Of a stretch of 64,000 bases of DNA, positions 1-64,000 are shown piece after piece (positions within the stretch are counted from its first letter, which is position 1; each line of letters begins with the position of its first letter). Both the position numbers and the translations under genes were made by a program. Source of the stretch: Chloroflexota bacterium (GTDB lineage Bacteria > Chloroflexota > Anaerolineae > Aggregatilineales > Phototrophicaceae); the NCBI GenBank assembly GCA_020161935.1, contig JAIUNI010000013.1, positions 1-64,000 on the forward strand, read 5' to 3'. The notes beneath the pieces were generated by a model. It was not told the origin of the DNA and ran no database searches. It saw nothing but the letters and a program-made list of their open reading frames with translations.

Positions 1-130
1 CTGAGGAAATGCTATACTGTTTCATACCAATGGTCTCCTGAGGAATACCGTTTGCTCGATACCTCACAGTATCCCACTTGAACCATTGGTTTCCCGTCTT
101 TTTCTCCTTATTTGCACAAATTTGTCGCGC

Positions 131-159
131 TTGACAGAGTGATACAAATGTTCTAAAAT
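131..159 (+). promoter_or_regulatory. Near-consensus sigma-70 promoter, orphan
   Basis: TTGACA at 131-136, a 17-bp spacer and TAAAAT at 154-159 match the housekeeping promoter consensus at 11 of 12 positions. It points rightward into a region with no credible coding sequence for about 800 bp, and the first gene there (aldo/keto reductase) is on the opposite strand. A non-coding transcript or a relic promoter are both possible. Confidence 0.5.
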
Positions 160-459
160 AGAATTTACTTCGTGTCCTTTTGAAATGATGCTTCACTGGC
201 AAATATGGCACACCATCGACCTTTGCCATTGCTGCCTTTGCTGCCAATTGTGCCAACTGACAATACCGACACTGACGACATTACCGCCAATTGAGGGAGA
301 AACACACATCCCATCGCTGACAATAGCGACAATTCCGACACAAAATGCTTTTGTATGGGGCTAAAAGCTAATTTTCACTGTGAAATTGAAGAATGTGAAG
401 AAATTTGAGAATGTTCGGCAATTCGCTCTCTCACAGCCGCCGTCAAAATGCTGTTGTAA

Positions 460-671
460 CAACAGCATCAACAGCATCAACTGCAATAGTTTCGACATTT
501 TGAACTTTTGTAACTTTGTTTGGAGCAAATCGCTAAAAGCCAATTGGCGCACTTGGCGACTCGCATTTGCATTGAACTGTCAACTGTCAACTGACAACTG
601 ACAACTGACAACTGATAACTGACAACTGACAACTGTCAACTGAATTGGCGCTCCGCCGCCGCCGCCGCCAC
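460..671 (-). repeat. GGC-rich core intergenic element, copy 1 (inverted)
   Basis: The left end reads caacagcatcaac twice and the right end is aattggcgctccgcc followed by a GCC-trinucleotide run. In reverse complement this is the same arrangement as the copies at 28010-28140, 47425-47520 and 59866-60001: a gttgatgctgttg motif (absent from the 47425 copy) followed by a GGC run and ggagcgccaatt. This copy is interrupted by a 10-unit heptamer array. Confidence 0.6.
574..643. repeat. Heptanucleotide tandem array (caactga)
   Basis: Ten consecutive 7-bp units are seen: mostly caactga, with caactgt and one taactga. The phase is kept without interruption. The unit length and composition resemble the short tandemly repeated repetitive (STRR) sequences described in filamentous cyanobacteria; that comparison is from memory of the family. 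Confidence 0.85.
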
Positions 672-700
672 AAAACCCTTGGCGATTTGTATGGCCTTTA

Positions 701-812
701 ACTGTTGACTGTTGACTGTTACCTGTTGACTGTTCCCTGTTGACTGTTCCCTGTTGACTGTTGACTGTTACCTGTTGACTATTACCTGTTACCTGTTCCC
801 TGTTGACTGTTC
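701..812. repeat. Heptanucleotide tandem array (actgttg/cctgttg)
   Basis: Sixteen 7-bp units of the form RCTGTTN follow one another without a break of phase (actgttg, actgtta, cctgttg, actgttc and variants). In reverse complement the main unit is caacagt, which matches a recognised cyanobacterial STRR unit. Together with the array at 574-643 it flanks a GCC run. Confidence 0.85.
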
Positions 813-949
813 ACTACCCACAAAACAAAACGAGCGCTCGCGCACCCGTCTTGTTTCTGCCTTCTCGATCAGCGAATGACTGCACTTGGGTTTCACCATT
901 GGCAAACCCCTTTGTGTCTTTGAGCCTTTGCGCCTCTGTGTTAAAAATC

Positions 950-1939
950 TTACTCAGCCAAACCCGCCGTGATCGACTCGATCTTCTGCATCACTTCATC
1001 GGTCAACTGTGGTACGACCTTGATCGCTTCCATGTTTTCCTTCACCTGCTCCACCTTCGACGCGCCGGTGATCACGGTACTGACGTGCGGGTTCTTGAGG
1101 CACCACGCAATCGCCATCCGCGACATGCTTGTACCGAGTTCGTCGGCCACCTTGCCCAACTGGCGGACGGCTTCCAAGCGCGGCTTGCCCGCCTCGCCCG
1201 TAATCATTTCCTTCAGCCATTCGTAACCCGGCAGGTTGACGCGCGAGTCGGCAGGGATGCCGTCGTTGTACTTGCCAGTCAGCAAGCCGGAAGCCAGCGG
1301 CGACCAGATCGTCGTGCCGAGTCCGACCGCATCCGGGTTATAAAGCTCGGCGTATTCCTGCTCGACGCGGTTGCGGTGGAAAATGTGGTACTGCGGTTGA
1401 TCCATCGTCGGGGGGATGAGATCGTACTGGCGGGCGACTTCATACGCCTTCTCGATGTCCTGCGCCGACCATTCGGATGTCCCCCAATAGAAGACCTTCC
1501 CACGCAGGATGAGTTCGGTCATGCCGCGCACAATTTCTTCCATCGGCACTTCAGGGTCGGGGCGATGGCAGAAATACAGGTCAAGGTATTCCACCTGCAA
1601 ACGTTCGAGGGCTTGGTCACAGGCTTCGACAAGGTGCTTGCGGCTGAGTCCCATCTGTGTCGGCTTGGGGTTTTCCTTCGCGCCCCACATCACCTTACTG
1701 GAAACAATGTAGCTGTCGCGCTCCCAGCCGAGCTTCTTGAGCGCTTCACCCATCACAATTTCCGACTTGCCCTTGTTATAGACCTCGGCGTTATCGAAGA
1801 AGTTCACACCTGCGTCATAAGCCGCAGCCATGCAGTTGACCGCGAGATCAACATCCACTTGGCTGCCGAACGTCACCCACGAGCCAAACGAAAGCTCGCT
1901 CACCTTCAAACCGGATTTACCTAAGCGGCGGTATTCCAT
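950..1939 (-). CDS. Aldo/keto reductase, potassium-channel beta-subunit/YghZ type
   Basis: A 329-residue NADPH-dependent carbonyl reductase of the AKR family, cytoplasmic, reducing aldehydes or ketones; the natural substrate cannot be told from sequence. The catalytic tetrad is visible: Asp49 and Tyr54 in the FFDNAEVY segment, Lys82 in SSKV and His125 in YFCHRPD. The [20 protein letters not shown] opening and the DQPQYH segment near residue 190 are typical of the AKR6/YghZ branch. ATG 1939 is chosen over an upstream in-frame start at 1960 because it begins at the conserved N-terminus and has a gggag site just upstream. It stands alone, divergent from the gene at 2102. Confidence 0.93.
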
Positions 1940-2101
1940 ATGAGTCTCCCTATTTTTCAAATCATTTTTCCCTAGACACTATAACAGATTGCCGTGAGTC
2001 CAACGAACCATTTTGGCGTTAATCGGTCTGTACCGATTTGCAGAAAGTGAGGCGGATACGGACAATTAAGCTGTTATCCATCTGGTGAAGGGATGCGAGT
2101 C

Positions 2102-2689
2102 ATGCTGCTGGGTCGCGAAAACCAACCCCGACAACACACGTTCACGCTGCACCTCAACGATATTCACGAATTATTCGCGCCGATCCAGCATGACCCGTTT
2201 CACCCACACTACCGCATGAACTCCGGCCTTGATGAGATTGCGAGCGATCTCAAGAGCGCCCGAAGCTCAGGCCGCAACGTCAAGCTGCACATTGTTATCG
2301 TTTTACCCCCAAGTGATGTCAATAAGGCCGAACTTCAACAGGCAGCGCAGGTGGCTATAGCGCGTTACTGCGAGGTACGTATCCAACGCCAGCGGCTCGA
2401 ATATGAGACGCGGCGGCACAATGTCCTTCACAGCTTACAAATCGGGCTGGGGATTTTGGCGGCATCGCTGGGGTTAGCGACGGTGGTTACCAATTCGCCC
2501 CATCTTTCGGACGGCGTGCGTAACCTGCTTTCCAACGCCCTGAGCATCTTCGGCTCGGTAGCGCTGTGGTCGCCGACGGATGCGTTCTTATTCGGGCTGC
2601 GACCGCTGGCAATCGAACTGCGGACGTATGAGGTTATCTGCGCCAGCACGTTTGAGATACAATTCGCGCCACCCAATCATTCCATCTAG
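2102..2689 (+). CDS. Hypothetical membrane protein
   Basis: About 195 residues, family not recognised. The first 100 residues are soluble, and a charged helical stretch (about 80-115) precedes two hydrophobic segments (about 118-135 and 142-165), giving a probable hairpin membrane anchor with a cytoplasmic N-terminal domain. ATG 2102 is preferred to the in-frame ATG 2093 because gaaggg lies about 9 bases upstream of the former but touches the latter. It ends 16 bp before the DUF1028 gene and may be cotranscribed with it. Confidence 0.65.
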   Translation: MLLGRENQPRQHTFTLHLNDIHELFAPIQHDPFHPHYRMNSGLDEIASDLKSARSSGRNVKLHIVIVLPPSDVNKAELQQAAQVAIARYCEVRIQRQRLEYETRRHNVLHSLQIGLGILAASLGLATVVTNSPHLSDGVRNLLSNALSIFGSVALWSPTDAFLFGLRPLAIELRTYEVICASTFEIQFAPPNHSI

Positions 2690-2705
2690 ACGAAAGAAAA
2701 ACGCC

Positions 2706-3641
2706 ATGCGCTACCACTTCACCGACCTGAACAGCACCTACAGCATCGTCGCCCGTGACCCGCAAACTGGACAGTTGGGCGTGGCGGTACAAACGCACCA
2801 GATGAGCGTCGGCGACGGTGTGCCGTGGCTGCTGCCGGGGGTCGGGGCGATTGCCACCCAGTCCCTAACCAACCGCAGCTTCGGGCCGATGGGGTTGAAG
2901 ATGCTGCAAGCGGGAGTCGAAGCCAGCCGCGTCATCCAAGCGCTGGTCGCCTCAGACGCGGGTGAGAGCCGTCGTCAGGTAGCCGTCATCGACGCACAGG
3001 GGCGAGCCGCCGCGCATACCGGCAGCGGCTGTATCACCGAAGCGGGACACCACATCGGCGAGGAATACAGCGTGCAAGCCAATATGATGACGCGGAACAC
3101 GGTGATCGCGGCGATGACCAATGCCTACGAAAGCACCAGCGGCGACCTCGCCCAACGGATGCTGGCGGCGTTACAAGCCGCGCAGGACGAGGACGGCGAC
3201 ATTCGCGGCTCGCAGTCGGCGGCGCTGGTGGTTGTGCCGGGTGACCGGAATGAACCGGAATGGAAGCGCGATTACAGCCTGCGGGTAGATGAACACGCTG
3301 CACCCGTCACCGAACTAGCACGGCTCGTCCGCAACCGCCGCGCCCAACTGATCGACCAAGAAGGCCACACGCTGCTGGAAGCGGGTGATAAAGCAGGGGC
3401 GCTCGCCAAGTGGGCAGAAGCCCGCGCCCTCGCGCCGGAGCAAGAAGAACTCGCCTACTGGCAAGCCATCACGCTGGCGGATGCACCGGCTGATGTGCAG
3501 GGGGCAGCCGCCATTTTACGCCCGATGTTGGCGAATGACCCGCGCCGCGCGGAGTGGGTGGAACTCATTCACCGGCTGCAAGCCTGTGGGTTGATCGAAC
3601 GGGCGGGTGCCGGGGCGGAACTGATCCACCTATTGATATAA
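2706..3641 (+). CDS. DUF1028 family protein (Ntn-hydrolase-like)
   Basis: A 311-residue protein. Residues 1-210 match the DUF1028 family, with the typical opening (TYSIVARDPQTGQLGVAVQT), GAIATQS, and SGCITEAGHHIGEEYSVQAN. Family members have an Ntn-hydrolase-like fold; their biochemical role is not settled. Residues 225-311 form an Ala-rich helical extension with TPR-like spacing (EAGDKAGALAKWAEARALAP), found in many family members. ATG 2706 is preceded by gaaag. Earlier in-frame starts would read back into the upstream gene and are rejected. Confidence 0.85.
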   Translation: MRYHFTDLNSTYSIVARDPQTGQLGVAVQTHQMSVGDGVPWLLPGVGAIATQSLTNRSFGPMGLKMLQAGVEASRVIQALVASDAGESRRQVAVIDAQGRAAAHTGSGCITEAGHHIGEEYSVQANMMTRNTVIAAMTNAYESTSGDLAQRMLAALQAAQDEDGDIRGSQSAALVVVPGDRNEPEWKRDYSLRVDEHAAPVTELARLVRNRRAQLIDQEGHTLLEAGDKAGALAKWAEARALAPEQEELAYWQAITLADAPADVQGAAAILRPMLANDPRRAEWVELIHRLQACGLIERAGAGAELIHLLI

Positions 3642-3914
3642 ACACTGAGACCCTATTTGCAGGATGGAAAAGGCGGGAAATCCTCGTCTTGTACTTGGTG
3701 TTCGCCTTGATACATTGATCTCGTTGTTGCTTAACCAAAAAACAATCTGTAATTATAGCAACCATTAAGATTTCTCACCTACACAAAAACTTCACACTCC
3801 GTTCAAGGTTTATTCTATATCATAAATTTATGACGGAATCCGATTATATGTTGCCACTGGGCTTTTATGACCAACCGCAACTCCTGTTGACTCTCATTTA
3901 CAAGGATATATCCT

Positions 3915-5300
3915 ATGGCGGCTACCGCGTCACCCCCGTTGAGCACTCAGCGCTTAATATCATTTAAGAAAATTTGGCAGGGATTAACCCAACCATCAGA
4001 GAAGGTGCCTGAGGAAAATCGGCAGCAAGTATCCATCTTAGCATCGATTCTCTTGGTTTTTCTGCCAATAGGCATACTCGTTAGCATCATCGGCCCCATC
4101 AACCAAATTTTTACTGGTCAATCCGTTCAGGCCATCCAAACCAGCAATTGGGTAGGCATATTGGGTATCATTGTTGCCTACATTTTCAGTCGTACTCAAC
4201 ACTACAAATTTGGAGCCTATTTAGTCATCTTAGTACCCATTTTTGCCATTGCTGCGATTTCTTTTACCAGTCAAACGCCTACCTTAACCTCAGCAACGAT
4301 CTATTTAACATTAAGCATTATCCTCAGCAGTTTGCTCCTAGACGCACGTACAACGGTCGTTACGGGGATCATTATTTCCGTATTTCTAATTATAGATCAT
4401 ACACGTCCAGCCAACAGCGAAGATCGATTATGGTGGGCAATACTGATGTTCATGGTGCTCGCCACAAGCATTTTGGCAGTGGTGAGTAACATCCGCGATG
4501 CGTACATGCGATCACTCGAAACAGCGCGGAAACAGCTTCAAGACCAAATCGTAGTGATTGACCAAGCCCGCGAACGCGCCGAACAGTCTGACCAAGTGAA
4601 GTCGGCCTTCCTCGCCAGCATGAGCCACGAACTGCGTACCCCGTTGAACGCGGTGATTAACTTCACCCGTTTCGTGATCGACGGCGATACCGGCCCCGTG
4701 ACCGAGCAGCAAACCGAGCTGCTGACGGAAGTGGTCGGCAGCGCCAAGCACCTGCTGAACCTGATTAACGACGTACTGGATATGTCGAAGATCGAAGCCG
4801 GTTCGCTCAACCTGTTTATCGAGGATGACGTGAATATGACCAGCCTCGTCAACAGCGCGGTTACGACCGGACGCGGTTTGTTGATAGGCAAATCGACGCA
4901 ACTGCAAGCCAATATACCCGAAAATCTGCCGCTGATCCGCGCCGACCGCCAGCGCATCCTGCAAATCTTGCTCAACATCATTTCGAACGCCTGCAAGTTT
5001 ACCGACGAAGGTAGTGTCAACGTTCAGGTGCGGCAGCAGGCGGATGAGGTTCTCATTTCGATTTCGGACACCGGGCCGGGAATCGCGAAAGAAGATCAAG
5101 CGATGGTGTTTGAAGCCTTCAAGCAAACCAAGACCGGCTTGCGGCAGGGTGGCGGTACAGGTTTGGGGATGCCCATCGCCAAGAACCTCGCCGAAGCACA
5201 CGGTGGACGCTTGTGGCTGGAGAGTGAGCAAGGCAAGGGGGCAACGTTCCATGTGGCGCTGCCGATTAAATCTGAGACATTAGTGCCGATGACGGCCTAG
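3915..5300 (+). CDS. Membrane sensor histidine kinase
   Basis: A 461-residue kinase. Six hydrophobic segments (about 40-65, 78-92, 100-118, 123-143, 147-161, 172-192) form an N-terminal membrane sensor with no obvious periplasmic domain. A short coiled coil (about 200-228) leads to a HisKA domain with the H-box SHELRTPLN (His238), then a HATPase domain with the N-box (Asn358 in NIISNACKF), DTGPGI (385-390) and GGGTGLGM (412-419). It autophosphorylates His238 and should pass phosphate to a receiver. There is no receiver in the protein, but three single receivers follow directly; the first starts 8 bp after the stop. A membrane-intrinsic signal such as redox or energy state is inferred. Confidence 0.95.
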   Translation: MAATASPPLSTQRLISFKKIWQGLTQPSEKVPEENRQQVSILASILLVFLPIGILVSIIGPINQIFTGQSVQAIQTSNWVGILGIIVAYIFSRTQHYKFGAYLVILVPIFAIAAISFTSQTPTLTSATIYLTLSIILSSLLLDARTTVVTGIIISVFLIIDHTRPANSEDRLWWAILMFMVLATSILAVVSNIRDAYMRSLETARKQLQDQIVVIDQARERAEQSDQVKSAFLASMSHELRTPLNAVINFTRFVIDGDTGPVTEQQTELLTEVVGSAKHLLNLINDVLDMSKIEAGSLNLFIEDDVNMTSLVNSAVTTGRGLLIGKSTQLQANIPENLPLIRADRQRILQILLNIISNACKFTDEGSVNVQVRQQADEVLISISDTGPGIAKEDQAMVFEAFKQTKTGLRQGGGTGLGMPIAKNLAEAHGGRLWLESEQGKGATFHVALPIKSETLVPMTA

Positions 5301-5308
5301 GGGGAAGT

Positions 5309-5722
5309 ATGACGACTAAACAACCGGCTATTCTATACGTAGAAGATGACCCGCAGAGCCGCAAGCTCATGAGTATGCTGCTCAAGGGGCGTATGAAGCT
5401 GCCGCATGTGACGATCCTTGAGGACAGCGAGAATTTCCAAGCGCATGTGGAAGCGCTCGACCCGAAGCCCGATCTTATCCTGCTGGATATTCACATGAAG
5501 CCCTTGAACGGCTTCGAAATGCTCACCCTGCTGCGCGAATATGAGTGGGTACAAAATACGCCCATCGTGGCACTAACGGCCAGCGTGATGAGTGAGGAAG
5601 TACAGCGCTTACGCAGCATCGGTTTCGATGGCTGCCTCGCGAAGCCGATTGACCTGCAAACCTTCCCTGAGACGCTGGAGCGTATTCTGGACGGCGAAAT
5701 CATCTGGCGCATTATTAGCTAA
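5309..5722 (+). CDS. Stand-alone receiver domain protein 1
   Basis: A 137-residue CheY-like receiver with no output domain. The acidic pair is at residues 12-14 (VEDD), the phosphoacceptor is Asp60 (LILLDIHM), the switch residue is Thr90 (VALTAS) and Lys112 is in AKPID. It has a strong gggggaag ribosome site and lies 8 bp after the kinase stop, so it is almost certainly cotranscribed and the first candidate phosphoacceptor for the kinase. It may act as an intermediate in a relay or by protein-protein contact. Confidence 0.93.
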   Translation: MTTKQPAILYVEDDPQSRKLMSMLLKGRMKLPHVTILEDSENFQAHVEALDPKPDLILLDIHMKPLNGFEMLTLLREYEWVQNTPIVALTASVMSEEVQRLRSIGFDGCLAKPIDLQTFPETLERILDGEIIWRIIS

Positions 5723-5739
5723 AGAACGGGAAATTATTC

Positions 5740-6156
5740 ATGATTCTCAAAGACAAACGCATTTTCATTGTCGAAGATAATATGCAGAACCGCCTGATCT
5801 TCCAGATGGCGCTGATTCGGCAGGGTGCATCGGTCGATTTTGAGCGCTGGGGGCGCGACACGCTGTATCATCTCCAAAACATGTCACATATCGACCTCAT
5901 CATCCTCGATTTAATGTTGGCTGATGGTATATCCGGCCTCGACCTCTTCGACCAAATCCGCCAGGTGCCGAAGTACAGCGCCTTACCGATTATCGCCGTT
6001 TCCGCGATGGATCCCTCGATTGCCATTCCCAAAACGCGGGCAAAAGGCTTTTCCGGTTTCATTGCCAAGCCCATCGACAATATCCTGTTTCCAAAGCAGC
6101 TTGTATCCATTCTCAACGGAGAAAAGGTTTGGTCGGTCGGCGAACGCACATTGTAG
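5740..6156 (+). CDS. Stand-alone receiver domain protein 2
   Basis: A 138-residue single receiver. The acidic pair is Glu12/Asp13 (VEDN), the phosphoacceptor is Asp57 (LIILDLML), Ser88 takes the Thr/Ser switch position (AVSAM) and Lys110 is in AKPID. It starts 17 bp after receiver 1. The VEDNMQNR opening resembles receivers of the DivK/hybrid-kinase type, which fits a relay role. No DNA-binding or enzymatic domain follows. Confidence 0.93.
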   Translation: MILKDKRIFIVEDNMQNRLIFQMALIRQGASVDFERWGRDTLYHLQNMSHIDLIILDLMLADGISGLDLFDQIRQVPKYSALPIIAVSAMDPSIAIPKTRAKGFSGFIAKPIDNILFPKQLVSILNGEKVWSVGERTL

Positions 6157-6210
6157 CCGAACCTTTTACCGACCACGCACCGATTACCATTATTCACTAC
6201 GGAGAAACCC

Positions 6211-6591
6211 ATGAGCCACCATGCTCTCGTTATTGATGACAACGCCCAGAACCGCAAGGTACTCATTCAACTGCTCACTAAGCAGGGGGTCACGGCGACT
6301 GAAATCCATGACCCGCGCAAACTCGAAGCGGCCTTACCAACACTGGGCGCGGTGGATGTGGTTTTCCTCGACTTAGAAATGCCGGGGTTGGATGGCTATG
6401 ATGTGAAGAACCTGCTGCGGTCGCACTTCGCCGATACGCCGATCATTGCCTACACAGTGCATGTTAGCGAAATGAATGTGGTGAAGCAGCGGGGGTTTGA
6501 CGGCTTTTTGGGCAAGCCAGTTGATACCAGCCGCTTTCCCGATCAGCTTGCGCGTATCCTCAACCGGCAGCCGGTATGGGATCGGACGTAA
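6211..6591 (+). CDS. Stand-alone receiver domain protein 3
   Basis: A 126-residue single receiver. The acidic pair is Asp9/Asp10 (VIDDN), the phosphoacceptor is Asp54 (VVFLDLEMPG), the switch residue is Thr82 and Lys102 is in GKPVD. A ggag ribosome site precedes ATG 6211. It is the last gene of the kinase/receiver cluster; a hairpin pair of the 20-bp repeat class follows at 6635-6703. Unlike receivers 1 and 2, its switch segment reads AYTVHVSE, so its partner surface probably differs. Confidence 0.93.
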   Translation: MSHHALVIDDNAQNRKVLIQLLTKQGVTATEIHDPRKLEAALPTLGAVDVVFLDLEMPGLDGYDVKNLLRSHFADTPIIAYTVHVSEMNVVKQRGFDGFLGKPVDTSRFPDQLARILNRQPVWDRT

Positions 6592-6634
6592 CAGCACACT
6601 TCGGCCTTTAGGTGTCAAGTTAAGACATAGAACT

Positions 6635-6703
6635 GCCGGATGCGCTGTCTCGCGTCCCTACATCCATTGGTGTTTTCGTAAGGACAGCAGACAGGCTATC
6701 CGC
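6635..6703. repeat. Two 20-bp hairpin repeats
   Basis: Two imperfect palindromes of the genome's 20-bp hairpin class occur: ggatgcgctgtctcgcgtcc followed by ctac, and ggacagcagacaggctatcc. They sit between converging genes and resemble the paired hairpins of the MITE-like element, but without its terminal repeats. Confidence 0.7.
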
Positions 6704-6770
6704 TGCTTATCTCCTTAGAACGCTTATCCTGACTGGGGATGAGGCACGTCGCATCCCTAAAATCAGCCCG

Positions 6771-8579
6771 TTAGTTTGCCTCGGTCGCCTTTTCGAGGCG
6801 CTCGCGGTAGGCGGGAACTTCAATCATCGGCGGGCGCTGCTGGTCGCTGATGTCCACGATGTCCAGCGCGAAACGTTCCGGCTCATGCACGATCAACTTC
6901 ATGCTGCGGTTGGCTTTGTCGAGCATTTCGGTGCCGAAGCGCCCTTCCAAGCGGGCGATAAACACCTGCAAGATGGCGAACGACATTTTGCTGAGGTCAA
7001 CCAACGGCTGATTGTAGTGGATACGCACTTCAAGGTCGGATTGGGCGATGGCCTCCAAGCCGAACTGTTCCAGAATGTCCAGCAGCAAGCCAGTTTCCAC
7101 GCCGTAGCCGCTAAAGAACGGCACGCGCTCCAACGCCTCTCGCCGCCCCGCGTATTCGCCGGATAGCGGCTGAATGATGCCCGACAGCTCAGGATAGAAC
7201 AGGTTGAGCAGCGGACGCGCCACCAGTTCCGTCACACGACCACCGCCGAAACTTTCGATCTTCTCACCCACCTTAATCGGGCGTTGATAAAAGCCTTTGA
7301 CGTACTGCACCTCTGGACGGCGCAGCAGCGGGCCGAGCAAGCCATAGGCGAAATGCGGCTGAATGTTGGTGATGTCGGTATCGACCCACGCGATGATGTC
7401 ACCCTTGAGGACATGCAGGCTTTTCCACAACGCCTCGCCCTTGCCGCGATAGGTTCCCATCTCCGGCAGAATATCGGGGTGGCGGTAAACGGGGATATGC
7501 AGCGACTCGGCGATTTCGACGGTGCGGTCGGTCGAATTGCTGTCGATCAGCACCATTTCGTCGATCAGCGGAATTTCATCCATCAAGGCCGATTTCAGCG
7601 TTTGGATGACGTTACCAATAGTGTCTTCCTCATTGAGGGCGGGTAAGCCAATGCTGATGGTGACCCCCTGCTTTTCCTTCAGCGCCATCAGGGCTTTGAG
7701 GTCAGCAAATTCGCTGTGGTGAAAGGTACTTTCGGCGAACCAGCGATCCACTTTGGTCGAAAGTGATTCCTCGACCACCAGCGGCCACGTCGGTTGGTGG
7801 AAAGACAGCGCTTCCGGTCGCAGAGCGCGTACCACGACTAGGGAGCTTTGCGTTTTCGAGTCTACATCGTTCATGAAGCGTGACGATGGGCTGGCAGTGG
7901 TGTGCGGTTTGTGGAAACTCGCACCCATCACAATTGACCGATGCCCCACCGATTCGCGGATGATGCCTTCACCAATGGAAGTATTCGCGGTCACGGTACG
8001 GGTGATACGCGGGTCGGAAAGCATCGGGCGCAGGTTGGTCGTCTGCCCCTGATCGGTGACGTGGAACAGGGTGATGGACTCATTTTCCGCCAACGTTTTC
8101 GCCACATGCAAACCGAGCGAGGCATTCGGGCCACCGCGCAGGGAGAGCAGTACCGGCCCTTTGTGCTGCCACGGCTTGCCATGCACCAGCACTAGGTCGC
8201 AGGGTGCGAACTGAAGCATATCGTCGGTGGACATATTGCCGGTAAGGGCTTCCGCGCCGCTCCACTGCACCAGCAGCAGGTCAACATTGGCCTGATTAAT
8301 GTCGTTGATGAGGCGCGACATCGGTTTGTAATCGACGACAACCGAACTCGACTGCGGCGTGGGCAAGTTCGGGTCATTGGCAATCGCTTCCAACACGTCG
8401 CGCCATTCCCGTGCGAGGTTTGTCCCTTCACTCAAAGACTTTTCTTCGGGAACGGTCAGTAAGCCGCGCACTTCAATATTGTCGTGGGGATAGGCCATTT
8501 GCGAGGCCAGATTCACCCACGCGGACAAATCACTATGGTCGGACAATGCCAAAAGCACCCGATACGGTCTAGCTGCCAT
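6771..8579 (-). CDS. gpgS: Usp-domain / glucosyl-3-phosphoglycerate synthase fusion
   Basis: A 602-residue two-part protein. Residues 1-135 and 140-255 look like two universal-stress-protein-type domains. Residues 305-602 are a GT81/GT2-like glycosyltransferase that matches GpgS: GLPALNEEDT (311-320), RGKGEAL (378-384), the metal-binding DTD (400-402), VKGFYQRP (427-434), and GGGRVTELVARPLL (445-458) with QPLSGEYAGRR after it. GpgS joins NDP-glucose to 3-phosphoglycerate, the first step to glucosylglycerate-type solutes. Characterised GpgS proteins are about 300-330 residues, so the N-terminal half is extra and might sense stress or nucleotides (inference). It follows the GT4 gene by 3 bp in one operon. 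Confidence 0.9.
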   Translation of the reverse strand: MAARPYRVLLALSDHSDLSAWVNLASQMAYPHDNIEVRGLLTVPEEKSLSEGTNLAREWRDVLEAIANDPNLPTPQSSSVVVDYKPMSRLINDINQANVDLLLVQWSGAEALTGNMSTDDMLQFAPCDLVLVHGKPWQHKGPVLLSLRGGPNASLGLHVAKTLAENESITLFHVTDQGQTTNLRPMLSDPRITRTVTANTSIGEGIIRESVGHRSIVMGASFHKPHTTASPSSRFMNDVDSKTQSSLVVVRALRPEALSFHQPTWPLVVEESLSTKVDRWFAESTFHHSEFADLKALMALKEKQGVTISIGLPALNEEDTIGNVIQTLKSALMDEIPLIDEMVLIDSNSTDRTVEIAESLHIPVYRHPDILPEMGTYRGKGEALWKSLHVLKGDIIAWVDTDITNIQPHFAYGLLGPLLRRPEVQYVKGFYQRPIKVGEKIESFGGGRVTELVARPLLNLFYPELSGIIQPLSGEYAGRREALERVPFFSGYGVETGLLLDILEQFGLEAIAQSDLEVRIHYNQPLVDLSKMSFAILQVFIARLEGRFGTEMLDKANRSMKLIVHEPERFALDIVDISDQQRPPMIEVPAYRERLEKATEAN

Positions 8580-8582
8580 AGA

Positions 8583-9821
8583 TTACTCCTCGATCAGTGG
8601 TATCAACGACTTCTGAATGATGGTTTCCCACCGATACTGCTGACGCACGCGGACGCGCAGGCGGTACGTGGATGATGTGTTTAAGGTGGCGACGATTTGC
8701 GCGGCGATGGCTTCCGGCGAATCCCGCAGCGGGTCAAAGTAGACGGCCTCATCACCACCGGATTGGCGCAGCGGTGGCAGGTCGGAGCAAAACACGGGAA
8801 TACCGCTCAAGCCCGCTTCCAACACTGGAATGCCGAAGCCCTCTTGGGTACTGGGGAAGCATAACGCATCCGCCAACCGATAACAATCCGCGATGGTGTC
8901 GTCATCGAGTTCCAGCGGGGATTGCGGGTCGGGGCCTTCGCGATACAGGAAATGTGCCGCCGCATCCAAACCGAGTTCTGCCCGCAGTTGGAGGAGTTGG
9001 CTGAGGTAGGCGTGGTTGCTGGGGTTATGCGGCCCCGGTGGCCCCGTCACCACGAGGCGGAAATCCTTGCCTGACTGCTGGCGTACGGCAGCCAGCACCC
9101 GCAGCCCCAACTCGATATTTTTACGGCGGGTGAGGCGAGCGGGCAGCAGTAAGATACCGTCGGCATCCATCAGGTGCAGCTTTTCGACGAGCTGTGAAGT
9201 CGTGGCTGTCCACTTTAAGAACTGCGCTGGATCAACCCCACCGGTAATCACGGTCACTTGCTCCGGCGGCACACCGAGCAAGTCGGCTAATTCCTGCTGG
9301 CGCATCACCGAAACGGTCGCGTAACGTGCGTCCGGCCACACCTGCCGCAGCTTATCCCACGGTTCGCCCGGGTGAAGCTCGGCCTGATACTGGGGGTTTG
9401 TCCATGCGAGGTCGTGGCAGTAGGCGACGAGACGCATACCGCTGCGTTCCACATAAGCGGCAAGCGCGGCGGTCAGCGGCAGGTTCTTGTGCAGTGTCGG
9501 GATGTTATGGGCGATGCACACCTCGATGCCTTCAAGCGCGGTTTCCAGCGCAGCCGCGATCTGCTTCACCAGCGCGTGATAAGCGTCTGTCACCTGTCCT
9601 TGCGCCAGTTCTTTTTGAACGGCGAGAATATCGGGGTGCGATGAACTCAACAGCGGGTTGATGACCGTTTTGACCTGCGGGTCAAAATCCCCGCCCACGC
9701 CGCTAACGACGACCACACCATAACCCATCCCCGCGAGGATACGCGCTTGATGAGCGATGGTGACTTCCACACCACCGATACCCGGCGGACTGGCATAATG
9801 CATAATCGCGATTTGCTTCAA
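8583..9821 (-). CDS. GT4 glycosyltransferase, mannosylglucosylglycerate synthase-like
   Basis: A 412-residue retaining GT-B enzyme. Seen: the N-terminal GIGGVE acceptor loop (15-20), HDLAW near residue 136, GGVDP near 216, LLPARLTRRKNIE near 246, and the donor-site motif PSTQEGFGIPVLEAG near 343. The last is the E-x7-E signature of GT4. It lies directly upstream of gpgS, 3 bp apart. In Petrotoga an enzyme of this type (MggS) mannosylates glucosylglycerate. The same role is inferred here, mainly from context and from general resemblance of the GIGGVE and HDLAW regions. No GpgP-type phosphatase is seen nearby. Confidence 0.82.
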   Translation of the reverse strand: MKQIAIMHYASPPGIGGVEVTIAHQARILAGMGYGVVVVSGVGGDFDPQVKTVINPLLSSSHPDILAVQKELAQGQVTDAYHALVKQIAAALETALEGIEVCIAHNIPTLHKNLPLTAALAAYVERSGMRLVAYCHDLAWTNPQYQAELHPGEPWDKLRQVWPDARYATVSVMRQQELADLLGVPPEQVTVITGGVDPAQFLKWTATTSQLVEKLHLMDADGILLLPARLTRRKNIELGLRVLAAVRQQSGKDFRLVVTGPPGPHNPSNHAYLSQLLQLRAELGLDAAAHFLYREGPDPQSPLELDDDTIADCYRLADALCFPSTQEGFGIPVLEAGLSGIPVFCSDLPPLRQSGGDEAVYFDPLRDSPEAIAAQIVATLNTSSTYRLRVRVRQQYRWETIIQKSLIPLIEE

Positions 9822-9954
9822 ATAGCCCTCATCAGATGATAAATTCTGAACGTAAAGCGTAACCTACCACACTTGAAACGCTGGCTCAACAGCCAGTTGG
9901 GGGATTTTCCCTAAAACAAGGCAGGGATATGAGCAGATTCTCACCTTCTTTTTC

Positions 9955-9981
9955 TTGCGGTGGGGGTTTATCTGTTAAAAT
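9955..9981 (+). promoter_or_regulatory. Possible promoter for the paralogous membrane-protein pair
   Basis: TAAAAT at 9976-9981 matches the -10 consensus at 5 of 6. TTGCGG at 9955-9960 is only 15 bp upstream and so is a weak -35. The distance to ATG 10017 is suitable. Nothing else in the 195-bp divergent gap looks better. Confidence 0.3.
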
Positions 9982-10016
9982 GCACGGCGCATCAGCCCAA
10001 CCAACCGGAATGCCCT

Positions 10017-12203
10017 ATGACCGCTGCTCTTAACACGCCCATCTCCGACAACACCCCCCGACAACCGCCGCTGTGGTCACAATTGATTCCATACCTCGGC
10101 ATGGCTGCGATAGCCATATTGGTATGGCTGCCCTTCAGCTTTAAAACAACCGGATTGCTCGAAGAACTGGGGGCGACCGAGATGATGGACAGCGGCGCAC
10201 AGCTTTTTTTCATCACACCGTATACCAGCGATTTGGGGCAGGTGCGTTCCCGCCCGCTGCAATGGTTCCCGACGGCGGTGGCACATGCGCTCGACCCGAA
10301 CTCCTACGTGATCTACAACATTTTTATCATGCTGTTCACCGTCGGCAAGATGGTGGCGGTGTACTGGCTGATCCTCAAATTTCTGCCGGGGAAAAGACTG
10401 CTGGCGTTCGTCACCGGTGTGCTGTTCGTGCTGTATCCGGCGGACACGGGATTATTCTCGATCCGAATCATTCACGGTCACTTCTCGGTGATGGCCTATC
10501 TGTTTGCCGTGTATTTCCTCATCCGGTTATGGGAAGCACAGGGCAGCAAGCGCTGGCTGGCGCTGGCCGGTATGGTCGTCGCGATGGCCTTTACGGTGTG
10601 GCAGTATCAAATCGCGCTGGCAGCGTGTTTCGTCACCCCGATTGTCCTGCTGTACTTCACGCGCCCGAACAAACGCTTTTTTATCACGGCGGGGGCATGG
10701 TACGGCACGCTGGCGCTGCTGCTGGCTTATTCGCTGTGGGCGGCGTGGCAGTCAACGACCTCTAGCTATGAAGGGGCGCTGCTGCCAGAAGGTATTAGTC
10801 TCCAATTTATCGGGCAGATGGTGTATGCGCTGGTGGTCGGTTATGGGCGGCAGGTCAGCGGCTGGGCGGGAGCTTTTAATAAGCTGGACTATCTCGCCTA
10901 CTACGGCGTATACGTACTGGTTGGCATGGTCATTGTGGCTGTAGTGGGCTGGTGGCTTATCCGCCAGCGCCGCGAGACAGAGGCAGCAAGTGTCTCGTGG
11001 CAGCGGTACACCCTGCTGTGGCTGGGCGGCGTGGCGTTCTTCGCGGTGGGGGTGGCTACGTTCATCCCCATTCCAAGCCGCCAGTTACAGGAATTCCGCA
11101 TCTACCTGCTGGCGCTGCTGGGTTCGGCGTGGGTGTTGGCACTGAGCCTGTACTTCATCAGCCGCCTCGCGCGGCAGTACGCGAATGTGCTGTTCGTGGT
11201 TTTGACGCTGCCCTTCGCTGGTTTGGCACTGGTGAATGCCATGCAGCAGCAGCAGTACTACACGAATTATTCGCTTGAACAGCAGAGCATCGTGCAGCAG
11301 GTTATCGCCCAACTACCCGCCTACAAACCCGGAACGCAAATCGTGCTGCTCGATGAAGCGGGTTTGCTGGATGACCTGTATGTTTACTACTACGGTATCT
11401 ACTGGCGGACGGCCCTGCGCTATAGCTACAGCGACAGCAGCTTGAATGCCTATTACTGCCCACCGGAGGGCGGGACAAGCACGCTTTCGGCGGCCTGTAC
11501 ACTCGAACCAACCGATGTGCAGGTCAGTAATTACGAGCCGTGGTCGCTGGCGATCACCACACCGGTGGATTCAACCGTCAGCTACCGCAATGCGATGCTC
11601 TTTCGGACGACGGCTGACCGGCAGGTGCATTTGCTGACGGCGCAAGAAGCACGAACCGCTTACAACATCGAAGGTTATGACCCGCAGCCGTTGATTGTGC
11701 AAGCTGACCCGCCCTACCGCGCCGCAACGTTGTTCTCGTGCCAACCGGCCCTAAGCTGCTACCGGCCAGCGCCACCTGTGAGTGCGCTCGATCTTGACCT
11801 CACAGGGGATATTGGCAGTGGTTGGCGTGAGGCTGAACCGAAGCAGGACAGAACGGGCGTATTCCGCTGGTCGACTAAGCCCGTCACGACGATTGAACTC
11901 AACCTGAATATTGACCGTGACCTACAGCTCGAATTTCATGTTTTGGCGTGGATGGTGGACGACACGACGATGGATGATCTGAAACTCTTGGTCAATGAGG
12001 ATGCGCTGCCGCTGACAGTGACGCGCGACGAGAGCGGCGGGCGACTCTACAGTACCGTCATCCCGCGTGATACACTCGCGAAACAAGGGGCGGCGACAGC
12101 CATCGTATTGACACTCGACCACATATCCCCAGTGCCGGACGCGCCAGCAAACGTTCGACTCGGTTTCGCGCTGGATGGGCTGCATATCCGGCCTGCAAAT
12201 TAG
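10017..12203 (+). CDS. Polytopic membrane protein, GT-C-like, paralogue 1
   Basis: A 728-residue protein with about a dozen hydrophobic segments in residues 25-415, then a soluble C-terminal part to 728. The topology and large C-terminal domain resemble GT-C lipid-linked-sugar glycosyltransferases, but no DE/DD acceptor motif of the PMT type is evident and I do not recognise the family. Conserved blocks shared with the next gene include FKTTGL near 43, IPIPSRQLQ near 343, and CYRPAPPVSALDLDL in the tail. The tail is beta-rich and probably extracytoplasmic. ATG 10017 is preferred; the upstream in-frame start reads non-conserved sequence. The next gene starts 29 bp later. Confidence 0.8.
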   Translation: MTAALNTPISDNTPRQPPLWSQLIPYLGMAAIAILVWLPFSFKTTGLLEELGATEMMDSGAQLFFITPYTSDLGQVRSRPLQWFPTAVAHALDPNSYVIYNIFIMLFTVGKMVAVYWLILKFLPGKRLLAFVTGVLFVLYPADTGLFSIRIIHGHFSVMAYLFAVYFLIRLWEAQGSKRWLALAGMVVAMAFTVWQYQIALAACFVTPIVLLYFTRPNKRFFITAGAWYGTLALLLAYSLWAAWQSTTSSYEGALLPEGISLQFIGQMVYALVVGYGRQVSGWAGAFNKLDYLAYYGVYVLVGMVIVAVVGWWLIRQRRETEAASVSWQRYTLLWLGGVAFFAVGVATFIPIPSRQLQEFRIYLLALLGSAWVLALSLYFISRLARQYANVLFVVLTLPFAGLALVNAMQQQQYYTNYSLEQQSIVQQVIAQLPAYKPGTQIVLLDEAGLLDDLYVYYYGIYWRTALRYSYSDSSLNAYYCPPEGGTSTLSAACTLEPTDVQVSNYEPWSLAITTPVDSTVSYRNAMLFRTTADRQVHLLTAQEARTAYNIEGYDPQPLIVQADPPYRAATLFSCQPALSCYRPAPPVSALDLDLTGDIGSGWREAEPKQDRTGVFRWSTKPVTTIELNLNIDRDLQLEFHVLAWMVDDTTMDDLKLLVNEDALPLTVTRDESGGRLYSTVIPRDTLAKQGAATAIVLTLDHISPVPDAPANVRLGFALDGLHIRPAN

Positions 12204-12232
12204 TCTTTTCAGCAACAAGGTCAAATCGTTTC

Positions 12233-14407
12233 ATGACAACCGCTTTCGAGACATCTGAACACAGAAACCAACCACGCTGGTGGTCACGTCTGCTGCCCTA
12301 TGCGGGTATGCTGGTGATCGCGCTGCTGCTGTGGCTGCCGTTCGGCTTCAAGACAACGGGGTTGATCGAAGAAGTCGGCATCAACGAAGTCCTTGATAAC
12401 GGCATCCAACTTTTCTTTATCACACCGGATTCCCTGCTGGCGCTGGTACGGACGCGCCCGTTGCAAATCTTCCCATTCGCGCTGGCGTATACCATTGACC
12501 CTAATTCCTACTTTGGCTACAACCTGCTGATGTTCCTGTTCCTGTTTGGCAAAATGGTGGTCACTTACTGGCTCGTCCTCAAATTTTTACCGGGAAAGAA
12601 AACGCTTGCCTTTGTCACCGGTGTGTTGTTCGCCATCTATCCAGCCGATTCGGGGTTATTCGCCTTCCGTGTAATCGCGGCGCACTTCGCGGTCGTGTCG
12701 TACCTATTCGCGGTCTATTTCATGCTGGCGTTCTGGGAGCAGCATAGGTGGCGGCAGTGGCTAGCCCTATTGGGTATGGCAGCCGCGCTCATGTTTAGCA
12801 TCTGGCAGTATCAAATCGCGCTGGCGGCCTGTTTGGTCACGCCAATTGTGCTGCTGTACTTCACTCGCCCCAACAAACGTTTCTTTGTCACGGCAGGGGC
12901 ATGGTACGGCATTATCGCTCTGCTGCTGGCTTACGCATTCTGGGCATTAGGGCAGTCCGCCACCACCAGCCACGAAGCGGATATGCTGCCCTCCAGCATC
13001 ACCCCCGACTCCATCGGTCAAATGCTCTACGCGCTGGGCATTGGTTATCAACGGCAGTTCACCGGTTGGACAGCGGCACTCGGCAAACTCCCTTACCTCA
13101 CCTACTATGGGGGTTATATCGCTGCTGGCTTGCTGGTGATTGTGCTGGTGGGTTACGGGCTGCTGCGCCAACGGCGGCATGAGAGCGGCGAGAACACGGT
13201 ACCGGCATGGCGCTATGCCGTATTGTGGTTGGGGGGCATCGCTTTCTTCGCGGTGGGTGTCGCTACGTTTATCCCGATCCCCAGCCGCCAGTTGCAAAAC
13301 TTCCGCATTTATCTCGTCGCCATGCTCGGTTCAGCGTGGGTGTTGGCGCTGACACTCTATTTCCTCAGCCGCTTCGCCCGCCGCTACCGGGATGTACTCT
13401 TTATCGTTCTTGCGCTGCCTTTCATCGGTTTAGCCCTGCTGAACGCGATGCAGCAGCAGCAGATGTACGTGAATTACTCCCTACAACAGCAAAATATCTT
13501 GCAGCAGGTGATTGCCCAGGCACCGCAGATCACCCCGGATACGGTCATGGTGATCGACGACAACGCCGGTCTGATGAACAACGAAAACGTCTTTTACTAT
13601 GGCACCTATTGGAGTACACTCATCCGCTATCTCTACAAAAATCCAACCATGCGGGTTTTTTACTGTCCTCCCGAAGGCGGCACAATCGTTCCGGCAGGTG
13701 CGTGCCAATTCGAACCGTCTTTCCTCATCGCATCCATCATCACGCCGGATGGCACGGGCGCAGCACCGCGAACCGACATCACCATTCCTTATGATAAGCT
13801 GTTGATCTTTAGAACCGAAGCCGATGGACGCACCGCTCTCCTGACCACGGAAGCAGTGCAGGCACGCTGGCAGATCAGCGGCTATAACCCGGATGCCCTC
13901 ATCACGCAGGGCGACCCGCCCTACCGTGCCACGACCCTATTCTCGTGCGAACCGGCCCTAAGCTGCTACCGGCCTGCGCCACCTGTAAGTGCGCTTGACC
14001 TTGATTTACGGCAGGAAATCGGTACCCATTGGCGATCATTTGAACAAGCCGCCCACGACGACAACGTATTCCGCTGGTCAACGCATCCTCAAGCGACGAT
14101 CAACCTTAACCTGAATACGGATCGCGATCTGCGGTTGGAGTTTCATGTATTGGCGTGGGTGGTGGATGATATGACGATGGACGGCCTCACACTTTCGGTC
14201 AATGGGGATGAACTGCCGCTGACGGTGACGCGCGATGAGGGTGGAGGGCGGCTCTACAGCACCGTCATCCCACAGGCGACACTCGCAAAACAGGGCGAAT
14301 CGTCGGTGATACGCTTAACACTTGACCATGTGGCAGAAATACCGGGTGCAGTCGATGTCCGGCTGGGTTTCGCGCTCGATGGGCTGCGTATTCGTCCGGT
14401 GGATTAA
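12233..14407 (+). CDS. Polytopic membrane protein, GT-C-like, paralogue 2
   Basis: A 724-residue tandem paralogue of the preceding gene, collinear over its whole length. The DNA around 13945-14000 is nearly identical to 11735-11790, so the duplication is fairly recent or subject to gene conversion. About a dozen membrane segments are followed by the same beta-rich tail. The most divergent region is the loop at about 450-540, where substrate choice may have changed (inference). Its last 4 bp overlap the end of the converging PMT-like gene (14404-14407). Confidence 0.8.
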   Translation: MTTAFETSEHRNQPRWWSRLLPYAGMLVIALLLWLPFGFKTTGLIEEVGINEVLDNGIQLFFITPDSLLALVRTRPLQIFPFALAYTIDPNSYFGYNLLMFLFLFGKMVVTYWLVLKFLPGKKTLAFVTGVLFAIYPADSGLFAFRVIAAHFAVVSYLFAVYFMLAFWEQHRWRQWLALLGMAAALMFSIWQYQIALAACLVTPIVLLYFTRPNKRFFVTAGAWYGIIALLLAYAFWALGQSATTSHEADMLPSSITPDSIGQMLYALGIGYQRQFTGWTAALGKLPYLTYYGGYIAAGLLVIVLVGYGLLRQRRHESGENTVPAWRYAVLWLGGIAFFAVGVATFIPIPSRQLQNFRIYLVAMLGSAWVLALTLYFLSRFARRYRDVLFIVLALPFIGLALLNAMQQQQMYVNYSLQQQNILQQVIAQAPQITPDTVMVIDDNAGLMNNENVFYYGTYWSTLIRYLYKNPTMRVFYCPPEGGTIVPAGACQFEPSFLIASIITPDGTGAAPRTDITIPYDKLLIFRTEADGRTALLTTEAVQARWQISGYNPDALITQGDPPYRATTLFSCEPALSCYRPAPPVSALDLDLRQEIGTHWRSFEQAAHDDNVFRWSTHPQATINLNLNTDRDLRLEFHVLAWVVDDMTMDGLTLSVNGDELPLTVTRDEGGGRLYSTVIPQATLAKQGESSVIRLTLDHVAEIPGAVDVRLGFALDGLRIRPVD

Positions 14408-17109
14408 CGAACGGCGATACCGGTTGCGAGGGTAATAGTGTCGGTCGTTGCGCTGACTGGCACACGCTGGCCGGTCGCCGCGTCATATAACCCGACGATG
14501 AGCGAGGCGGTCGCGGTGCTGGCATCAGCATGGAAGTTCACGGTATGGGTGTCGACGAGGTATTCGCCACCACGCCAACCAGTCGTCGGGCGGCTGCCAC
14601 CGGCGGGCAGCGAGTCACTTTGCGCCAGCACACGCCCATCATCCGCCACCAACTGCACGAACACGGTGTAACTGATGGCTGTCGGCAGCTCGGCTTGCCA
14701 GATCAAGTCGAGAGTGAAGGGTTGGCTGCGGTCGCCCATATCGCCGCTGACGGTGTACCCGACCAGCGTGCCGATGGCCGGAACAACCGTGTTTACAGCG
14801 GTGTCGTAGGGGGGTGCTTCGTACAGAGCGGGGATGCTCTCAACGGTGATACTGGCTAACGGTGTGCCATCGGCGAACTGAAGGCTTGCGCTGCCCGACC
14901 CCGCATCCAACGGGATTTGCACCCGCCGCCAGTCGAGCGTGATCGAGTCGCGATTTGGGACATCCGGCGCGTTTATCCCAACCTGCCATGTGCCGTCCTC
15001 CGCGACTAACTGCAAGTTCGGCAGTTGGCCTTCGCCGCGCCACAACAGGGCAAGGTTCACCGTGTCGCCGTTGCGGTAAGTGCTGTCCTGTAGGTTGTGG
15101 GCAAGCAGCGCTAGGCGCATATCCGGCACGGCAATATCCACCTGAACCGGTAAATCGGTACTGCGGTTGACAGCTTCCCAATCCGAGCCGGACGAGCGTG
15201 AGAAAGACAGCACCACATCACCGCGCGTTTGCCCATCCGGCAGCGTCAGGCTGTAACCGGCGGGCTGCGCCACTTCGTCATATACCCGCACCGAGAGCGT
15301 GTAATCCCCGGCTGGCGCACCATACGGCAGCCGCAGCAGTGCGTAAGCGGTCAGCACGGTACCAGCGGGAAGGCTGGAACTGAGGCGCTGTACACGGTCG
15401 GCGAAAATCGCGTCGGTTTGGGCAATTGGCTGCCCGAAAGTGTTCCGCACCACGACCGCTGCTTTCAAATCAACGGTTGTCGGCTGCGTCAGCGTCAGTT
15501 GTATCGGTAAACAGATGGCACGGTCGGCGGGCGCTGGGCGAATATCCCCAACGGCTGTGATAGCCGCCATACTCAGGCTGGCTTCGAACGGCACGAGCGC
15601 GGGTGGATTTAGTGCAGGGGCGCGAAATAACACGTCCGTCATACCATAAACGTCGAAGCGTTCCGGCTCGTTCACCGTGCCATCGCCCAACAAGCAGCCC
15701 ATCATTCCGCGATAATCCGCCCGCTGCGTGTACCAGACGTTCAGCGCGACATCGCCGGAGGTGGGCAGCAGGGGCAACACCGCGTCGAGGTCTGCACCTT
15801 CCGGCAAGGTGATGCGCTCCGCTTGAACGCCCAGCCGATCCCAGTAGTAGGCCAGCTCATAACGGTCGGCGTACGACCACATGAGTACGCTGTCGGCGGC
15901 GGTCAGGTGGTCGGCGTAATAGCGTACCATCCCGCGTGCGTCGTCATGCTGGTAAGCGGGATTGGTGGTCGTGAAGTGAAGGGCAGCGGCGAAGGCAAGG
16001 CCGAACAACACCACGCCGACACCTGCCAGATATGATGGCAGCCGTGCCAGCCCACCGCCCATGACCACCAGCAGCAGCGGGGCGATCATCACCAGATAGC
16101 GCCCGTGTACTTCGTTACCGAGCAAACTCAAGGCCAGCCACAGCCCGCCCGTGAGCAAGATGACGTGCAGCACCAACCAACGCGCGTTCGCTTTCCGCCA
16201 CGGGATCAGCAAGACAGCCAGCCCGAAGGCCAGCGCCGAGAAACCGACGAGCAGTGGTTCGCGCCCAACCATCGCCCACGTGCCTGTCCATAGGGATTGC
16301 CACAAACGTCCGAGCGATTCCAGCGTCAGCGGCGTAGTGCTGTTCAAGGCGCTGTTGGCTTCGGTGAGGTTCAGGAAGCGGTTGATAAAGTACGGCAGCC
16401 ATAGCAGCCCGACGATGGCCTGACTGACGAACCATAAGGCCAAAGTACTGAGGACTGAGGGCTGAGGGCTGAGGATTAGTAGTGATTGACGATTTGCATC
16501 TTTTAACGTGTTACTTGAAACTTGTAATTTGCTACTCATCACGGCTGCGAGTGTGACGGCGTTCAGCCACAGGGCGACCACGGGGCCAGTGTTGTGGGCA
16601 TACAACATCGCTAATTCCCCGGCGCACAGCAGCAGCCACCCCCGCCAGCCGCGCCAACTCGCCGCCAACAGGTGATGCCAAGCCAGCGCACACAGCAGCA
16701 CCAGTACCGCCAGCAGGGTATACATACGTGCTTCTTGCCCCGCCCACCACATTAGAGGCGAAACGACCAACAGCAGCGCCGCCAGCAAACCCGCGTGGGG
16801 CGTAAACAATCGACGTGCCAGTTGATAGGCCAGCGACACCGCTGCCATGCCAAAGGCCAGTGACACCCAGCGCAGCGCGAGTTCACTGTCGCCTATTCCA
16901 CGAGCCACAATATGCACGATGACATAGTAAAGCGGCGGATTGGTCTTATCGGAGTTAATCGCGGACTGCAACGTTGGTTGGATGGCAGAATAGGCCGACC
17001 AGCCCTCGTCAAACCAGATGCTTTGTGACTGAATATGATAAAGACCGACCGCGAAAACGATCAGTAGAATTATTATTACAAAGTAAGGGATATTATTACG
17101 CACACGCAT
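14404..17109 (-). CDS. PMT/GT39-like membrane glycosyltransferase with large soluble tail
   Basis: A 901-residue protein. An N-terminal membrane segment (10-24) is followed by the SIWFDEGWSAY loop, whose Asp34-Glu35 is the acidic pair typical of PMT/ArnT-like GT-C enzymes, and by NPPLYY (57-62) and QEARMYTLLA (125-134). About ten further membrane segments run to residue 400. From about 430 to 901 there is a soluble, beta-rich extracytoplasmic part. It would transfer sugar from a polyprenyl-phosphate donor on the outer face of the membrane. Residues 192-222 are encoded by repeat DNA with a 7-bp period and read as a polar insertion between two hydrophobic stretches, which is unusual for the family. 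Confidence 0.85.
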   Translation of the reverse strand: MRVRNNIPYFVIIILLIVFAVGLYHIQSQSIWFDEGWSAYSAIQPTLQSAINSDKTNPPLYYVIVHIVARGIGDSELALRWVSLAFGMAAVSLAYQLARRLFTPHAGLLAALLLVVSPLMWWAGQEARMYTLLAVLVLLCALAWHHLLAASWRGWRGWLLLCAGELAMLYAHNTGPVVALWLNAVTLAAVMSSKLQVSSNTLKDANRQSLLILSPQPSVLSTLALWFVSQAIVGLLWLPYFINRFLNLTEANSALNSTTPLTLESLGRLWQSLWTGTWAMVGREPLLVGFSALAFGLAVLLIPWRKANARWLVLHVILLTGGLWLALSLLGNEVHGRYLVMIAPLLLVVMGGGLARLPSYLAGVGVVLFGLAFAAALHFTTTNPAYQHDDARGMVRYYADHLTAADSVLMWSYADRYELAYYWDRLGVQAERITLPEGADLDAVLPLLPTSGDVALNVWYTQRADYRGMMGCLLGDGTVNEPERFDVYGMTDVLFRAPALNPPALVPFEASLSMAAITAVGDIRPAPADRAICLPIQLTLTQPTTVDLKAAVVVRNTFGQPIAQTDAIFADRVQRLSSSLPAGTVLTAYALLRLPYGAPAGDYTLSVRVYDEVAQPAGYSLTLPDGQTRGDVVLSFSRSSGSDWEAVNRSTDLPVQVDIAVPDMRLALLAHNLQDSTYRNGDTVNLALLWRGEGQLPNLQLVAEDGTWQVGINAPDVPNRDSITLDWRRVQIPLDAGSGSASLQFADGTPLASITVESIPALYEAPPYDTAVNTVVPAIGTLVGYTVSGDMGDRSQPFTLDLIWQAELPTAISYTVFVQLVADDGRVLAQSDSLPAGGSRPTTGWRGGEYLVDTHTVNFHADASTATASLIVGLYDAATGQRVPVSATTDTITLATGIAVR
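16444..16538. repeat. Heptamer arrays inside a coding region
   Basis: On the plus strand six 7-bp units run from 16444 to 16485 (agtactg, aggactg, agggctg twice, aggatta, gtagtga) and four more from 16511 to 16538 (ttacttg, aaacttg, taatttg, ctactca). Both types also occur in intergenic DNA elsewhere in the window (for example 28530-28560). Here they keep the reading frame of the PMT-like gene and encode a polar loop between membrane segments. Confidence 0.75.
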
Positions 17110-17174
17110 AGATAAAGCCTAGCATGGGCAAGGTGCAAAATCAACCTTGCCGCGTAAATTTGAACGCCCGATAC

Positions 17175-17204
17175 TTGCGTGAACTATTCATAAGACAGTA
17201 GAAT
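17175..17204 (+). promoter_or_regulatory. Possible promoter of the FHA gene
   Basis: TTGCGT (17175-17180), an 18-bp spacer and TAGAAT (17199-17204) lie 45 bp upstream of ATG 17249. The -10 matches 5 of 6 positions and the -35 only 3 of 6. Confidence 0.35.
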
Positions 17205-17248
17205 ATGCACAATTAATCTTGGATAAACATTAGAGAAATTTGTCCTTT

Positions 17249-18424
17249 ATGTCCGATCAACCAAAACCGAATCAGCCAGCGAGTCCGCCTCCGGCGCAGC
17301 AGCCCTCAGTGCCGAAGGACGCGCAGCCTGCCGCTGATAAAGCATCCGCACCGCCACCGGCAAGCAGTGAGGCCAAACCCGCGCCCCCTGCCGCAGCGAA
17401 AGTGGATGCCAGCACTCAACCCAAAGCGGACGTGAAGCCAGATGCCGCACCCACTGTACCGAGCACCAATGCTCCTGTGCCAGCGCCTACTGTGCCGTCA
17501 ACGAATGCGCCGTCGCAGCCTGCCGCGCCAACCGTGCCAGCAACCAGCGCAGCAGCGCCGACCGTGCCGTCAACGAATGCGCCGTCACAGCCTGCCGCGC
17601 CGACCGTACCATCAACCAGCGCCGCAGCGCCGACCGTGCCGTCAACGAATGCGCCGTCACAGCCTGCCGCGCCGACCGTGCCAGCAACCAGCGCACCACG
17701 CGACATCAGCGATGACCCGACTCTGCCAGCAAAACCATCGGTTGCGTCTTCAACGACAGCCGTTGTGAAACCACCATCTGATAAAGAAGACACTATTCCA
17801 CCGGGCAGCGGCAGCAAGGTTACGCAGCGTTTCAATGAACCCAGCCCTGCCACCGGTGTGCCTGCCGGTACGATCTGCCCGAGCTGCGGACACCGTAACC
17901 GCCCCGGTACGCTGATTTGCGATAACTGCGGGACGAACCTTGTCGGTGGTGTAAAGTCGGCGGTCGGCACGCGCGATCTGGTCAGCGCGACGGAAGCGGC
18001 TGCGACGGCGAGTACATCCTTGTTGACCGAAGCCCAGCAAAGCGCGGTGGAGTCGGCAGGCGGCTCATCCTTCACCGACGACATGGTGCTGCGGATTGAG
18101 ATTGAAGGCGGCGCGACCCCGATGCTGGTTTACCCCAAGCAGGAGATTATTCTTGGACGGCGTGACCCGAACACGGGTACCCTGCCGGATGTCGATATGA
18201 CCGCTTACTCCGGCTACCGAATGGGTGTCAGCCGTACACATGCTTCGATCCGCTTGCAGGATAAGCAGTTGAACCTCTCCGACCGTGGCAGCAGCAACGG
18301 CACGTTCCTAAACGGCACACGCCTCGTTGCCCACCGTCCGTACCCGCTGAAGGATGGTGACGAAATCCGCCTCGGTCAGATGGTGCTGAAGATTTACTTT
18401 CAGTCCAATAAGAACCGGAAGTAG
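17249..18424 (+). CDS. FHA domain protein with zinc ribbon and Pro/Ala repeats
   Basis: About 391 residues. Residues 1-180 are a disordered Pro/Ala/Ser/Thr region containing three 24-residue repeats (APTVPSTNAPSQPAAPTVP plus five residues). A zinc ribbon follows with CPSCGHRN and CDNCG at about 211-230. An FHA domain occupies the C-terminal 110 residues, with LGRRD, the phosphothreonine-binding SRTHASI and the SSNGTFLNG loop. It should bind phosphothreonine peptides from a Ser/Thr kinase; the Thr-rich linker is itself a likely phosphosite. No kinase or phosphatase gene lies near. ATG 17249 is taken; an in-frame TTG at 17240 adds three residues. A terminator follows at 18443. Confidence 0.9.
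   Translation: MSDQPKPNQPASPPPAQQPSVPKDAQPAADKASAPPPASSEAKPAPPAAAKVDASTQPKADVKPDAAPTVPSTNAPVPAPTVPSTNAPSQPAAPTVPATSAAAPTVPSTNAPSQPAAPTVPSTSAAAPTVPSTNAPSQPAAPTVPATSAPRDISDDPTLPAKPSVASSTTAVVKPPSDKEDTIPPGSGSKVTQRFNEPSPATGVPAGTICPSCGHRNRPGTLICDNCGTNLVGGVKSAVGTRDLVSATEAAATASTSLLTEAQQSAVESAGGSSFTDDMVLRIEIEGGATPMLVYPKQEIILGRRDPNTGTLPDVDMTAYSGYRMGVSRTHASIRLQDKQLNLSDRGSSNGTFLNGTRLVAHRPYPLKDGDEIRLGQMVLKIYFQSNKNRK
17483..17698 (+). repeat. 72-bp tandem repeat, three units, within the FHA gene
   Basis: Three adjoining 72-bp units encode three nearly identical 24-residue segments of the Pro/Ala linker, differing only at one Ala/Ser position and the last residue. The low divergence at DNA level points to recent expansion, so the copy number may vary between strains. 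Confidence 0.9.
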
Positions 18425-18442
18425 CTGTAGACTACGCGAATC

Positions 18443-18475
18443 AAAAGGGCGAAGGTTTAACCTCCGCCCTTTTTT
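18443..18475 (+). terminator. Rho-independent terminator after the FHA gene
   Basis: aaagggcg pairs with cgcccttt, the stem continuing through agg/cct with one mismatch, and the right arm runs into a tttttt tract. It sits 19 bp after the stop and between converging genes. Confidence 0.85.
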
Positions 18476-18486
18476 ATTGCTCTCGC

Positions 18487-19437
18487 TTACACCGTCAGGA
18501 CGATCTTGCCGCGCCGCAGGGTACGCGATTCCGCAAACGCATGGGCGCGATTAGCCTCGGACAATGGAAATGTATTACTCACCGTCGTGCGGAGTTCACC
18601 ATTCGCGATCAGCTTGGCGATATGGTCAAGGTGGCGCTCGACCGGACGCACAAGAATGGAGGTCGCGGCTACGCCGTACTGTTCGGCGAGCTTCTCATCC
18701 GGCTTTCCGGCAATCGACACCAAACGCCCACCATGTTTCAGAACTTTAAAGGAACGGTTGAGCAAATCACCACCGACACAGTTCATCACAAGGTCAATCG
18801 ACTCGACGGCTTCTTCAAACGGCGTGGTGGAATAATCAACGGCTTCATTCGCACCCAACTCGTGAATAAAATCCATGTTGGCGGTCGAACCCGTGCCGAT
18901 GACATAAGCGCCTACCCACTTGGCAATTTGTACCGCCAGATGCCCGACACCACCCGCCGCACCCTGCACCAGCACCCGTTCGCCGCGCTGCAAGTTACCC
19001 GTCTCGAACAGCGCTTGCCATGCGGTCAGGGCTGCCAGCGGGTAAGCGGCTGCCTCGATGTGGGTAATGTTTTCCGGTTTCAACGCCAATTCGTGCTGGG
19101 GAACGGCTGCATACTCGGCGTAGGCCGCACCCACATCAGGGAAACGCGCCATGCCAAACACCGCATTCCCAACCTTATACATATCCGCGCCTTCACCCAG
19201 TTCCACCACCTCGCCGGATAAATCCCAACCGATGATGAGTGGGAAAGGATGGCTGCCATAACGGCTGCCCATGCCACTGCCCGCACGGGTTTTCCAATCG
19301 ACGGGGTTAATCCCTGCGCCGTGTACTTTTACCAGCACTTCGCCCGCTTGCGGTACGGGGCGCGGGGCATCTTCATAAACCAGCACATTCGGGTCACCGT
19401 ATTGGTGAATACGGACGGCTTTCATCATATCTACCAT
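18487..19437 (-). CDS. NADP-dependent quinone/zinc-free alcohol dehydrogenase (MDR family)
   Basis: A 316-residue medium-chain dehydrogenase/reductase of the quinone oxidoreductase branch. Seen: a GroES-like N-terminal domain with GINPVDWKTR (about 42-51) and GWDLSGEV, then a Rossmann domain with VQGAAGGVGHLAVQIAK (about 157-173). The structural and catalytic zinc cysteines are missing, as expected for this branch. It reduces quinones or enones with NADPH; the substrate is unknown. The start is uncertain: ATG 19437 or the in-frame ATG pair at about 19425-19428, which would begin at the family-typical MKAVRI. It stands alone. Confidence 0.88.
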   Translation of the reverse strand: MVDMMKAVRIHQYGDPNVLVYEDAPRPVPQAGEVLVKVHGAGINPVDWKTRAGSGMGSRYGSHPFPLIIGWDLSGEVVELGEGADMYKVGNAVFGMARFPDVGAAYAEYAAVPQHELALKPENITHIEAAAYPLAALTAWQALFETGNLQRGERVLVQGAAGGVGHLAVQIAKWVGAYVIGTGSTANMDFIHELGANEAVDYSTTPFEEAVESIDLVMNCVGGDLLNRSFKVLKHGGRLVSIAGKPDEKLAEQYGVAATSILVRPVERHLDHIAKLIANGELRTTVSNTFPLSEANRAHAFAESRTLRRGKIVLTV

Positions 19438-19491
19438 CGTATGAACTCGCTTTCAACTACATGATCCTCACTTGAACTCATTATATGAGGC

Positions 19492-20010
19492 TTAGGGGTC
19501 AACCCGCGTTGGGTAATCAGGCGTGGCGACCTTGTTCAGCCCTAACAGCATATTCAACTGCGAAGCGTGACCGTGTACATGGCGCATATTGTAGATGAGC
19601 AGTTCGAGGAAGCTGCACGCGCCCCAGCCGAACACACAATGCCGATCTGCAATCTCATCGGTCAGGCTATCAATCGTTGCCTTACAGGTGGCGCGTCCCG
19701 CTTTGATGTAGCCGAGGACTTCCGCTTTGGTGTAGGCGCGTTCAGGGATCGGGCCGTACTGATCCTGTTCGATTAAGGCAAAGGGTGGCGGTGGTAAATA
19801 GCCTTCTTCCGCGCCCGTTAGGTAGAGATTCAGCCAGAATGCCGAGTGATAGGCCACGTACCAAAATTGGGCGAGTTCGGGCGGTTTATCATCCGTATTC
19901 CACAGCGAAGCGTGCCAGAGCGAATCGGGACACGCTTCTATAGTGTTCACTAGATAATCAATTGAAGCGCCAAACTGCTGCCAGATGCTGGTTTTGAGGT
20001 TGTTATCCAA
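19492..20010 (-). CDS. DinB family protein
   Basis: A 172-residue four-helix protein of the DinB/YfiT superfamily, often metal-binding thiol-dependent enzymes of unknown substrate. The putative metal-ligand histidines are in AYHSAFWLNLYL (about 53-64) and in RHVHGHASQL near residue 143. The start is TTG 20010 with aagga about 7 bp upstream on the coding strand; no in-frame ATG near it suits. It lies 83 bp downstream of the gene at 20094-20966 on the same strand and could be cotranscribed. Confidence 0.82.
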   Translation of the reverse strand: MDNNLKTSIWQQFGASIDYLVNTIEACPDSLWHASLWNTDDKPPELAQFWYVAYHSAFWLNLYLTGAEEGYLPPPPFALIEQDQYGPIPERAYTKAEVLGYIKAGRATCKATIDSLTDEIADRHCVFGWGACSFLELLIYNMRHVHGHASQLNMLLGLNKVATPDYPTRVDP

Positions 20011-20093
20011 TTGAATATCCTTTTTGGCTGCGCGTGTGATGGAAAACGGGATGAGGGCGCACAGCCATACGCCCGAACGAGGTGTTAACCGGA

Positions 20094-20966
20094 TTAGCGC
20101 ACGAGTTCCGGTGCTTTGCGCTTGAGGTGTTCGAGGCCGATGGCGGCACGACGCACCCGCTCGATACCGCAGTTGATAGCGGCTGCTTCCAAATGCTTAC
20201 CCGAAGGATAGAGGGCGGGTGTGTTGCGGAGGCCAAATTTGAGATAGACAGGGGCGGCAACCCGCACGATGTCGGCAATATCGTGGTGACGGATAAACCC
20301 GCCGACATCATCCGGTGCTTCGACGTAGAAGTCGATCCACGCGGCGGTCGCAGCGCGGATTTCGGCCAGTTCGTTGATGGAAAGGTCGGATGGCACGTTC
20401 AGCGAATTCGCGCCCAACTGCCCCAGCACTGCCGCCGTCGCGGGGTTACTCGGCGCACTGAGAACCGACACTTTGATGATGAAGTCCGCCGGAATGAGTC
20501 CCTGTTTGCGCTTCTGGTCAAGAATGGCGAGCAGGCCGAGGTCAGCAACCAGAACGCTGTGGCAGCCGAACGCAATGGCGCGGTCGATGTCCTCCAGCGC
20601 GTGCGAAAGCTGACGCGCACCCCGCAGCGCCCCTTTAAGCGCCCCACCGTTAGAGGCAAGGGCGGCAGCGCCAATATCGAACGAGCCGCGCGGCCCGACA
20701 AACAGGCAGCACTCGACGTTACGGGCGGCACACTGCGCGACCATATCGGTGATTTCCGCATCGGTAAGCAGTTGAATACCGCTGCCCTGCGAGATTCGGT
20801 CAATCGGTACGCCGTAGCGGTCAGCTTCGGCAAAGACAGCCGCAAGAACGGCAGGGCCTTCGACACTGGGGATTTCCAGCTTCCACCGCAGTCCATCAGG
20901 GAAGGTTTGGTTGGAAGTTGGAACGTTTAATACATACGGAACATCAGGGACGATTACGTCAGTCAT
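20094..20966 (-). CDS. TIM-barrel protein, possibly U32-peptidase-like
   Basis: A 290-residue cytoplasmic protein without signal or membrane segments. The alternation of strands and helices (KLEIPSVEG, CCLFVGPRGSFD, AIAFGCHSVLVADLGLL, FIIKVSVL, INELAEIRAATAAWIDFYVEAP, VYLKFGLRNT) suggests a TIM barrel. The CHSVLVADLGLLAIL stretch resembles the core of U32-type peptidase/collagenase-like proteins. This assignment is tentative, and the catalytic residues of U32 cannot be confirmed. ATG 20966 has aagga 9 bp upstream. Confidence 0.6.
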   Translation of the reverse strand: MTDVIVPDVPYVLNVPTSNQTFPDGLRWKLEIPSVEGPAVLAAVFAEADRYGVPIDRISQGSGIQLLTDAEITDMVAQCAARNVECCLFVGPRGSFDIGAAALASNGGALKGALRGARQLSHALEDIDRAIAFGCHSVLVADLGLLAILDQKRKQGLIPADFIIKVSVLSAPSNPATAAVLGQLGANSLNVPSDLSINELAEIRAATAAWIDFYVEAPDDVGGFIRHHDIADIVRVAAPVYLKFGLRNTPALYPSGKHLEAAAINCGIERVRRAAIGLEHLKRKAPELVR

Positions 20967-21031
20967 CGCGCATTATTCCTTCGTAGGCGGTCGGCAACAA
21001 TGCGGATACTATAGCGCGGGATGGAGGAAAT

Positions 21032-21074
21032 GAAAATTGCCCCATCCGCATGACTTTGACCATGCGATTGGGGC
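21032..21074 (-). terminator. Terminator of the eRF1-like gene
   Basis: gccccatccgcatg (21039-21052) pairs, with two mismatched positions, with catgcgattggggc (21061-21074). On the minus strand the stem is followed by aatttt. It lies 9 bp past the end of the gene at 21083. Confidence 0.7.
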
Positions 21075-21082
21075 GTTATTCG

Positions 21083-21499
21083 CTAGTGCGCGGTTTGGTG
21101 CTGGCTAAAGTATTGGCGTACTTTGGCGGTGATTTGAGCGTCACTGAGCTTTTCGGCAGGTTCTACGGCAAGGATTTTAGCCGTTAGCTTGTGCTTTTCG
21201 AGGTGCTTTTGTAGTTCGATCTTCGCCTCGGCTGGCCCCATAATGTAGACGGCTTCCGCGTCATGCAGATGAGTTGTGACATCCGTATAAAAGCGTGTAA
21301 GCTGGTCATCGAGTTTGCGGTCACGCCGATCTTCAGCGTTGTCGTCATTGGAATTGGGATCATGGGTTTCGGACGCGCCAGAGAAACGGACACGCTTTTC
21401 AAACTCGGACTCGATATGTTGAACGGTGGCTTCCTGACCATTGAGCGTAACGACGACTGCATGTCGATGATCAATCCATAAGCCGACTTCTGTTTTCAT
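21083..21499 (-). CDS. Small eRF1/pelota domain 3-like protein
   Basis: A 138-residue protein. The N-terminal MKTEVGLWIDHRHAVVV is followed by an acidic linker and a C-terminal half with YIMGPAEAKIELQKHLEKH and LAVEPAEKLSDAQI. The latter resembles the L7Ae-like third domain of archaeal/eukaryotic release factor eRF1 and pelota, seen in small bacterial proteins usually annotated as translational machinery or host-protection factors. That relationship is from memory of the fold and motif order; the function in bacteria is not established. ATG 21499 has a strong aaaggagcg site; the longer frame from 21559 has none. Confidence 0.65.
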   Translation of the reverse strand: MKTEVGLWIDHRHAVVVTLNGQEATVQHIESEFEKRVRFSGASETHDPNSNDDNAEDRRDRKLDDQLTRFYTDVTTHLHDAEAVYIMGPAEAKIELQKHLEKHKLTAKILAVEPAEKLSDAQITAKVRQYFSQHQTAH

Positions 21500-21713
21500 A
21501 AATCGCTCCTTTGTTTGTGGTTTGCGATAGCTATTCAGGTTTGTATACCTATAACTCACCCGAATATGCCTATAGAATAGACTTACCGGCAGCGGCTTTG
21601 AGTTAACCGATCATGAAAGTTGCGTAACAATCTGGTGGCTGATGTCCAATTTGCCTGTCATTTATCCTCAGCGCTATAGTTAGCCCATTGAACACCAACG
21701 GGAGCATACGCCC

Positions 21714-22520
21714 ATGATGAACACCGAAGAATACTCGGCACTGCCCGCCGTTGAACCGGATGCGATCTTTCGCTATGGAGAGGATGAGAACCAGTTCGTG
21801 GATTTGTATGTGCCGCAGGGTGAAGGGCTGCATCCGGTGGTGGTGCTGGTACACGGCGGCTGCTGGCGAGCGATGTATGGGGCGAAACCGTTGGGCGGTA
21901 TCTGCCGTGCGTTGAACACAGTGGGTATCGCGGTGTGGAATGTGGAGTACCGGCGTGATGGGAACGGCGGTGGGTATCCCCAAACACTACTGGATGTGGC
22001 ACGCGCGGCGGACTTATTGGAAAAAGCGGCGGTTGAATATCCTCTCGATTTGGCGCGGGTGATTAGCATGGGGCATTCAGCGGGAGGGCAGTTGGCGCTG
22101 TGGTTGGCGGGGCGCAGACGGCTTTCCCCCAATAGTCCAATTTATTCTGCCGATCCCTTACCTGTACATGGTGTCGTGTGCCTAGCCGGGGTTATCGACC
22201 TTGTGAACGCGGTCGCACAGGGGTTATGCGGCGAGACGCTGCCACAGGTGATGGGGGGACTACCGGCGGATGTGCCTGACCATTACCGCGATGCTTCACC
22301 GATGGCACTGCTGCCGTTGGGTGTTCGGCAGATTCATGTGGTCGGAGACGCGGATACCGGTATCCTTGCGAACGTTCAACCGTATATCGAGGCGGCAGAA
22401 GCGGCGGGTGATAATGTACGACTCACGATTGTGCCTGAGGCAGGACATTTTGAGATTGTGGTCGCTGGAACAGCGGCTTGGCAAGCAGTTCAGTCAGCCG
22501 TTCTAGCATTGTTCGAATGA
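21714..22520 (+). CDS. Alpha/beta hydrolase, carboxylesterase (BD-FAE-like)
   Basis: A 268-residue cytoplasmic esterase. Seen: VVVLVHGGCWRA (about 40-51) with the HGG oxyanion motif, the nucleophile elbow GHSAGG near residue 121, a probable catalytic Asp in VVGDADTG (near 211) and the His in PEAGHFEIV (near 241). The HGGxW pattern is that of bifunctional feruloyl/acetyl-xylan esterases and kynurenine formamidase-like enzymes; which of these applies cannot be decided. Two ATG codons (21714, 21717) follow a ggagc site; the first is taken. Confidence 0.88.
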   Translation: MMNTEEYSALPAVEPDAIFRYGEDENQFVDLYVPQGEGLHPVVVLVHGGCWRAMYGAKPLGGICRALNTVGIAVWNVEYRRDGNGGGYPQTLLDVARAADLLEKAAVEYPLDLARVISMGHSAGGQLALWLAGRRRLSPNSPIYSADPLPVHGVVCLAGVIDLVNAVAQGLCGETLPQVMGGLPADVPDHYRDASPMALLPLGVRQIHVVGDADTGILANVQPYIEAAEAAGDNVRLTIVPEAGHFEIVVAGTAAWQAVQSAVLALFE

Positions 22521-22716
22521 CTTTTCTAATCCCCCAACATTACGGGTAATTTTGCGCTTTATGCTGGTGTATAGTATTCTCATTGCTAATTACTTATCTG
22601 GGATTAAGGAAAGACCTAAAAAACAGCAATTCGCATTAAATCTTAAGTTTTATTTACAAAATCAGACAATACAATATTAATTGTTAGGTACGGTGTAAGT
22701 TAGATTGAAGGCTAGA

Positions 22717-23013
22717 ATGGCAACAAAAACACTGGTCACGGTCAATTGGCAAGGGCGCGAGTATATCACTGTTGAAGAAGCCGCTTGGTTCCTTGACCAA
22801 CCCCGGAATACGGTCTTGAACTGTGTTTTTCTGGAACACATTGAGGCGTGCCAGATTAACGGCGAGATCATGGTTGACCTCAAGAGTGTGAAGGTCTATC
22901 AACAGCGGCTGCCGCGCATCGGTAAGGCTAATATCATTAAGAAGGCACGACCCGATGAAGCCCAACCAGAACACCGTTTTCTGAGGGATGTACTAAAAAT
23001 CGTTACCGGCTAG
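22717..23013 (+). CDS. Small helix-turn-helix-like protein
   Basis: A 98-residue basic protein. Residues 10-55 (GREYITVEEAAWFLDQPRNT and on) have the pattern of an excisionase/MerR-type winged helix, where a short strand precedes the EEAA helix. The C-terminal part is charged. The function is unknown; DNA binding is inferred. ATG 22717 has gaagg just upstream and is preferred to an in-frame TTG at 22705. A bidirectional terminator follows. No phage or plasmid gene is near, so a classical excisionase role is unlikely. Confidence 0.65.
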   Translation: MATKTLVTVNWQGREYITVEEAAWFLDQPRNTVLNCVFLEHIEACQINGEIMVDLKSVKVYQQRLPRIGKANIIKKARPDEAQPEHRFLRDVLKIVTG

Positions 23014-23041
23014 ACCCGCGTCATCACAATTCAGAATTCAC

Positions 23042-23075
23042 AAAAGCCTGAGCCGTTCATGGTACAGGCTTTTTT
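23042..23075. terminator. Bidirectional terminator
   Basis: aaaagcctg (23042-23050) pairs with caggctttt (from 23065), giving T-rich tails on both strands between two converging genes. Confidence 0.85.
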
Positions 23076-23081
23076 GTTGCG

Positions 23082-24074
23082 TTAACGGGCCAAACCCGCG
23101 ACCAGTAAATCGAGGGCGAGGCGTGGCTCGATGCGTCCGGTTTTCATGCGGATGTCGTTATCCAGTAAGGCGCGGTAGACCTGCTCCAACTGCGGCAGGG
23201 TGAAGGCGCGGGCTTGCTGTGCCATTTTTTTGGCGACGTACGGGTTCATTTTGAGCGCTTCGCCCATCTGATTGGGGTAGCCACCGCCGACCAGAAATTC
23301 CTTCGCAGTCAAAAGTAAACGGAACTGGCGCACGATCATGCCATAGATTTTGAAGGGGTCGTTGTCTTTTTCCATCAACAGCCGGTGCAGCATTTTTAGG
23401 GCTTCACCCCCTCGCCCTTCCGCCAGCGAATCGACCATTTTGAAGATTTCAGCCTCAGCCACGTAAGGCGTAAGCAGCGCGACATCTTCTTCGGTGATGG
23501 GGCGAGCGCCGTCGATATAGCTTACCAGCTTAATCAGTTCGTTGTCGGCACGGCGCAGGTCGTTGCCGATGACGCTGGCGAGGGCAGCGGCGGCCTGCGG
23601 TTGTATCTCGGCGGCGTAGGTATCTTTGGCGCGGCGGAGTATCCAACCGGTGCTGTCGCTGGGGGCGGCGAAGGCTTTCTCATAGCCGTTTTCGAGTTCA
23701 CGCGCCAGCTTGACCAGCTTGTTACTATCGCTCAGGGTTTGGCGTTCGATAAAGACGAGCCGCGCCCATTCCGGCAGCGTGGGTAAGGCGGTAACAAATT
23801 GTTCGACCGCTTTTTTCCCCGTTTCACCCGCGCCCTTACGGGTAATCCACGCGATCATGCCTTTGACGATGACCAGACGCTTATCCGAGAGGAACGGGTA
23901 GGAACAAACAGCGTTGATAACCTCGGCGGCGCTGGTGGACGCACCCTCGAACTCACTGGTGTTCAGGCCGTTGTCGTCGCCCATGCGGGAACGCAGCGTA
24001 TTGACTTCCTGCTCAAGGCTGAAATCATCATCACCGTGCAGGATGTAAAAGGTTTTGGGCGCTTTAGCAGCCAT
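23082..24074 (-). CDS. holA: DNA polymerase III subunit delta
   Basis: A 330-residue clamp-loader delta subunit. Seen: the N-terminal FYILHGDDDFSLEQEV (about 9-24, a degenerate P-loop region as usual in delta), LSDKRLVIVKG (about 62-72), the middle-domain FAAPSDSTGWILRRA (about 144-158) and the collar-domain DPFKIYGMIVRQFRLLLTAKE (about 250-270). The length is normal. It opens the beta clamp with gamma/tau and delta-prime during replication. It starts 2 bp after the stop of the CoA-binding gene and is the last gene of a minus-strand cluster of four; a terminator shared with the converging gene lies just beyond. Confidence 0.93.
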   Translation of the reverse strand: MAAKAPKTFYILHGDDDFSLEQEVNTLRSRMGDDNGLNTSEFEGASTSAAEVINAVCSYPFLSDKRLVIVKGMIAWITRKGAGETGKKAVEQFVTALPTLPEWARLVFIERQTLSDSNKLVKLARELENGYEKAFAAPSDSTGWILRRAKDTYAAEIQPQAAAALASVIGNDLRRADNELIKLVSYIDGARPITEEDVALLTPYVAEAEIFKMVDSLAEGRGGEALKMLHRLLMEKDNDPFKIYGMIVRQFRLLLTAKEFLVGGGYPNQMGEALKMNPYVAKKMAQQARAFTLPQLEQVYRALLDNDIRMKTGRIEPRLALDLLVAGLAR

Positions 24075-24076
24075 AT

Positions 24077-24511
24077 TTAACCCTGTTGCAAGCCTTTAAA
24101 GAGGCGTTCGTGTTCGGTACGGAGGCAGATATTCTGGGCGAAGTTCAAGCCAGCGCCGAGCGCCAGCAAACGGGCATCGTCATTTTCGACACCCAACTGT
24201 CCCCAGACGGTTTTCGCGCCGATGTCGATGGCTTCCCGCACAACATTGGGGAAGGCATCCGAACGGCGAAACACATCGACAATATCCACTTTTTCGGGAA
24301 TATCCTTGAGCGACTCGTAGACCGCTTCGCCATCAATGTTATCGACATTCGGGTTGACGTTGTAGACGGTGAAGCCTTCTTTGATCAGATACTCGCCGAC
24401 CTGATAGCTGGTGTAGTAGTGGTCATCCGAGCGGCCAACGATGGCGATCACGGGCGAGTGCAGGATGGTTTCGCGGCGGGCGTGTTCGTCTTTGTTGAGG
24501 TCGTGTGCCAT
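24077..24511 (-). CDS. CoA-binding domain protein (YccU type)
   Basis: A 144-residue single Rossmann-like CoA-binding domain, as in YccU. Seen: IAIVGRSDDHYYTSYQVGEYL (about 23-43), VYNVNPN (50-56), VDIVDVFRRSDAFP (about 76-89), and TVWGQLGVENDDA (about 101-113). Family members bind CoA; the cellular role is unknown. It has aaagga upstream of ATG 24511 and ends 2 bp before holA. Confidence 0.88.
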   Translation of the reverse strand: MAHDLNKDEHARRETILHSPVIAIVGRSDDHYYTSYQVGEYLIKEGFTVYNVNPNVDNIDGEAVYESLKDIPEKVDIVDVFRRSDAFPNVVREAIDIGAKTVWGQLGVENDDARLLALGAGLNFAQNICLRTEHERLFKGLQQG

Positions 24512-24531
24512 AGGGTTAGTCCTTTGGATTA

Positions 24532-24840
24532 TCAGCGTGTCGATAAGTGAATTAGCTTTCCTTGTGCTTCTAACTCAGTAAGCAGCCGTTGAGATTCGGC
24601 AGCATCCGACCGCATCTTTGTGTCCATATCCGTTTTGTGCTGATAATAATAGGCGAGTGCAGCATATACCTGTCCCATATCAAGCGCAAAATTGACCGCA
24701 AGTTCTTCGGGCAATAAGCCGCGATAAATATGACTGGCAACCACATCAATTACACGAATGGAAGTACCGGCAATAATCGGCTGTCCACCTCGGTTATTAG
24801 GGTCTGACATGATCGTATCAATCGGATGTATGGTTGCCAT
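24532..24840 (-). CDS. DUF433 protein
   Basis: A 102-residue protein. Residues 1-70 match DUF433: IMSDPNNRGGQPIIAGTSIR is the family's hallmark opening, followed by a helical pair with the GLLPEEL segment. DUF433 proteins have a helix-turn-helix-like fold and often act as antitoxins paired with a PIN-like toxin. No toxin gene is adjacent here, so the role is open. ATG 24840 has aaagg upstream, and the gene lies 17 bp after the DUF6391-type gene. Confidence 0.85.
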   Translation of the reverse strand: MATIHPIDTIMSDPNNRGGQPIIAGTSIRVIDVVASHIYRGLLPEELAVNFALDMGQVYAALAYYYQHKTDMDTKMRSDAAESQRLLTELEAQGKLIHLSTR

Positions 24841-24857
24841 CGGGCAATACCTTTCGA

Positions 24858-25397
24858 CTACCCCAAACGGGTGTTGACGCGGGTGACGACCATTTTACCA
24901 CTCAGCGGAACGGTCACTTCGCGCTGGGTGATGTCGGCGATTTCGAGGTCGCCGGGGTCGCCTTCGGTGGTGAAGTGCTTTTGCAGGTTCATGCCGAGCA
25001 GCGGGCCAAACAAGATCGCGCCCATCATGGCGGTACTGACGTAAGGGAAGCGGTTCATGGCATCTTTACGGCTGGCACCCGCCATGCCAAAGTAGGCGAT
25101 GGCGCTGGCAAGGAAGCCGGTGGTGACCAAGTTCGTACCACAGTTGGGATGTACCGCGAGTTTATGCTCCCCGTTTTTCATGCGGCGCAGGGCTTCGGCA
25201 GCGGCCTTCTCGACGGCTTCGACCGGCACTTCGCCGAGGAGAACAAAGCCGTGATCGTCACTGCGACCGGAGAGGCGGTAGCCGCGCGGCGTGAGGACGG
25301 TGATGGTGGCGTGTTCGAGACCGTGGTTACGGCGGGTGCGGCGGATGTAGGGGAAGTTCAGCACGGGATGGCTGGCTTCAGCGAGTTGTTCAAGCAT
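24858..25397 (-). CDS. DUF6391-like membrane-associated protein
   Basis: A 179-residue protein found widely in Cyanobacteria and Chloroflexota. Seen: RRTRRNHGLEHATITVL near residue 18, with an HGLEHA motif that could bind metal, then HPNCGTNLVTTG near 103, a hydrophobic segment (about 110-126) and another at 143-156. No function is established. It has a gaggt site before ATG 25397 and heads a minus-strand cluster of four genes ending in holA. Confidence 0.75.
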   Translation of the reverse strand: MLEQLAEASHPVLNFPYIRRTRRNHGLEHATITVLTPRGYRLSGRSDDHGFVLLGEVPVEAVEKAAAEALRRMKNGEHKLAVHPNCGTNLVTTGFLASAIAYFGMAGASRKDAMNRFPYVSTAMMGAILFGPLLGMNLQKHFTTEGDPGDLEIADITQREVTVPLSGKMVVTRVNTRLG

Positions 25398-25615
25398 TTA
25401 GGAATACCTCATCTATGGTTCCTGAAACCCCACTGTAGCACTTTTGAGGGGTGGATGCCAGCTATAGGCGCGAGTGTTTATACTCTTTTTATGTGTGGTT
25501 AGGCAGATGCTTATTTGCTCGTCCAAAGTTGGTCTTCCCGTTCATAGTTTGTTTAGATTTGCTTGCTAGAATGACAAGACATCAAAGAGACCTATTGTAA
25601 AAGTGAGGCCGAGTT

Positions 25616-27679
25616 ATGAAGAAGCGGTTTATCGGCGTGGGTATCGCCCTGCTGGCGGTGGTAGCGTTCTTGATCGGTGGGACGGTGATGCGGGCGCAGG
25701 ACACGACACCGACTGCCTTTATTGGCGACCCACATTACCCTGCACCAGCGTTCCCAACGGGTGTGGATTGGCTGAACGTGGAAAAGCCTCTAACGGTGGA
25801 AAGCCTGCGGGGCAAGGTGGTGGTACTGGACTTCTGGACGTACGGGTGCATCAACTGTATCCACATGATCCCGACGTTGGAGCAGCTTGAAGCGAAGTAC
25901 GGTGACGCGCTGGCGGTCATCGGGGTGCATTCGGCGAAGTTCGCGAACGAGGGCGAGACGACCAACATCCGGCAGGTGGTGGAACGCTACGGCCTAAAGC
26001 ATCCCGTGATTAACGATAAAGATTTTACCGTTTGGGGCGCGTATTCGGCCTACGGGGTGAACGCTTGGCCGACGTTTGTGGTGATCGACCCACGCGGGAA
26101 CCTGTTCGCGGTACAGGCGGGGGAAATCCCGTTTGAGGCGTTTGATGAGGTGATCGGTGGGATGATCGCGACGTTCGACGGCTTCAACGAGATTGACCGG
26201 AACCCGATGCCCATCAAACTTGAGAGCGAAACCTCCCCTTCCTCGACGCTGGCGTTCCCCGGTAAGGTGACGGTGGACAGCGAAGGTGGGCGGTTATTCA
26301 TCGCGGACAGCAGCCATAACCGGCTGGTGGTGGCTGACCTGAACACCTACGAAGTGCTGGACGTGATCGGCACGGGGGCGGCAGGGCTGACCGACGGCGG
26401 CTACGATGAGGCGACGTTTAGCAAGCCGCAGGGGATGGCCTTCAAGGACGGTATTCTTTACGTGGCGGACACCGATAACCATGTAATCCGCGCCGTGAAC
26501 GTGGACGACAAGACGGTCAGCACGGTGGCGGGAACGGGCGTACAGGGTTATGACCGCACGGGTGGGACACTATTGGCGACTGACCTCAGCAGCCCGTGGG
26601 ACGTAACGTTTGACGACGCGAATAACCTATATATCGCGATGGCTGGCACGCACCAGATTTGGATGCTGTCCTTCGATAACGACACGGTCATGCCGGTGGT
26701 GGGCAGCGGACGCGAGGGCTTGCTCAATGGCGACCTGATGGATTCGCAACTGGCACAGCCGAGCGGCCTTTACTGGTACAACAACGTGCTTTACTTTGCC
26801 GACTCCGAGTCGAGCAGCGTTCGGGCAGCGGACTTTAACACGAACAAGGTGATTACCCTAGCAGGGCCGGACATGAACGACCTGTTCACCTTCGGCGATG
26901 TGGACGGGCGGCTGGGCGAGTCGCGGCTCCAGCACACGCTGGCGGTGGTCGGTGATGACGACGGGACCCTGTACGTAGCCGATACGTATAACAGCAAGAT
27001 CAAGCGGCTTGACCCGCAGGCCAAGCAGATACGGACGCTGTTCGGGTTGGGCGGGAACGGCGGCTTCCGCGACGGTGATAAGGCCGACGCACAGTTCGAC
27101 GAGCCGGGTGGATTGGCATACGCCGACGGCAAGCTGTATGTGGCGGACACGAACAACGACGCGATCCGCGTGATTGACCTGACGGCGGGAACGGTCAATA
27201 CGATTCACTTCCCGAACCCGGAAGCCCTGCAAATCGAGGGCGCGGTGACAGTAGTCGGCGGCAACGCGGCGGCTGGCGAAACACTGGCTATTGACGCGCA
27301 GACGGTCGGCGCGGGCAGCGGTGAAATCAGCCTGAACGTAACGCTGCCGGAAGGCTACAAGCTGAACGGCATCGCCCCGTTTACGGCGGAATGGTCATCC
27401 AGCGGCGAGGCGGTGAGCTTTGCCGAGGGTGGCGCGGTTCAGAGTATCGTCGCGCCGGAACTGCCGCTGGTCGTTCCGGTGACGCTGGCAGAGGGCGAGG
27501 CGACGGTGACAGGCAGCCTGACGATTTACTACTGCGAGGCGGTCAACGAGAGCCTGTGCTTTATCGACCGCGTGACGGTGAGCCTTCCGGTGACGGTCAC
27601 AGCAGATGCGGCGACCACGACATTGACTGCCGAGCGGGTGATTGTGCCGCCGGAGGTGACGGTCGGCGGATTTAGCTAG
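25616..27679 (+). CDS. Exported thioredoxin-NHL repeat fusion protein
   Basis: A 687-residue protein. Signal peptide at 1-27. A TlpA/ResA-like thioredoxin domain occupies about 38-180, with the redox pair CINC (Cys78, Cys81) in FWTYGCINC and a cis-Pro in AWPTFVV. An NHL six-bladed propeller fills about 200-530, with repeated LYVADTxNxxIR segments. A C-terminal beta domain follows (about 540-680). The order thioredoxin-NHL matches the animal NHLRC2 architecture. It probably acts outside the membrane in thiol-disulfide exchange. The start has gagg upstream; a strong terminator follows at 27772. Confidence 0.92.
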   Translation: MKKRFIGVGIALLAVVAFLIGGTVMRAQDTTPTAFIGDPHYPAPAFPTGVDWLNVEKPLTVESLRGKVVVLDFWTYGCINCIHMIPTLEQLEAKYGDALAVIGVHSAKFANEGETTNIRQVVERYGLKHPVINDKDFTVWGAYSAYGVNAWPTFVVIDPRGNLFAVQAGEIPFEAFDEVIGGMIATFDGFNEIDRNPMPIKLESETSPSSTLAFPGKVTVDSEGGRLFIADSSHNRLVVADLNTYEVLDVIGTGAAGLTDGGYDEATFSKPQGMAFKDGILYVADTDNHVIRAVNVDDKTVSTVAGTGVQGYDRTGGTLLATDLSSPWDVTFDDANNLYIAMAGTHQIWMLSFDNDTVMPVVGSGREGLLNGDLMDSQLAQPSGLYWYNNVLYFADSESSSVRAADFNTNKVITLAGPDMNDLFTFGDVDGRLGESRLQHTLAVVGDDDGTLYVADTYNSKIKRLDPQAKQIRTLFGLGGNGGFRDGDKADAQFDEPGGLAYADGKLYVADTNNDAIRVIDLTAGTVNTIHFPNPEALQIEGAVTVVGGNAAAGETLAIDAQTVGAGSGEISLNVTLPEGYKLNGIAPFTAEWSSSGEAVSFAEGGAVQSIVAPELPLVVPVTLAEGEATVTGSLTIYYCEAVNESLCFIDRVTVSLPVTVTADAATTTLTAERVIVPPEVTVGGFS

Positions 27680-27771
27680 TCGTCAGCTATCAGTCGCCAG
27701 TCTCCAGCTCAAGGCAAATACAAGTCGCCAAGAAGCCAAGAAGGATAGAGAACGCCAAGAGGTTGTTGATC

Positions 27772-27801
27772 AAAGCGGTGGGCGAAAGTTCACCGCTTTT
27801 T
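27772..27801 (+). terminator. Terminator of the thioredoxin-NHL gene
   Basis: aaagcggtg pairs with caccgcttttt around a 10-nt loop and ends in a T tract. A very similar terminator stands at 47304-47332, and both are followed by ttgattcgg. Confidence 0.85.
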
Positions 27802-28009
27802 GATTCGGTCTACAGAGCGTTGGCCGGTACCCAAAGCGTGGCTGTTTCCATCGCTGGAGGCTAAAGCCGTCCAGCTAACCGCCAGACAAGTCCACTAAAG
27901 GGACTTCAAAGACAAGTATTTGGCAGGTAGCCTATCAAAATTTGATGTTCGTTCGTCAATCTTCGCCTAAGTGATTATCAAACTAGCACCGGACAAGTAA
28001 AGATCGCAA

Positions 28010-28140
28010 ATGTTCAAAATATTGCAAAAATTGCAGTTGTGATTCTCAACTTTCGCAACATTTCTCCCTCAAGTGATGCTGTTGATGCTGTTGTTACAAC
28101 ATCGATTTGTGGCGGCAGTGGCGGCGGCGGAGCGCCAATT
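28010..28140 (+). repeat. GGC-rich core intergenic element, copy 2
   Basis: An A/T-rich stretch (aaaattgcagttg, ttcgcaacattt) is followed by gttgatgctgttg, a GGC-rich run and ggagcgccaatt. The same order occurs at 59866-60001 and, inverted, at 460-671. Confidence 0.7.
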
Positions 28141-28255
28141 ATCAGTCGATAGTCTTTAGTCCACAGTCATTAGCTTAAGGCAAAGGCGAATACGAGTCGC
28201 CAAGTGCGCCAAGAAAGGCAGAGAGCGCCAAGCGGATGCTGTTGTTAAGGTGCGG

Positions 28256-28345
28256 CGGGAAACCCCATCCCCAGCCCACATCAGCACGTTCGCAGGCTCA
28301 CTCCGCTGATAGCCCGTAGTAACAAGGAAGGGAGCAAGATGCGTT
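28256..28345 (+). repeat. Dispersed gctcactcc-type repeat, copy 1
   Basis: Contains ccccatccccagcccacatc, cgcaggctcactccgctgat and gtagtaacaaggaaggga. An inverted copy occurs at 43092-43175, and a partial one at 31243-31312. Confidence 0.7.
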
Positions 28346-28383
28346 CGCTCCTGTAAATAGGGTAGCAGAGTTTGAAAGCGAAA

Positions 28384-28575
28384 GGGTGAACATTTGCCAG
28401 AACATTTGGTCACTTTTAAGCGGTGTTGGCGTTAACCTTTTGAGGGAGCAGGATTGTTAAGGACGTTGGTGGATAGTTGGTAAATGGTTTGTGGCACAAA
28501 CCCAATTCAAACGTAGGAAATAATAGTTTGAAGTTTCAAGTGGCAAGTTTCAAGTGAAAGACAGAGCAGGGTTTG
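28384..28575 (+). repeat. 190-bp intergenic block, copy 1
   Basis: Starts gggtgaacatttgccagaac and ends in heptamer-phased caag repeats. The second copy is at 47809-47990; most of the length aligns with scattered substitutions and small indels. Confidence 0.8.
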
Positions 28576-28654
28576 GAGTAGAGAATTTGTGCTATTACAA
28601 GGATTTATGTTATATTCAGAACGAGTGTTCATATTTAAATGCGGAGGCAAAATT

Positions 28655-29534
28655 TTGACCGAGTTAACAAACCCTTCGTCACCTCATACCGAATCACCAT
28701 TTGAACGCATTCGGCAGACTGATCCCGACGGTTATGAATTCTGGTCAGCACGCGACCTTATGCCCGCGCTTGAATATACTAAATGGCAGAACTTCAAAAC
28801 TGTTCTTATCAAGGCTCAGATCGCTTGCGAGAACAGCGGAAATGACCCAGATAACCATTTTACCGATGCCAGTAAAATGGTCGCGATAGGTTCAGATTCG
28901 AAACGCGAAGTCGAGGATATGCACCTCTCGCGTTATGCCTGTTATCTCATCGTGCAAAATGCTGATCCTACTAAAGAAGTCGTTGCAATTGGGCAGACTT
29001 ATTTTGCAGTACAAACCCGTCGACAAGAGATGGCGGATGCTGATGCACTGACTGAATTGAGTGAAGATCAGCGGCGTTTACTGCTGCGCCAACGTATCAA
29101 GGTTCAGAATACTGATCTGGCATCAACGGCAAAAACAGCCGGTGTGATCACTGCACTAGATTTTGCTGTTTTTCAAAACCACGGTTATCGCGGTTTATAT
29201 AATGGGCTGACTGCGGATGCGATTCACCGTCGCAAACGGTTAAAGAAAAGTCAACACATTCTCGATCATATGGGAGCAACCGAACTTGCTGCCAACCTCT
29301 TTCGCAGCACACAAGCGGAAGATAAATTACGGCGCGATCATATTCAAGGCAAAGATACGGCAAACGAGGTTCACTACCAAGCGGGTGTAGTGTGTAGTGG
29401 TTCGTCGTGCGATTGCTGAACTCGGTGGCACCATGCCAGAAGATTTACCCACTGCTGACAGCATTAAGAAACTAGAACGTGCTGAAAAGAAACGGCTCGC
29501 TGCTCCGAAATCAAAGCGTAAGGTCGAAGAGTAA
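28655..29534 (+). pseudogene. dinD: dinD, broken by a 7-bp tandem duplication
   Basis: The reading frame encodes a DinD-like protein (Bro-N-like): FERIRQTDPDGYEFWSARDL, LSRYACYLIVQNADPTKEVV and DADALTELSEDQRRLLLRQR are family hallmarks. After YQAG the frame runs into a stop at 29417-29419. The heptamer gtgtagt stands twice in tandem at 29385-29398. Removing one copy restores VVVRRAIAELGGTMPEDLPT and on to a stop at 29534, which is the expected DinD C-terminus. TTG 28655 with ggagg at 28643-28647 is the likely start. In E. coli dinD is LexA-controlled and its product inhibits RecA activities; no LexA box is recognised here. Only the last 45 or so residues are lost, so a partly active product is conceivable. 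Confidence 0.85.
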
Positions 29535-29541
29535 ATATTCT

Positions 29542-30228
29542 TTACTCAAACAGCACCATGATTTCATCGAGGGGTTTTTTGATGATGGTGGGGACGGTGG
29601 CATCCGGCGCGGGGTAGCCAACCGGAATGAGCACATAGGCGCGTTCGTTGGCTGGGCGACCCAAGATTTCGGCGAGAAAGGCCATCGGGTTGGGCGTGTG
29701 GGTGAGTGTGGCGAGGCCGGCTTGATGCAGGCTGGCGAGCAGCAGACCGACGGCGATACCCACGGATTCTTCGGTGTAGTAGTGTTTGATCCTCTCCTCC
29801 GCGCCGGTATCGGGATTGATGGTTACCCCATAGGCTTGGCGAAAGACGACAATGAGATAAGGCGCTTCCTCCAAGTGGGGTTTGTGCCAATCGGTGCCGA
29901 GCGGGGCAAGGGCGGCGAGCCATTCGGCGCTCATGCGGCGTTCGTAACTGATCTTTTCCTCGGCTTCGGCGGCAAGGCGAATCTGCGTTTTAATGAGCGC
30001 ATTACTGACGACCACGAACGTCCACGGCTGCTGGTTCGCGCCGGAGGGTGCGGTTCCAGCGGTGGCAACGGCATTGGCGATGAGTTCAAACGGCACGGGT
30101 TCGGTAGAGAAGTCGCGGACGGTGCGGCGGGTTTGCATCCGCGCGAGGAATTCACGCGAAGTGGCGAGCTGTTCATCAGACGAGAGGCGGGTGAAGGCGA
30201 GCGGTTGGGATTGGTAGAGTATATTCAT
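29542..30228 (-). CDS. Nitroreductase family flavoprotein (IYD-like)
   Basis: A 228-residue FMN-dependent nitroreductase. Seen: RRTVRDFSTEPVP (about 34-46), the FMN-contacting GTAPSGANQQPWTFVVV (about 57-73), KHYYTEESVGIAVGLLLASLHQAGL near 155-179, and a C-terminal VGYPAPDATVP. The PSGANQQPW segment with an EES-type helix is typical of the iodotyrosine-deiodinase/BluB-like branch. The substrate is unknown. ATG 30228 starts at the family-typical position. Its 3' end converges on dinD with 7 bp between them. Confidence 0.88.
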   Translation of the reverse strand: MNILYQSQPLAFTRLSSDEQLATSREFLARMQTRRTVRDFSTEPVPFELIANAVATAGTAPSGANQQPWTFVVVSNALIKTQIRLAAEAEEKISYERRMSAEWLAALAPLGTDWHKPHLEEAPYLIVVFRQAYGVTINPDTGAEERIKHYYTEESVGIAVGLLLASLHQAGLATLTHTPNPMAFLAEILGRPANERAYVLIPVGYPAPDATVPTIIKKPLDEIMVLFE

Positions 30229-30444
30229 GTAGGTGATTATGCTGTGCAAGGTGGATGGGCGCAAGTAGAATTAGGCGAAAAGTAGTGCGTAAAAATGCAG
30301 AGAAATACAAAGGCAAAGACATTTTTACCACAGAGACACAGAGAGCACAGAGAAGAACCCCCTCCGTCGCTAACCCCGCAAGCAAGGGAGGAAACTCATT
30401 TGGTGATGCTTGTCACGCAGCTTGAGAATTTGAAAAGGTGGCGC

Positions 30445-30468
30445 GGACGAGGCGTGCCTCGTCCCTAC
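30445..30468. repeat. Solo 20-bp hairpin repeat
   Basis: ggacgaggcgtgcctcgtcc followed by ctac: a perfect 8-bp stem with a 4-base loop, 32 bp upstream of trmD. It belongs to the dispersed 20-bp hairpin class. Confidence 0.75.
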
Positions 30469-30499
30469 AATAGATGTGATACTAAAGGGCAAAGTATTT

Positions 30500-31255
30500 A
30501 TGCAGATTGATGTATTGACGTTATTTCCGGCGATGTTTGAAGGGCCGATGACCGAGAGCATGTTGTGGAAGGCGCGCGACCGCAATCTGCTGGATTTACG
30601 GCTGCACGACATCCGCGATTATGCGCTCGATAAGCATAAATCGGCGGATGACATCCCCTACGGGGGCGGTGGGGGGATGATTATGAAGGCCGAGCCGGTG
30701 GCGCTGGCGGTGGAGGCGGCATTGGCGGGCGCACCTGCGGGAACGCCGGTGATCTTGATGACCCCACAAGGGCGGGTGTTCTCGCACGACATCGCGAAGG
30801 AACTGGCACAGCATGAGCAGATCATCATGGTATGCGGGCGGTACGAGGGGATTGACGACCGCGTACGGCAGTTGATCGCGACTGACGAGTTGAGCATCGG
30901 CGATTATGTGCTGACCGGCGGGGAACTGCCCGCGATGGTGATTATCGACGCGGTGATCCGGCATATCCCCGGTGTGCTGGGGGCGGAAGGCGCGGCGGAC
31001 GCGGACAGCCACGCGGACGGCATCCTCGAAGGGCCGCACTTCACGCGACCGCCGGAATGGCGCGGGGTGAGCGTGCCGCAGGTTTTACAAGACGGCGACC
31101 ACGCGAAGGTAGCCAAGTGGCGGCGGGAACAGGGTTTACGGCGGACGTGGCAGCAGCGACCGGATTTGCTGATGACCGCCGAGCTGACGGAGGATGAGCG
31201 TTATCTGCTGGCGACGTTCGCGAATGAGGACGCGGGGAAAAACCCTCACCCCTAA
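30500..31255 (+). CDS. trmD: tRNA (guanine37-N1)-methyltransferase
   Basis: A 251-residue SPOUT methyltransferase that makes m1G37 in tRNAs for Pro, Leu and Arg, preventing +1 frameshifts. Seen: [13 protein letters not shown] at the start, [14 protein letters not shown] (about 53-66), GRYEGIDDR (about 113-121) and the trefoil-knot SAM site [14 protein letters not shown] (about 132-145). The length is normal. ATG 30500 fits the conserved N-terminus. In many bacteria it sits with rpsP, rimM and rplS; here it stands alone between repeats. Confidence 0.96.
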
Positions 31256-31312
31256 CCCCACGACGGTACGCTCGCAGGCTCACTCCACCGTCAGCCCTCA
31301 GGGCGAGGGGAG
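31243..31312 (+). repeat. Dispersed gctcactcc-type repeat, partial
   Basis: ccctcacccctaacccc, cgcaggctcactccaccgtc and ccctcagggcgaggggag follow the stop of trmD. They share the central cgcaggctcactcc motif with the copy at 28256-28345. A further partial copy, with the ccctcaccctaa and cagggcgaggga ends only, lies near 60150-60190. Confidence 0.65.
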
Positions 31313-31364
31313 CAATACGGGAGGGTCTCAGCGCCTACGAGCGGATGTTTGTGGTCGGTGGCGC

Positions 31365-31388
31365 GGACGCGCTGTCTCGCGTCCCTAT
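31365..31388. repeat. Solo 20-bp hairpin repeat
   Basis: ggacgcgctgtctcgcgtcc followed by ccta, same class as the hairpin at 30445 with a different stem sequence. Confidence 0.75.
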
Positions 31389-31440
31389 GAAAAGACGACA
31401 TTTGTGGCCTATGGAAAATGCATTAGCTACAAGATGAAGC

Positions 31441-31470
31441 AAAAGGACACGGCGAAGGCTGTGTCCTTTT
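31441..31470. terminator. Bidirectional terminator
   Basis: aaaaggacac (31441-31450) pairs perfectly with gtgtcctttt (31461-31470), giving T tracts on both strands between converging trmD and the PA14 gene. Confidence 0.85.
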
Positions 31471-31512
31471 GAAATTCTCTGTATTCCTCTGCGTCTCTGC
31501 GGTTAAACAGCC

Positions 31513-32985
31513 TTAGATCGGCTCGATCCAGTACTGACCGCTGCCGCCTTCCGGTGTCCAGCCGACGAGGCCGTTGTAGTTGACCTGATACCAGTACAAG
31601 CCGCTGGCACAGGTGGCGTTACTGAGGATGGCAAACACCCCACCCGGCGGGATTTGCCCCAGCAACTGCGCGTTGCTATCCGGCAGCAGGCGAATGTTAT
31701 TCGGCAGGCCGGGGGTGACACGGGCGTAACGGTTCGCACCGAGGCGCGGCGTGGGTGCGCTGGAGCAGTTGATGGCGGATGAGGTCGGTGTCGGCACGAC
31801 GACCCCGCCGCTGCTGACCGGAACGCCGGACGTGTTGTAGGCGGTGACGAAACGCGCGTTCACCCAGCCGATGATGCCGTTGACGTTCAACTGCCACCAT
31901 GTCGAGCCGTTGTTCCGCCCGACAATCGGATACGACTCGCTGCGGTTGATCTTGGTTAAGATCGCGCCGTTAATCGGGTCGGGTGCTGCCCGCACGTTCA
32001 AGCGGTAAGCGCCGGTCACGGTGGCATACGCGCCGGTAATGACAGGCGGCACGGTCGGTACAGGGGTTGCGAACCCACCGCCGTTGCCCAGCGGCACGAA
32101 GTTGAAGTTCATAAACGCCGCACCCGTCGCCTCATAGTACTCGATCAAGAAGGTGTGCTGCCCCGCCGCCAGCGTGACGTTCGCCGTATAGGTCTGCCCG
32201 GTCGCCGAGTGCCACTCGTTGATGTAGAAGATGTTGTCGATGGCGACGCGCACGCCGTCGTCGGCCTTCACCGTTAGCTGGTAGGTTCCGGTGGGCAGGG
32301 TTTGGACGCTCGTCCACCGCGCCGAGAAGTTATCCGCCGGAATGCTGGCCGTCGGCGAACCGTTGCCCCATTCGTGGCTGGGTGTCGCCTCGGTTTGGAT
32401 CAGCGTCGGTGAGCTAAACAGGCTGGGGTTGGCGAAGTACTGCGCCGTCCACGGGCCGCTGCTCGGTATGCTGGGATTGGAATTATTCAGCGGCGGGAAG
32501 TTCGGGCCGCCGGGGTTGGTCGCCAAGTTCGCCCACGTGACGTACACATAAGCGTTACCAGCGGCTTCGGCATAATCCACCTGAATATGATGCGTCCCCT
32601 GCGCCATCTGAATATCCGCCGAGACAATCTTCGCGACCGAAGCGGTGTTGAAGGTGTCGATCAACGGCACGCGGTTGTAGTCCACCCACACCCGCACTTG
32701 GTCATCCGCCAGCGCCCAGAAGCGGTACGTCCCTTCTTGGAAGAACGGATCGGTACCAAAGCGCACACTAAAGTTATCGGCGTTGATGCCCGACTGCGGC
32801 GAACCATTGCCCCAGTCAAAGGCAACCGCGTTATCCTGCCGCTGGGCAATCGAGCGCCCATACAGGATATTGTTGTTGAAAAACTCGGTGTTCCACACAA
32901 TCCCCGACTGTGCCGCCGCTGGCATAACGGTGATGCCCACGATCAGCAGTAAACCTAGTAATACCCCGAACCATTTGCGAGACAT
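31513..32985 (-). CDS. Secreted protein with two PA14-like and two SH3b domains
   Basis: A 490-residue exported protein. Signal peptide at 1-26 (PAAAQ cleavage). Two PA14-like beta domains (about 30-155 and 178-300) share the WNGxFFNN/WTAQYFANPS-type opening, the FSVRFGTD/FSARWTSV strand and GTYRFWALADDQVRVWVD-type calcium loop; PA14 modules bind glycans. Two bacterial SH3 domains (about 318-390 and 415-490) contain LNVRAAPD and NIRLLPDSN, as in cell-wall-binding modules. It is likely a surface adhesin or wall-associated glycan binder. There is a strong aaggagtgg site before ATG 32985. No enzymatic domain is seen. Confidence 0.88.
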   Translation of the reverse strand: MSRKWFGVLLGLLLIVGITVMPAAAQSGIVWNTEFFNNNILYGRSIAQRQDNAVAFDWGNGSPQSGINADNFSVRFGTDPFFQEGTYRFWALADDQVRVWVDYNRVPLIDTFNTASVAKIVSADIQMAQGTHHIQVDYAEAAGNAYVYVTWANLATNPGGPNFPPLNNSNPSIPSSGPWTAQYFANPSLFSSPTLIQTEATPSHEWGNGSPTASIPADNFSARWTSVQTLPTGTYQLTVKADDGVRVAIDNIFYINEWHSATGQTYTANVTLAAGQHTFLIEYYEATGAAFMNFNFVPLGNGGGFATPVPTVPPVITGAYATVTGAYRLNVRAAPDPINGAILTKINRSESYPIVGRNNGSTWWQLNVNGIIGWVNARFVTAYNTSGVPVSSGGVVVPTPTSSAINCSSAPTPRLGANRYARVTPGLPNNIRLLPDSNAQLLGQIPPGGVFAILSNATCASGLYWYQVNYNGLVGWTPEGGSGQYWIEPI

Positions 32986-33269
32986 AATGCCCCACTCCTT
33001 ATGCCGTGCGCTGGTGAGAATCGCGCACCTGTTCCCTATTCGATGAATAACCCCATTATAAGAGGAAATGTGCCAACTTGTGCGCCGCGCAGGACGACCG
33101 TCAGGTGCGCGTGGGATGGACGTGGGTCGGGCGTATTGGAGCGGTGGTCAAGCGGCGTTATAGTCGGCTGTTTTGCCTCATCGCATGGGGATGCTGGTAA
33201 TCATAATCGACAACCGATTATCCGGTGTACATCTCCGCCATCTGACCGAAGGTTGGCAGCGTTTTCTTC

Positions 33270-34289
33270 CTAATCCGCCGCCGGGTAGCCCCAACTCGCA
33301 AAAACGACATCCTGCGCGAAGTGGTGAATAACGGGTAAGGTGATGCCGCGCTGTAAATCCATCAGGTAAATTTGCAGGTCGCCGCTGTGCAGTGTGGGGA
33401 AGCCGGAAAAGAGAATGTAGCGTTCGTCGGCTGACCAGTCGGGATAGATGGCTGTCCCCGCGCGGTCGGTAAGCTGCTGCAATTCACCGGTGTCGATGTT
33501 CAGGTGGAAAAGCTGTTGATAGGTGTTGGCACCGCGTAAATCCATCGTGAAGATGGCGCTGCGCCCATCATGGGAAAGCGAAGGCCACACCACCCGCGTA
33601 CCGGTATTCACAACGTTCAGTTCATCACCGCAGCCTTCGGGGAAGTCGAAACAGCCGGTATAAAACCAGATGAGGCCGGTTTGCAGGTAATCCACATAAG
33701 CCATGCGGGTGCTGTCGGCTGACCAAGCGGGTTCGGTCAATAAGGCGGTGCTGCTTAACAGGACGGATTTTTGCAAACAGGTATCCGAGCCATCCCAGCA
33801 GCCGCGCGTATACAAGGTGCTGGTCGCGACACTCGTGTTGGCAAAGGTGGCGATGATCTCGCCGCCCGCGCCCCACGCGATCCGCGTATCACCCGCAGCG
33901 GCTGGCAGCGGTGCTGGCTGGCAGGTTTGCAGCACGAGCAGGCAATCACGCGGGTAAACCACCCAACCGTCGCCCAAATGCACCGCGATATAATCCCCGT
34001 CCGGTGACCATTCCGCCACTGGCAGCGAATACAGGCTGTCCAGCAAGAAGCGGCTCTCACGGCGGCAAACGGCCCACACATCCGCGCAGCCGATGGTCGC
34101 CATATACAACTGCATGGTGGTCGTGTCGCCGAATAAAACCGGCGGGTAGACAGGCTGCGCGGCGCGTGCCAGCCCCCACACACCAGCACAAATGACGCTC
34201 AACATCATCAGTAAACGAAAAACGAATCCCGTAAAAAACGTGAACATCGTAAAAAATGGCGAACGAATAGCGGGTCTTATGGGTTTCAA
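33270..34289 (-). CDS. Membrane-anchored TolB/WD-like beta-propeller protein
   Basis: A 339-residue protein. One N-terminal membrane segment (about 23-43) anchors an extracytoplasmic propeller with repeated WSPDGDYIAV (95-104), WSADSTRMAYV, SHDGRSAIFTMD and WSADERYILFSG blades. Pairs of cysteines (GCADVWAVC, GCWDGSDTC, GCFDFPEGC) recur once per blade and may form disulfides, which is unusual. The role is unknown; binding of a surface partner is inferred. The start is uncertain: TTG 34289 or ATG 34247. Confidence 0.75.
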   Translation of the reverse strand: MKPIRPAIRSPFFTMFTFFTGFVFRLLMMLSVICAGVWGLARAAQPVYPPVLFGDTTTMQLYMATIGCADVWAVCRRESRFLLDSLYSLPVAEWSPDGDYIAVHLGDGWVVYPRDCLLVLQTCQPAPLPAAAGDTRIAWGAGGEIIATFANTSVATSTLYTRGCWDGSDTCLQKSVLLSSTALLTEPAWSADSTRMAYVDYLQTGLIWFYTGCFDFPEGCGDELNVVNTGTRVVWPSLSHDGRSAIFTMDLRGANTYQQLFHLNIDTGELQQLTDRAGTAIYPDWSADERYILFSGFPTLHSGDLQIYLMDLQRGITLPVIHHFAQDVVFASWGYPAAD

Positions 34290-34371
34290 ATTTGTAATGT
34301 GGCTTATGATAATGAAATGAACGTTTGGTTTAGATAATGCGTTCTATAACGCAAGTGATTGTGTAACGATT

Positions 34372-34833
34372 ATGCAATACGATCATGATGTTACCACTTT
34401 AACACCTCGTCACATCGTTGAGGCGTTTCAACGTGCCTACGCACAGGTCTACGGTCGCGAGGCGCAGGTCGTGCATATGTTTGCCGAATGGTACACCGTC
34501 AACGGCGAAACTGTACACCGCATGACGCTGTTCAGCGAAACCGCCCGCCTGCGTGATCTCGCCAAGCAGCAGCAGGAACAGCAGCAGCGGCAGTTCATCG
34601 AGCAGCTTTTACGCGAGCAAGAAGAAGCGGTCATCGCCCAACAAGAGATGCAGTTCGCTCACCAGCAGGCCGCTATCACCCAGCAGCAAGCCTATTACCA
34701 CCAGCAGGCGGTCATCACCCAGCAGCAAGACTACTATCAGCAACCGCAGCCCGCGCAGCCGCGCCCTGCCGAGAAGCCCAAGGCCGACCGCAGCATGATC
34801 CAGCGCCTCATCTCGCGCCTGCGCGGGTCGTAA
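34372..34833 (+). CDS. Glutamine-rich hypothetical protein
   Basis: A 153-residue protein of unknown family. Residues 1-60 are a small folded domain (TPRHIVEAFQRAYAQVYGRE, then HMFAEWYTVNGETVHRMTLF). Residues 61-130 are a Gln-rich, probably helical low-complexity stretch with QQQ runs and two similar AITQQQAYYHQQ/VITQQQDYYQQ units. The C-terminus is basic (RSMIQRLISRLRGS) and amphipathic. A self-assembling or membrane-surface role is possible. It is divergent from the propeller gene. No homologous domain is recognised. Confidence 0.65.
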   Translation: MQYDHDVTTLTPRHIVEAFQRAYAQVYGREAQVVHMFAEWYTVNGETVHRMTLFSETARLRDLAKQQQEQQQRQFIEQLLREQEEAVIAQQEMQFAHQQAAITQQQAYYHQQAVITQQQDYYQQPQPAQPRPAEKPKADRSMIQRLISRLRGS

Positions 34834-34837
34834 GCAA

Positions 34838-34973
34838 CCATTTGAGAAGTTCTGAAAATACCGGACAGCCAGTATGCTGTCCCTACAGAAATACGAAACT
34901 GTAAGGCGGATTTCTTGTAGGGCGCGATACATCGCGTCCGATGAACCCTAATCCTCGTTTTCAAACGGCTTCT
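34838..34973. repeat. MITE-like element, copy 1
   Basis: Left end accatttgagaagttctg and right end tcaaacggcttct form imperfect terminal inverted repeats. Inside are two hairpins (ggacagccagtatgctgtcc and a gcgcgatacatcgcgtcc hairpin), both next to tagggac/ccctac-type sequence. It ends 5 bp from the stop codon of purU. Confidence 0.8.
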
Positions 34974-34978
34974 AACCT

Positions 34979-35854
34979 CTAGGCGAAGATCACCGTTTTG
35001 TTGTTATACACCAGCACTTGATGATTCAGGTGGTAGCGTACTGCGCGTGACAGCACCAGCTTCTCTACGTCCTTGCCCTTCCGCACCAAATCCTCCACCG
35101 AGTCGCGGTGGTTCACCCGCATGATATCCTGCTCGATGATCGGCCCCGCGTCCAACTCCGCCGTCACATAATGGCTGCTCGCGCCGATGATTTTCACGCC
35201 ACGCCCATGCGCCCGATGGTAGGGCTTGGCTCCGGCGAAGGCGGGCAAGAAGGAGTGGTGAATGTTGATGATACGGTTCGGGTAGTGGCTGACGAAATTT
35301 TCCGAGATGATCTGCATATACCGCGCCAGCACCACGAAGTCGATCTTAAACTCCTCCAGCAGCGCCAACTGTGCCGCCTCGGCTTCCGGCTTGGTGTCCT
35401 TACTGACCGGCACGACGCGGTACGGGATGCCGAACTTGGCGGCAAGGTCGCTCATATCGGGGTGGTTGCTGATGATGACCGCAATATCGACCGCCCATTC
35501 GCCCGACTGGTGACGGTAGAGGATGTCGTACAAACAGTGGGCTTCCTTCGACACAAAGATCGCCATACGCGGGATTTGATCCGAGAAATGAAGCTGCCAT
35601 GTCATCTCGAAGGGTGTAGCAATCGCCTCGAAGCGGGCTGCGATTGCCTCGCGGGGGATTTGAAAGTTCGCCAAGTCCCACTCCACGCGCATGAAGAACA
35701 CATTCTCCTGCGCGTCCACATGCTGGTCGAGGTGCAGGATGTTGCCGTTGTGCCGCGAGATGAAGTCGGTGACTGCCGCGACCAAGCCTTTGCGGTCAGG
35801 GCAGGAAATGAGCAAGGTGGCGGAAAGCAGCGGGGTTAAATCAGGTGCGTCCAT
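34979..35854 (-). CDS. purU: Formyltetrahydrofolate deformylase
   Basis: A 291-residue enzyme that hydrolyses 10-formyl-THF to formate and THF, balancing one-carbon pools and feeding formate to PurT. An N-terminal ACT domain (about 10-90, LISCPDRKGLVAAVTDFI) precedes a formyltransferase-fold domain with RYMQIISENF, the INIHHSFLPAF segment carrying the catalytic Asn/His and the DAGPIIEQD segment with the Asp. The length matches the family. ATG 35854 has agga upstream. Confidence 0.95.
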   Translation of the reverse strand: MDAPDLTPLLSATLLISCPDRKGLVAAVTDFISRHNGNILHLDQHVDAQENVFFMRVEWDLANFQIPREAIAARFEAIATPFEMTWQLHFSDQIPRMAIFVSKEAHCLYDILYRHQSGEWAVDIAVIISNHPDMSDLAAKFGIPYRVVPVSKDTKPEAEAAQLALLEEFKIDFVVLARYMQIISENFVSHYPNRIINIHHSFLPAFAGAKPYHRAHGRGVKIIGASSHYVTAELDAGPIIEQDIMRVNHRDSVEDLVRKGKDVEKLVLSRAVRYHLNHQVLVYNNKTVIFA

Positions 35855-36022
35855 TGGTTATTCCTATGCGCGTGTTTTTCCCGCCCACGATACCACACCC
35901 CCTCGCTGAACTCAAACCATTACCTGCGGGAGCGTTAGAATCGCGGTTATCGGTCAAAATCGGTGAACCCCGGCACTTTCGGACAACCTGACGCTGTATT
36001 ATGATTAGGGGTGGAGGTCGCT

Positions 36023-36772
36023 ATGGCGGATACACTGGTTCAATTGGCGGATCACGTTTGGATTTTCCCGCGTGACTCCGACCCGTCCCGCGCGGAGTCG
36101 CAGCCGAACGTGGGCATCATCGTTACCGAAAAACACACCCTACTTGTGGACGCGGGGAACAGCCCTCGCCACGGTCGGCGCATTATGATCGCGCTCGACG
36201 ACATCCAAGCCCCTTCGGTCTACAACATTATTTACACCCACAGTCATTGGGATCACGTCTTCGGCGCGATGGTCTTTGGTGCGCCAGCGGTGGCCCACGA
36301 ACTCGCGCGGCGGCAGTTGGGCGAAATGGCAACCCGACCGTGGAACAACAACTACCTGCTCGAAGAAATTCAACGCACCCCTGCCCGCGAAAGCTCGATC
36401 CGCGCTATGATGCGGGCGATGGAAGATTGGCGCAACTTCCGCATCGTGCAGCCGGAATTGGTGCTGTCGCAAAAGCTCAACCTGTATGTGGATAGCACCA
36501 CTATCGAAATCGAGCATGTGGGCGGTAACCACTCGCCGGACTCGGTGATCGTCACCCTGCCGCAGTCGCGCATCCGGTTCATCGGCGATTGTTACTATCC
36601 ACCGCCATCTTATCTGCGGTCGCCGGAAGACACACTCGATTTCGCCCTCATGCGCCGCCTCATCCGCGACGACATTGACCTGTACGTCGATGGGCATAAC
36701 CCGCCCATGACCCGCGAGGTCTTCACCCGCTACGCCAATGGTGAAACCCTAACCGCCCAATCACTCGGTTGA
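36023..36772 (+). CDS. Metallo-beta-lactamase fold hydrolase
   Basis: A 249-residue cytoplasmic MBL-fold enzyme. Metal ligands are visible in YTHSHWDHVFG (His73, His75, Asp77, His78), HVGGNHSPDS near 171 (His), GDCYYPP near 190 (Asp) and DGHNPPM near 222 (His). The substrate is unknown. ATG 36023 with ggagg 6 bp upstream is preferred to an in-frame GTG at 36011 that overlaps this site. The small membrane gene starts 16 bp later, suggesting an operon of three. Confidence 0.88.
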   Translation: MADTLVQLADHVWIFPRDSDPSRAESQPNVGIIVTEKHTLLVDAGNSPRHGRRIMIALDDIQAPSVYNIIYTHSHWDHVFGAMVFGAPAVAHELARRQLGEMATRPWNNNYLLEEIQRTPARESSIRAMMRAMEDWRNFRIVQPELVLSQKLNLYVDSTTIEIEHVGGNHSPDSVIVTLPQSRIRFIGDCYYPPPSYLRSPEDTLDFALMRRLIRDDIDLYVDGHNPPMTREVFTRYANGETLTAQSLG

Positions 36773-36788
36773 GAAAGAGCATCTATCC

Positions 36789-36980
36789 ATGAAAGCCGTT
36801 TTAAACATCGTCTCGATTTTACTGGTTGTGGTGGGTATCGTGTGGTTCTTTCAGGGGATCGGGGTGATACGCGGCAGCTTCATGACCGACGACCTCACGT
36901 GGTCGATCATCGGCATCGCTTGTATCGTGGTCGCGGGTGCGATTTACTATTTCAATCGCCTCAAATCCACTGCCTCATAA
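36789..36980 (+). CDS. Small two-helix membrane protein
   Basis: A 63-residue protein with two hydrophobic helices (about 4-25 and 38-56) separated by a short polar loop (RGSFMTDDLTW). Similar tiny proteins are common in bacteria and have no known role. It lies between the MBL and kinase-like genes with gaps of 16 and 6 bp. Confidence 0.75.
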   Translation: MKAVLNIVSILLVVVGIVWFFQGIGVIRGSFMTDDLTWSIIGIACIVVAGAIYYFNRLKSTAS

Positions 36981-36986
36981 AGCGGA

Positions 36987-37877
36987 ATGGTCGGTGTAAA
37001 TAAACAAGTCGAATACGCGGAAACCGTTCAAGCCGTTTACCCGCAGCTTGACATCCAAACCGCTGTCTACCGCGAGGGCGGGCAGTACAACGCTATTCTC
37101 ATCGTCAACGACCGCTTCATCTTTCGCTTCCCACGCTATGCCGAAGCGGCGGCCTCGCTTGCCACAGAAACGGCCATACTGCACGCCATTTACGGGAAGC
37201 TGCCGCTCGAAACGCCGAACCCCGTTTATGTCCACTTTGGAGACCCCACCCCACAGCATAACTTTGTCGGGTATCCCATGATTACCGGAGAGGCCATCAA
37301 CATTTACGGCATTAGCACCATGTTTGATGCCGCAGCCTGCCAGCGCCTCGCCGATCAGCTTGCCGACTTTCTCAAAGCGCTCCACGCGCTGCCATCCGGT
37401 TTATCCCCCGCGCGGGTCACGAACAGCGATAAGCAAGCGTATTGGGCTGATTTTTACGCGCGGGTTCGTGCGAAGTTGTTTCCCCACATGAGCAGCGCTG
37501 GTCGTCAGGAAGTTATAAGTCACTTTGAGTCTTACCTCGCGGACAGCCGAAACTTCAACTACACACCGGTTTTAAGACACGGCGATTTTGGCACCGGTAA
37601 CATTCTTTTTGATCGGGCTTCCGGCTTATTTACAGGTGTGATTGATTTCGGGTCAGCGGCGTTGGGTGATGCGGCAGTGGATTTGTCGGCGATTTACGGC
37701 TGGCGCGGACGTGGTGAGACACTCGCGCGGCGCATGTTCAGCCGCTACCCTGAATTGGAAGCGATGCTGCCCCGCGCACAATTTTACGCAGGGACATTCC
37801 TACTCCAAGAGGCGTTGTTTGGGGTCGAAAATGATCAACCCGACCTCATCAAAAGCGGCTTAGAGCCGTACGTCTAG
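36987..37877 (+). CDS. Aminoglycoside phosphotransferase-family kinase
   Basis: A 296-residue small-molecule kinase of the APH/choline kinase fold. Seen: FIFRFPR (44-50), LRHGDFGTGNILFD with catalytic Asp200, and GVIDFGSAALGD with the metal-binding Asp220. The substrate is not identifiable; most APH-like proteins of this type phosphorylate sugars or small metabolites, not antibiotics. The residue at the usual ATP-lysine position in the RFPR motif is Arg, as in many bacterial homologues. It follows the two-helix gene by 6 bp. Confidence 0.87.
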   Translation: MVGVNKQVEYAETVQAVYPQLDIQTAVYREGGQYNAILIVNDRFIFRFPRYAEAAASLATETAILHAIYGKLPLETPNPVYVHFGDPTPQHNFVGYPMITGEAINIYGISTMFDAAACQRLADQLADFLKALHALPSGLSPARVTNSDKQAYWADFYARVRAKLFPHMSSAGRQEVISHFESYLADSRNFNYTPVLRHGDFGTGNILFDRASGLFTGVIDFGSAALGDAAVDLSAIYGWRGRGETLARRMFSRYPELEAMLPRAQFYAGTFLLQEALFGVENDQPDLIKSGLEPYV

Positions 37878-37912
37878 TTTCCATGCTTATGACCATTAGC
37901 CACTCAAAGGTT

Positions 37913-38055
37913 AGAAGCCATTTGAGAAGTTCTGAAAATACCGGACAGCCTGTCTGCTGTCCCTACAATAACGCGCGTTTGTGGTGCAAATTTTTTGTAG
38001 GGACGCGATACATCGCGTCCGATTAACCCCAAATCTACTTTTAAACGGCTTCTTA
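37913..38055. repeat. MITE-like element, copy 2 (best preserved)
   Basis: Left end agaagccatttga and right end ttaaacggcttct form 13-bp terminal inverted repeats with two mismatches. Inside are the hairpins ggacagcctgtctgctgtcc and ggacgcgatacatcgcgtcc, each beside a ccctac/gtaggga flank. This is the copy from which the element's ends are defined. It lies between converging genes. Confidence 0.85.
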
Positions 38056-38120
38056 GAAGAATCAAAACGAGGCTACGGTAAATAGCCTCATCTCACCCCT
38101 CACTTAGTACACCGTAATCC

Positions 38121-39197
38121 TTACGGACTCGCGGCTTCCGGTATGCACAACAACTGCCCCGGTACAATCAAGTTCCGGTTGGTAATCTGGTTCGCCGCCA
38201 CAATCGCGTCCACCGTCACCCCGTAGCGGTCGGCAATCTTCTTGAGCGTGTCGCCACTCAACACAGTATGGATGGTTTGGCAGGTTTCGCCGTTCACCGC
38301 CGTTACGTCCGGCGAGACCGTTGCCTCAACGATAGGCGTGGCTTCCGGCTCGGCGGTCGCCAAACCCGGTTCCTCGGCATATTCGCGCGGTGGGGTGATG
38401 AGCTGTTCGCCCCACCCGTTTGCTACCGCGAGCTGGTTCACGGTCGTTTGCAGCAGTAACCCGCGCTCGTACTCGCGCTCGCTGATGCCGCGCAAGTTAT
38501 CGACCACCACCGTCCCATTTTCCTCAATGTGAATATCCACCGTCTGGTTCGCCAGCAGCGAGGCGGTGTTATCACCCACGCGCTGAATAATGTTGCCACG
38601 GTGAATGGTGCAAACCGTCGGCGTAATCGTCAGCAGCGTGCCGGGGCTGAAGTCGGTATCCACGCCGTTGAACATCATGTTCACAGTGATATTCCCCGGC
38701 GTTTGAATGGTCAGTGTCGGCTCGGCTTCGTAGCAGTCACGGTTCCCCGGCCTCGGCAGGAAGTAAAACGACTGGAACGGCGCTTGGTCGCTGCTGCCCT
38801 CTGGCACTTCGTTGGTCAGCTTGGCATCGCCCGTCAGCATGAAGATCACCGCCTGCCCCGGCAGCGTGTTCGGCACATTCGCCTGAATGTTGAGCAGCGC
38901 CACGCCGAAGCTGTTGTCGGTGGCGTTGAGCGGCTGCGGGTGAATTTCGCGCAGTTGGAGCAGTTCGGAACGGTCACCGGGGTTGGCAAAGAAATCCGCC
39001 GGACGCGGGTTTTCGAAGGTCACGCTCTCGACCGTCTTCGCGCCGTAGCAGGCCGCGTTCCGGTTCAGCGGCGTACAAATTTCCGAAACCGACGTGAGCG
39101 CCGTTTCGACAGCCTCAGGACACTCGATTGCTTGGGCGTGAATAATCGCGACCGTAAAGGTCAGGAAAAATAAAGCGAGGAAAATACGTTTACGCAT
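38121..39197 (-). CDS. Secreted LysM-domain protein
   Basis: A 358-residue exported protein. Signal peptide at about 1-22. The large middle part (about 25-285) is beta-rich with several cysteines and no recognised family; a segment near 180-240 (NITVNMMFNGVDTDFSPGTL, then CTIHRGNIIQRVG) is reminiscent of surface proteins that hold ring-shaped beta domains. A Pro/Glu/Thr-rich linker leads to a C-terminal LysM domain (about 308-354: HTVLSGDTLKKIADRYGV, then IVAANQI, LIVPGQLLCIP), which binds peptidoglycan. ATG 39197 has an agggg site; an in-frame TTG lies 6 bp earlier. Confidence 0.87.
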   Translation of the reverse strand: MRKRIFLALFFLTFTVAIIHAQAIECPEAVETALTSVSEICTPLNRNAACYGAKTVESVTFENPRPADFFANPGDRSELLQLREIHPQPLNATDNSFGVALLNIQANVPNTLPGQAVIFMLTGDAKLTNEVPEGSSDQAPFQSFYFLPRPGNRDCYEAEPTLTIQTPGNITVNMMFNGVDTDFSPGTLLTITPTVCTIHRGNIIQRVGDNTASLLANQTVDIHIEENGTVVVDNLRGISEREYERGLLLQTTVNQLAVANGWGEQLITPPREYAEEPGLATAEPEATPIVEATVSPDVTAVNGETCQTIHTVLSGDTLKKIADRYGVTVDAIVAANQITNRNLIVPGQLLCIPEAASP

Positions 39198-39270
39198 ACT
39201 CAAATCCCCCTACGTGAAGCAAAAATACATCTCCATCATATGTGGATTTGAAACTTTGGGCGAGTCGTCT

Positions 39271-39702
39271 TTACGCCGGACGCACGACCTGTAACCCCAA
39301 CGCCACCGCCGCGCTAATCACGACACACCACGGGATGATGCCCAGCGACAGGCCAATCACCAGCGCACGCGGCTTCACGCCCAACGAGAGGCCAATCAGC
39401 GCCCCGATTTGTGCGCCAAGCGTCACCGGAGCCAGCAGCGATAACCCGATCAACCCGTACTTGTCCCACACCCGCCAGATCAACTTATTCGGGTCGTGGG
39501 TGGTGCTGATGTTAAAGCGTTTGGTCAGCCGTTCCCGCAGCGGCGCACCGATCAGCACCACCGCCAGCACCCCCGCCGCGTAGCTCAGGCCAGCCGTCAC
39601 TGCCGCCACCGGAAGCGGTAGTTGCAGCGCCGCCCCCGCCGGAATCGCTGCGATGAAGTAGAAAAACGCGAGACCGAATGTACTGATAATCGCGGGCAGC
39701 AT
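39271..39702 (-). CDS. Small multidrug export-type membrane protein (COG2426)
   Basis: A 143-residue polytopic protein with four hydrophobic segments. Seen: FIAAIPAGAALQLPLPVAA near the start, a cytoplasmic basic loop (RERLTKRF), and the GLSLLAPVTLGAQIGALIG block that marks the Sm_multidrug_ex family. The export function is a database name, not proven. ATG 39702 has a perfect aaggag site; the longer frame from 39852 runs through MITE DNA and is rejected. A MITE copy lies immediately upstream and may carry or displace its promoter. Confidence 0.82.
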   Translation of the reverse strand: MLPAIISTFGLAFFYFIAAIPAGAALQLPLPVAAVTAGLSYAAGVLAVVLIGAPLRERLTKRFNISTTHDPNKLIWRVWDKYGLIGLSLLAPVTLGAQIGALIGLSLGVKPRALVIGLSLGIIPWCVVISAAVALGLQVVRPA

Positions 39703-39727
39703 TACATCTCCTTGTTGATGTTCATTA

Positions 39728-39863
39728 GAAACCATTTGAGAAGGATACCGGACAGCCTGTATGCTGTCCCTACAAAAACGCATGATTGTGAGGCAAATTT
39801 CGTGTAGGGACGCGAGACAGCGCGTTCGATTAACGACAAACCGACTTTTCAAACGGCTTCTTT
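39728..39863. repeat. MITE-like element, copy 3
   Basis: Ends agaaaccatttga and tcaaacggcttct. Inner hairpins ggacagcctgtatgctgtcc and ggacgcgagacagcgcgttc. It lies 25 bp upstream of the COG2426 gene start. Confidence 0.8.
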
Positions 39864-39871
39864 AGATGTAG

Positions 39872-39891
39872 GGACGCAGCTTGCTGCATCC
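39872..39891. repeat. Solo 20-bp hairpin repeat
   Basis: ggacgcagcttgctgcatcc after gtag; same class, only 9 bp beyond MITE-like copy 3. Confidence 0.7.
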
Positions 39892-39962
39892 GTTTCCACG
39901 CCGCCAGCCTATCGCCTTCAACCCAAAATTTGAAGGCTGAATACACCTCATGAAAATTGTGA

Positions 39963-39992
39963 TTGACAAAAATCGGTAAGTCGCCATACGAT
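39963..39992 (+). promoter_or_regulatory. Promoter of the ABC-2 transporter operon
   Basis: TTGACA (39963-39968), an 18-bp spacer and TACGAT (39987-39992). The perfect -35 and a 4/6 -10 place the transcription start near 39999, inside the array of direct repeats. Confidence 0.6.
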
Positions 39993-40026
39993 ATATCGAG
40001 TAACGACATATCAGCATTCGACATAT
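39989..40026 (+). promoter_or_regulatory. Three direct repeats CGAyATAT at 15-bp spacing
   Basis: cgatatat at 39989, cgacatat at 40004 and cgacatat at 40019 are exactly 15 bp apart. They overlap the -10 box, the start point and the ribosome-site region of the ABC ATPase gene. They would suit a repressor; the PadR protein encoded at 42051 is the obvious candidate. Confidence 0.6.
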
Positions 40027-40036
40027 AGGGAACCTG

Positions 40037-40966
40037 ATGACGGACACGACCACGGCAATTCGCGTCAGCGGGCTGCATAAGCAGTTCGGGCGCGGCAAAC
40101 GGCAGGTGAAAGCCGTACAAAACCTCAGCTTAGAAGTCCAAGCCGGACAGGTCTACGGCTTCCTTGGGCCGAACGGCGCGGGTAAAACCACCACCATCCG
40201 TATGCTGCTCGACCTCATCCGCCCCACCAGCGGCGAAGTAACCCTGTTCGGTCAGCCGGTTTTCGGCAACCCGAACGTACTCAAGCGAGTCGGCGCGTTG
40301 GTCGAGGGCGCGACCTTCTACCCCTACCTCAGCGGTCGCCAGAACTTGGAAGTGTTGGCGCGGACAGGTGGTTACTACGACCCCAAGCGGGTGCAAGCCA
40401 TCATCGAGCAGGTAGGCATGGCTGACCGCGTTGACCGCCGCACCAAAGGCTACTCGACCGGCATGAAACAGCGCATGGGCTTGGCGGCGACGCTGCTCGG
40501 CGACCCTGATCTCATCATCCTCGACGAGCCGACCAACGGCCTCGACCCCGCTGGTATTCAGGAGATGCGGCTGTTCATCCGCGAGCTGGCGGATAAGCAG
40601 GGGAAAACGGTGTTCCTCTCCAGCCACATGCTCAACGAAATCGAGCAGGTTTGTGACAGTGTTGCCATCATCAACAAGGGCAAGCTCGTTCGCGAAGGCA
40701 CGGTCAAGGCGCTGCTCAGTGAGCAGTCGCGCCTGCTGGTCGAAGCCGACCCGCTGGATAAGGCACAGGCTGTCCTCAGCCCGGATTGGACGCTGCACAC
40801 CAACGGCGGCGCACATTTAACCGTCGAAGCGCAGCATGACGACATTCCGCACATCATCCGCAAACTGGTCGAGAACCACATCAACATTTACGAAGTCGCG
40901 CCGCAGCGCCAATCGCTCGAAGCATATTTCCTTGCCGTCACGCAGGGGGAGGATACCCATGACTGA
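40037..40966 (+). CDS. ABC-2 type transporter ATP-binding protein
   Basis: A 309-residue ATPase of the BcrA/CcmA-like export class. Seen: Walker A GPNGAGKTTT (about 44-53), Q-loop region, the signature YSTGMKQRM (about 139-147), Walker B LIILDEPTNGLD (about 158-169) and the switch His in LSSHML (about 193-198). A C-terminal 85-residue domain is typical of bacitracin- and daunorubicin-type exporters. It pairs with the permease that overlaps its 3' end by 8 bp. An aggga site precedes ATG 40037. Confidence 0.93.
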   Translation: MTDTTTAIRVSGLHKQFGRGKRQVKAVQNLSLEVQAGQVYGFLGPNGAGKTTTIRMLLDLIRPTSGEVTLFGQPVFGNPNVLKRVGALVEGATFYPYLSGRQNLEVLARTGGYYDPKRVQAIIEQVGMADRVDRRTKGYSTGMKQRMGLAATLLGDPDLIILDEPTNGLDPAGIQEMRLFIRELADKQGKTVFLSSHMLNEIEQVCDSVAIINKGKLVREGTVKALLSEQSRLLVEADPLDKAQAVLSPDWTLHTNGGAHLTVEAQHDDIPHIIRKLVENHINIYEVAPQRQSLEAYFLAVTQGEDTHD

Positions 40967-41834
40967 GTTATTCCGCGCCGAGTGGATGAAGATCAACGGC
41001 AATCGCTATATGACCGCCTTCACCGTTTGGCTGTTCCCCATCGGGGTCGCCACCTTCCTCACGCTGGCGCTCATCCCCGCGCTGGCCTCGGAAAACTTCC
41101 GCGCACAGGTCAACAACGCCCCGCCGACGTGGACGGTGCAAACCCTGCTGCCGTGGACGGTCATCAATTCCATCATCACCCGCATGATCTTGGTGGCGTT
41201 CGCCGCCGATGTGTTCGCCGGCGAGTACCAGCGGGGCATGTGGAAGAACCTGCTGCCGCGCCGCCCGCGTGCCTCCATTATTCTGATGAAGTTCTTCACC
41301 ATGTCCTTTATGCTGCTGATCGCCTTCTTCGCCACCTGCTTGCTGGCGGGGCTGATCAGCGGTGTCGTCGTCCGCATCACCGGCGCACCCTATGACCTGA
41401 CGCTGCCGGGGGAAACCTTATCCGACTTTTTCAGCAGTTTCGCCCTGCAAGCCTTCGTCGCCATCATCTCGGCACTGCTAGCCGCCTGTTTCGCGGCGTT
41501 GGGCGGCATCCTCACCCGCTCGATACTGGGCGCGGTCGGCTTTGGCGCGGCGCTGACGCTCGGCGAGCAGGCCGTTTTGCTGGTCTTGTTCTTTCTCGGT
41601 AACATTCTAAACATGCCCGGTATCATCGCACTCTATCAATACACGCCGGGGTATAATCTGTCGAATATCAGCTCATGGGCGACCAGCGGCACACCCTTTC
41701 TCGCCAGCGACATGACGAAGCAGTACATGATCGATATGAGCGCGGGGGCATCCTTCGCCATCCTCGCGCTGTGGCTCGTCGGCCTCATCGGGCTAACCGT
41801 GTGGATGTTCCGGCGGCAGGATATCCTGAGTTAG
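40959..41834 (+). CDS. ABC-2 type transporter permease
   Basis: A 291-residue permease with six hydrophobic segments and the usual ABC-2 opening (MTELFRAEWMKINGNRYM). The EYQRGMWKNLLPRRPR segment (about 88-103) is the conserved cytoplasmic coupling helix region. It translates from ATG 40959, overlapping the ATPase stop by 8 bp, so translation is coupled. The substrate is unknown; lipophilic antibiotics or lipids are usual for this class. Confidence 0.9.
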   Translation: MTELFRAEWMKINGNRYMTAFTVWLFPIGVATFLTLALIPALASENFRAQVNNAPPTWTVQTLLPWTVINSIITRMILVAFAADVFAGEYQRGMWKNLLPRRPRASIILMKFFTMSFMLLIAFFATCLLAGLISGVVVRITGAPYDLTLPGETLSDFFSSFALQAFVAIISALLAACFAALGGILTRSILGAVGFGAALTLGEQAVLLVLFFLGNILNMPGIIALYQYTPGYNLSNISSWATSGTPFLASDMTKQYMIDMSAGASFAILALWLVGLIGLTVWMFRRQDILS

Positions 41835-41887
41835 AGTCAGGCAGCGCCCTGATGACCTATTTGAATGTGAGGTGTATTGTTGTGTAG

Positions 41888-41911
41888 GGACGCGATACAT
41901 CGCGTCCGCTC
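41888..41911. repeat. Solo 20-bp hairpin repeat
   Basis: ggacgcgatacatcgcgtcc, identical to the second hairpin of MITE-like copy 2, between the permease and padR genes. Confidence 0.75.
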
Positions 41912-42050
41912 ACTTAAAACAGCCCATTTATAAACAGGTTCTGACTGTAGGGATGAGGCAACCCGCCGCTCCCGACCACAACCTTATTGTAGAGGAGCGT
42001 CTGTGATCCTCCCGCGCATCCTAAATCTGTATCCATAGAGAAACAGCATC

Positions 42051-42395
42051 ATGACCGAAAAACTAACCAAACACCCCCTCACCGAAGCCACCTTCTTTAT
42101 TCTTCTCAGCATCGCCCAAAAGCCGAAACACGGTTATGCTATATTGAAGGATGTTGAAACCCTCAGCGGTGGACGCATCAAGTTCAGCACCGGCACACTC
42201 TACGGCGCGATCAGCCGCTTGCTGGAGCAGCAGTGGATCGAGCAGATCGAGAATGACCAACCGCCGGACACTGGCCGCCCGCGCAAAGATTACGCGCTCA
42301 CCATGACGGGTCGCAGCGTCCTCAATGCGGAAATCGGGCGGATGGAAAATGTGCTGGCATCCGCCAAACGGCGTTTTGGAGAAGACATTGGATGA
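42051..42395 (+). CDS. PadR family transcriptional regulator
   Basis: A 114-residue winged-helix regulator. Seen: FFILLSIAQKPKHGYAILKDV (about 15-35), STGTLYGAISRLLEQQWIEQI (the recognition helix region) and RPRKDYALTMTGRSVL, the wing typical of PadR. PadR proteins often repress neighbouring drug exporters; here the ABC-2 pair lies upstream and a membrane gene overlaps downstream by 4 bp. It may bind the 15-bp-spaced repeats at 39989-40026. Confidence 0.92.
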   Translation: MTEKLTKHPLTEATFFILLSIAQKPKHGYAILKDVETLSGGRIKFSTGTLYGAISRLLEQQWIEQIENDQPPDTGRPRKDYALTMTGRSVLNAEIGRMENVLASAKRRFGEDIG

Positions 42396-43063
42396 GAATC
42401 GACAGCTTTAAAATCACGCCGGAGCAGCCAGTCTCGCGCGGCAGCCACCCCGACCGGCTTACCGCGCTGCTCGTCCGCCTTCACACCCTCGCCCTGCGCC
42501 TGTATCCCGCAGCCTTCCGCACCACCTTCGCTGACGAAATGACCGATGTGTTCGCCATGACCATTCGCCACGCCAACAGCCTCGCGGCGCTGTGCATGAT
42601 CGTGCTGCGCGAACTCGCCGGTTTGCCCATTGCCGTGTGGCAGGTACGCCGCCAAGCCTTCGCCCAACTGCCACCCACCCTACAACGGCTGCGGCATATC
42701 CAGACGGCCGTTCGGATCGTCGCCGCGCTGTTAGGCATCTTCCTACTTTCCACCCTGCAAGCCGTTTTTTCGCCGGCTTACAACCTATATGCGCTGGCGG
42801 TTCCCTTTGCCGTCGCGCTGCTGCTGGCGACCGTCAGCTTGCTCATTAGTGTGCTGTGGGGGCGGGTCGGTGGCATCCTGACCTTTCTAAGCGGCGTGGC
42901 AATCGGCTGCTGTATGACGCTCTACATCTATATCATGGGTGTCGAGCAGCTTGGCCTCGTCATGGTGGTGTTCATCGGTCTGCTGTGGGCGCTGCCGTTC
43001 CTGATCTTCGGCAGCTTGTTTTACCAACTCAGTTATCGCACCCACCAAACAGCTTCGCCCTAA
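42392..43063 (+). CDS. PadR-associated membrane protein
   Basis: A 223-residue protein. The cytoplasmic N-terminal part contains LRLYPAAFRTTFADEMTDVF (about 36-55), the motif seen at the start of PadR-linked permease-prefix proteins. Four hydrophobic segments follow (about 108-128, 130-152, 158-178, 185-210). It begins inside the padR stop (ATGA overlap), so the two are cotranslated. The role is unknown; it may be a transport accessory or a sensor that controls PadR. Confidence 0.8.
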   Translation: MRIDSFKITPEQPVSRGSHPDRLTALLVRLHTLALRLYPAAFRTTFADEMTDVFAMTIRHANSLAALCMIVLRELAGLPIAVWQVRRQAFAQLPPTLQRLRHIQTAVRIVAALLGIFLLSTLQAVFSPAYNLYALAVPFAVALLLATVSLLISVLWGRVGGILTFLSGVAIGCCMTLYIYIMGVEQLGLVMVVFIGLLWALPFLIFGSLFYQLSYRTHQTASP

Positions 43064-43091
43064 TAAGGTATAGAAATAACTCCCTCACTGT

Positions 43092-43175
43092 TAGAGGGTC
43101 TTTGCCCTCTCCCTTCCTTGTTACTACGCTATCAGCGGAGTGAGCCAGCGAACATGCTGATGTGGGGCTGGGGTG
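43092..43175 (-). repeat. Dispersed gctcactcc-type repeat, inverted copy
   Basis: cttccttgttactacgctat, cagcggagtgagccagcg and gatgtggggctggggtgggg are the reverse complement of the repeat at 28256-28345, with few changes. Confidence 0.75.
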
Positions 43176-43328
43176 GGGTCGAAAGTATTAACCCTATCGA
43201 CCTGTACCCTTGACCACTACCCATCTCCGACCTTTGCCCGATGTTCATCCGCGTCCGGCGCGTTATCCTCAATAATGAACAATAAGGTGCTGCCGCACGT
43301 ACTAGCTTTAGGGGGCTAAAACACATGC

Positions 43329-43357
43329 TTGACGCTCAGGGCATGATCTGCTATGAT
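43329..43357 (+). promoter_or_regulatory. Promoter of the heterodimeric ABC exporter
   Basis: TTGACG (43329-43334), a 17-bp spacer and TATGAT (43352-43357): 10 of 12 matches to consensus. The inferred leader is about 235 nt, longer than needed for simple translation. Confidence 0.6.
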
Positions 43358-43597
43358 CTTTTTTGAACCCTCAATGACGCTTTATACCAGTCATTTGAAC
43401 ATATCGGTATAAGACAAATACAGACCACCCCACATTGACACAGAACAGAAAGGCTGGTTAGATTGATGATTGTGACATTGGCTGATTAACCCATAATTCT
43501 GGTTCATTCTGTCGTCCATCCTTTTTTCTAGTTGAGGCCGAAAAACTCCCGGTGAAATGCTCGCCGAGGGTGTCTAGCTGTCTGTGGAGGGTGTGTT

Positions 43598-45424
43598 TTG
43601 ACCCCACCAAAACAAACGTATACCTACGATATACGCAATAGTCTTTCTAAAAATCTATTTCGTGGCTTCTGGCGAATGATGACGGGTTTCCGTCACTATT
43701 ACTTTATCGCCGTGCTGATGCTGGCTGGCTCCGCGCTGATGAACACCTCGTCCTTCCTGCTCGTGCGCCACTTTGTCGATAACATCCTGCCTACAGGCGA
43801 TGTCGCGCGCCTCGCGCCGTTTGTCGGTCTGGGATTCGTGCTGCTGGCGGGCGGGCAAGGGTTGTTCAGCTTCCTCAGTGGTCGCTTCGCCTCGAAAACG
43901 GCGGAAGGCTTGGCGCTGCGCCTGCGCGATGCCATGTACGACCACATCCAGCGGTTGAGCTTTACCTACCACGACAACATGCAAACCGGTGAGCTGCTGT
44001 CCCGCGCCACCTCGGACTTGGATGCCATCCGCCGCTTCTTCTCGGAGCAGGCCATCGGTGTCGGTCGTATCTTGCTGCTGTTTACCATCAACTTCATCGC
44101 CATCGCCTTCCTGAATATACAATTGGCGTTGATCTCGATTATCGTGGTGCCGTTCATCGCGGGCTTGTCGTTCTTCTTCTTCGGGCGCATCTCGCGCCTG
44201 TACGAACACCTGCAAGAGCAGGAAGCGAAGGTCGCCACCACCCTGCAAGAGAACCTGAGTGGTGTGCGCGTCGTCAAGGCGTTCAACCGTCAGGACTACG
44301 AACGGGTGAAGTTCGACAAAGAAATTTTTGAACACTACCGGCGCGGTCGCGGCTTTTTGGTTATGCACGCGCTGTTCTGGCCGCTCAGTGACGTGCTGGT
44401 GTTCGGGCAGATCATCGGCGGTTACTTCGTCGGTGCGACGCTGGTCATCAACGGAACGCTGTCAATCGGTTCGTACTTAGCTTACGTCAGCTTGCTCGGC
44501 CAGTTGATTAACCCGATGCGTAACCTCGGTCGCTTGATCGTCGATATGTCCACCGGTGTCGTCTCGTACAAGCGCATGATGGAAGTCATCGGTCAAGAGC
44601 AGGAATCGCTGGTTGATGGCAGCCACAAGCCGGATGGCGACCTGCACGGCGACATCGTATTCAAGGATGTCAGCTTCCAGTACAACGCCGATACACCTGT
44701 GCTATATGACGTGGATTTCTCGGTGAAGGCCGGTCAAAGTGTCGCGCTGCTCGGCTCGACGGGTTCGGGTAAAACCTCCGTCGTCAGCCTCATCCCGCGC
44801 TTCTACGACTACACGTCCGGCAGCATCACCATCGACGGCATCGAACTCCGCGACATTCCGCGCGGCTACCTGCGGGGTCAGGTCGGCGTGGTCGAGCAGG
44901 AACCGTTCCTGTTCTCCCGCACCATCCGCGACAACATCACCTTCAGCGTCAGCCGCGAGGTGAGCGAGGAAGAAGTGATCGCCGCCGCGAAGGCCGCTGC
45001 CGTCCACGATGTCATCATGACCTTCCCCGACGGCTACAACACGCTCGTCGGTGAACGCGGTGTCACGCTCTCCGGTGGTCAAAAGCAGCGTGTCGTTTTG
45101 GCGCGCGCCCTGCTAAAGAACCCGCGCATCCTCATCTTGGATGACGCGACTTCCTCGGTTGACAGCGAAACCGAAGATGAAATTCGTCAGGCGCTGCTCC
45201 GGTTGATGAAGGGACGTACGTCGTTCATCATCGCCCACCGCATCCAGACGGTGATGCACGCCGATCTCATTCTGGTGTTCGACAAAGGACGGATTGTTCA
45301 GCGCGGTAATCATAACCAACTGATGCGCGAAGAAGGCATCTACCGTCAAATCTTTGACCTACAGTCCCGCATTGATGAAGAAGTGGAAAAGGAGGCGACT
45401 GATGTCCTCGGACTTCCAGTTTGA
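43598..45424 (+). CDS. Heterodimeric ABC exporter, degenerate-site subunit
   Basis: A 608-residue half transporter (type IV exporter fold): six membrane helices in residues 30-320, then an NBD with Walker A STGSGKTS (about 388-395), signature TLSGGQKQR, Walker B ILILDDATSS and the switch His in IIAHRI. The residue after Walker B is Asp, not the catalytic Glu, as in the TM287-type subunit of heterodimeric exporters. It pairs with the following subunit, whose start it overlaps by 23 bp. It starts at TTG 43598, with ggagg 7 bp upstream. The substrate is unknown; drugs or lipids are likely. Confidence 0.93.
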   Translation: MTPPKQTYTYDIRNSLSKNLFRGFWRMMTGFRHYYFIAVLMLAGSALMNTSSFLLVRHFVDNILPTGDVARLAPFVGLGFVLLAGGQGLFSFLSGRFASKTAEGLALRLRDAMYDHIQRLSFTYHDNMQTGELLSRATSDLDAIRRFFSEQAIGVGRILLLFTINFIAIAFLNIQLALISIIVVPFIAGLSFFFFGRISRLYEHLQEQEAKVATTLQENLSGVRVVKAFNRQDYERVKFDKEIFEHYRRGRGFLVMHALFWPLSDVLVFGQIIGGYFVGATLVINGTLSIGSYLAYVSLLGQLINPMRNLGRLIVDMSTGVVSYKRMMEVIGQEQESLVDGSHKPDGDLHGDIVFKDVSFQYNADTPVLYDVDFSVKAGQSVALLGSTGSGKTSVVSLIPRFYDYTSGSITIDGIELRDIPRGYLRGQVGVVEQEPFLFSRTIRDNITFSVSREVSEEEVIAAAKAAAVHDVIMTFPDGYNTLVGERGVTLSGGQKQRVVLARALLKNPRILILDDATSSVDSETEDEIRQALLRLMKGRTSFIIAHRIQTVMHADLILVFDKGRIVQRGNHNQLMREEGIYRQIFDLQSRIDEEVEKEATDVLGLPV

Positions 45425-47270
45425 AGAAGAAGATTTTTCCGATAATAGGGTCAATACCAACACCCTCATTCGTATCCTCGGTGCGGCGCGTCCGCACTGG
45501 CGTACCGTTGCCGGTTTCTTGTTTTGTACGATGGTCGTCTCCGTGTTGGAAGGTGTGTTCACCATCCTCAGCAAGCGTATTGTTGATGAGGGTATCCTTG
45601 CCAAGAACACCACCGCCGTGGTGCAAACGCTCGAAGTGTATGGTGTCATCGCGGCCATCTTCGCCGTGATGGTGTTCGGCTTCATCTACCTCGCCGGTAC
45701 GTTGGGTCAGCGTGTGCGTTACGATCTGCGTAAGCTGGTGTTCGACCACCTGCAAACGCTGTCGTTCTCATACTTCGACAAGACCCCCGTTGGCTGGTTG
45801 ATGTCGCGCGTCACCTCCGATACCGAGCGTATGTCCGACCTTGTGACGTGGGGTATGCTCGACGTGACGTGGGCGGTGATGAACATCTGTACCGCGCTGT
45901 TCTTCATGGCGACCATCAATTGGAAGCTCATGTTGATCGTGCTGGTCATGATCCCGATTCTGCTCTACGTGGCGATGTGGTTCAAGAACAAAATCTTGGT
46001 CGAGTACCGCGCCACCCGTAAACTGAACAGCCGCATCACCGCCACCTACAACGAGAACATCACCGGTGTGCGGGTGGTCAAGGCCATGCGCCGCGAGGAA
46101 GCCAACCGCCGCGATTTCGATACCCTCGCCGAAGAAATGTACCGCCGCTCGTTCCGTGCCGCGTGGCTCAGTGCGCTGTTCCTGCCAGCCGTGCAGGTCC
46201 TCAGCGCCCTCGCCATCGGTGCGATCATCTGGTACGGCGGCTTGCAGGTGAACCTCGGTGAGATGACCATCGGCGGGATGATGGCCTTCATCTCGTACGT
46301 CACCTTTATGATGTGGCCGGTGCAGGATTTGGCGCGTGTTTATTCGGAAATGCAGCAGGCCGTCGCCAGCGCCGAACGCTTCTTCTCGTTGATGGATACC
46401 AATTCCGAACTGGTGAACAAACCCGGTGCGACCGACCCCGGTACCATGCGCGGTGACATCGAGTTCGAGAACGTGAACTTCTACTACCAGCCGGAAAAGC
46501 CGGTGTTGAAAGACTTCAACCTCAAGGTGCGGCAGGGTGAAACCATCGCGCTCGTCGGGCCAACCGGCGGTGGTAAGAGTACGACCGTGAACCTGATCTG
46601 CCGCTTCTACGAACCCAAGACCGGCACCATCAAGATCAACGGCAAGGACTATACCGACTACACGCTGGAAAGCATTCACTCGCGCCTCGGTGTCGTGCTG
46701 CAAACCCCGCACTTGTTCAGCGGTACTATCCGCGAGAACCTGCGCTACGGGCGTTTGGACGCGACCGATGCCGAGATCGAAGAAGCCGCCAAGCTCGGTG
46801 GCGCACACGACTTCATCATGGCGTTGGAAAAGGGCTACGAGGAGCAGGTCGGTGAGGGCGGTGTCTTGCTCTCGACCGGACAGAAACAGCTTATCAGCCT
46901 CGCCCGCGCCGTGCTGGCGAAGCCCGACATCTTCGTGATGGACGAGGCCACGTCAAGCGTCGATACGCTGACCGAAGCGCTCATCCAGCGCGGCATGGAA
47001 CTGCTGATGAAGAACAGCACCAGCTTCATCATCGCCCACCGTTTGTCGACCATTCGCCGCGCCGACCGTATCCTCGTCATCGAGAACGGTGGCATCAGCG
47101 AAATGGGCAGCCACGCTGAACTCATGCGCCTACAGGGACACTACTACAACCTGTATATGCAGCAGTTCCGCGAGGAACTCACCGCCCAGTTGGACCCGTT
47201 CGCGGCCAGCGAACACCACACCGGCGGCACCGGCAAGGTTCCGGCGCAGGTCATCGCTGCGGGGGACTGA
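45402..47270 (+). CDS. Heterodimeric ABC exporter, catalytic subunit
   Basis: A 622-residue half transporter: an acidic N-terminal tail, six membrane helices (about 40-330), and an NBD with Walker A GPTGGGKST (about 386-394), Walker B FVMDEATSS with the catalytic Glu, and switch His in IIAHRL. Its signature is LSTGQKQ in place of LSGGQ, which completes the pattern: one canonical and one degenerate ATP site in the dimer. The aaaggagg site lies inside the end of the upstream gene. A strong terminator follows at 47304. Confidence 0.93.
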   Translation: MSSDFQFEEEDFSDNRVNTNTLIRILGAARPHWRTVAGFLFCTMVVSVLEGVFTILSKRIVDEGILAKNTTAVVQTLEVYGVIAAIFAVMVFGFIYLAGTLGQRVRYDLRKLVFDHLQTLSFSYFDKTPVGWLMSRVTSDTERMSDLVTWGMLDVTWAVMNICTALFFMATINWKLMLIVLVMIPILLYVAMWFKNKILVEYRATRKLNSRITATYNENITGVRVVKAMRREEANRRDFDTLAEEMYRRSFRAAWLSALFLPAVQVLSALAIGAIIWYGGLQVNLGEMTIGGMMAFISYVTFMMWPVQDLARVYSEMQQAVASAERFFSLMDTNSELVNKPGATDPGTMRGDIEFENVNFYYQPEKPVLKDFNLKVRQGETIALVGPTGGGKSTTVNLICRFYEPKTGTIKINGKDYTDYTLESIHSRLGVVLQTPHLFSGTIRENLRYGRLDATDAEIEEAAKLGGAHDFIMALEKGYEEQVGEGGVLLSTGQKQLISLARAVLAKPDIFVMDEATSSVDTLTEALIQRGMELLMKNSTSFIIAHRLSTIRRADRILVIENGGISEMGSHAELMRLQGHYYNLYMQQFREELTAQLDPFAASEHHTGGTGKVPAQVIAAGD

Positions 47271-47303
47271 GCCAGTCAATCGTTTTAAGTCAATCGTCTT
47301 TAG

Positions 47304-47332
47304 AAGCGGTGAGGCACAAACTCACCGCTTTT
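47304..47332 (+). terminator. Terminator of the ABC exporter operon
   Basis: aagcggtgag pairs perfectly with ctcaccgctt around a 7-base loop, then tt. It is closely similar to the terminator at 27772-27801. Confidence 0.88.
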
Positions 47333-47424
47333 GATTCGGAAAATTCTGCCCTAAAGGACTTCCTTCGGTCGCAAATTCGTCAAATTCCGAATCTGATTTC
47401 TTGCAGTTTCCGAAGTTTCCTCCT

Positions 47425-47520
47425 TCAATGTTGAAAAAAATGCAAATGTCGTCAGTGTCGTCAGTGTCACAACTGTCAGTTGGTAATTTGGCGGCGGCGG
47501 CGGCGGCAGAGCGCCATTTT
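47425..47520 (+). repeat. GGC-rich core intergenic element, copy 3
   Basis: gttgaaaaaaatgcaa, then gtcgtcagt in tandem, a GGC run and agagcgccatttt. The gttgatgctgttg motif of the other copies is missing. Confidence 0.6.
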
Positions 47521-47808
47521 AGTTTTCAGTTGACAGTTATCAGTTGATAGTTAAAGACAACCCAAATCTCGTGCAGGTAATTGTTTTATTGCAGCGGCGG
47601 AAGGATAGTTCGCTGCTGCAACGTTTGCTGCAAAAGGCAGTCTTTAGTCTGTAGTCTTTAGTCGACAGTCATTAGTCAAAAACGAAGGCAAAAGACAAGG
47701 CGGATGTGGTTGTTAAGGTGCGTGTGGTTGGGAGTAGCTTGAGGGTTTGTCAGCATTAAACCGCTACAGCCGAGCCTTTTTCTATTGTATGCAAAGTGAT
47801 GATATTTA

Positions 47809-47990
47809 GGGTGAACATTTGTCAGAACATTTGGTCACTTTTAACGGGTGTTGGCACTAACTTTTTAGGAGAGAAAACGCAGGTTGAGGTTGGTGGAAGG
47901 TTAGAAAACGGTTTGCCGACAAACCTAATTCAAACGTAAGTAATAATAGTTTGAAGTCATAAGTGGTAAGTTACAAGGTGAATGCAAAGC
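47809..47990 (+). repeat. 190-bp intergenic block, copy 2
   Basis: Starts gggtgaacatttgtcagaac and continues through ggtcacttttaa, aattcaaacgtaa and aataatagtttgaagt, matching 28384-28575. Confidence 0.8.
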
Positions 47991-48022
47991 TGTGAAGGCT
48001 TATTGAGGGCGGTTGGTGTTGC

Positions 48023-48046
48023 GGATGAGGCGTGTCTCATCCCTAT
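48023..48046. repeat. Solo 20-bp hairpin repeat
   Basis: ggatgaggcgtgtctcatcc followed by ctat; 8-bp stem (one G:T pair) and a 4-base loop. Confidence 0.7.
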
Positions 48047-48112
48047 AAGTTGGCAAAACACCATTAACCAATCTCTTGGCGATCTCTGCCTTTAACTGTC
48101 ACCTGTTGACTG

Positions 48113-50464
48113 TTACCTATCGACCACAATCCGAAACGCGACATCCTCCGCCAGCGCATCAACCGTCAGCGTGACCACACCGTCACCGTCGCTGGAAACG
48201 GTTTCTTCCGCCATCACCGCCCCGCTGCGGGTATCCACCCAACTCACGCGGTAATCGGTCGAAGGGGCGAGCGTGATGGCAACCGTCCCGCTCTGGCTGC
48301 CGTTGTAGCCGTCGAGGGCGCTGCGCCATGTGAAGTCGGTATTCTGAATCCACCCGTAGGCGCTGCCACGGTCGAGGTTCTTCTGCCCCACGACCCGCAG
48401 CTTGGCGTTGGAAACATCAGCAGCTAAATCCACGTAACCGCCCGCGTTCACATCCAACTGACCGACAAAATCCGCGAACGCGCCGGCAATCGCGAAACGG
48501 GGAATCTCGTCGAGATGTTCCTGATACCAGTAGCCGGGTTCAAACAGCGAGGCGCTGTCCAGTGATGCCCACAGCAAATGCCGGTACCAGATGCCCGCGT
48601 TCGGCTGCTTCAGTTCGTCATACCATCCCGCGTGGTTAATACCCGTCTCCGCGCGGATAGTAGGCTTACCAATCGGCGAAGTCTCGACTTGGCTGCTCCA
48701 TTCGAGGTGGAAGGCTGCCATATCCGCACCAACCGGCTCGTCGCGGGTGTACTCGTGCAGGTCGGCATAATCAATATCGGGGAATAAACTGTTGTTGCCC
48801 CAGAACTCCGGTCGCCAGCAGCACCAGAACGAGGTCGTTGCCAGGTGCGGCTGGGGGTCATTCTCGTGCATATATCGGGCGAAGGCTTGCGCGGTTTCCC
48901 AGTGGGGCGCGGTTCCGTTTCCGGTCGAGTCCGGCGGCCCTTCGTTGTTCAGCTCCCACGAGTGAACGGCGGTCGAATAACCCCACCGCGCGATGATGTA
49001 GCGGTACCACTGGCGCAGGAGCCAGCTTGCTCTGGTGTCCTCGGCTTGGTAGTAACCGTCGCCCTCCTCGGCGAATGAACCGTCGGCCTTGAGGTGGTTC
49101 TGTATCCAGTCGTTCTTGTCATGCACCACCAGCTTTAGGTACACGCCGTTCTGCTCGGCCTGCTCGACCATCCAGTCGATGTCCGCCGCCCCGCGCGGGT
49201 CCACATAGGTGTGCATGTCGGCCTTCGGGTTGCGGATGACGCTGCCGCCCAAACTGCCGTCCGCCAGCACTTCGCGGATCTGGAACTCGTCGATATAGGC
49301 GCTGCCCGCGCTGACGTTATCGAGATAAATCGAAAGGTCGTTTTCCGGTCGTGATCCGGTTCGAAAGGTGGTTTCTACCGTGAACCAATCGCGGTTTTCG
49401 GTGATGTGGTCGAACACCATAGGCTTATCGCGCAGGGTGTTCTCGACCTCCTCTACCGATTCGCTAAGTCCAAGCCACTCGTGCGTCCGCGCCGTCACGC
49501 CCCACGGGAAGGCCGAATTGCGCGGCCCGCTGAGGCCAACCGTTTTCAGCCGGATCAATACGTTGTAGGTGGTGTTCGGCTTGAACTGCGGCCCTTTGTC
49601 CTCGTTCAGCCAATTGGTAATCCAGTAGCGGAAGGCGTTCGGGTACGTCAGGTCATACGAGAGTTCGCTGTCGGGGGCATGTTCGCGGAAGTTCAAGCGG
49701 GTCATCGCGCCCTCGTTACCGAGCGTTTCCGCCGAGGACAACCACCGCGCCCAATTGGTCGAATACGCGCCGATGCCGCCCAACCACGGACGGTCGAAGT
49801 TGAGTCCGGTGTCCTGATATTGGGCGTAATCCCCGTAGCCGTAGGCAGGGCCAACCGGCCAGAACAGCGTCCCGTCGGAAAACTCGAAGTAGCGCGGGTC
49901 ATCGTCGCTCACGCGGATGAACCCGTGCCGTTCGGGTGCTTGCGCCTCAAAGCTGCCCGCCGCGCTGCTCACCGTGCCGGAGGCATCCGTCACCGAAATA
50001 GTAACTTGATACACGCCCGTTTCCTGTGGGCTGTAGCGCAGTCTCCACGCCGCTGTCGGCAGTTCGTCATAGTACACGCTGCCGCCCTGCTGCACACGCT
50101 GGACATCGACGCTGTAAAAGGCGGGCTGGCGCACCGTCTTGCCCGACGGCGTGGTAATCACCCCCTCAACCGTGATGCCGGTGGCGGGGGTTACGCCGGG
50201 TGGCGGGCTGTCGTCATAGGCAAAAAAGGGATGCTGTACGCTTTGGGGGATGCTAAAGCGCAGCTCGTACTTCTCGTAGACGCGCGGCGCTTCGGTGTTC
50301 ACGTCTAATACCGTCACCGCCTGCGCCTGCACCACCGGCGCGAACAGCACCGGCAGCGTGAACAGGATGAGCAGCCGCAGGAGCAGATGGGTAAGCGGTC
50401 TTTGCCCTTCTCGCCGTGAGGGAAAAGGGCTGGTTGATGTCCACCGCTTGAATGGAACCGGCAT
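48113..50464 (-). CDS. Secreted glycoside hydrolase with DUF5060 domain
   Basis: About 783 residues. After a long basic N-terminal region there is a signal sequence (about 26-48, ending VVQAQA). A DUF5060 Ig-like domain occupies about 50-165, and HGFIRVSDDDPRYFEFSDGT starts the catalytic part. A carbohydrate-binding-like insert spans about 240-400. A GH5-like TIM barrel follows, with the acid/base Glu in SWELNNEGPP near residue 505 and the nucleophile Glu in IRAETGI near 595. The tail is a small beta domain. It should hydrolyse an extracellular beta-glycan. The start is uncertain: ATG 50464, or an in-frame TTG at 50491 that would overlap the upstream gene. Confidence 0.8.
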   Translation of the reverse strand: MPVPFKRWTSTSPFPSRREGQRPLTHLLLRLLILFTLPVLFAPVVQAQAVTVLDVNTEAPRVYEKYELRFSIPQSVQHPFFAYDDSPPPGVTPATGITVEGVITTPSGKTVRQPAFYSVDVQRVQQGGSVYYDELPTAAWRLRYSPQETGVYQVTISVTDASGTVSSAAGSFEAQAPERHGFIRVSDDDPRYFEFSDGTLFWPVGPAYGYGDYAQYQDTGLNFDRPWLGGIGAYSTNWARWLSSAETLGNEGAMTRLNFREHAPDSELSYDLTYPNAFRYWITNWLNEDKGPQFKPNTTYNVLIRLKTVGLSGPRNSAFPWGVTARTHEWLGLSESVEEVENTLRDKPMVFDHITENRDWFTVETTFRTGSRPENDLSIYLDNVSAGSAYIDEFQIREVLADGSLGGSVIRNPKADMHTYVDPRGAADIDWMVEQAEQNGVYLKLVVHDKNDWIQNHLKADGSFAEEGDGYYQAEDTRASWLLRQWYRYIIARWGYSTAVHSWELNNEGPPDSTGNGTAPHWETAQAFARYMHENDPQPHLATTSFWCCWRPEFWGNNSLFPDIDYADLHEYTRDEPVGADMAAFHLEWSSQVETSPIGKPTIRAETGINHAGWYDELKQPNAGIWYRHLLWASLDSASLFEPGYWYQEHLDEIPRFAIAGAFADFVGQLDVNAGGYVDLAADVSNAKLRVVGQKNLDRGSAYGWIQNTDFTWRSALDGYNGSQSGTVAITLAPSTDYRVSWVDTRSGAVMAEETVSSDGDGVVTLTVDALAEDVAFRIVVDR

Positions 50465-50474
50465 AAGGCGGGGA

Positions 50475-50819
50475 TTATTCCGCTTCGCCAACGGGTTCTT
50501 TGGTGGTCGTCACGCTCATCCATTCCGGGCGGTCGGGGCGCAGATGACCAAAGATCGGCTTTTCGTAGCGCAGCATATCCACGAACGCCATGATGTCGCG
50601 GATGTTGAGGAACATATAACCCTTGTTCTCTTTCTCATCGACGTACGGGTCAGGGTAGGCGCTGTCTTCGGCGAGGAAGTACACATCCATCCCGAACTCG
50701 CCGCCGGTGCAGCGTACAATCGCCCGAACTTTGGCGCTCAGGCCGTTAATGTTCTGGATTTCGAGCTGCCGCCAGATAATCATGTACTCTTTGATTTCAA
50801 AATGCTTGGGGTCCATCAT
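50475..50819 (-). CDS. Hypothetical protein
   Basis: A 114-residue soluble acidic protein with no recognised family, signal or membrane segment. Beta strands dominate the first 60 residues (YMIIWRQLEIQNI, SAKVRAIVRCTGGEFGMDVYF), then helical LNIRDIMAFVDMLRYEKPIF. There is a strong gaggagc site before ATG 50819. It lies 10 bp upstream of the glycosidase start, so they form an operon. Confidence 0.72.
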   Translation of the reverse strand: MMDPKHFEIKEYMIIWRQLEIQNINGLSAKVRAIVRCTGGEFGMDVYFLAEDSAYPDPYVDEKENKGYMFLNIRDIMAFVDMLRYEKPIFGHLRPDRPEWMSVTTTKEPVGEAE

Positions 50820-50900
50820 CGCTCCTCTACCGCAGTGATTACACGCCGAGAATACCTCTAAGTCTACAGTCGTCAGCCATCACCCGCCAGTGATGCGGGG

Positions 50901-51839
50901 TTATAACGTGGGCTTGGGGTCAGGCTGAATGGCTTTCCAGATCAAGTCGAGCATTTGCAGGGTGAGCAGGTTCCGCACCGTGCAGCCGTAGGTCAGGTTC
51001 TCCACCGTGAAGTCGGCTGCCAGTTCTTCATCACCCGGCGGCCACGAGGGATGCACGTTGTCATAGGCAAGGCCGCTGTTGGGCAGTGGGGCGAAGGCCG
51101 CGTTCACGTCGATGAGCGGCAGGTCGTTGTTGTAGGCAAGGTCGCGGATGATGCCATTAAAGGCCACCACACGGTCAGGCACGCGCGGCTGCGGGGGGAT
51201 GGTCATCAGCACCGGAATCACACCCATCTCCATCGACGTTTTGACAATCTCGCCCATGTCACGGCTGAACTCGTCCTCCGTCCGGTAGCCCACGTCGTTC
51301 GTGCCGAACATGATGAACGCTACCGACGGTTGAATAATCCGATACTCGCATACCAACGGCGATTCGCCCGCCTCACACTGGTACGGATCAGCCGAGCGCG
51401 GCGCGAGTACATTATACGCCGCCCAACCAACGGCTGAGGCCACCGAGGGATTATCGAACGAAGTCACCTCGCGCACCGGCGTTTTGACGTATGCGTCAAC
51501 CACAGCCTGCAAATAGGTATGGTCGCGCAGTTGGTAAAGCCCCGTGCCGAAGGGGTACAGATACCGTTCGCCGACGGTGATGCTGTCACCGACTTTGGCA
51601 AACACGTACAGGTTGTTCTCGCGCACCTTCCCGATCATGGCAATCGTCTTGATTTTCGAGACGACCTTATCGCTCAACGCGGGGAGCGGGTTTTCGCCTT
51701 GCGCGAGGGACAGGCGTAGGACGCTGCCCATCAACAGGGCGATGATGATGAGGAAAATGACGGTGTAACGGCGTGGGGGAATAGTTCTCAACTTGGCTGA
51801 CCAGTACGGGCTAAAAGCGATGCGGTCGCCTCCGAACAA
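50901..51839 (-). CDS. Secreted or membrane-anchored SGNH/GDSL hydrolase
   Basis: About 312 residues. A membrane segment (about 26-46) acts as signal or anchor. The SGNH blocks are present: VGDSITVG (Ser86), the block II Gly region, FGTNDVG (Asn near 179) and DNVHPSWP with the Asp/His pair near 258-261. Such enzymes de-esterify polysaccharides or lipids. It is 81 bp upstream of the unknown gene and glycosidase on the same strand, which suggests joint polysaccharide degradation. The start is uncertain: TTG 51839 has no ribosome site, while ggagg lies just inside it, so translation may begin slightly downstream. Confidence 0.83.
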   Translation of the reverse strand: MFGGDRIAFSPYWSAKLRTIPPRRYTVIFLIIIALLMGSVLRLSLAQGENPLPALSDKVVSKIKTIAMIGKVRENNLYVFAKVGDSITVGERYLYPFGTGLYQLRDHTYLQAVVDAYVKTPVREVTSFDNPSVASAVGWAAYNVLAPRSADPYQCEAGESPLVCEYRIIQPSVAFIMFGTNDVGYRTEDEFSRDMGEIVKTSMEMGVIPVLMTIPPQPRVPDRVVAFNGIIRDLAYNNDLPLIDVNAAFAPLPNSGLAYDNVHPSWPPGDEELAADFTVENLTYGCTVRNLLTLQMLDLIWKAIQPDPKPTL

Positions 51840-51943
51840 AAGAAAGAATAACGCACCCCCCTATTGTTACGAAGATTGCTAAAAATGCAAATCGAATAAG
51901 GCGAGCATGAAGCTAGGCTCGAATGCGCGGGCTTATAGGTTTG

Positions 51944-52396
51944 CTAATAGGGAATCGGTCGGCCTTCGAGGTACGCCTTCAGGTTCTCGACCGACATACC
52001 GTAGCCGTTTCCGGTCGCGTCCAACCACTGCTGGCGCTCATCGGCGGGAACGGTCTCATAACCGGATTCGTGGATCGTTACCCGCGTTCCGTCGGCCTCG
52101 CTGTTGAGCAAAAAGCTCGTGATGAGGGTCGTCGCGGGGTAGCCGGTGGGCGACTCCCAGCGCAGTGTGAACTCGCGCGGCGGGTCAACCACGGTGATGG
52201 TCGCCACCTGCATATCGGCGTGGTTGTCCTTGTTGTAAAACTCGACCCTCGCCCCTGCCGCCAACGCCGGAATATCCCAGTGATAGAAAGTCGCGTACCA
52301 CTGGTTCAGGTGCTGCGGCTCGGTTACGGCTTGCCAAGCCCGTTCCGGCGGTACGGCGACCCAGATGCTGCGTTCAACGGCTGTCGATTCTGCCAT
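51944..52396 (-). CDS. SRPBCC/AHSA1 family protein
   Basis: A 150-residue START/Bet v1-like domain of the AHSA1 group. Seen: ERSIWVAVPPERAWQAVTEPQHLNQW (start of the domain), the hydrophobic strands FTLRWE and LITSFLLN, TRVTIHESGYE and a C-terminal helix. These proteins bind hydrophobic ligands or act with ArsR regulators; the ligand is unknown. ATG 52396 has acagg upstream, and the promoter is at 52439-52467. Confidence 0.85.
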   Translation of the reverse strand: MAESTAVERSIWVAVPPERAWQAVTEPQHLNQWYATFYHWDIPALAAGARVEFYNKDNHADMQVATITVVDPPREFTLRWESPTGYPATTLITSFLLNSEADGTRVTIHESGYETVPADERQQWLDATGNGYGMSVENLKAYLEGRPIPY

Positions 52397-52428
52397 CCTG
52401 TTTTGTCTAACTCTAAAAGTAACCAACC

Positions 52429-52469
52429 AGTTGCATAGAGTATAAGCGAAAAATTGTTCTAATGCAACT
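52429..52469 (-). promoter_or_regulatory. AHSA1-gene promoter bracketed by inverted octamers
   Basis: On the minus strand TTGCAT (52467-52462), a 17-bp spacer and TATACT (52444-52439) form a promoter. agttgcat at 52429-52436 and atgcaact at 52462-52469 are perfect inverted copies whose centres are 33 bp apart, one over the -35 and one at the start point, as expected for an operator pair. Confidence 0.5.
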
Positions 52470-52579
52470 GTTGTTATATTACCCGCGCCGACCGCAACCG
52501 GAATCACGCTTCACTCGTACACATCAATGTGGCATCATGCGTGCTGTTTTTATTGGCACGTCACGAGAAAGGACGTTTG

Positions 52580-54097
52580 ATGAAAAAGGTTTTTATCCTG
52601 TTCATGATCTTGGTGCTGGGTACGGGCATTATTGCCGCCCAAGAAACCGAAATCACCCTCGAACCGCTGAATGATACCCATTTTGGCCTTACTACCGTCG
52701 TCCCGTCCGGCTGGACTTCGCTGGGCAACGGCCTCCTCCAACGCGGCGCGACACCGGAGGATGTCACACTCCTCGGCATCCAAAGTGCGCCGTTTAAGAT
52801 CGACGCGCTGATGGACGCGGTACTCCCGCAGTTGGGCCTTTCCGAAGTGCCGGAAAGCGTCGGCACGTTGGAGACGGAAACCCTAACGTGGACGCTTTAC
52901 AAAGTCGATGTGAGCGCCGGCGCACAAACCGTCATGGTGGATTTAGCCGTGACCGAAGCGGACAACAAGAGTTACCTCGTCCTGCTGCAAACCTCCCCTG
53001 AGGATTATGATGCGCTGCACGAAGCGGTGTTCCTGCCGGTTGTTGAAGCGCTGGAAATCGTCAAACCGAATGTCGCGGATTTGCCGTATGTGGTCGAAGA
53101 ACTGACGTTCACCAATGAGGATGTGACCCTCGCCGGAACACTCACCCTGCCGGAAGGCAAAGGCCCGTTCCCTGCCGTCGTGCTGGTATCCGGCAGCGGC
53201 CCACAAGACCGTGACGAAACCATCGGTGCGATGAAGCCGTTGGGCTTGGTGGCGGACGAACTCACCCGCGCCGGTATGGCGGTGCTGCGTTACGACGACC
53301 GGGGTGTCGGTGGTTCCGGCGGTGATATTTTCGCGACGATTGAAGAAACCACGGCGGACGCGGCGGCGGCGCTCGACTTTCTGAGCAAGCGACCGGAAAT
53401 TAACGCCGACGAACTGGGCATCTTGGGTCACAGCGAAGGCGGTATCGTCGCGGCTGGCCTCGGCGCGACCGACCCGAACATCGACTTCATCATCGTCATG
53501 GCGGGGCCGGGTGTCACGGGCAAAGAAGTGCTGCAAGAACAAGGCCGCCAAATTTTGAAGGCCGAAGGTGGCAGTGACGAGATGATCGAAGCCCAAACGA
53601 GCGCCCAACCGGCGATCTGGGAAGCCATCGAAAATGACGACCGCGAGAAGTTCATCGAACTGGCGACTCAAGCCACTTTGGAAGTCGCGCAGCTCCTGCC
53701 CGAAGCCGACCGTGAGTCCCTCGGCGATTTGGAAACCTACGCGAAAACATCTGCCGAGCAGCAGGCCGCCGGTTACTTCAACCCGTGGTTCCGCTCGTTC
53801 TTGGCGACCGACCCCGCCGCTGATTGGGCGCAAACCACCGTGCCGGTGTTAGCCGTTTTTGGGGGCAAGGACGTACAAGTTCCCGCCGAACAAAACGCGC
53901 CCGCCATCGAAGCCGCCCTCGCGGAAGCCGGTAATGAAGATGTCACCATCGTCACCCTGCCGGACGCGAACCACCTGTTTCAGCAGGCGGAGATCGGCTC
54001 ACTGAGCGAATATGCCCAGCTTGATCCGGTCTTTACGGAGGACTTCGTGCCGACGTTGGTCGAGTGGCTGCAAGCGCACGTCACCCTGCCGGAATAA
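52580..54097 (+). CDS. Secreted alpha/beta hydrolase
   Basis: A 505-residue exported hydrolase. Signal peptide at 1-20. An N-terminal domain (about 25-165) of unknown family is followed by an alpha/beta-hydrolase domain: YDDRGVGGSGG near 250, nucleophile elbow GHSEGG (Ser285), a probable Asp in VFGGKDVQVP near 434, and His in LPDANHLFQQ near 468. The layout is that of the DUF3887/peptidase S9-like esterases. ATG 52580 has aaagga upstream. A perfect terminator follows at 54111. Confidence 0.9.
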   Translation: MKKVFILFMILVLGTGIIAAQETEITLEPLNDTHFGLTTVVPSGWTSLGNGLLQRGATPEDVTLLGIQSAPFKIDALMDAVLPQLGLSEVPESVGTLETETLTWTLYKVDVSAGAQTVMVDLAVTEADNKSYLVLLQTSPEDYDALHEAVFLPVVEALEIVKPNVADLPYVVEELTFTNEDVTLAGTLTLPEGKGPFPAVVLVSGSGPQDRDETIGAMKPLGLVADELTRAGMAVLRYDDRGVGGSGGDIFATIEETTADAAAALDFLSKRPEINADELGILGHSEGGIVAAGLGATDPNIDFIIVMAGPGVTGKEVLQEQGRQILKAEGGSDEMIEAQTSAQPAIWEAIENDDREKFIELATQATLEVAQLLPEADRESLGDLETYAKTSAEQQAAGYFNPWFRSFLATDPAADWAQTTVPVLAVFGGKDVQVPAEQNAPAIEAALAEAGNEDVTIVTLPDANHLFQQAEIGSLSEYAQLDPVFTEDFVPTLVEWLQAHVTLPE

Positions 54098-54110
54098 TAG
54101 CGCATCTACT

Positions 54111-54140
54111 AACGGGGGATCGGTTGATCCCCCGTTTTAT
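54111..54140 (+). terminator. Terminator of the secreted hydrolase
   Basis: aacgggggatc pairs perfectly with gatcccccgtt around a 4-base loop, followed by ttatt. Confidence 0.9.
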
Positions 54141-54146
54141 TGGTTT

Positions 54147-54244
54147 CTTAGAAACCGTTTGGAAAGTCGCATCACAAGTTCGCGTTTTGTAGGGACAGCA
54201 TACAGGCTGTCCGGTATTTTCAGAACTTCTCACACGGTCTCTAA
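54147..54244. repeat. MITE-like element, copy 4 (short, inverted)
   Basis: Ends cttagaaaccgtttgg and cacacggtctctaag form 15-16-bp inverted repeats. Only one inner hairpin (ggacagcatacaggctgtcc) is present, so this is a short form of the element lacking the second hairpin. Confidence 0.8.
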
Positions 54245-54441
54245 GCCGCGCCCATCACAAAAATGGGACTGAGATTAAGAAACCGTGACTTGATTGAACT
54301 TTTATGTAGAGTATATAAGTAAGTTTAAAAATAACTTCATCAACCTTTCATCGTTCGTCCACAAAATCTCCAGAGTTATTCGTTAGATTTCGCCGCTGCC
54401 AAAACGAAGTGCATATTCTAAATGATGGATAGCGCCAGTAT

Positions 54442-56299
54442 ATGAGTGTTGCCCCTCTCCACGCCCGTAACCGTTACACCTCCCCGATCTGGATGCTGTT
54501 CGCCATGATCGCGCTGCTGCTTTTTGCGGGCTGGCTGCGTACACAGCATCTCGTGAGCTTTTATGAATGGCCGGATGAAATCTGGTCGCTCTGGCATGTG
54601 CAGGGCAGCTTTGCCGAGGCCATGAGCCGTGTCCCCTACGATTGGCCGCCCCTGTTCAGCATCATGACGTGGGTCTGGATGCAGTTCGTTGGCCTCACGC
54701 TCGAAGCCTCTCGCTACTTCATGATCTTGCTGGCGCTGCTGGGGGTCATCTTCACCTTCCGCGCCGCCCAAGCCCTTATCGCCGCGATTGCCCCCCCATA
54801 ACACCCATCAAAAGGGGGCGGCGTGGGTCGCGGGGGCGGCTGCCGCCAGTTTAGGCTATCTGGTGTATACCGGTGTGGAAGTCCGCGCTTACGGCATCGT
54901 ACTGCTGTTCGGTTCGCTGTCGTTGTGGATGACGCTGCGCTGGATGCGCCAGCCCGACAATTGGCGGCGGGTGCTGCTGCTGGCGGTCGTCCTCGCGCTC
55001 ACCTTTTACAGCACCTTTACCAGCGTCCTGTACATCGCGTTCTTGTCACTGCTGGTCGTGGTACTGCGTCCGCGCCTGTTCCCCCGCTGGGTACTGGTGG
55101 GTGGGGTTACAGCCATGATCGCCCTACCCGCCATCATCCAGTTCATCGGGAATGCTGCCCAACGGCTAGACGTAATGCCCCAACCGCCGAAGGATTTCCT
55201 CACCGAAATGGTGCAGGTCTACACCGATTTTGGCGGCACGAGCATCCACCTTGTTCTGATGCTGGGGGCGGTGGCTGCCGTCGTTTATGGGTTGCTGCGC
55301 CGTCGGGTAAGCGGACGCTGGGTGCTGGTGCTGTTCATCTGGTTAAGCGTTCCAGCCGTCATTTATGGGGTCGCCCCGAACCGCGAATACCTGAACGTGC
55401 GTTACGTGTGGTGGGTCTCGTTGGGCATCGTCATGCTGTTTGCGACCGCCGCCGCCTTCCTACCGCGCCGGGGACAGTGGGCAGCCGTCGCCGTCATCCT
55501 CGCGACCGTCTTTATTCCGGTTGATTGGCTGCAATTCCGTGCTGTGCCGACCGAAGCCGTTCCGATGCGGATGGTACTCTCATGGTTTGCCCGTAACGTC
55601 CGCCCCGGTGACATTCTCATCAAAGACCCCTACTGCGTATGCGGCACACCCATGTCGTGGGATTACTTCCTGCCCCAGTTCTTCCCGCAGGGCGAACTGC
55701 CGTGGGCGACCGAACCGGCAGACCATTCGCGCGTGTGGTATTTGGCGACGACCGGATGGCAGCAGGACGAAGCCCTTAAAGCGGAAATTATGAAAGATCG
55801 CAAAGAGTCGATCTTCGTCGGCCCGTGGAATTTCCTGCTGCGCCTGTACGAAGGCCCACCGCTTTGGGAGGGCATCGCTTTCAACGACACAGTTGCGCTC
55901 AACGGCTTCGAAATCGCCGAAAACCGTACCACGTTCCGCGAGAATGAAACCCTGTCCGTCAAGCTGTGGTGGTCAGCCCTCCAACCGCCGCCGATGGATT
56001 ACAGCATCAGCTTAACCCTGCTTGATGAGGACGGTAATATCGTGGTGCAAAGCGACGGGCCAGCCAACGCACCCGGCACACCGGAACAAATGACCGCGTG
56101 GCAGCCGGGGGCATACTACGAAGATTACCGGACGCTGCAACTCCCCAAGCAGCTTGCCGGTCGCCATTACAATCTGACTGTCACGGTTTACGATTGGCAA
56201 ACCGGCGAACGCCTCGTCCCTGCTGCCAATGAGGATTTCGAAGTGGATACAGCCAATCGCTATTTACTGCTGAAAACAATCGAAGTCGTTTCGTATTAA
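54442..56299 (+). pseudogene. PMT-like membrane glycosyltransferase, frameshifted in a C7 run
   Basis: Two overlapping frames together encode one GT-C protein. The first (54442-54801) gives a membrane helix, then FYEWPDEIWSLW with the PMT-type Asp45-Glu46 and PYDWPPLFSIM. The second (from about 54788 to 56299) continues with the remaining helices and a soluble C-terminal domain. The break is at gattgccccccca (54786-54798): with six C instead of seven, IAPHNTHQKGAAWVAG reads through. This could be a true mutation, phase variation in the homopolymer, programmed +1 slippage or a sequencing error. It is similar in type to the protein at 14404-17109. Confidence 0.8.
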
Positions 56300-56425
56300 G
56301 CGCCAAACCCGCTTCAAGCAGTCGCCCAAATTCACGCTGCATAGAGTTCAATGTCAAAATTCCATATCGGTATATAATGATCTAACATTACAATGTGAAT
56401 TCCAGACTAACGATAGGGTAGCGCT

Positions 56426-57871
56426 TTGCAGATTAACTTCACTGAGATCATCGGTATTGGCCTCGTCTTCTTTAGCGTCGCATGGATTTTAATTAGTTTA
56501 GCTACCATCTTGGATCGCAGCCGTAAGGAACAGGGACTATCAATCATACTGACCTTGATCGCGCTGGTGGGTTTTGGCGCGTTTCTGGGCTTAACCGCCA
56601 GCACCCCCTTTCGACGCGCGTATATCAACCTGCCGATGCGCGAACTCGCCAGCGGTTTGATTCAGAATACCGGCGGATTCATCCTCGGCGCGGGTTTAGC
56701 CACCCTCATCTATATCGTCGCCCGGCGCATCAGCAACCGGCAGCATTGGCGCTTCGTCGCCATCTCCGCTGTGGCGATGCTGATTGTGTTCGGCGGGGTG
56801 CTGGCGTGGCTGTATTCGACCACCTTCGAGCCGGACTTGGATCAAGTCACCACCGACACGAATGACGAAGCCTTAGCCGACATCACCATGTACGACAACA
56901 TTCCGATCCAATTTTTTGAGAACCAAGTGGTGAAATCCCCGACCGCGATGGAAGTTGGCCCCGAAGGTGAACTGTATGTCGCCAGCCTCAGCGGGTTCAT
57001 CTGGGTGCTGCGTGACGAGGACAAAGACAACGTCGCCGACACCGTGACCGAGTTCGCCAGCGGCCTCGTTAAACCCGAAGGCTTGGCATGGAGCGAGGAT
57101 GGTTTGTACGTCAACGTCGCAGGTGCGCTGGTGCTGATGACCGACACCAACGGCGACGACAAGTCCGATACCACCAAGACGATTGTCGACGGTTTCCCCT
57201 CGGAAAGTTACGCCTTCCACCAGAATAACGGACTCGTGTTTGGCCCGGATGGTCGCCTCTATCTCGGTTCCGGTTCCACCACCGACCACCGCCCTGAAAC
57301 GAACGAAAAGGCCGCCCGTATCTTCTCGATGAACCCCGACGGTTCGGACTTCAAGGTGTTCGCTACGGGTGTCCGCAATCCCTACGGCCTCATTCCCGCG
57401 CCGGATGGCAACGGCTTCTTCGCGGTCGATAACGGCTCGTCCGGCTGCCTCGACACCGAGTTCGAAACGGACGATTGCAGCGACCCGATTGATGTGCCGG
57501 AAGAAGTGAACTACATCATCGAAGGCGGCGATTATGGCTTCCCCAATTACTTCGGGCTGCCGCCGGAAGACTCTGGTACGCTGCCGCCCGTAGTCACGCT
57601 GCCTGACCATTCCGCGCCGACCGGTATCGAACTCTATCAGGGCGACAAGCTGCCCGAACGCTACGTCGGTCGCTTGATCGTGACGATGTGGCTGCGGAAC
57701 GAGGTGGTTTCCATCATCCTGTATAAGATTGACGATCAGCACTACACCGGTTCGGTGCGTACCCTGATCGAAGGCTTGATCGGCCCATCGTCGGTTGTCA
57801 ACTCGCCCACCGGCGGCCTGTATATCTCCAGCTTTTCGGGGAACGCCATTTACTACGTCGGCAACCCTTAG
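56426..57871 (+). CDS. Membrane-tethered PQQ-dehydrogenase-like propeller
   Basis: A 481-residue protein. Four hydrophobic helices in residues 5-130 form a membrane domain. Residues 155-481 form a six-bladed propeller of the soluble aldose/L-sorbosone dehydrogenase type: TAMEVGPEGELYVASLSG (about 172-189), NNGLVFGPDGRLYLGSGST, ARIFSMNPDGSDFKVFATGVRNPYGL and NYIIEGGDYGFPNY. The RNPYGL and EGGDYGFPN motifs are typical of GDH-B-like proteins. PQQ binding is not proven. The start is TTG 56426 with an agggt site. A terminator follows at 57902. Confidence 0.85.
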   Translation: MQINFTEIIGIGLVFFSVAWILISLATILDRSRKEQGLSIILTLIALVGFGAFLGLTASTPFRRAYINLPMRELASGLIQNTGGFILGAGLATLIYIVARRISNRQHWRFVAISAVAMLIVFGGVLAWLYSTTFEPDLDQVTTDTNDEALADITMYDNIPIQFFENQVVKSPTAMEVGPEGELYVASLSGFIWVLRDEDKDNVADTVTEFASGLVKPEGLAWSEDGLYVNVAGALVLMTDTNGDDKSDTTKTIVDGFPSESYAFHQNNGLVFGPDGRLYLGSGSTTDHRPETNEKAARIFSMNPDGSDFKVFATGVRNPYGLIPAPDGNGFFAVDNGSSGCLDTEFETDDCSDPIDVPEEVNYIIEGGDYGFPNYFGLPPEDSGTLPPVVTLPDHSAPTGIELYQGDKLPERYVGRLIVTMWLRNEVVSIILYKIDDQHYTGSVRTLIEGLIGPSSVVNSPTGGLYISSFSGNAIYYVGNP

Positions 57872-57901
57872 GCATACTCCATCCGTCATTGGCAACCTTG
57901 T

Positions 57902-57930
57902 AGGGGAGAGGACTGTAACCCTCCCCTTTC
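57902..57930 (+). terminator. Terminator after the dehydrogenase-like gene
   Basis: aggggag pairs with ctcccct around a 12-base loop and is followed by ttt. It lies 30 bp after the stop and 20 bp upstream of the next start, so it may also act as an attenuator. Confidence 0.55.
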
Positions 57931-57951
57931 CGATAGAGAGCGAGCGAAACC

Positions 57952-59022
57952 TTGACGAGTCGATTAACGGGTCTCCGCAGCCAGTGGCGGGGTCTGCTTT
58001 TACCAGCGATCATCGTGCTGTATGGGCTGTTCCTGCTCGGCTACGGGCTGTTGTGGGCGGCTGCCCGTGACCGGCTGTGGCAAACCGACTTCCTCAGCAA
58101 CTTCACCGCATGGTATTTTCTCCCCGCGCCCGTGCTGCTGGTCATCGCCCTGTTACGCAAACGCCGCCGGTGGGCGCTGGTGCTGCTCATCCCCTTGCTC
58201 GTGTTCGTGCTGAAATACGGGGTTCACTTCTTGCCAGATACCTTACGAGCAGGCTGGCATAGTGAAGCCCGTACTATAACAGTCATGACCATGAATGTAC
58301 TGAAGCGCAGCACCGATTGGGCAGCCGCCGAAGCCCAAATCCGGCAGGCGAACCCCGATGTGATCGCCATTCAAGAGATGTCGGACGGCTTCCTGAGCAG
58401 CGTTTGGCCTTCGCTCACCGCAGCTTATCCCTATACCGTCAGCGTGTTTAGCCCTCTGGATGAGTCGTCGATGGGCGTGATGAGCCGCTACCCGATCACC
58501 GACCAAGAGACCTTCAACCTGCCGGAGAACTACGAACTCACCCACATTCGGGCGGTGGTGGATGTCAACGGGCAGCCGGTTACGGTCTATAACATGCACA
58601 TGACCGCGCCGTCGTTCGTCCGCCCGCAGGGGCAGCGGCGCTTCATCGGGCGCATCTTCCCCTACGAGTACTTCACCTACTACCGGCGCTGGCAGATGGA
58701 TAACTTTTACCCGAAGCTCGCCGCCGAATCGCAGCCCGTCGTGGTGATGGGCGACTTCAACACCGCCGACTCCAGCGGGGATTACGACCGCTTTGTGGCG
58801 GGCAGCGGCTTGCGGGATGCCTACGCGGGGGTCGGCTTCGGCCTCGGCTACACCTTCCCCTCAGAAGTCATCGTCGGGTCGCAGAAGCTGCCGTTTCTAC
58901 CGTTGATGCGCCTCGACTACATCTGGCACAGCGAGGCGATAAAGCCGCTGGCGGCGTGGCTGGGCGGCTCGACCGGTTCGGATCATCTGCCGGTGATTGC
59001 CCAACTTCAACTGCCCGCTTAA
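57952..59022 (+). CDS. Membrane-anchored EEP-family hydrolase
   Basis: A 356-residue protein of the endonuclease/exonuclease/phosphatase superfamily. Two or three N-terminal membrane helices (about 12-38, 50-66, 73-88) are followed by an extracytoplasmic catalytic domain: TMNVLK (about 113-118), AIQEM (138-142) with the metal-binding Glu, YNMHM near 216, GDFNTADSS near 268 with the catalytic Asp/Asn, and SDHLPV (about 343-348). Substrates of such proteins are nucleic acids, phosphoinositides or sphingomyelin. It starts at TTG 57952. Confidence 0.87.
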   Translation: MTSRLTGLRSQWRGLLLPAIIVLYGLFLLGYGLLWAAARDRLWQTDFLSNFTAWYFLPAPVLLVIALLRKRRRWALVLLIPLLVFVLKYGVHFLPDTLRAGWHSEARTITVMTMNVLKRSTDWAAAEAQIRQANPDVIAIQEMSDGFLSSVWPSLTAAYPYTVSVFSPLDESSMGVMSRYPITDQETFNLPENYELTHIRAVVDVNGQPVTVYNMHMTAPSFVRPQGQRRFIGRIFPYEYFTYYRRWQMDNFYPKLAAESQPVVVMGDFNTADSSGDYDRFVAGSGLRDAYAGVGFGLGYTFPSEVIVGSQKLPFLPLMRLDYIWHSEAIKPLAAWLGGSTGSDHLPVIAQLQLPA

Positions 59023-59368
59023 ATCGCCTCAGAACCTATCTAAATATTCTGTATTGGGTCATAACGGACGCGATCAGATGGTCAGGAACCTCACTTTATC
59101 AAAATAAGTAATCATTTAGATTATTTTTTAAACGTTTAATTCACTATTGATTCGCGCTGCTCATTCGCGCATAATCATCATAAGGATATGCTCGGAATTG
59201 GTCGCACTACTGTCACTTGTACCACTCGTGCTTTGCCCACGGACACTCATTGCTACGCACCACATTCAGGGTCTCAAACATTAATCGAACGCGGCAGTTG
59301 ATCTACTAACTAACCCACCGCAGGGTTGTTTACGTTCGCTGCTTATCACCTTTAAGGGAACGCTTCCA
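59023..59368. other. Intergenic region, promoter and leader of the Nudix gene
   Basis: 346 bp. A promoter at 59147-59175 gives a leader of about 187 nt. No gene, repeat family member or recognised riboswitch is seen. Confidence 0.6.
59147..59175 (+). promoter_or_regulatory. Promoter of the Nudix gene
   Basis: TTGATT (59147-59152), a 17-bp spacer and CATAAT (59170-59175); 9 of 12 positions match consensus. Confidence 0.5.
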
Positions 59369-59833
59369 GTGCTGGATGTGTCTGTAAAATTCGCCATGAT
59401 CGAGAAAACTAAAGTCCTCACCTATATCACCCGCGGCAGCCGCCTTTTAGTGTTCACGCATCCCACCGCGCCGGAAGCCGGTATTCAGGTTCCCGGTGGC
59501 ACGGTCGAGCCGGATGAATTGGTCGAAGACGCAGCACTGCGCGAGGCGATTGAGGAAACCGGCCTCGCGGGTTTACGCCTGAGCGCGTTCCTCGGTCAGC
59601 ACAGCCGCGATATGTCGGACTTCGGCATCCCTGAAATTCACCACCGCTATTACTTCCATATCTGGTGTGACGAAGACGCGCCGGAATACTGGCAGCACGG
59701 TGAGTATATGTCCGCCGATGAGCCGATCCCCTTCGACTTTTATTGGGTCGAAATGCCGGATGACCTGCCCGACATCATCGCTGACCATAGCATCTACCTG
59801 CCGACGCTGGCAGCTAATTTAGGGCTGGCGTAA
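59369..59833 (+). CDS. Nudix hydrolase
   Basis: A 154-residue Nudix-fold protein. The Nudix box is complete: GGTVEPDELVEDAALREAIE followed by ETGL (about residues 46-69). N-terminal KVLTYITRGSRLLVFTHP forms the first strands. The substrate, some nucleoside diphosphate-X compound, is not predictable. It starts at GTG 59369 with aaggga about 10 bp upstream; an internal ATG (59396) is possible. Confidence 0.9.
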   Translation: MLDVSVKFAMIEKTKVLTYITRGSRLLVFTHPTAPEAGIQVPGGTVEPDELVEDAALREAIEETGLAGLRLSAFLGQHSRDMSDFGIPEIHHRYYFHIWCDEDAPEYWQHGEYMSADEPIPFDFYWVEMPDDLPDIIADHSIYLPTLAANLGLA

Positions 59834-60305
59834 CTCGACGCTTGATCCCAGTCAAATGTTATAGATGTTGAAAAAAATTGCAATTGTCGCAATTGTCATT
59901 CTCATTTTTCGCAACATTTGAGCGAGAGTATTGCTGTTGATGCTGTTGCTGTTATTGAGAATTGGCGGCTGTGGCGGCGGCGGCGGCAGTGGAGCGCCAA
60001 TTCCCCATCTCAATGCAAAGGCTTTTTACCACGAAGGCACAAAGAACACAGAGAGAAAGACACAGTTACAGAATAGAACAAAAGGGCTAATTTGTCAAGT
60101 TAGAGTCTGGTTGGTAGGACTACCTTAAGTGGTGGATGATTATTTTAAGCCCTCACCCTAAATCCCTCTCCCTCAGGGCGAGGGACTTTAAAGACTTTTA
60201 TGGTTCATTTTGCGATGAAATCGACACAAAATAAATTTCCACCGTTTAGTGTGGTGTTAGAGTCTGGTTTGAAAGCGAGTAGGAATGGGTTAGTCGATGT
60301 CAGAT
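59834..60305. other. Repeat-rich intergenic region
   Basis: 472 bp without a credible gene: GGC-rich core copy 4, a cacagag-type tract (60020-60065), and a ccctcaccctaaatccctct repeat (60150-60190). Confidence 0.7.
59866..60001 (+). repeat. GGC-rich core intergenic element, copy 4
   Basis: aaaaaattgcaattgtcgca, cgcaacatttga, gttgatgctgttgctgttat, a GGC run and ggagcgccaatt. The order matches the copy at 28010-28140 closely. Confidence 0.7.
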
Positions 60306-61157
60306 TTAGTTTCGCGGCTGGCAGGCGGCAATTGCATCTTCTAAGGCTTGCTTTTCATAACCTATGTAAGTGAGATCATCCGCTAGTTTAACCAATAATG
60401 GATATAGTCTTGGATCGGCTAAGTTTTCAGCCGCTTCAATAACCAATGTTCCTGTGTAGCCTGCTTGCAAGTGCTTACTTACGAACTCAAATGCACGTTC
60501 GTCGTGCCTATTAGCCAGCCCTACCAAACCCTCACCTGAAGCATTGCTCGGATCGTCAAGGTCAGCAGCACGTTTATAAAGGGCTTCACGAATTTCAGGG
60601 GTATCCAGCGCCGTTTGAGAGCCTAAGGCAAAGGTTGCCCAATCACGAACCTCGTCATCTTCATCAGCCGACAACTCGATCAATGCTTGGATAGCTGATG
60701 GGTCGTCTTCGCCACTCAGCCCGAAAGCCACGCCAAGGCGCACCTCTGGATGGACGTGGTTTTTGAATTGAAGTAAGGGGTCAACTTTTCGCGGGTCCGG
60801 CGAAATATGCCCCAAGCCAACACCCAACGCATTTAAGACACGGTGATCCTGTTCGCTCGCCATGAGCTTGAAAAACAGTTCAAGGGTTTCATCAAGAAAC
60901 GGGCGAGGCTTTAAGCCCAACTGTGCAAGAATAGTAATACCCGTACTGCGTTCAAGGGGGTCAACGCTCTCGCATAACGTACGAGCTGCGTCAAACACTT
61001 CGCGTGTGCCACGATTGCGCAGCTCCGAGATGGCATCCCATCCCCAATTATCTTCCTCGTCGCTGGCGGTGAGCGCTAACTGGATGAGTTCATCGGTCGG
61101 TTTTTGGCCCAGCGCTTGCAAAAATTCATCTCTGCTTTGACTCTGCTCTGAAGACAT
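60306..61157 (-). CDS. HEAT-repeat protein
   Basis: A 283-residue all-helical protein built of HEAT-like repeats: WGWDAISELRNRGTREVFDA, RSTGITILAQLG, HRVLNALGVGLGHIS, HPEVRLGVAFGLSGEDDPSA, VRDWATFALGSQT and ERAFEFVSKHL. It is cytoplasmic. Such proteins are scaffolds or phycobilisome-lyase-like; no lyase signature is evident here. ATG 61157 with a gaggcg site is preferred over 61187. Confidence 0.85.
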   Translation of the reverse strand: MSSEQSQSRDEFLQALGQKPTDELIQLALTASDEEDNWGWDAISELRNRGTREVFDAARTLCESVDPLERSTGITILAQLGLKPRPFLDETLELFFKLMASEQDHRVLNALGVGLGHISPDPRKVDPLLQFKNHVHPEVRLGVAFGLSGEDDPSAIQALIELSADEDDEVRDWATFALGSQTALDTPEIREALYKRAADLDDPSNASGEGLVGLANRHDERAFEFVSKHLQAGYTGTLVIEAAENLADPRLYPLLVKLADDLTYIGYEKQALEDAIAACQPRN

Positions 61158-61244
61158 GATCGCCTCATCGTGGTCAGTGCTACACACCTAACAATAGTAC
61201 TCTATGTCGCAACCTCACTCTAATCAGGGTAGAGCAAGAGCACT

Positions 61245-62351
61245 TCACGGTGTCCACCACTTATAAATGAGTCCCTGCTGTCTGTATGGTCTTTGCAGAA
61301 TGTTCGTGAGGGACGCGCCATCCCACTCATAAATCGTCCAACTGCCATTCCGAGTAGACGAGAAGGTTAGCCGATCGTCTTTAATCCATGCAAATGAGGA
61401 TTCGCTAGTGCTCGCATACGAGAGGTCCGTTACTGTTTGACCATCCCACACATATACTCCCCGAGGCCCATCACTAAATGTGGAGGACACAAAGGCCAAC
61501 CGTCCATCGCTGCTCCATCTTGGGAAGATATTATATCCGCCTTGAGGAAATGAGGTTATGATTTTGCCATCCCACACCTCAATTTCAACATTCGAGTTGT
61601 AATTGGATACAAAGGCTAACCGTCCATCTGGACTCCATTCGGGCCAATCAACAGCATCTTTGATGTGGTAGATAGAAGTTAGTTCTTTGCCATCCCAGAC
61701 AGAAATAGCAGCGCTGTCGTACCAACCGGAGGCAAAAGCCAGCCGTCCATCGCTACTCCACACAGGAGATGAATGACGGGATGCACTCTGAGAAACAGCT
61801 GTTATTGCTCTACCGTCCCAAACAAAGATTGTAGAACTGAGGTCTTGTTCAGAGACAAAAGCCAGCCGCCCATCTGCACTCCATCTAGGCGATGTATCAC
61901 TCGCGCTATTGTGTGAGATATTCTCTACCTTCTCACCGTCCCAGACAGAGATGTCATTGTTACCCTCGTCAAACGAAACAAAAGCCAGCCGCCCGTCGGT
62001 ACTCCAAGCAGTGGATGTATAAGCGCCTACCTTCTGGGAGATCATGGTCGTCTGCCCACTCTCCCAGACATAAACTCCAAACATGCTATCCCGATACCCT
62101 ACAAAAGCCAACCGCCCATCGCTGCTCCAGCTAAAGCTAGTTGAATTAGACCCGCTGACAGCGCCTAGACTGACGGATTGGCGTGTTCTCAAGTCCAGAA
62201 CCTGTATATCGAACGTACCTGAAAGACCAAAGTGTCCTATAACATAGGCTATTTTTTCACTCGGAAAGCTATGTCCTACCACACGCATGATCCCGATCAG
62301 CAGCAGGAACACCGCTGTCAGTTCGACTATTATCAGCACTCTTTTTTTCAT
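61245..62351 (-). CDS. Membrane-anchored seven-bladed WD-like propeller
   Basis: A 368-residue protein. An N-terminal membrane helix (about 4-23) anchors an extracytoplasmic propeller made of seven similar units of about 38-42 residues. Six contain a W-S-x-DGRLAFV motif and each ends in xVWDGxxxT; the seventh (WIKDDRLTFSS) is degenerate. The high similarity of blades, visible in the DNA, implies recent blade amplification. It is probably a surface-binding protein. ATG 62351 is preferred, as upstream residues look non-coding. Confidence 0.82.
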   Translation of the reverse strand: MKKRVLIIVELTAVFLLLIGIMRVVGHSFPSEKIAYVIGHFGLSGTFDIQVLDLRTRQSVSLGAVSGSNSTSFSWSSDGRLAFVGYRDSMFGVYVWESGQTTMISQKVGAYTSTAWSTDGRLAFVSFDEGNNDISVWDGEKVENISHNSASDTSPRWSADGRLAFVSEQDLSSTIFVWDGRAITAVSQSASRHSSPVWSSDGRLAFASGWYDSAAISVWDGKELTSIYHIKDAVDWPEWSPDGRLAFVSNYNSNVEIEVWDGKIITSFPQGGYNIFPRWSSDGRLAFVSSTFSDGPRGVYVWDGQTVTDLSYASTSESSFAWIKDDRLTFSSTRNGSWTIYEWDGASLTNILQRPYRQQGLIYKWWTP

Positions 62352-62518
62352 CTTTAAGCATCCACGCGAGACCCGTTTCAAAGATGCTACACCTGTATGT
62401 GAAACGGTAGGCTTATCGTCGGTGAAAGGTGGGGTTGGTGAGTTTAAGTGGTACGTGGGGTCTGGTGAGGCGGTAGGGTTTGGTGGGCGCACAGCCGTGG
62501 TGATAGGGTTGGTGGCAC

Positions 62519-62542
62519 GGCGGAGGCACGCCTCCGCCCTAC
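62519..62542. repeat. Solo 20-bp hairpin repeat
   Basis: ggcggaggcacgcctccgcc followed by ctac: an 8-bp perfect stem, upstream of the propeller gene and near the end of the DHFR-family gene. Confidence 0.75.
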
Positions 62543-62574
62543 AAAATCCGAGTTGTCAGGGTCATGATGAAGCA

Positions 62575-62608
62575 TCAAAATAAAAGGTCGGGTAGCAACT
62601 ACCCGACC
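62575..62608 (-). terminator. Terminator of the DHFR-family gene
   Basis: ggtcgggta (62586-62594) pairs perfectly with tacccgacc (62600-62608). On the minus strand it is followed by ttttatttt and lies 5 bp beyond the gene end. Confidence 0.9.
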
Positions 62609-62613
62609 TGAGG

Positions 62614-63168
62614 TTACTTGTCAGTCGGTTGGTAGATGAGGGCGAGCGTTCCCGATTGGAGCGTCTTGCTGTCGACCAGCCGCAGTTTGGTCATGTCCGT
62701 CCCATCGGCGAAAAAGCGTCTGCCGCGCCCCATGAGGAAGGGTTCGACGAGCAGGCGGTACTCGTCAATCAGCCCTGTCCCTTGAAGCGACTGCACGAGG
62801 GTCGCGCTGCCGTCGATGATGATGTCTTTGCCCGACTGCTGCTTCAGCTTCCTGATTTCTTCCACCACATTGTCGCGGATAATGGTCGATTCTTTCCACG
62901 GCGCTTCGGTGAGGGTGGTCGAGACCACAACTTTTTGCATCCGGTTGAGCAGCGGGCCGGGGCCATCGCCGGTGGTTTGGGTCGACCAACCCGGCCAGAG
63001 CATCTCATAGGTGACGCGCCCCAGCATATAAATGTCGCCCTGCGCGTACTGCCCGGTGATATAATCCATCCGTTCCGGGCTGTTCGAATTCTGCCACCAG
63101 TTGTCCATCGTCGTGGCATCAAACACACCATCCAGCGTCAGCCACGCTTTGACCCATAGTTTTCGCAT
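62614..63168 (-). CDS. Dihydrofolate reductase-family protein (RibD C-terminal type)
   Basis: A 184-residue protein of the RibD C-terminal/DHFR superfamily, common in stress-related contexts in Chloroflexota and Actinobacteria. Seen: WLTLDGVFD (about 9-17), YMLGRVTYEMLWPGW (about 47-61), KVVVSTTL, IIIDGSATLVQSL (about 116-128) and the C-terminal DEYRLLVEPFLMGRGRRFF. NADPH-dependent reduction is inferred; the substrate is unknown. A strong aaggaga site precedes ATG 63168. Confidence 0.88.
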   Translation of the reverse strand: MRKLWVKAWLTLDGVFDATTMDNWWQNSNSPERMDYITGQYAQGDIYMLGRVTYEMLWPGWSTQTTGDGPGPLLNRMQKVVVSTTLTEAPWKESTIIRDNVVEEIRKLKQQSGKDIIIDGSATLVQSLQGTGLIDEYRLLVEPFLMGRGRRFFADGTDMTKLRLVDSKTLQSGTLALIYQPTDK

Positions 63169-63224
63169 CGTTCGTCTCCTTTTCGCGCATCGGAATACCG
63201 TTCAGGTTGGTTGGCCGATAAAAA

Positions 63225-63347
63225 TCATTTGAGAAGTTCTGAAATGCCGGACAGCCTGTCTGCTGTCTACAAACGCAAGATTGTGGTGGAATTTCGTGTA
63301 GGGACACGATGTATCGCGTCCGGTTAATCTAAACCACGTTTTCAGGC
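63225..63347. repeat. MITE-like element, copy 5
   Basis: Left end atcatttgagaagttctg, hairpins ggacagcctgtctgctgtct and ggacacgatgtatcgcgtcc, and a decayed right end (gttttcaggctttt). Its right end supplies the stop codon of the neighbouring VOC gene. Confidence 0.75.
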
Positions 63348-63785
63348 TTTTTTGAGTTCTTCCGCCAGTTCGATGATGATGCCCTCCGGCCCGCGCACGA
63401 AGATTTCCTTATAAATGTCCTCGTAGATTTGGATCTCATTAAACAGTTCTGTACCGCGCGCCTTCAACTTGGCGACCACCGCGTCGAGATCGTCCACGAG
63501 AAAAGCCAGATGCCGGATACCCAGCGTATTGGCGAACGACGGCTGAAGACCTTTTTCATCCAGCGGTGAGTGAAACTGGATGAGTTCGATGGTCGTTTCA
63601 CCGTCCGGTGTTCGCAGCATGGCGCAGTCGTCTTTCACGTTTTGCAGGCCGATGACCTTTTCCACGAACGCGCCGCCCATCGTGGCTTCCCACATGACTT
63701 CAAAGCCGAGGTCGAGGAAAAAGGCTTTCGCGGCAGGCAGATCAAGGACGTTGATCCCCACATGATCCATTCGGCGGACTTTCAT
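63342..63785 (-). CDS. VOC/glyoxalase family protein
   Basis: A 147-residue protein with two beta-alpha-beta-beta-beta modules: MDHVGINVLDLPAAKAFFLD (about 6-25), TTIELIQFHSP (about 64-74), GIRHLAFLVDDLDAVVAKLKARG (about 89-111) and FVRGPEGIIIELAEEL (about 129-144). Metal ligands of glyoxalase I type are present at His8, Glu67, His92 and Glu141. The substrate is unknown. The last codons and stop lie at the edge of MITE-like copy 5. An aaaggga site lies before ATG 63785. Confidence 0.88.
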   Translation of the reverse strand: MKVRRMDHVGINVLDLPAAKAFFLDLGFEVMWEATMGGAFVEKVIGLQNVKDDCAMLRTPDGETTIELIQFHSPLDEKGLQPSFANTLGIRHLAFLVDDLDAVVAKLKARGTELFNEIQIYEDIYKEIFVRGPEGIIIELAEELKKA

Positions 63786-63949
63786 TTTTAGGCTCCCTTT
63801 TACAACGGCCTATCGCTTTTGGAGGTGCGGTTTGAGGCCAGAAAAGCAACGTTTGTTCTGTATATGGTATCATGTTCACCATAACAGCCGAAAGACGAAT
63901 TGAAAGGTATATTCCCCTTATCGGGCGAAATTAAAAGGAAAACAGGGCG

Positions 63950-64000
63950 ATGACTTTACAATCAGAAACCCCGCTTGATGCGACCGACTGGAACATCCTG
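63950..64000 (+). CDS. Start of a probable Lrp/AsnC-type regulator (partial)
   Basis: Only 17 codons are inside the window: MTLQSETPLDATDWNIL. The LDATDWNIL pattern is typical of the first helix of Lrp/AsnC regulators. A candidate operator, tatggt and accata inverted around 9 bases, lies at 63863-63883 in the divergent gap. Confidence 0.45.
   Translation, partial: MTLQSETPLDATDWNIL

Follow-up and report, generated by a model that had tools for sequence, protein, structure and literature searches.

A dispersed intergenic block of a Chloroflexota genome as the probable promoter of a GTA-like, domesticated-phage regulon

The 64,000-nucleotide stretch of Chloroflexota DNA analysed here (the window) carries, some 20 kb apart, two look-alike segments (27772-28575 and 47304-47990), which raise the question of what kind of unit a genome would keep in duplicate between its genes. 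An initial annotation had described both as non-coding, colinear and too similar for chance, and had proposed a mobile or functional RNA-type unit. BLASTN recovered the shared blocks in the same order: 27773-27808 against 47304-47339 (84%; terminator end and TTGATTCGG), 28110-28140 against 47489-47519 (87%; GGC core), 28144-28173 against 47646-47675 (90%; heptamers), 28232-28254 against 47700-47722 (91%; GGTTGTTAAGGTGCG) and, as the main match, 28383-28558 against 47808-47982 (80% over 179 bp, E=1e-39). The 20-bp motif ACATTTGNCAGAACATTTGG occurs twice in the window at up to three mismatches and in none of 100 shuffles. A coding mosaic was rejected, no gene being called in it by our simple home-made hexamer model and stop-free runs being just slightly above those of shuffles. 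The description as a colinear, non-coding and functional-looking unit thus held, also in view of the about 90 genomic copies described below. The features to which the text refers are the following.

25616-27679, plus strand: gene left of copy 1, thioredoxin/NHL protein (Pfam); its orthologues in the related genomes G010 and G004 also have the conserved block downstream
27772-27808, no strand assigned: the upstream gene's terminator hairpin together with TTGATTCGG, probably the left boundary of the unit (BLASTN, copy comparison)
27800-28352, minus strand: predicted non-coding transcribed mosaic, copy 1 (GTTGTTAAGGTGCG, GCCAAG and heptamer repeats, GGC core; directional modules)
28331-28351, minus strand: hairpin GGAGCGAACGCATCTTGCTCC at the predicted transcript 5' end, copy 1
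28359-28364, minus strand: -10 hexamer TACCCT (TANNNT), copy 1, 17-bp spacer; start predicted from the spacing at about 28352
28382-28387, minus strand: -35-like ACCCTT, copy 1 (ACCC conserved, alignment columns 39-42)
28388-28411, minus strand: P1 motif, copy 1, two tandem 12-bp boxes (GAACATTTGCCA GAACATTTGGTC on the plus strand), about -36 to -59 of the leftward promoter
28382-28542, minus strand: conserved block (CORE), copy 1, promoter and upstream elements (nhmmer, 48-copy alignment, 158 bits, E=8e-47)
45354-47270, plus strand: gene left of copy 2, ABC transporter; CORE also downstream in the relatives G003 and G001, empty site in G004
47330-47777, minus strand: predicted non-coding transcribed mosaic, copy 2 (BLASTN, directional modules)
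47784-47789, minus strand: -10 hexamer TACAAT, copy 2, 17-bp spacer; predicted start at about 47777
47807-47812, minus strand: -35-like ACCCTA, copy 2
47813-47836, minus strand: P1 motif, copy 2 (motif search)
47807-47965, minus strand: CORE, copy 2 (nhmmer, 144 bits, E=2e-42)

The product of the gene to the right of copy 1 (28655-29419) has a Bro-N domain, which is frequent in phages.

A constant block with a variable left part

The window belongs to a 7.6-Mb MAG (G000; 96.7% complete, estimated contamination 7.6%). The search for further copies suggested by the initial annotation returned 87 matches to the 24-bp P1 motif at up to two mismatches (52 plus, 35 minus) and none to the reversed control, so that the two segments belong to a family of about 90 members in their own genome; copy counts depend on dialect-specific patterns and some derive from best matches, as in the own-genome searches with each window block, where the best 40 of 123-170 candidates were taken both times. 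In an alignment of 48 copies, positions 4-37 (GGGTGAACATTTGTCAGAACATTTGGTCACTTTT) are nearly invariant and the remainder is about 74-78% identical. Contig C17 and the greater part of C6, together 853 kb of contiguous sequence, contained 19 CORE copies, 16 long and 3 truncated, all scoring at least 85 bits with the next hit at 14; decayed copies between these two scores were not seen there. All 19 are intergenic, lying in 19 of the 56 intergenic regions of at least 700 bp, in none of the 567 shorter ones and in no divergent region, and the gene upstream of CORE runs in the same direction in 15 of them. To the left, the modules GTCGTCAGTGTC, GATGCTGTTG, TTTTATTTGCAGCGG, GGTTGTTAAGGTGCG and the heptamers keep a fixed orientation and hardly occur in intergenic regions without CORE. 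Copies differ in their left ends and in the modules that they contain, no constant left end appearing among those compared, and unrelated hairpins occupy the same slot beside the promoter. Hence, of the parts originally taken as shared, only the right-hand block is constant, whereas the GGC, heptamer and 'terminator' parts make up a variable mosaic in which TTGATTCGG is one optional module, present in some copies. The intergenic regions of C6 and C17 also hold abundant separate palindromic repeats (GTAGGGACGCGA.., GTAGGGACAGCAGACAGG..) and CCCTCACCCC..GAGGGGAG hairpins, in many CORE copies at about -60 to -100. Among other candidate identities, an integron attC-like site was rejected because the core motifs do not fit, and a phage or plasmid origin of the repeat because phage, plasmid and IMG/VR collections gave no matches.

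A sequence model of CORE detected 26-92 copies in each of six further congeners, covering part of one genus; 44 genomes from other genera gave none. Two relatives used for comparison are JAPUDW01 (G010) and JAFLCH01 (G011, Anaerolineae bacterium UWPOB_ANAER3); the former is labelled 'Bacteroidetes bacterium MAG9' yet belongs by kinship to the same genus as the window, and is probably mislabelled. The P1 motif, a 24-bp double repeat, is near-invariant within a genome and different between species, the dialects being GAACATTTGTCAGAACATTTGG in G000, GACCATTTGGAAGAACATTTGG in G010 and G011, GTTACMWTTTGGAAGAACATTTTG in G003 and G004, and GAACTTTTGGTAAACTTTTTGG in G013. Genes flanking the copies of G010, G004, G003 and G011 lead to G000 loci that mostly bear the block in the same place and direction, window copy 1 included; this G000 sample is enriched for block-bearing loci, and in the unbiased 853 kb about 5/7 are shared. 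At several loci the alignment between species continues unbroken from the block into the next gene. A greater likeness of orthologous copies was looked for and rejected (mean 0.738 for G010, with about 0.735 between copies that are not orthologous), and each motif difference is common to all copies of a species; together, these two observations suggest, at the level of sequence, that the species differences arose by concerted change across all copies. Departures from the conserved positions are the empty site in G004, downstream of the orthologue of the ABC transporter gene, and one intergenic region in which CORE has opposite orientations in G010 (L191) and G000 (L053).

One alternative, in line with the word 'mobile' in the initial annotation, is that the family is a non-autonomous repeat or an interspersed mosaic of the MITE, REP or BIME kind, with a chance promoter and spread by some transposase or by recombination. 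The roughly 90 dispersed intergenic copies, the mosaic left part with its exchangeable hairpins, the empty site, the flipped block and the restriction to part of one genus are what such an element would leave behind, but species with 70-98% protein identity retain the positions, spacer and CORE align without a break into the next gene, no decayed copies were seen in the 853 kb, the motif is near-invariant with species-wide dialects and no linked transposase was found. We therefore consider mobility as possible but doubtful, and the earlier term 'mobile' as poorly supported by a family that holds its orthologous positions and shows no decayed copies, one empty site and one flipped block notwithstanding. 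Dispersed intergenic modular mosaics of species-specific sequence, located mostly at gene 3' ends, are well known as the BIME/REP sequences of enterobacteria. The present family has all these traits in common with them; in contrast, its constant part would be a promoter common to phage genes, its positions are largely orthologous and no link to a RAYT-type transposase was found.

Promoter anatomy of the block

Read on the minus strand, the constant block presents P1, ACCCTT, 17 bp and a -10 hexamer of the form TATNCT, in this order. Of 121 copies taken from eight genomes, 103 have a TANNNT hexamer at precisely the 17-bp distance from ACCCTT, with a background of 0.0095 per position, and in a gapped alignment T1, A2 and T6 of the -10 are 100% conserved while most of the spacer is variable; since the copies are homologous, this conservation is not fully independent evidence for a promoter. 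P1 would occupy the position of an activator site (two tandem 12-bp boxes at about -36 to -59) and is near-invariant in 57 G000 copies. From the -10 hexamers at 28364-28359 and 47789-47784, a transcript would start near 28352 and 47777, respectively, and run left through the mosaic, which extends 0.4-0.9 kb beyond the promoter; on the firing side, the next gene follows at a narrowly distributed distance (median about 600 bp). The -35 element ACCCTT departs from the sigma-70 consensus, and the CORE sites were not picked up by a generic promoter scan. The promoter reading also does not account for the half of the block on the right, from -75 to -190. This half (28425-28542 and 47850-47965) holds GCTAAC, TTTTGAGGGAG, TTGTTAAG and GGTTGG repeats upstream of the promoter, and these repeats are conserved at portal genes too.

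If the block is a promoter firing leftward, any RNA of the unit would be the mosaic segment on the minus strand. In this form the earlier proposal of a functional RNA may survive, but the conserved block itself is not a covarying RNA: the structure prediction on an alignment that had been suggested as a check was carried out with RNAalifold and mutual information and yielded no compensatory pairs. These data bear on a further alternative, in which the plus strand of the block would be a structured regulatory RNA or a 3'-UTR element of the upstream gene. The co-directional upstream gene in 15/19 copies, the hairpin inside P1 and the alternative 3' hairpins would agree with it; against them stand the lack of any pair changed compensatorily on both sides, column couplings of which the strongest are species-diagnostic rather than base-pairing, the lack of an Rfam match and the fact that in several genomes the block is on the side of phage genes that is not transcribed, which together make this explanation very improbable. 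Neither gathering nor permissive Rfam thresholds gave anything meaningful for the block, membership of an RNA family was accordingly rejected, and no tRNA was found. A special folding of the mosaic was likewise rejected, its z-scores equalling those of control intergenic DNA, and the hairpin at the predicted 5' end of copy 1 is by itself not commoner than in shuffles, other copies having different hairpins in its place.

Phage-type genes behind the promoter

The unrelated genes upstream of the two segments, to which the initial annotation had drawn attention, are not the partners of the block; the informative partners are scattered phage structural genes with the same promoter. Congeners that have very few copies are the most telling here. 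In G008 we found three copies, at capsid, portal and connector genes, all amid ordinary host genes; in G016 (CALAJK01, uncultured Anaerolineae) copies were found at capsid and portal genes, again among ordinary host genes; and one copy in G013 adjoins a terminase pair. In all these cases the phage gene starts left of the block and runs away from it. Gene identities were assigned by Pfam (Phage_capsid, Phage_portal, Terminase_6) and PHROGs (head, terminase, adaptor, tail), the capsid being a protease-capsid fusion in a single gene. Whenever one of 180 distinct copies has the start of a protein gene within 460 bp on its firing side, that gene is phage-type; these are five portal, five capsid, two connector and two terminase-small-like HTH genes. 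Single-copy orthologues are present in 17/17 congeners for portal and capsid and in 16/17 for terminase and connector. A divergent block precedes the portal gene in 10 and the capsid gene in 8 of these 17 genomes, among them G000. In G000 the phage genes are spread over separate contigs (C25, C17, C14) with host genes between capsid and connector, the copy nearest to the terminase is 2.3 kb off and the connector has no close copy. A sample of the order (151 genomes, 61 genera) gave a capsid orthologue in 105 genomes and 36 genera. Pairwise capsid identities correlate with those of an ABC transporter of the host (r=0.96, 66 pairs), as expected from vertical inheritance; the correlation is weaker for the portal (r=0.68).

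Two side observations concern these genes. The capsid leader (L349, L348, L343, L342), about 200 nt from promoter to gene, is well conserved between species (GTCCACACGCG..TATCCC..TGGTGCAG..CCGTTCGCCCG..GCGCGG) and has no Rfam match. On the basis of search matches alone, G000:C28:73086-98450 carries a second portal and a protease homologue together with a LexA-like HTH gene, close to each other, perhaps a true prophage separate from the scattered set.

The sequence of P1 offers a hint on its ancestry. The box GAAC-N4-GTTC lies between -35 and -10 in 16/16 lexA promoters that could be read in the genus. Six genomes have exact boxes of this kind at the portal promoter, and capsid promoters, both in the genus and outside it, bear related boxes that read TAGCAC-N4-GTTC in the orientation of the block. 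P1 itself resembles a tandem of LexA-type boxes that has drifted. In G007 the box at the P1 place is still exact, whereas none of 121 orphan copies, that is, copies with no protein gene behind them, has an exact SOS box, both window copies included, so that membership of the SOS (LexA) regulon does not extend to the orphans; these sequences support a common origin, not present-day LexA binding.

A GTA-like regulon and its orphan promoters

Copy number, promoter anatomy, association with phage genes, conserved positions and species dialects are established by the sequences themselves. We conclude, with a probability of about 0.8, that the block is the minus-strand promoter of a GTA-like or domesticated-phage regulon that has spread to some 85 further intergenic places. 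The proposed promoter would consist of P1, with boxes related to GAAC-N4-GTTC at the activator position, followed by ACCCTT, a 17-bp spacer and TATNCT, and the regulon of a scattered, vertically inherited caudovirus-type set: the protease-capsid fusion, the portal, the head-tail connector and the terminase operon. In this species and its close relatives the promoter would have spread to about 85 more intergenic sites, where the orphan copies, without a protein gene behind them, would transcribe the 0.4-0.9 kb mosaic back toward the 3' end of the neighbouring gene. We further propose that a dedicated, co-evolving regulator binds P1, that activation is tied to DNA damage, that particles are made from the phage-type gene set, and that orphan transcription has a role of its own, most likely, on the sequences at hand, as co-regulated non-coding transcription or as a buffer of the regulator. 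The retention of both P1 and the -10 in the orphans argues more for transcription than for binding only.

The same orphans weigh on an explanation in which P1 provides DNA sites for the particle system, marking packaging or replication starts across the chromosome, with the promoter at phage genes being secondary. Tandem direct repeats with species dialects, genome-wide dispersal and co-occurrence with terminase genes would suit such sites, yet a pure binding site has no need of the -10 and the 17-bp spacing that the orphans conserve, and the gaps between copies along the chromosome are near-random (CV of about 1, from an incomplete position list), a regular spacing being rejected on this basis. 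We hold this explanation to be unlikely. It is tempting to go beyond the promoter itself and to imagine a conserved, scattered GTA system in an order of the Anaerolineae, with a dedicated promoter that occupies about 90 sites in one clade, the sites changing together with the regulator and the orphans taking part by titration, as a co-expressed set of ncRNAs or by marking DNA for amplification or packaging; we advance this wider scenario only tentatively.

GTAs are defined by caudovirus-derived proteins and the encapsidation of random host DNA, and are endogenised, often at several loci (PMC9662315); RcGTA, whose genes are distributed among five loci (PMC9662315, PMC10883770), is activated by a dedicated regulator, GafA (PMC6363796). 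In the genus studied here, Pfam and PHROGs identify caudovirus-derived proteins, and scattered single genes present in 16-17 of 17 congeners and tracking a host gene (r=0.96) indicate an endogenised, multi-locus and vertically inherited set. As the system is known here from its genes alone, we call it GTA-like. The set shares with RcGTA, CcGTA and BaGTA the caudovirus-derived head genes, the endogenous and vertical condition and the several chromosomal loci, those systems being under host regulators and this one displaying LexA-type boxes. It differs in its Chloroflexota host, in being read from genes rather than from particles and packaging, in head genes that mostly form single-gene loci, each with its own copy of one promoter, in LexA-type boxes placed directly at portal promoters and in the about 85 orphan promoter copies. 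The literature searched contained no report of a GTA in Chloroflexota, which is no proof of absence.

To our knowledge, the orphan promoter copies have no counterpart elsewhere. Repeated phage promoters and mycobacteriophage stoperators likewise consist of one short asymmetric intergenic motif tied to a phage regulator; unlike these, the present motif occurs in about 90 copies over a host chromosome and not within a phage genome, and its exact form was not found in IMG/VR. With the LexA/SOS regulon there is the likeness of the exact GAAC-N4-GTTC at portal promoters, as in lexA promoters, but P1 has drifted to asymmetric tandem boxes and the orphans lack an exact SOS box.

An intergenic repeat could thus serve as a marker for a virus-derived gene set conserved across a Chloroflexota order, and the common promoter as a handle to find the remaining regulon and its regulator. 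The some 85 orphans, in orthologous places and with a motif that changes in step in each species, would be an unusual case in which sites all over a genome co-evolve with a trans-acting factor. Should particles exist, the system would bear on horizontal gene transfer in abundant uncultured bacteria.
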